NCBI GenBank assembly: GCA_902795095.1
Contig: CADBKB010000127.1
Span: forward strand, 1-6,372
Direction of reading: 5' to 3'
DNA length: 6,372 bases
From: Oscillospiraceae bacterium
Lineage (GTDB): Bacteria > Bacillota_A > Clostridia > Oscillospirales > Oscillospiraceae
Position numbers and translations under genes: made by a program. The notes under the pieces were generated by a model. It made no database searches and was not told where the DNA came from. It saw nothing but the letters and a program-made list of their open reading frames with translations. Below, piece by piece: positions 1-6,372 of the stretch. The first letter of the stretch is position 1; each line of letters opens with the position of its first letter.

Positions 1-33
1 CGCGGCAAGCAGCAGAGCCAGGAGCTTTTTCAT
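1..33 (-). CDS. 5' end of a secreted protein or lipoprotein gene, running off the left edge
   Basis: Only the first 11 codons are in the window. On the minus strand they read MKKLLALLLAA, a short basic n-region followed by a hydrophobic h-region, as in a Sec signal peptide. A ribosome binding site (GGGAGGA, plus-strand 41-47) lies 7 bases upstream of the ATG at 33-31, which fixes the start. Another ATG at 38-36 is followed at once by a stop and is not usable. The gene is divergent from the histidine kinase gene. Such signal peptides are typical of ABC-importer solute-binding lipoproteins. Two importer permeases lie nearby, so a binding protein is the leading guess, but no mature sequence is visible and any exported protein would fit. 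Confidence 0.7.
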   Translation of the reverse strand, partial: MKKLLALLLAA

Positions 34-60
34 TGCATATTCCTCCCTTTCATGGATTAT

Positions 61-142
61 TTGGGACATAAGTGATATATATTTTATATCACGAAAACCT
101 GCTGCGGCGATATGAACAATTTTATGCTTGGTTGGGACAAAA
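61..142 (+). repeat. Pair of direct repeats TTGGGACAWAA in the divergent gap
   Basis: TTGGGACATAA (61-71) and TTGGGACAAAA (132-142) match at 10 of 11 positions and lie 71 bp apart, start to start. They bracket the inverted repeat at 72-92. A looser relative, TTGGGTTAAAT, sits at 1941-1951 in front of the permease promoter. AraC-family response regulators of the YesN type often bind direct repeats, so these could be sites for the regulator partnered with the kinase. That is inference. An eight-base core match in a short gap could also be chance. Confidence 0.35.
72..92. promoter_or_regulatory. Perfect inverted repeat, operator-like, over the minus-strand -10
   Basis: GTGATATA (72-79) and its exact reverse complement TATATCAC (85-92) are separated by 5 bases. 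The 21-bp AT-rich palindrome stands out in a GC-rich region. On the minus strand it contains an extended -10 box (TG-A-TATAAA, 91-83), about 50 bases upstream of the signal-peptide gene's ATG. No well-matched -35 was found at 17 bases. A dimeric regulator bound here would block or control the minus-strand promoter. The regulator is unknown, and the half-site spacing does not fit the CRP consensus. Confidence 0.45.
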
Positions 143-165
143 TTATGTTTTTTCCGCTGCCTCCG

Positions 166-194
166 TAGACAGGGAGCCGCAAAGATGGGATAAT
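166..194 (+). promoter_or_regulatory. Sigma-70/SigA-type promoter of the histidine kinase gene
   Basis: TAGACA (166-171) and GATAAT (189-194) are separated by exactly 17 bases. Each hexamer matches its consensus (TTGACA, TATAAT) at 5 of 6 positions. Transcription would begin near position 201, giving a leader of about 23 bases that holds the ribosome binding site. This is the best-matched promoter in the window. Confidence 0.6.
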
Positions 195-210
195 AGGCAA
201 AAGGATTGCC

Positions 211-217
211 GGGAGGG
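211..217 (+). promoter_or_regulatory. Ribosome binding site fixing the kinase start at 224
   Basis: GGGAGGG lies 6 bases upstream of the ATG at 224. A longer in-frame reading from TTG at 206 would place the start upstream of this site, leaving it unused. An ATG at 220 is in another frame and only 2 bases from the site. Position 224 is therefore the preferred start. Confidence 0.8.
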
Positions 218-223
218 ATATGG

Positions 224-1891
224 ATGAGCAGGCAAAACGCAATAAAACCGGGCCTGAGCCTCCGCAGCCGCGCCATGGTGTGCATCGGCGCGCTGATCGG
301 CTTTGTGGTGCTGGTCACCCTGGTGTACGCGCTGACCTTCCGCGCGCTTCGGAACGACCTGGTGACCCGCCGCTACAACGCCATGGCCGAGGAGATAGAA
401 AGCAGCCTGGCGGACAGCGAGCGCCGCGCCCAGGAGCTGACCACCATGCTCGGCTATTCCACGGAGAACCAAAAGGCATTGTACGCGCCCTATATCTATG
501 ATCGCTTCCGGTATCTGTTGCCGGATTCCTATACGGATTTTGAATTGGCAGCCATCGCGGCCGCCGATTTTGAGACGGCGGGCTACATGCCTGTACGCTC
601 CGGGCTGCACGCCGCCCCGGACGGATCGGCCCAGTTTTTGTATATGACCCGCTTCCGGGAGGTGCAGGGCCGTCCCGGCAGCAGCGGCAGCCAAAGCGGC
701 GTCTGCGCCATTCTGTATGACGCGGCTGCCTTCGCCGGGCTGGATGCCTTTTTGACGGGCGGACGGCGGTGGGTGGTTTTGCGGGATGAGGCCGGGCGCT
801 TTGTTTTGGGCGCCGGTCAGGCGGAGCTTCCTCCCGCCCAGGAGCAGCCCATCGCCCAACTGCGGGTGGAGGAAACCGCCTATTACGGCTTTTCCTTTGA
901 GGCGGAAGCCCAGGGCTGGCGGATCACCTGCTATTTTCCCCAGGCGGAGCTGCTGGCAGATCCCTCCGACGGCATCATGGGCCGGGTGTCCCTGGCGATC
1001 GCCCTGGCGGCCTTGGCCGCCATCGGCACGGTGCTGGCCAATCTGCTGTTCGTGGCCCGCAATATCCATACGCTGTCCGCCTCGGTGGCCGGCATCCCGG
1101 AAAAGAGCGGCAGCCGGGCAGCCGCGGCGGGACTGCCGGAAATGCAGGCGCTGGCCGACCAGGTCAACGATATGCTGGCGCGCATCGACCAGGCAAACAC
1201 CGCCAGCGCGGAGGCGCATCAGAAGGTGTATGAGGCCACGTTGGCCAAGCAATCCGCCCAGATGGCCTTTTACCGCAGCCAGATCGACCCGCATTTCCTT
1301 TTTAACACCCTGGAATGCATGCGCAGCATGGCCCAGCACTACGGCGTGTCTCCCCTGGAAGAGATGATCGGCTCCACCAACCAGCTGCTGCGCTACTCCC
1401 TGCACGCGCCCTTCATCGTCACCCTGCGGGAGGAGCTGGAGGCGGCGTCCGCGTACATGCGGGTGATGAACCAGCGCACCATGGAGCGCTACCGGTACGA
1501 CCTGCGGGTGGAAGAAGCGCTTTTGCAGCGCCCCGTGCTGTCCATGCTGCTCCAGCCGCTGATGGAAAACGCCGTCCGCCACGGCGCGCGGCACATGGGC
1601 AAACGGCAGTTTGTGCTGACGCTGGAAGTGACCGCCGACGCCAATAATGAGGATACGGTGCTGCGGCTGACGGATAACGGCTGCGGCATACCGCCCGAAA
1701 TGGTGGATCAATTGAACGCGGATATCACAGAGGATCATGATGGCTTCGGAGAAAGCATCGGCGTGCGCAACCTGCGCCGCCGCCTGGCCGCCACCGACAG
1801 CCGGTGCAGCCTGCGCTTTGCATCGCGGCAGGATGAATATACCACCGTCACCGTGCGGCTTCCGCGCACGCTGGAACTGCCCGAGGTATAA
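224..1891 (+). CDS. YesM-type sensor histidine kinase (His_kinase/HATPase_c)
   Basis: This is a membrane sensor kinase of the LytS/YesM class, 555 residues from the ATG at 224. TM1 spans about residues 17-39. An extracytoplasmic sensing region follows at about 40-254; it resembles no domain I can name with confidence, although dCache-like sensors are usual in this family. TM2 is at about 255-278. A short HAMP or coiled-coil linker runs to about 345. The His_kinase motif QIDPHFLFNTLE has the phospho-accepting His at 357. The ATP-binding domain has an N-box (LLQPLMENAVRHG, Asn449), a G1 box (DNGCGI, Asp484) and a late glycine box (GESIGVRNLRRRL). In this family the kinase phosphorylates an AraC-type (YesN) regulator, usually to control sugar import and glycan breakdown. 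The start of such a regulator lies downstream at 3950. The permease promoter at about 1963-1988 separates this gene from the transport genes, and no terminator is seen after it. Confidence 0.93.
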   Translation: MSRQNAIKPGLSLRSRAMVCIGALIGFVVLVTLVYALTFRALRNDLVTRRYNAMAEEIESSLADSERRAQELTTMLGYSTENQKALYAPYIYDRFRYLLPDSYTDFELAAIAAADFETAGYMPVRSGLHAAPDGSAQFLYMTRFREVQGRPGSSGSQSGVCAILYDAAAFAGLDAFLTGGRRWVVLRDEAGRFVLGAGQAELPPAQEQPIAQLRVEETAYYGFSFEAEAQGWRITCYFPQAELLADPSDGIMGRVSLAIALAALAAIGTVLANLLFVARNIHTLSASVAGIPEKSGSRAAAAGLPEMQALADQVNDMLARIDQANTASAEAHQKVYEATLAKQSAQMAFYRSQIDPHFLFNTLECMRSMAQHYGVSPLEEMIGSTNQLLRYSLHAPFIVTLREELEAASAYMRVMNQRTMERYRYDLRVEEALLQRPVLSMLLQPLMENAVRHGARHMGKRQFVLTLEVTADANNEDTVLRLTDNGCGIPPEMVDQLNADITEDHDGFGESIGVRNLRRRLAATDSRCSLRFASRQDEYTTVTVRLPRTLELPEV

Positions 1892-1962
1892 CGCAAGTTT
1901 CACCCTTCCTCCCATGCAACGAACATAAGAAAGTCCGATTTTGGGTTAAATCTGTCCATTTA

Positions 1963-1988
1963 TTGACCAGAACGATCCATGTTATGAT
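1963..1988 (+). promoter_or_regulatory. Probable extended -10 promoter of the permease operon
   Basis: TGTTATGAT (1980-1988) is an extended -10 (TGN plus TATGAT, 5 of 6 matches). TTGACC (1963-1968, 5 of 6 to the -35 consensus) lies 14 bases upstream of it. That is shorter than the usual 17, so activator help or reliance on the extended -10 is likely. The start of transcription would be near 1995, about 55 bases before the permease start. The region 1892-2051 holds no gene and no convincing terminator. Confidence 0.45.
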
Positions 1989-2039
1989 ATGCATGACAGA
2001 AAATACAGATCCTACGAGAGGCTGGCATACAAGCGGAAC

Positions 2040-2045
2040 GGAGGG
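2040..2045 (+). promoter_or_regulatory. Ribosome binding site favouring a GTG start at 2052
   Basis: GGAGGG directly abuts the ATG at 2046, which is too close for initiation. It sits 6 bases before the in-frame GTG at 2052. The GTG is therefore the likely start. The frame is open back to an ATG at 1989, but that ATG overlaps the probable promoter. Confidence 0.65.
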
Positions 2046-2051
2046 ATGATC

Positions 2052-3011
2052 GTGCAAAAAAGCAAAACAGCTCCTGTAAACAACCTGCGGCCCGGCGGCA
2101 GACGCCTGGGCCTTTGGGCTACGCTGGTCAAATATCGGGCCATCTATATCCTGCTGCTGCCGGGCCTGATCTGGTATCTGATGTTCGCGGTGGCCCCGCT
2201 TTTCGGCCTGCAATTGGCCTTCAAGACCTACCGGGCCAACCTGGGCATCTGGGGCAGCCCCTGGGCGGGCACCCGGAACTTTGACCGCATGTTCAAAAAC
2301 CCGGAGTTCGCCAACGCCATCCGCCAGACGCTATTGATCAACGTGCTGCGCCTGCTGGTCACCTTCCCCTTCCCGGTGATCATGGCCGTGTTCTTCAACG
2401 AGATGCGCTTCAAAAAAGCCAAGAACCCCTTGCAGGTCACCTTCACCCTGCCCCATTTTCTCAGCTGGGTGGTGGTTGCCAGCATCTTCAATAACCTCCT
2501 GTCCTCCGATGGCTTTGTCAATAACCTGATCGTCGCCCTGGGCGGCGCCCGGGTCAAGATCATCGGCAATTCCAGCGTGTTTTTGCCGCTGCTGATTTGG
2601 CGCTCGGCGGGCTGGAGCATGATCGTGTATCTGGCCGCCATCACGGATATCGATATGGAGCAGTACGAGGCGGCGGAGATCGACGGCGCCTCCCGCTGGC
2701 AGATGATCACCCACGTGACCCTGCCCAGCATCAGCAATACCATCGTGATCATGTTCATCCTGGCGGCGGGCAACATCATGACCGCGGGCTTCAACCAGGT
2801 GTTCAACTTCTCCAACGCCGCCGTGCGCAAGACGGCGGAGACGCTGGATATGTATATCTACCGCATCACCTTCCAGGCCGCGCCGGACTTTGGCTTCTCC
2901 ATGGCCATCACGGTGTTCCGCTCGGTCATCAATATGCTGCTGCTGCTGATCACCGACCGCGGCACCAAGCTGCTGGGCGGCTCCGGCCTGTTCAGCATCA
3001 ACCCCAACTGA
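2052..3011 (+). CDS. Sugar ABC transporter permease, LplB type (CUT1 family)
   Basis: This is one of two inner-membrane channel subunits of a carbohydrate importer, 319 residues from the GTG start at 2052. The first membrane segment is at about 30-52 (YILLLPGLIWYLMFAVAPL), followed by the family-typical FGLQLAFKTY and a periplasmic stretch. Further hydrophobic segments lie near 93-117, 136-150, 176-196, 228-248 and 282-300. The cytoplasmic EAA loop, which docks on the ATPase, is clear at about 203-224 (EQYEAAEIDGASRW...THVTLP). Length and layout match LplB-like permeases, which in this family import polysaccharide fragments or oligosaccharides. The second permease follows 21 bases downstream, so the two are cotranscribed and presumably form a heterodimer. 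No ATPase gene is present; a shared MsmX-like ATPase elsewhere is the usual solution. The substrate cannot be read from the sequence. Confidence 0.93.
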   Translation: MQKSKTAPVNNLRPGGRRLGLWATLVKYRAIYILLLPGLIWYLMFAVAPLFGLQLAFKTYRANLGIWGSPWAGTRNFDRMFKNPEFANAIRQTLLINVLRLLVTFPFPVIMAVFFNEMRFKKAKNPLQVTFTLPHFLSWVVVASIFNNLLSSDGFVNNLIVALGGARVKIIGNSSVFLPLLIWRSAGWSMIVYLAAITDIDMEQYEAAEIDGASRWQMITHVTLPSISNTIVIMFILAAGNIMTAGFNQVFNFSNAAVRKTAETLDMYIYRITFQAAPDFGFSMAITVFRSVINMLLLLITDRGTKLLGGSGLFSINPN

Positions 3012-3032
3012 CAGGGAAGGGAGGAAAGATTC

Positions 3033-3926
3033 ATGCTGCAGAAGACTGCCGTCAAGTCCTACAAGCGGGATAAGATCATGGCGCTGGACGTGGTGCTGCT
3101 GGTAATCATGGTATTTCTGGCGCTGCTCATCGTGGTGCCCATGGTCAATGTGCTGGCCATCTCCTTTGCCACCCAAAGGGAATATCTGAACACGCCGCTG
3201 CTGCTGGTGCCCACCAAGCCCACCCTGGATGCCTACCGGGCGCTGTTCAACGACGGGCGCATTTGGATCGGCTACCGCTCCACCCTGACGCTGGTGCTGC
3301 TGGCCGTGCCCGTCAATATGCTGCTGACCACCACCATCGCCTACGCGCTCAGCCGCGGGCATTTTCCGGGCCGCAAGGCGCTGATGTACCTGATCGTGTT
3401 CACCATGCTGTTCCAGGGCGGCATTATCCCCCTGTATCTGCTGATGAAGAGCTACGGCCTGCTGGATTCCTTCTGGTCGGTGGTGTTTGCCATGGGCATT
3501 AACACCTTCTATATGATCCTGATGATGAACTACTTTTCCTCCATCCCCATGGCGCTGATCGAATCGGCGCGCATCGAGGGCGCGGGAGAATGGCGCATCC
3601 TGCTGCAGATCGTGCTGCCTCTGTCCATGCCCATCTTCGCCACGGTGGGGCTTTATTATCTGTCCGACCGGTGGAACGAATGGTATCATCCCATGATCTT
3701 CATCAATTCCACCAAGAAAACCGTGCTGCAATTGGTGCTGCGCAACATCGTCAACGAGACCAAGCAGGCGGAGGACTTCGTGTACGAGGGCATGAAAGAG
3801 CTGCCCTTCACCTCCGGCGTCAAGATGGCCTGCGTGGTGATGACCATGCTGCCCGTCATGTGCGTCTATCCCTTCCTGCAGCGCTATTTCCTCAAGGGGA
3901 TGCGCGTGGGCGCGGTGAAGGGCTGA
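3033..3926 (+). CDS. Carbohydrate ABC transporter permease, YtcP type (CUT1 family)
   Basis: This is the second channel subunit of the importer, 297 residues. The ATG at 3033 has GGGAGG (3019-3024) 8 bases upstream. A basic N-terminus leads into TM1 at about 18-42. Further segments lie near 83-105, 115-137, 147-168, 198-212 and 264-284. The EAA loop is at about 176-197 (LIESARIEGAGEWRILLQIVLP). WNEWYHPMIFI (about 214-224) and the C-terminal FLQRYFLKGMRVGAVKG are hallmarks of the YtcP/AraQ-like group. Leu codons are almost all CTG (by hand about 45 CTG to 3 CTC), as in the upstream permease. This contrasts sharply with genes right of about 4,125. A response-regulator start follows 23 bases after the stop, the usual order in such import and two-component clusters. 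Confidence 0.93.
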   Translation: MLQKTAVKSYKRDKIMALDVVLLVIMVFLALLIVVPMVNVLAISFATQREYLNTPLLLVPTKPTLDAYRALFNDGRIWIGYRSTLTLVLLAVPVNMLLTTTIAYALSRGHFPGRKALMYLIVFTMLFQGGIIPLYLLMKSYGLLDSFWSVVFAMGINTFYMILMMNYFSSIPMALIESARIEGAGEWRILLQIVLPLSMPIFATVGLYYLSDRWNEWYHPMIFINSTKKTVLQLVLRNIVNETKQAEDFVYEGMKELPFTSGVKMACVVMTMLPVMCVYPFLQRYFLKGMRVGAVKG

Positions 3927-3949
3927 GCCGCTGAGAGAAGGTGCGCTTC

Positions 3950-4714
3950 ATGCAGCAAAAGAGACGCATTGCCTTTGTGGATGACGAGCCCTGGGTGCTC
4001 ATCGGCATCCGGGACATCATCGACTGGGCGGATTACGGCTTTGAATGCGCATACACCTTTCAGAGCGCGGAGGAGGCGCTGGAGACCCTGGCGCAGGACC
4101 CGGTGGACGCCATCGTCAGCGACATCTACCGGCAGTATCCCTTCGACACCAGCCGCGTCACCTTCTTCAACGTCGACGAGCTGACGAACCTGCCGCGCAC
4201 CTATCCCGGCTGCTGCTGGACGATGATTGAGGAGCAGATCGCGGGCCCGCTCGACATCCCCGAGGACCGCTTCCTCATGCCGCAGACGATCTCCGACGAT
4301 TTCGGGGAGGAATGCCGCAAATTCCAGGAAAGCCTCGAGGCGCGCGGCGGAGCGGACCTGCAGATGCTCGGCCTCGGGTACAACGGGCATATCGGCATCA
4401 ATCAGCCCGGGACGCCCTTCGGCAGCGAGACCTGGGTCTCCCCGATGGATCCCGTGTTCGAGGAGCGCGTGCGGCGGGAGACGGGCGTCGGGGAGGACTA
4501 TCCGCTCGGCGGGCTGACCCTCGGCATCCGCACGATTATGCACACCCGGCGCATCGTCCTCATCGCGAAGGGCGAGCACAAGGCCGAAATGGTCCGCCGC
4601 ATGCTGAAGGGACCCGTGACGGAGGAGATCCCCGCCTCGGTCCTCCAACTCCACCCGAACTGCACGTTCCTGCTCGACGCGGACGCCGGGCGGTACGTCG
4701 CGGATCTTGTATGA
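3950..4714 (+). CDS. Chimeric frame: truncated response-regulator receiver joined to an N-truncated NagB-like deaminase
   Basis: The frame encodes 254 residues from the ATG at 3950, which has AGAAGG 8 bases upstream. The GTG at 3941 overlaps that site and is less likely. Residues 1 to about 59 are the first half of a YesN-type receiver domain: IAFVDDEP with acidic Asp11 and Asp12, then DAIVSDI with phospho-acceptor Asp58. The rest of the receiver (conserved Thr/Ser and Lys, alpha4-beta5) and any HTH output domain are missing. From about residue 60 the protein is NagB-like: RVTFFNVDEL (Asp76, equivalent to E. coli Asp72), GLGYNGHIGINQPG (Asn145, His147 and Gln152 at the spacing of Asp141, His143 and Glu148), then KGEHKAEM and LQLHPN. 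The first 55 or so NagB residues, including the GGTP phosphate-binding loop, are absent. Both halves lack essential parts, and codon use switches at the join. An artefactual or recombinant junction is more likely than a working fusion. The NagB end overlaps the ribosome binding site of the GH43 gene. Confidence 0.85.
   Translation: MQQKRRIAFVDDEPWVLIGIRDIIDWADYGFECAYTFQSAEEALETLAQDPVDAIVSDIYRQYPFDTSRVTFFNVDELTNLPRTYPGCCWTMIEEQIAGPLDIPEDRFLMPQTISDDFGEECRKFQESLEARGGADLQMLGLGYNGHIGINQPGTPFGSETWVSPMDPVFEERVRRETGVGEDYPLGGLTLGIRTIMHTRRIVLIAKGEHKAEMVRRMLKGPVTEEIPASVLQLHPNCTFLLDADAGRYVADLV
4112..4135 (+). other. Probable junction between two unrelated DNA segments
   Basis: Response-regulator similarity ends with the beta3 strand and phospho-acceptor (VSDI, up to about 4126). 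NagB similarity begins at YRQYPFDTSRV (from about 4127). A receiver would normally continue with something like RMPxMDG. Leu use changes from nearly all CTG to mostly CTC, Val from mostly GTG to mostly GTC, and TCG serine and GCG alanine codons become common. The frame happens to be kept. The exact crossover cannot be placed to the base; a short shared stretch such as GACATCTACCGG could have mediated it. Confidence 0.7.
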
Positions 4715-4719
4715 GGAGG
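4713..4719 (+). promoter_or_regulatory. Ribosome binding site of the GH43 gene, overlapping the upstream stop
   Basis: GAGGAGG begins inside the TGA stop (4712-4714) of the NagB-like frame and lies 5 bases before the ATG at 4725. This fixes the GH43 start at 4725 rather than at the in-frame TTG at 4707, and suggests translational coupling of the two genes. Confidence 0.8.
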
Positions 4720-4724
4720 CCGCC

Positions 4725-6188
4725 ATGCATCCGAATCCCGTGATCTGGGCTGACTACCCGGACGTCGATATTATCCGCGTCGGGGACGTCTATTATATGA
4801 TCTCCACCACCATGCACTTCTTCCCGGGCGGGGTGATCCTGCGCTCGTTCGACCTCGTGAACTGGGAGACGGCGGGCCATGTGTACGACGCCCTCGACCA
4901 TACCCCGGCCCAGCGGATGGACGAGGGCCGGATCTACTCGCAGGGCATGTGGGCGGCCTCTCTCCGCTTCCATGAAGGTATTTTCCACGTCGTCTTCGTC
5001 GCGAACGACACGCACAAGACCTATCACTACACCGCAGAATCCGTCACCGGACCGTGGACGCGGCATCCGATGGAGGGCTTCTATCACGACGCCTCCGTCC
5101 TGTTCGACGACGACGGGCGGGTCTATATCGTCTACGGCAACCGGGAGATTCATCTCACCGAGCTCGAAGCCGATCTCTCGCGCCCGAAGCCGGACGGCCT
5201 CGACCGGGTGATTCTCCGGGACGAGGCGCGGGGGCTCGGATATGAAGGCTCGCATCTCTACAAGATCGGCGGGAAATACGTGCTGACCCTCATCCACTGG
5301 CCCGCCGGACACATGCGCACCGAAGCGGTCTTCACCGCGGATTCCATCGACGGCGAATGGACGGGCGGCGACGCGCTCGAGGACGACATGGGCTTCCGCC
5401 GTCAGGGCGTCGCGCAGGGCGGACTCGTCGACACGCCGGACGGACGCTGGTTTGCCATGCTCTTTCAGGATCACGGCGCGGTCGGGCGCATCCCCGTGCT
5501 CGTCCCGGTGACGTGGGAGAACGGGATCCCGCGCCTGTCTTCCCCTCCGCAGGAGATCGAAGGCGCGCCCGGGCATCCCGGCTATCGGTACCGCCCCCTC
5601 TTCGCGGACGACGATTTCGAATCGCACACGCTCCGCCCGGAGTGGGAATGGAATCACGAGCCGGATCCCGCGCTCATCCGGGTCGGCGGCGGTTCTCTCC
5701 GGATCCGGACGGGCCGATGCGATCCCGACGCGGAGCACGCGAAAAACACCCTGACCGTGCGGACAGCCGGCCCCGGCTGCACGGCGCAGGTCACCGTGAA
5801 CGGACGCGGACTCCGGATCGGCGACACCGCGGGGATCCTCGCCCTGCAGGGGCTCTTCGCCGAGGCCGGGATCACGCGCGATGCCGACGGCTTCCATGCC
5901 GTGATGCGCGAGAAGACGGACGACGGCTTCGCGGAATGCGCGCGGATCCCGCTTGAGGGGGACAGCCTCACCCTCCGCGCCGTCTTCGATTTCCGCGATC
6001 TCGCCGACACGGTGCGGTTCGAATATGAAAAGGACGGTGCGTGGTTCCCGCTCGGCGGCGTTCACAAGCTCTTCTACCGCCTCGACCACTTTGCGGGCGT
6101 GCGCGTCGGGCTCTTCTGCTACACGTCGCGCGGGGAGGGCGGGGAGGCGTCGTTCTCCGCGTTCCGTTATTCGGTTGACGAAGAATAA
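4725..6188 (+). CDS. Glycoside hydrolase family 43 (beta-xylosidase / alpha-L-arabinofuranosidase type)
   Basis: The product is a five-bladed beta-propeller glycosidase of 487 residues. The N-terminus PVIWADYPDVDIIRVGDVYY is the GH43 signature, with the likely general-base Asp at 13. Asp122 in YHDASVLF is the probable pKa-modulating residue, and Glu174 in GYEGSHLYK the probable general acid, so the catalytic set is complete. From about residue 290 (ADDDFESHTLRPEWEWNHEP) to the end lies a concanavalin-like beta-sandwich of the kind found at the C-terminus of GH43 beta-xylosidases. No signal peptide is seen, so the enzyme is probably cytoplasmic and acts on imported oligosaccharides. In this family the substrates are xylo-oligosaccharides or arabinose side chains; which one cannot be told here. 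It sits 10 bases after the NagB-like stop. Leu is mostly CTC (by hand about 30 CTC to 5 CTG), unlike the genes left of 4,125. A strong terminator follows. Confidence 0.92.
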   Translation: MHPNPVIWADYPDVDIIRVGDVYYMISTTMHFFPGGVILRSFDLVNWETAGHVYDALDHTPAQRMDEGRIYSQGMWAASLRFHEGIFHVVFVANDTHKTYHYTAESVTGPWTRHPMEGFYHDASVLFDDDGRVYIVYGNREIHLTELEADLSRPKPDGLDRVILRDEARGLGYEGSHLYKIGGKYVLTLIHWPAGHMRTEAVFTADSIDGEWTGGDALEDDMGFRRQGVAQGGLVDTPDGRWFAMLFQDHGAVGRIPVLVPVTWENGIPRLSSPPQEIEGAPGHPGYRYRPLFADDDFESHTLRPEWEWNHEPDPALIRVGGGSLRIRTGRCDPDAEHAKNTLTVRTAGPGCTAQVTVNGRGLRIGDTAGILALQGLFAEAGITRDADGFHAVMREKTDDGFAECARIPLEGDSLTLRAVFDFRDLADTVRFEYEKDGAWFPLGGVHKLFYRLDHFAGVRVGLFCYTSRGEGGEASFSAFRYSVDEE

Positions 6189-6195
6189 AAAAACG

Positions 6196-6245
6196 GGCCT
6201 GTCGCATTAACGCTCAGAAGTAGAGAAATGCGACAGTCCTTTTTT
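6196..6245 (+). terminator. Rho-independent terminator after the GH43 gene
   Basis: CTGTCGCATT (6200-6209) pairs perfectly with AATGCGACAG (6228-6237). The stem is extended by GG/CC pairs past one mismatch. The loop is 18 bases, which is long. The stem is followed by a T-run starting at 6241 and preceded by an A-run (6188-6194), so it may also work in the reverse direction. It begins 8 bases after the GH43 stop. Confidence 0.88.
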
Positions 6246-6252
6246 GTATTTG

Positions 6253-6270
6253 AAACCGGGTTCCGGTTTT
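6253..6270. repeat. Small hairpin, possibly a back-up terminator
   Basis: AAACCGG (6253-6259) and CCGGTTT (6263-6269) form a perfect 7-bp stem with a 3-base loop, and one more T follows. The T-tract is short, so termination is doubtful. The first arm, as AAACCGGGT, recurs at 6342-6350 on the far side of the REP-like element. Confidence 0.5.
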
Positions 6271-6290
6271 CATATCCTTTCAGACAAAAC

Positions 6291-6340
6291 ATTGTCATTG
6301 CGAGGAAGGCGTCCTGAGACGCCTGACGTGGCAATCTCCC
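6291..6340. repeat. REP-like palindromic intergenic element
   Basis: The segment opens with ATTGTCATTGCGAGGA and closes with CGTGGCAATCTCC, the form of a widespread class of bacterial interspersed repeats (GTCATTGCGAG...GCAATCTC). An inner stem AGGCGTC/GACGCCT (6307-6313 and 6318-6324) has a CTGA loop. Outer arms ATTGC (6297-6301) and GCAAT (6331-6335) also pair. Such elements occur in many copies per genome, some of them spread by RAYT-type transposases; none is visible here. The remaining bases to 6372 show no gene. Confidence 0.65.
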
Positions 6341-6372
6341 CAAACCGGGTGACGCAGGCAGAGAATTGGTGA

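Follow-up and report, generated by a model that had tools for sequence, protein, structure and literature searches.

The window, i.e., the whole stretch of 6372 nt that was analysed, is best explained as a chimeric contig, in which two unrelated genes of two bacteria were joined at a short shared stretch (probability of about 0.94), and there is almost certainly no biological fusion in the open frame spanning nt 3950–4714. Close relatives, whole and separate, were found on each side, a breakpoint is visible at the protein level, the composition breaks and, on the nagB side, the sequence of the join is found at DNA identity in another nagB locus (L012). We infer that the kinase and permease genes share the origin of the receiver and that a technical cause of the join is to be preferred to a rare natural event. 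The sensor kinase, both ABC permeases and the start of the regulator (left 4.1 kb) would derive from a Beduinella-like bacterium, and the remainder of nagB together with GH43 (right 2.2 kb) from a Ruminococcus-like one, closely related to the metagenome-assembled genome (MAG) RUG12898. The crossing, made either by the assembler or by template switching during library amplification, would have taken place at ≈20 nt coding for AIVSDI, a stretch common by coincidence to NagB and to the receiver (around the phospho-acceptor Asp), and would happen to preserve the frame, thus generating a false fusion gene.

The frame is listed on the forward strand as an ORF of 254 aa, or of 257 aa if begun at an upstream GTG (nt 3941), with genes for a sensor kinase and two ABC permeases upstream and a GH43 glycosidase gene downstream (Table 1). 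Residues 7–59 match positions 1–50 of the 111 of the Pfam Response_reg profile at 23.5 bits, under the cut-off of 30.2, that is, no full-length PF00072 receiver above the Pfam cut-off is found in the frame. Residues 62–233 match Glucosamine_iso (PF01182) at 54 bits, above the cut-off of 27, and the NCBIfam NagB models align from about residue 57, none of the nine listed being above cut-off (best score 147.8 vs a cut-off of 326). A single frame joining half a receiver to an N-truncated NagB, as described in the first-pass annotation, is therefore borne out by the open frame and by the Pfam and NCBIfam matches.

Table 1. Features of the window and their assignment (nt positions in the window).
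Feature	Position	Strand	Assignment or evidence
Sensor histidine kinase gene (His_kinase, HATPase_c)	206–1891	+	Putative left-hand donor, by adjacency and codon usage
ABC-transporter permease 1 gene (BPD_transp_1)	1989–3011	+	Putative left-hand donor, by adjacency and codon usage
ABC-transporter permease 2 gene	3033–3926	+	Putative left-hand donor
5' part (residues 1–59), AraC-type response-regulator gene	3950–4126	+	58/59 residues as in intact P0243
Join zone, 20 nt ending with the (D/H)AIVSDI codons	4107–4126	+	Letter for letter in the nagB of L012
3' part, nagB-like gene	4127–4714	+	Whole gene in L001
Possible second switch zone, 23 nt	4139–4161	+	Identical in window, L012 and L001
GH43 glycosidase gene with GH43_C2 domain	4725–6188	+	Putative right-hand donor; adjoins nagB in L001 too

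When aligned with intact regulators, the receiver part keeps D11 and D12 of the acidic pocket, together with D58, the phospho-acceptor Asp. The identity to the intact regulator P0243 stops at Ile59, right behind Asp58, and the comparison with P0243 shows that the receiver part ends short of the switch Thr/Ser and the conserved Lys, which lie further along a complete receiver. As for the NagB part, the closest intact relative has some 44 N-terminal residues for which the alignment shows a gap in the window, among them STGQTT, the N-terminal phosphate-binding loop of NagB relatives. Both the missing switch residues and the missing loop, initially reported from the sequence alone, were thus confirmed by these comparisons. 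With respect to the NagB family (PF01182), residues 54–254 are ordinary NagB-like and residues 52–254 are 97% identical to the protein of L001, whereas the lost N-terminal region is replaced in the frame by receiver sequence.

A single open frame, close in length to a normal NagB, and its position between transporter genes and the GH43 gene could be taken to indicate a functional receiver–NagB fusion or a fold swap, in which phosphorylation would steer a sugar-phosphate enzyme within an operon containing an ABC importer and a glycosidase. However, the receiver ends before its switch residues, the NagB part is devoid of the loop, close relatives of both genes are whole elsewhere and no homologous fusion occurs among the 120 listed of 1429 homologues, making this the least credible of the readings considered; the new domain pairing or fold swap proposed at first gained no support.

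Relatives of the left half were retrieved by searching the protein collection with residues 1–60 alone, which returned two proteins out of 15 candidates, P0242 (286 aa) and P0243 (340 aa), both having receiver and AraC-type HTH domains (presumably YesN-like regulators) and 98% identity to the window over residues 1–59. P0243 shares its sequence with the frame as far as DAIVSDI and then continues with its own RLVEMSGLEL, and P0242 also diverges right behind DAIVSDI. The frame thus resembles AraC-type response regulators in its first 59 residues, but lacks the second receiver half and the DNA-binding domain. Permease 2 is 97% identical to P0121 and P0122, and 79% identical to a Beduinella massiliensis protein (P0136; family Beduinellaceae). 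The left half thus reads kinase, permease, permease, response regulator, which would also be the gene order in the donor. A genome close to the left donor did not emerge using permease 2, with best identities of 56% in 295 genomes of the order of G005 and 54% in a sample of 391 genomes of its class, and nothing at E ≤ 1e-115 in a sample of 398 genomes of its phylum, nor when DNA was compared with 2 genomes of the genus of G223 and 29 of that of G194.

As a separate observation, P0242 lacks ≈55 residues of the second receiver half of P0243, yet stays in frame, so that it may represent either a deletion variant or a further join made in assembly.

For the right half, GTDB species genomes were scanned with the fused protein, yielding 104 relatives, the best 80 of which were taken as loci. 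The best locus, L001 (CACZSA010000131.1), belongs to MAG RUG12898, titled "uncultured Ruminococcus sp."; RUG in MAG names denotes rumen genomes. It matches nt 4104–6052 of the window at 97% DNA identity, the match running to the end of the L001 contig. Its intact nagB codes for 246 aa, begins with MFDIRIMKDE and includes GFSTGQTTKNMHAIVADIYKQ; 196 of the 203 aligned residues of the NagB part are identical to this protein. The intact nagB is followed in L001 by the same GH43 gene as in the window and preceded by a GH9 gene. No DNA match (E ≤ 1e-5) beginning left of nt 4100 was obtained in the 80 loci; receiver-only relatives were probably left out of these, because the loci were ranked by the match to the whole frame. 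Each side thus occurs intact and separate elsewhere in close relatives, the right one in L001 and the left one, at protein level, in P0242 and P0243.

In L001 (nt 1028–4098 of that locus), the GH9 gene lies directly 5' of the nagB-like gene, with GH43 behind, and such a grouping suggests a plant-fibre degradation cluster.

Five genomes were compared with nt 1900–4130 of the window, and two of them showed matches at E ≤ 1e-3. In G005 six short matches were found, five of them within the permease genes of the window and the sixth at its nagB end, and in G004 a single weak one. The MAG of L001 (G001), the completeness of which is not stated, gave no DNA match to this region at E ≤ 1e-3, with 40 of the 43 first-look candidates scored. 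Permease 2 was also searched in the genomes of 19 loci at E ≤ 1e-60, and was present in four of them and absent from G001.

At the join, the receiver reads VDAIVSDI-R, NagB reads MHAIV(A/S)DI-Y and the window reads VDAIVSDI-Y. Since these readings coincide at AIVSDI, the switch would lie within the AIVSDI codons or directly beside them, and the 20-nt join zone is its most plausible position. The earlier placement of the junction just after Asp58 agrees with the end of the identity to P0243, but the switch is better assigned to this zone, where both proteins coincide. Twelve of the 80 loci were tabulated and L012 (MAG RUG12356) was then chosen; its nagB, 84% identical overall to that of the window, is identical to it over 55 nt (4107–4161), including all 20 letters of the join, of which 15 are found in L001, the closest right-hand relative. 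The 20-mer occurs in one of 295 genomes of the order of L012, at that very nagB in G005, a sample that speaks for the order of L012 and not for the lineage of the left donor. The longest exact match between nt 1–4100 of the window and L001 is 14 nt. The reading frame is kept across the join, and the join sequence is shared by the parents at protein level on both sides and at DNA level on the nagB side; the receiver parent presumably carries the same 20 nt.

A second hand-over may have occurred shortly downstream. Between the window and L001, 3 of the 12 sites at nt 4127–4138 are mismatched vs 12 of 576 at nt 4139–4714 (Fisher p = 0.003), and the two are identical from nt 4139 to nt 4227. To the left of the 23-nt zone listed in Table 1 the window follows L012 and to the right of it L001, which suggests that an L012-like allele gives way to an L001-like one through a stretch similar in size to the first switch; a local strain difference is another explanation for this pattern. 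A value of k = 21 is a common first k in de Bruijn assembly, and with a small k such assemblies can join unrelated sequences through overlaps of roughly the lengths seen here (20 and 23 nt).

In accordance with two donors, codon usage changes along the window. The ratio of the Leu codons CTG:CTC is 114:8 in the kinase and permease genes vs 12:40 in the nagB part and GH43 (p = 9e-21), and is also 12:40 in the GH9 gene of L001, which lies outside the match with the window. Mean codon log-likelihoods range from +0.27 to +0.30 in the three left genes and amount to +0.18 in the receiver part, −0.14 in the nagB part and −0.26 in GH43; only the scores of the receiver and nagB parts are independent, because the left genes and GH43 served to train the model. 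The running codon score, with a resolution no better than some tens of codons, peaks at codon 88, away from the join, and the compositional break expected of a chimeric contig is thus present with no placement of the switch at the codon level.

The join is absent from the other records searched. In a search of 5.8 billion proteins, 1429 homologues with E ≤ 0.001 were retained from 1997 candidates, and each of the best 120 spans 80% of the frame or less. The top homologue among these 120 scores 427 bits, a value that another copy of the fusion should presumably exceed, thus leading the list. This is the relevant search for such a copy, which would fall outside the length range of the search with residues 1–60. 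The protein search advised in the first-pass annotation for the same receiver–NagB architecture was thus negative among these 120 of 1429. The junction 30-mer had 0 matches in viral contigs and, judging from titles and the opening part of abstracts, neither of the two papers retrieved on a fusion of glucosamine-6-phosphate deaminase with a receiver deals with one of this kind. One of the 80 loci (L027, Dyadobacter soli; residues 14–254) reached further left, and was rejected as an ordinary NagB N-terminus forced with gaps onto the receiver.

A recent natural recombination, bringing a Ruminococcus-like nagB-GH43 segment into a Beduinella-like regulator gene by microhomology, would account for the open frame and could have used the ≈20-nt shared stretch as well, as microhomology-driven recombination can do with stretches of this size; the outcome would be a truncated regulator together with a NagB-like protein that is probably non-functional. 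This is nevertheless very unlikely: codon usage differs sharply between the two sides, each side has intact relatives elsewhere that diverge from it by a few per cent, and the 120 listed of 1429 homologues contain no second instance; moreover, the possible second hand-over would fit a graph-based joining better than one event. Less likely still is that a living bacterium harbours an in-frame receiver–NagB gene, acquired by a very recent microhomology transfer between families, the product of which folds so that receiver strands replace the first strands of NagB. Of the two origins favoured at first, junction artefact or recent illegitimate recombination, it is the artefact that is supported by the intact parents, the coincidence at the join, the codon break and the failure to find the fusion again in the homologues listed.

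According to passages of PMC8171044, de Bruijn-graph metagenome assembly produces "chimeric nodes" joining species via common stretches. The chimeric contig proposed here is similar, in that two species would be joined via a common stretch, close to a short k-mer in size, with a compositional break at the join. It differs from the cases in those passages, where the stretches are common to evolutionarily similar species, since here the stretch lies in two unrelated genes whose motifs happen to coincide. Biologically unremarkable, the finding offers a clean cautionary example: a coincidental match of ≈20 nt (DAIVSDI of the receiver vs HAIVSDI of NagB) can fake an in-frame and plausible new domain architecture, and joins of this type should be removed before any domain fusion is taken for new biology.

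With regard to the remaining sequence, no Rfam match was obtained in the window at gathering scores. Behind the GH43 gene (nt 6190–6245), a strong hairpin followed by a T run (fold z-score −4.5) is likely the intrinsic terminator of GH43. The right end (nt 6285–6372), around CATTGTCATTGCGAGG, gives the impression of a dispersed intergenic repeat; the 16-mer is absent from the loci compared, and its 12-base core is found in four of them (L040, L071, L073 and L075), all titled Mucilaginibacter.
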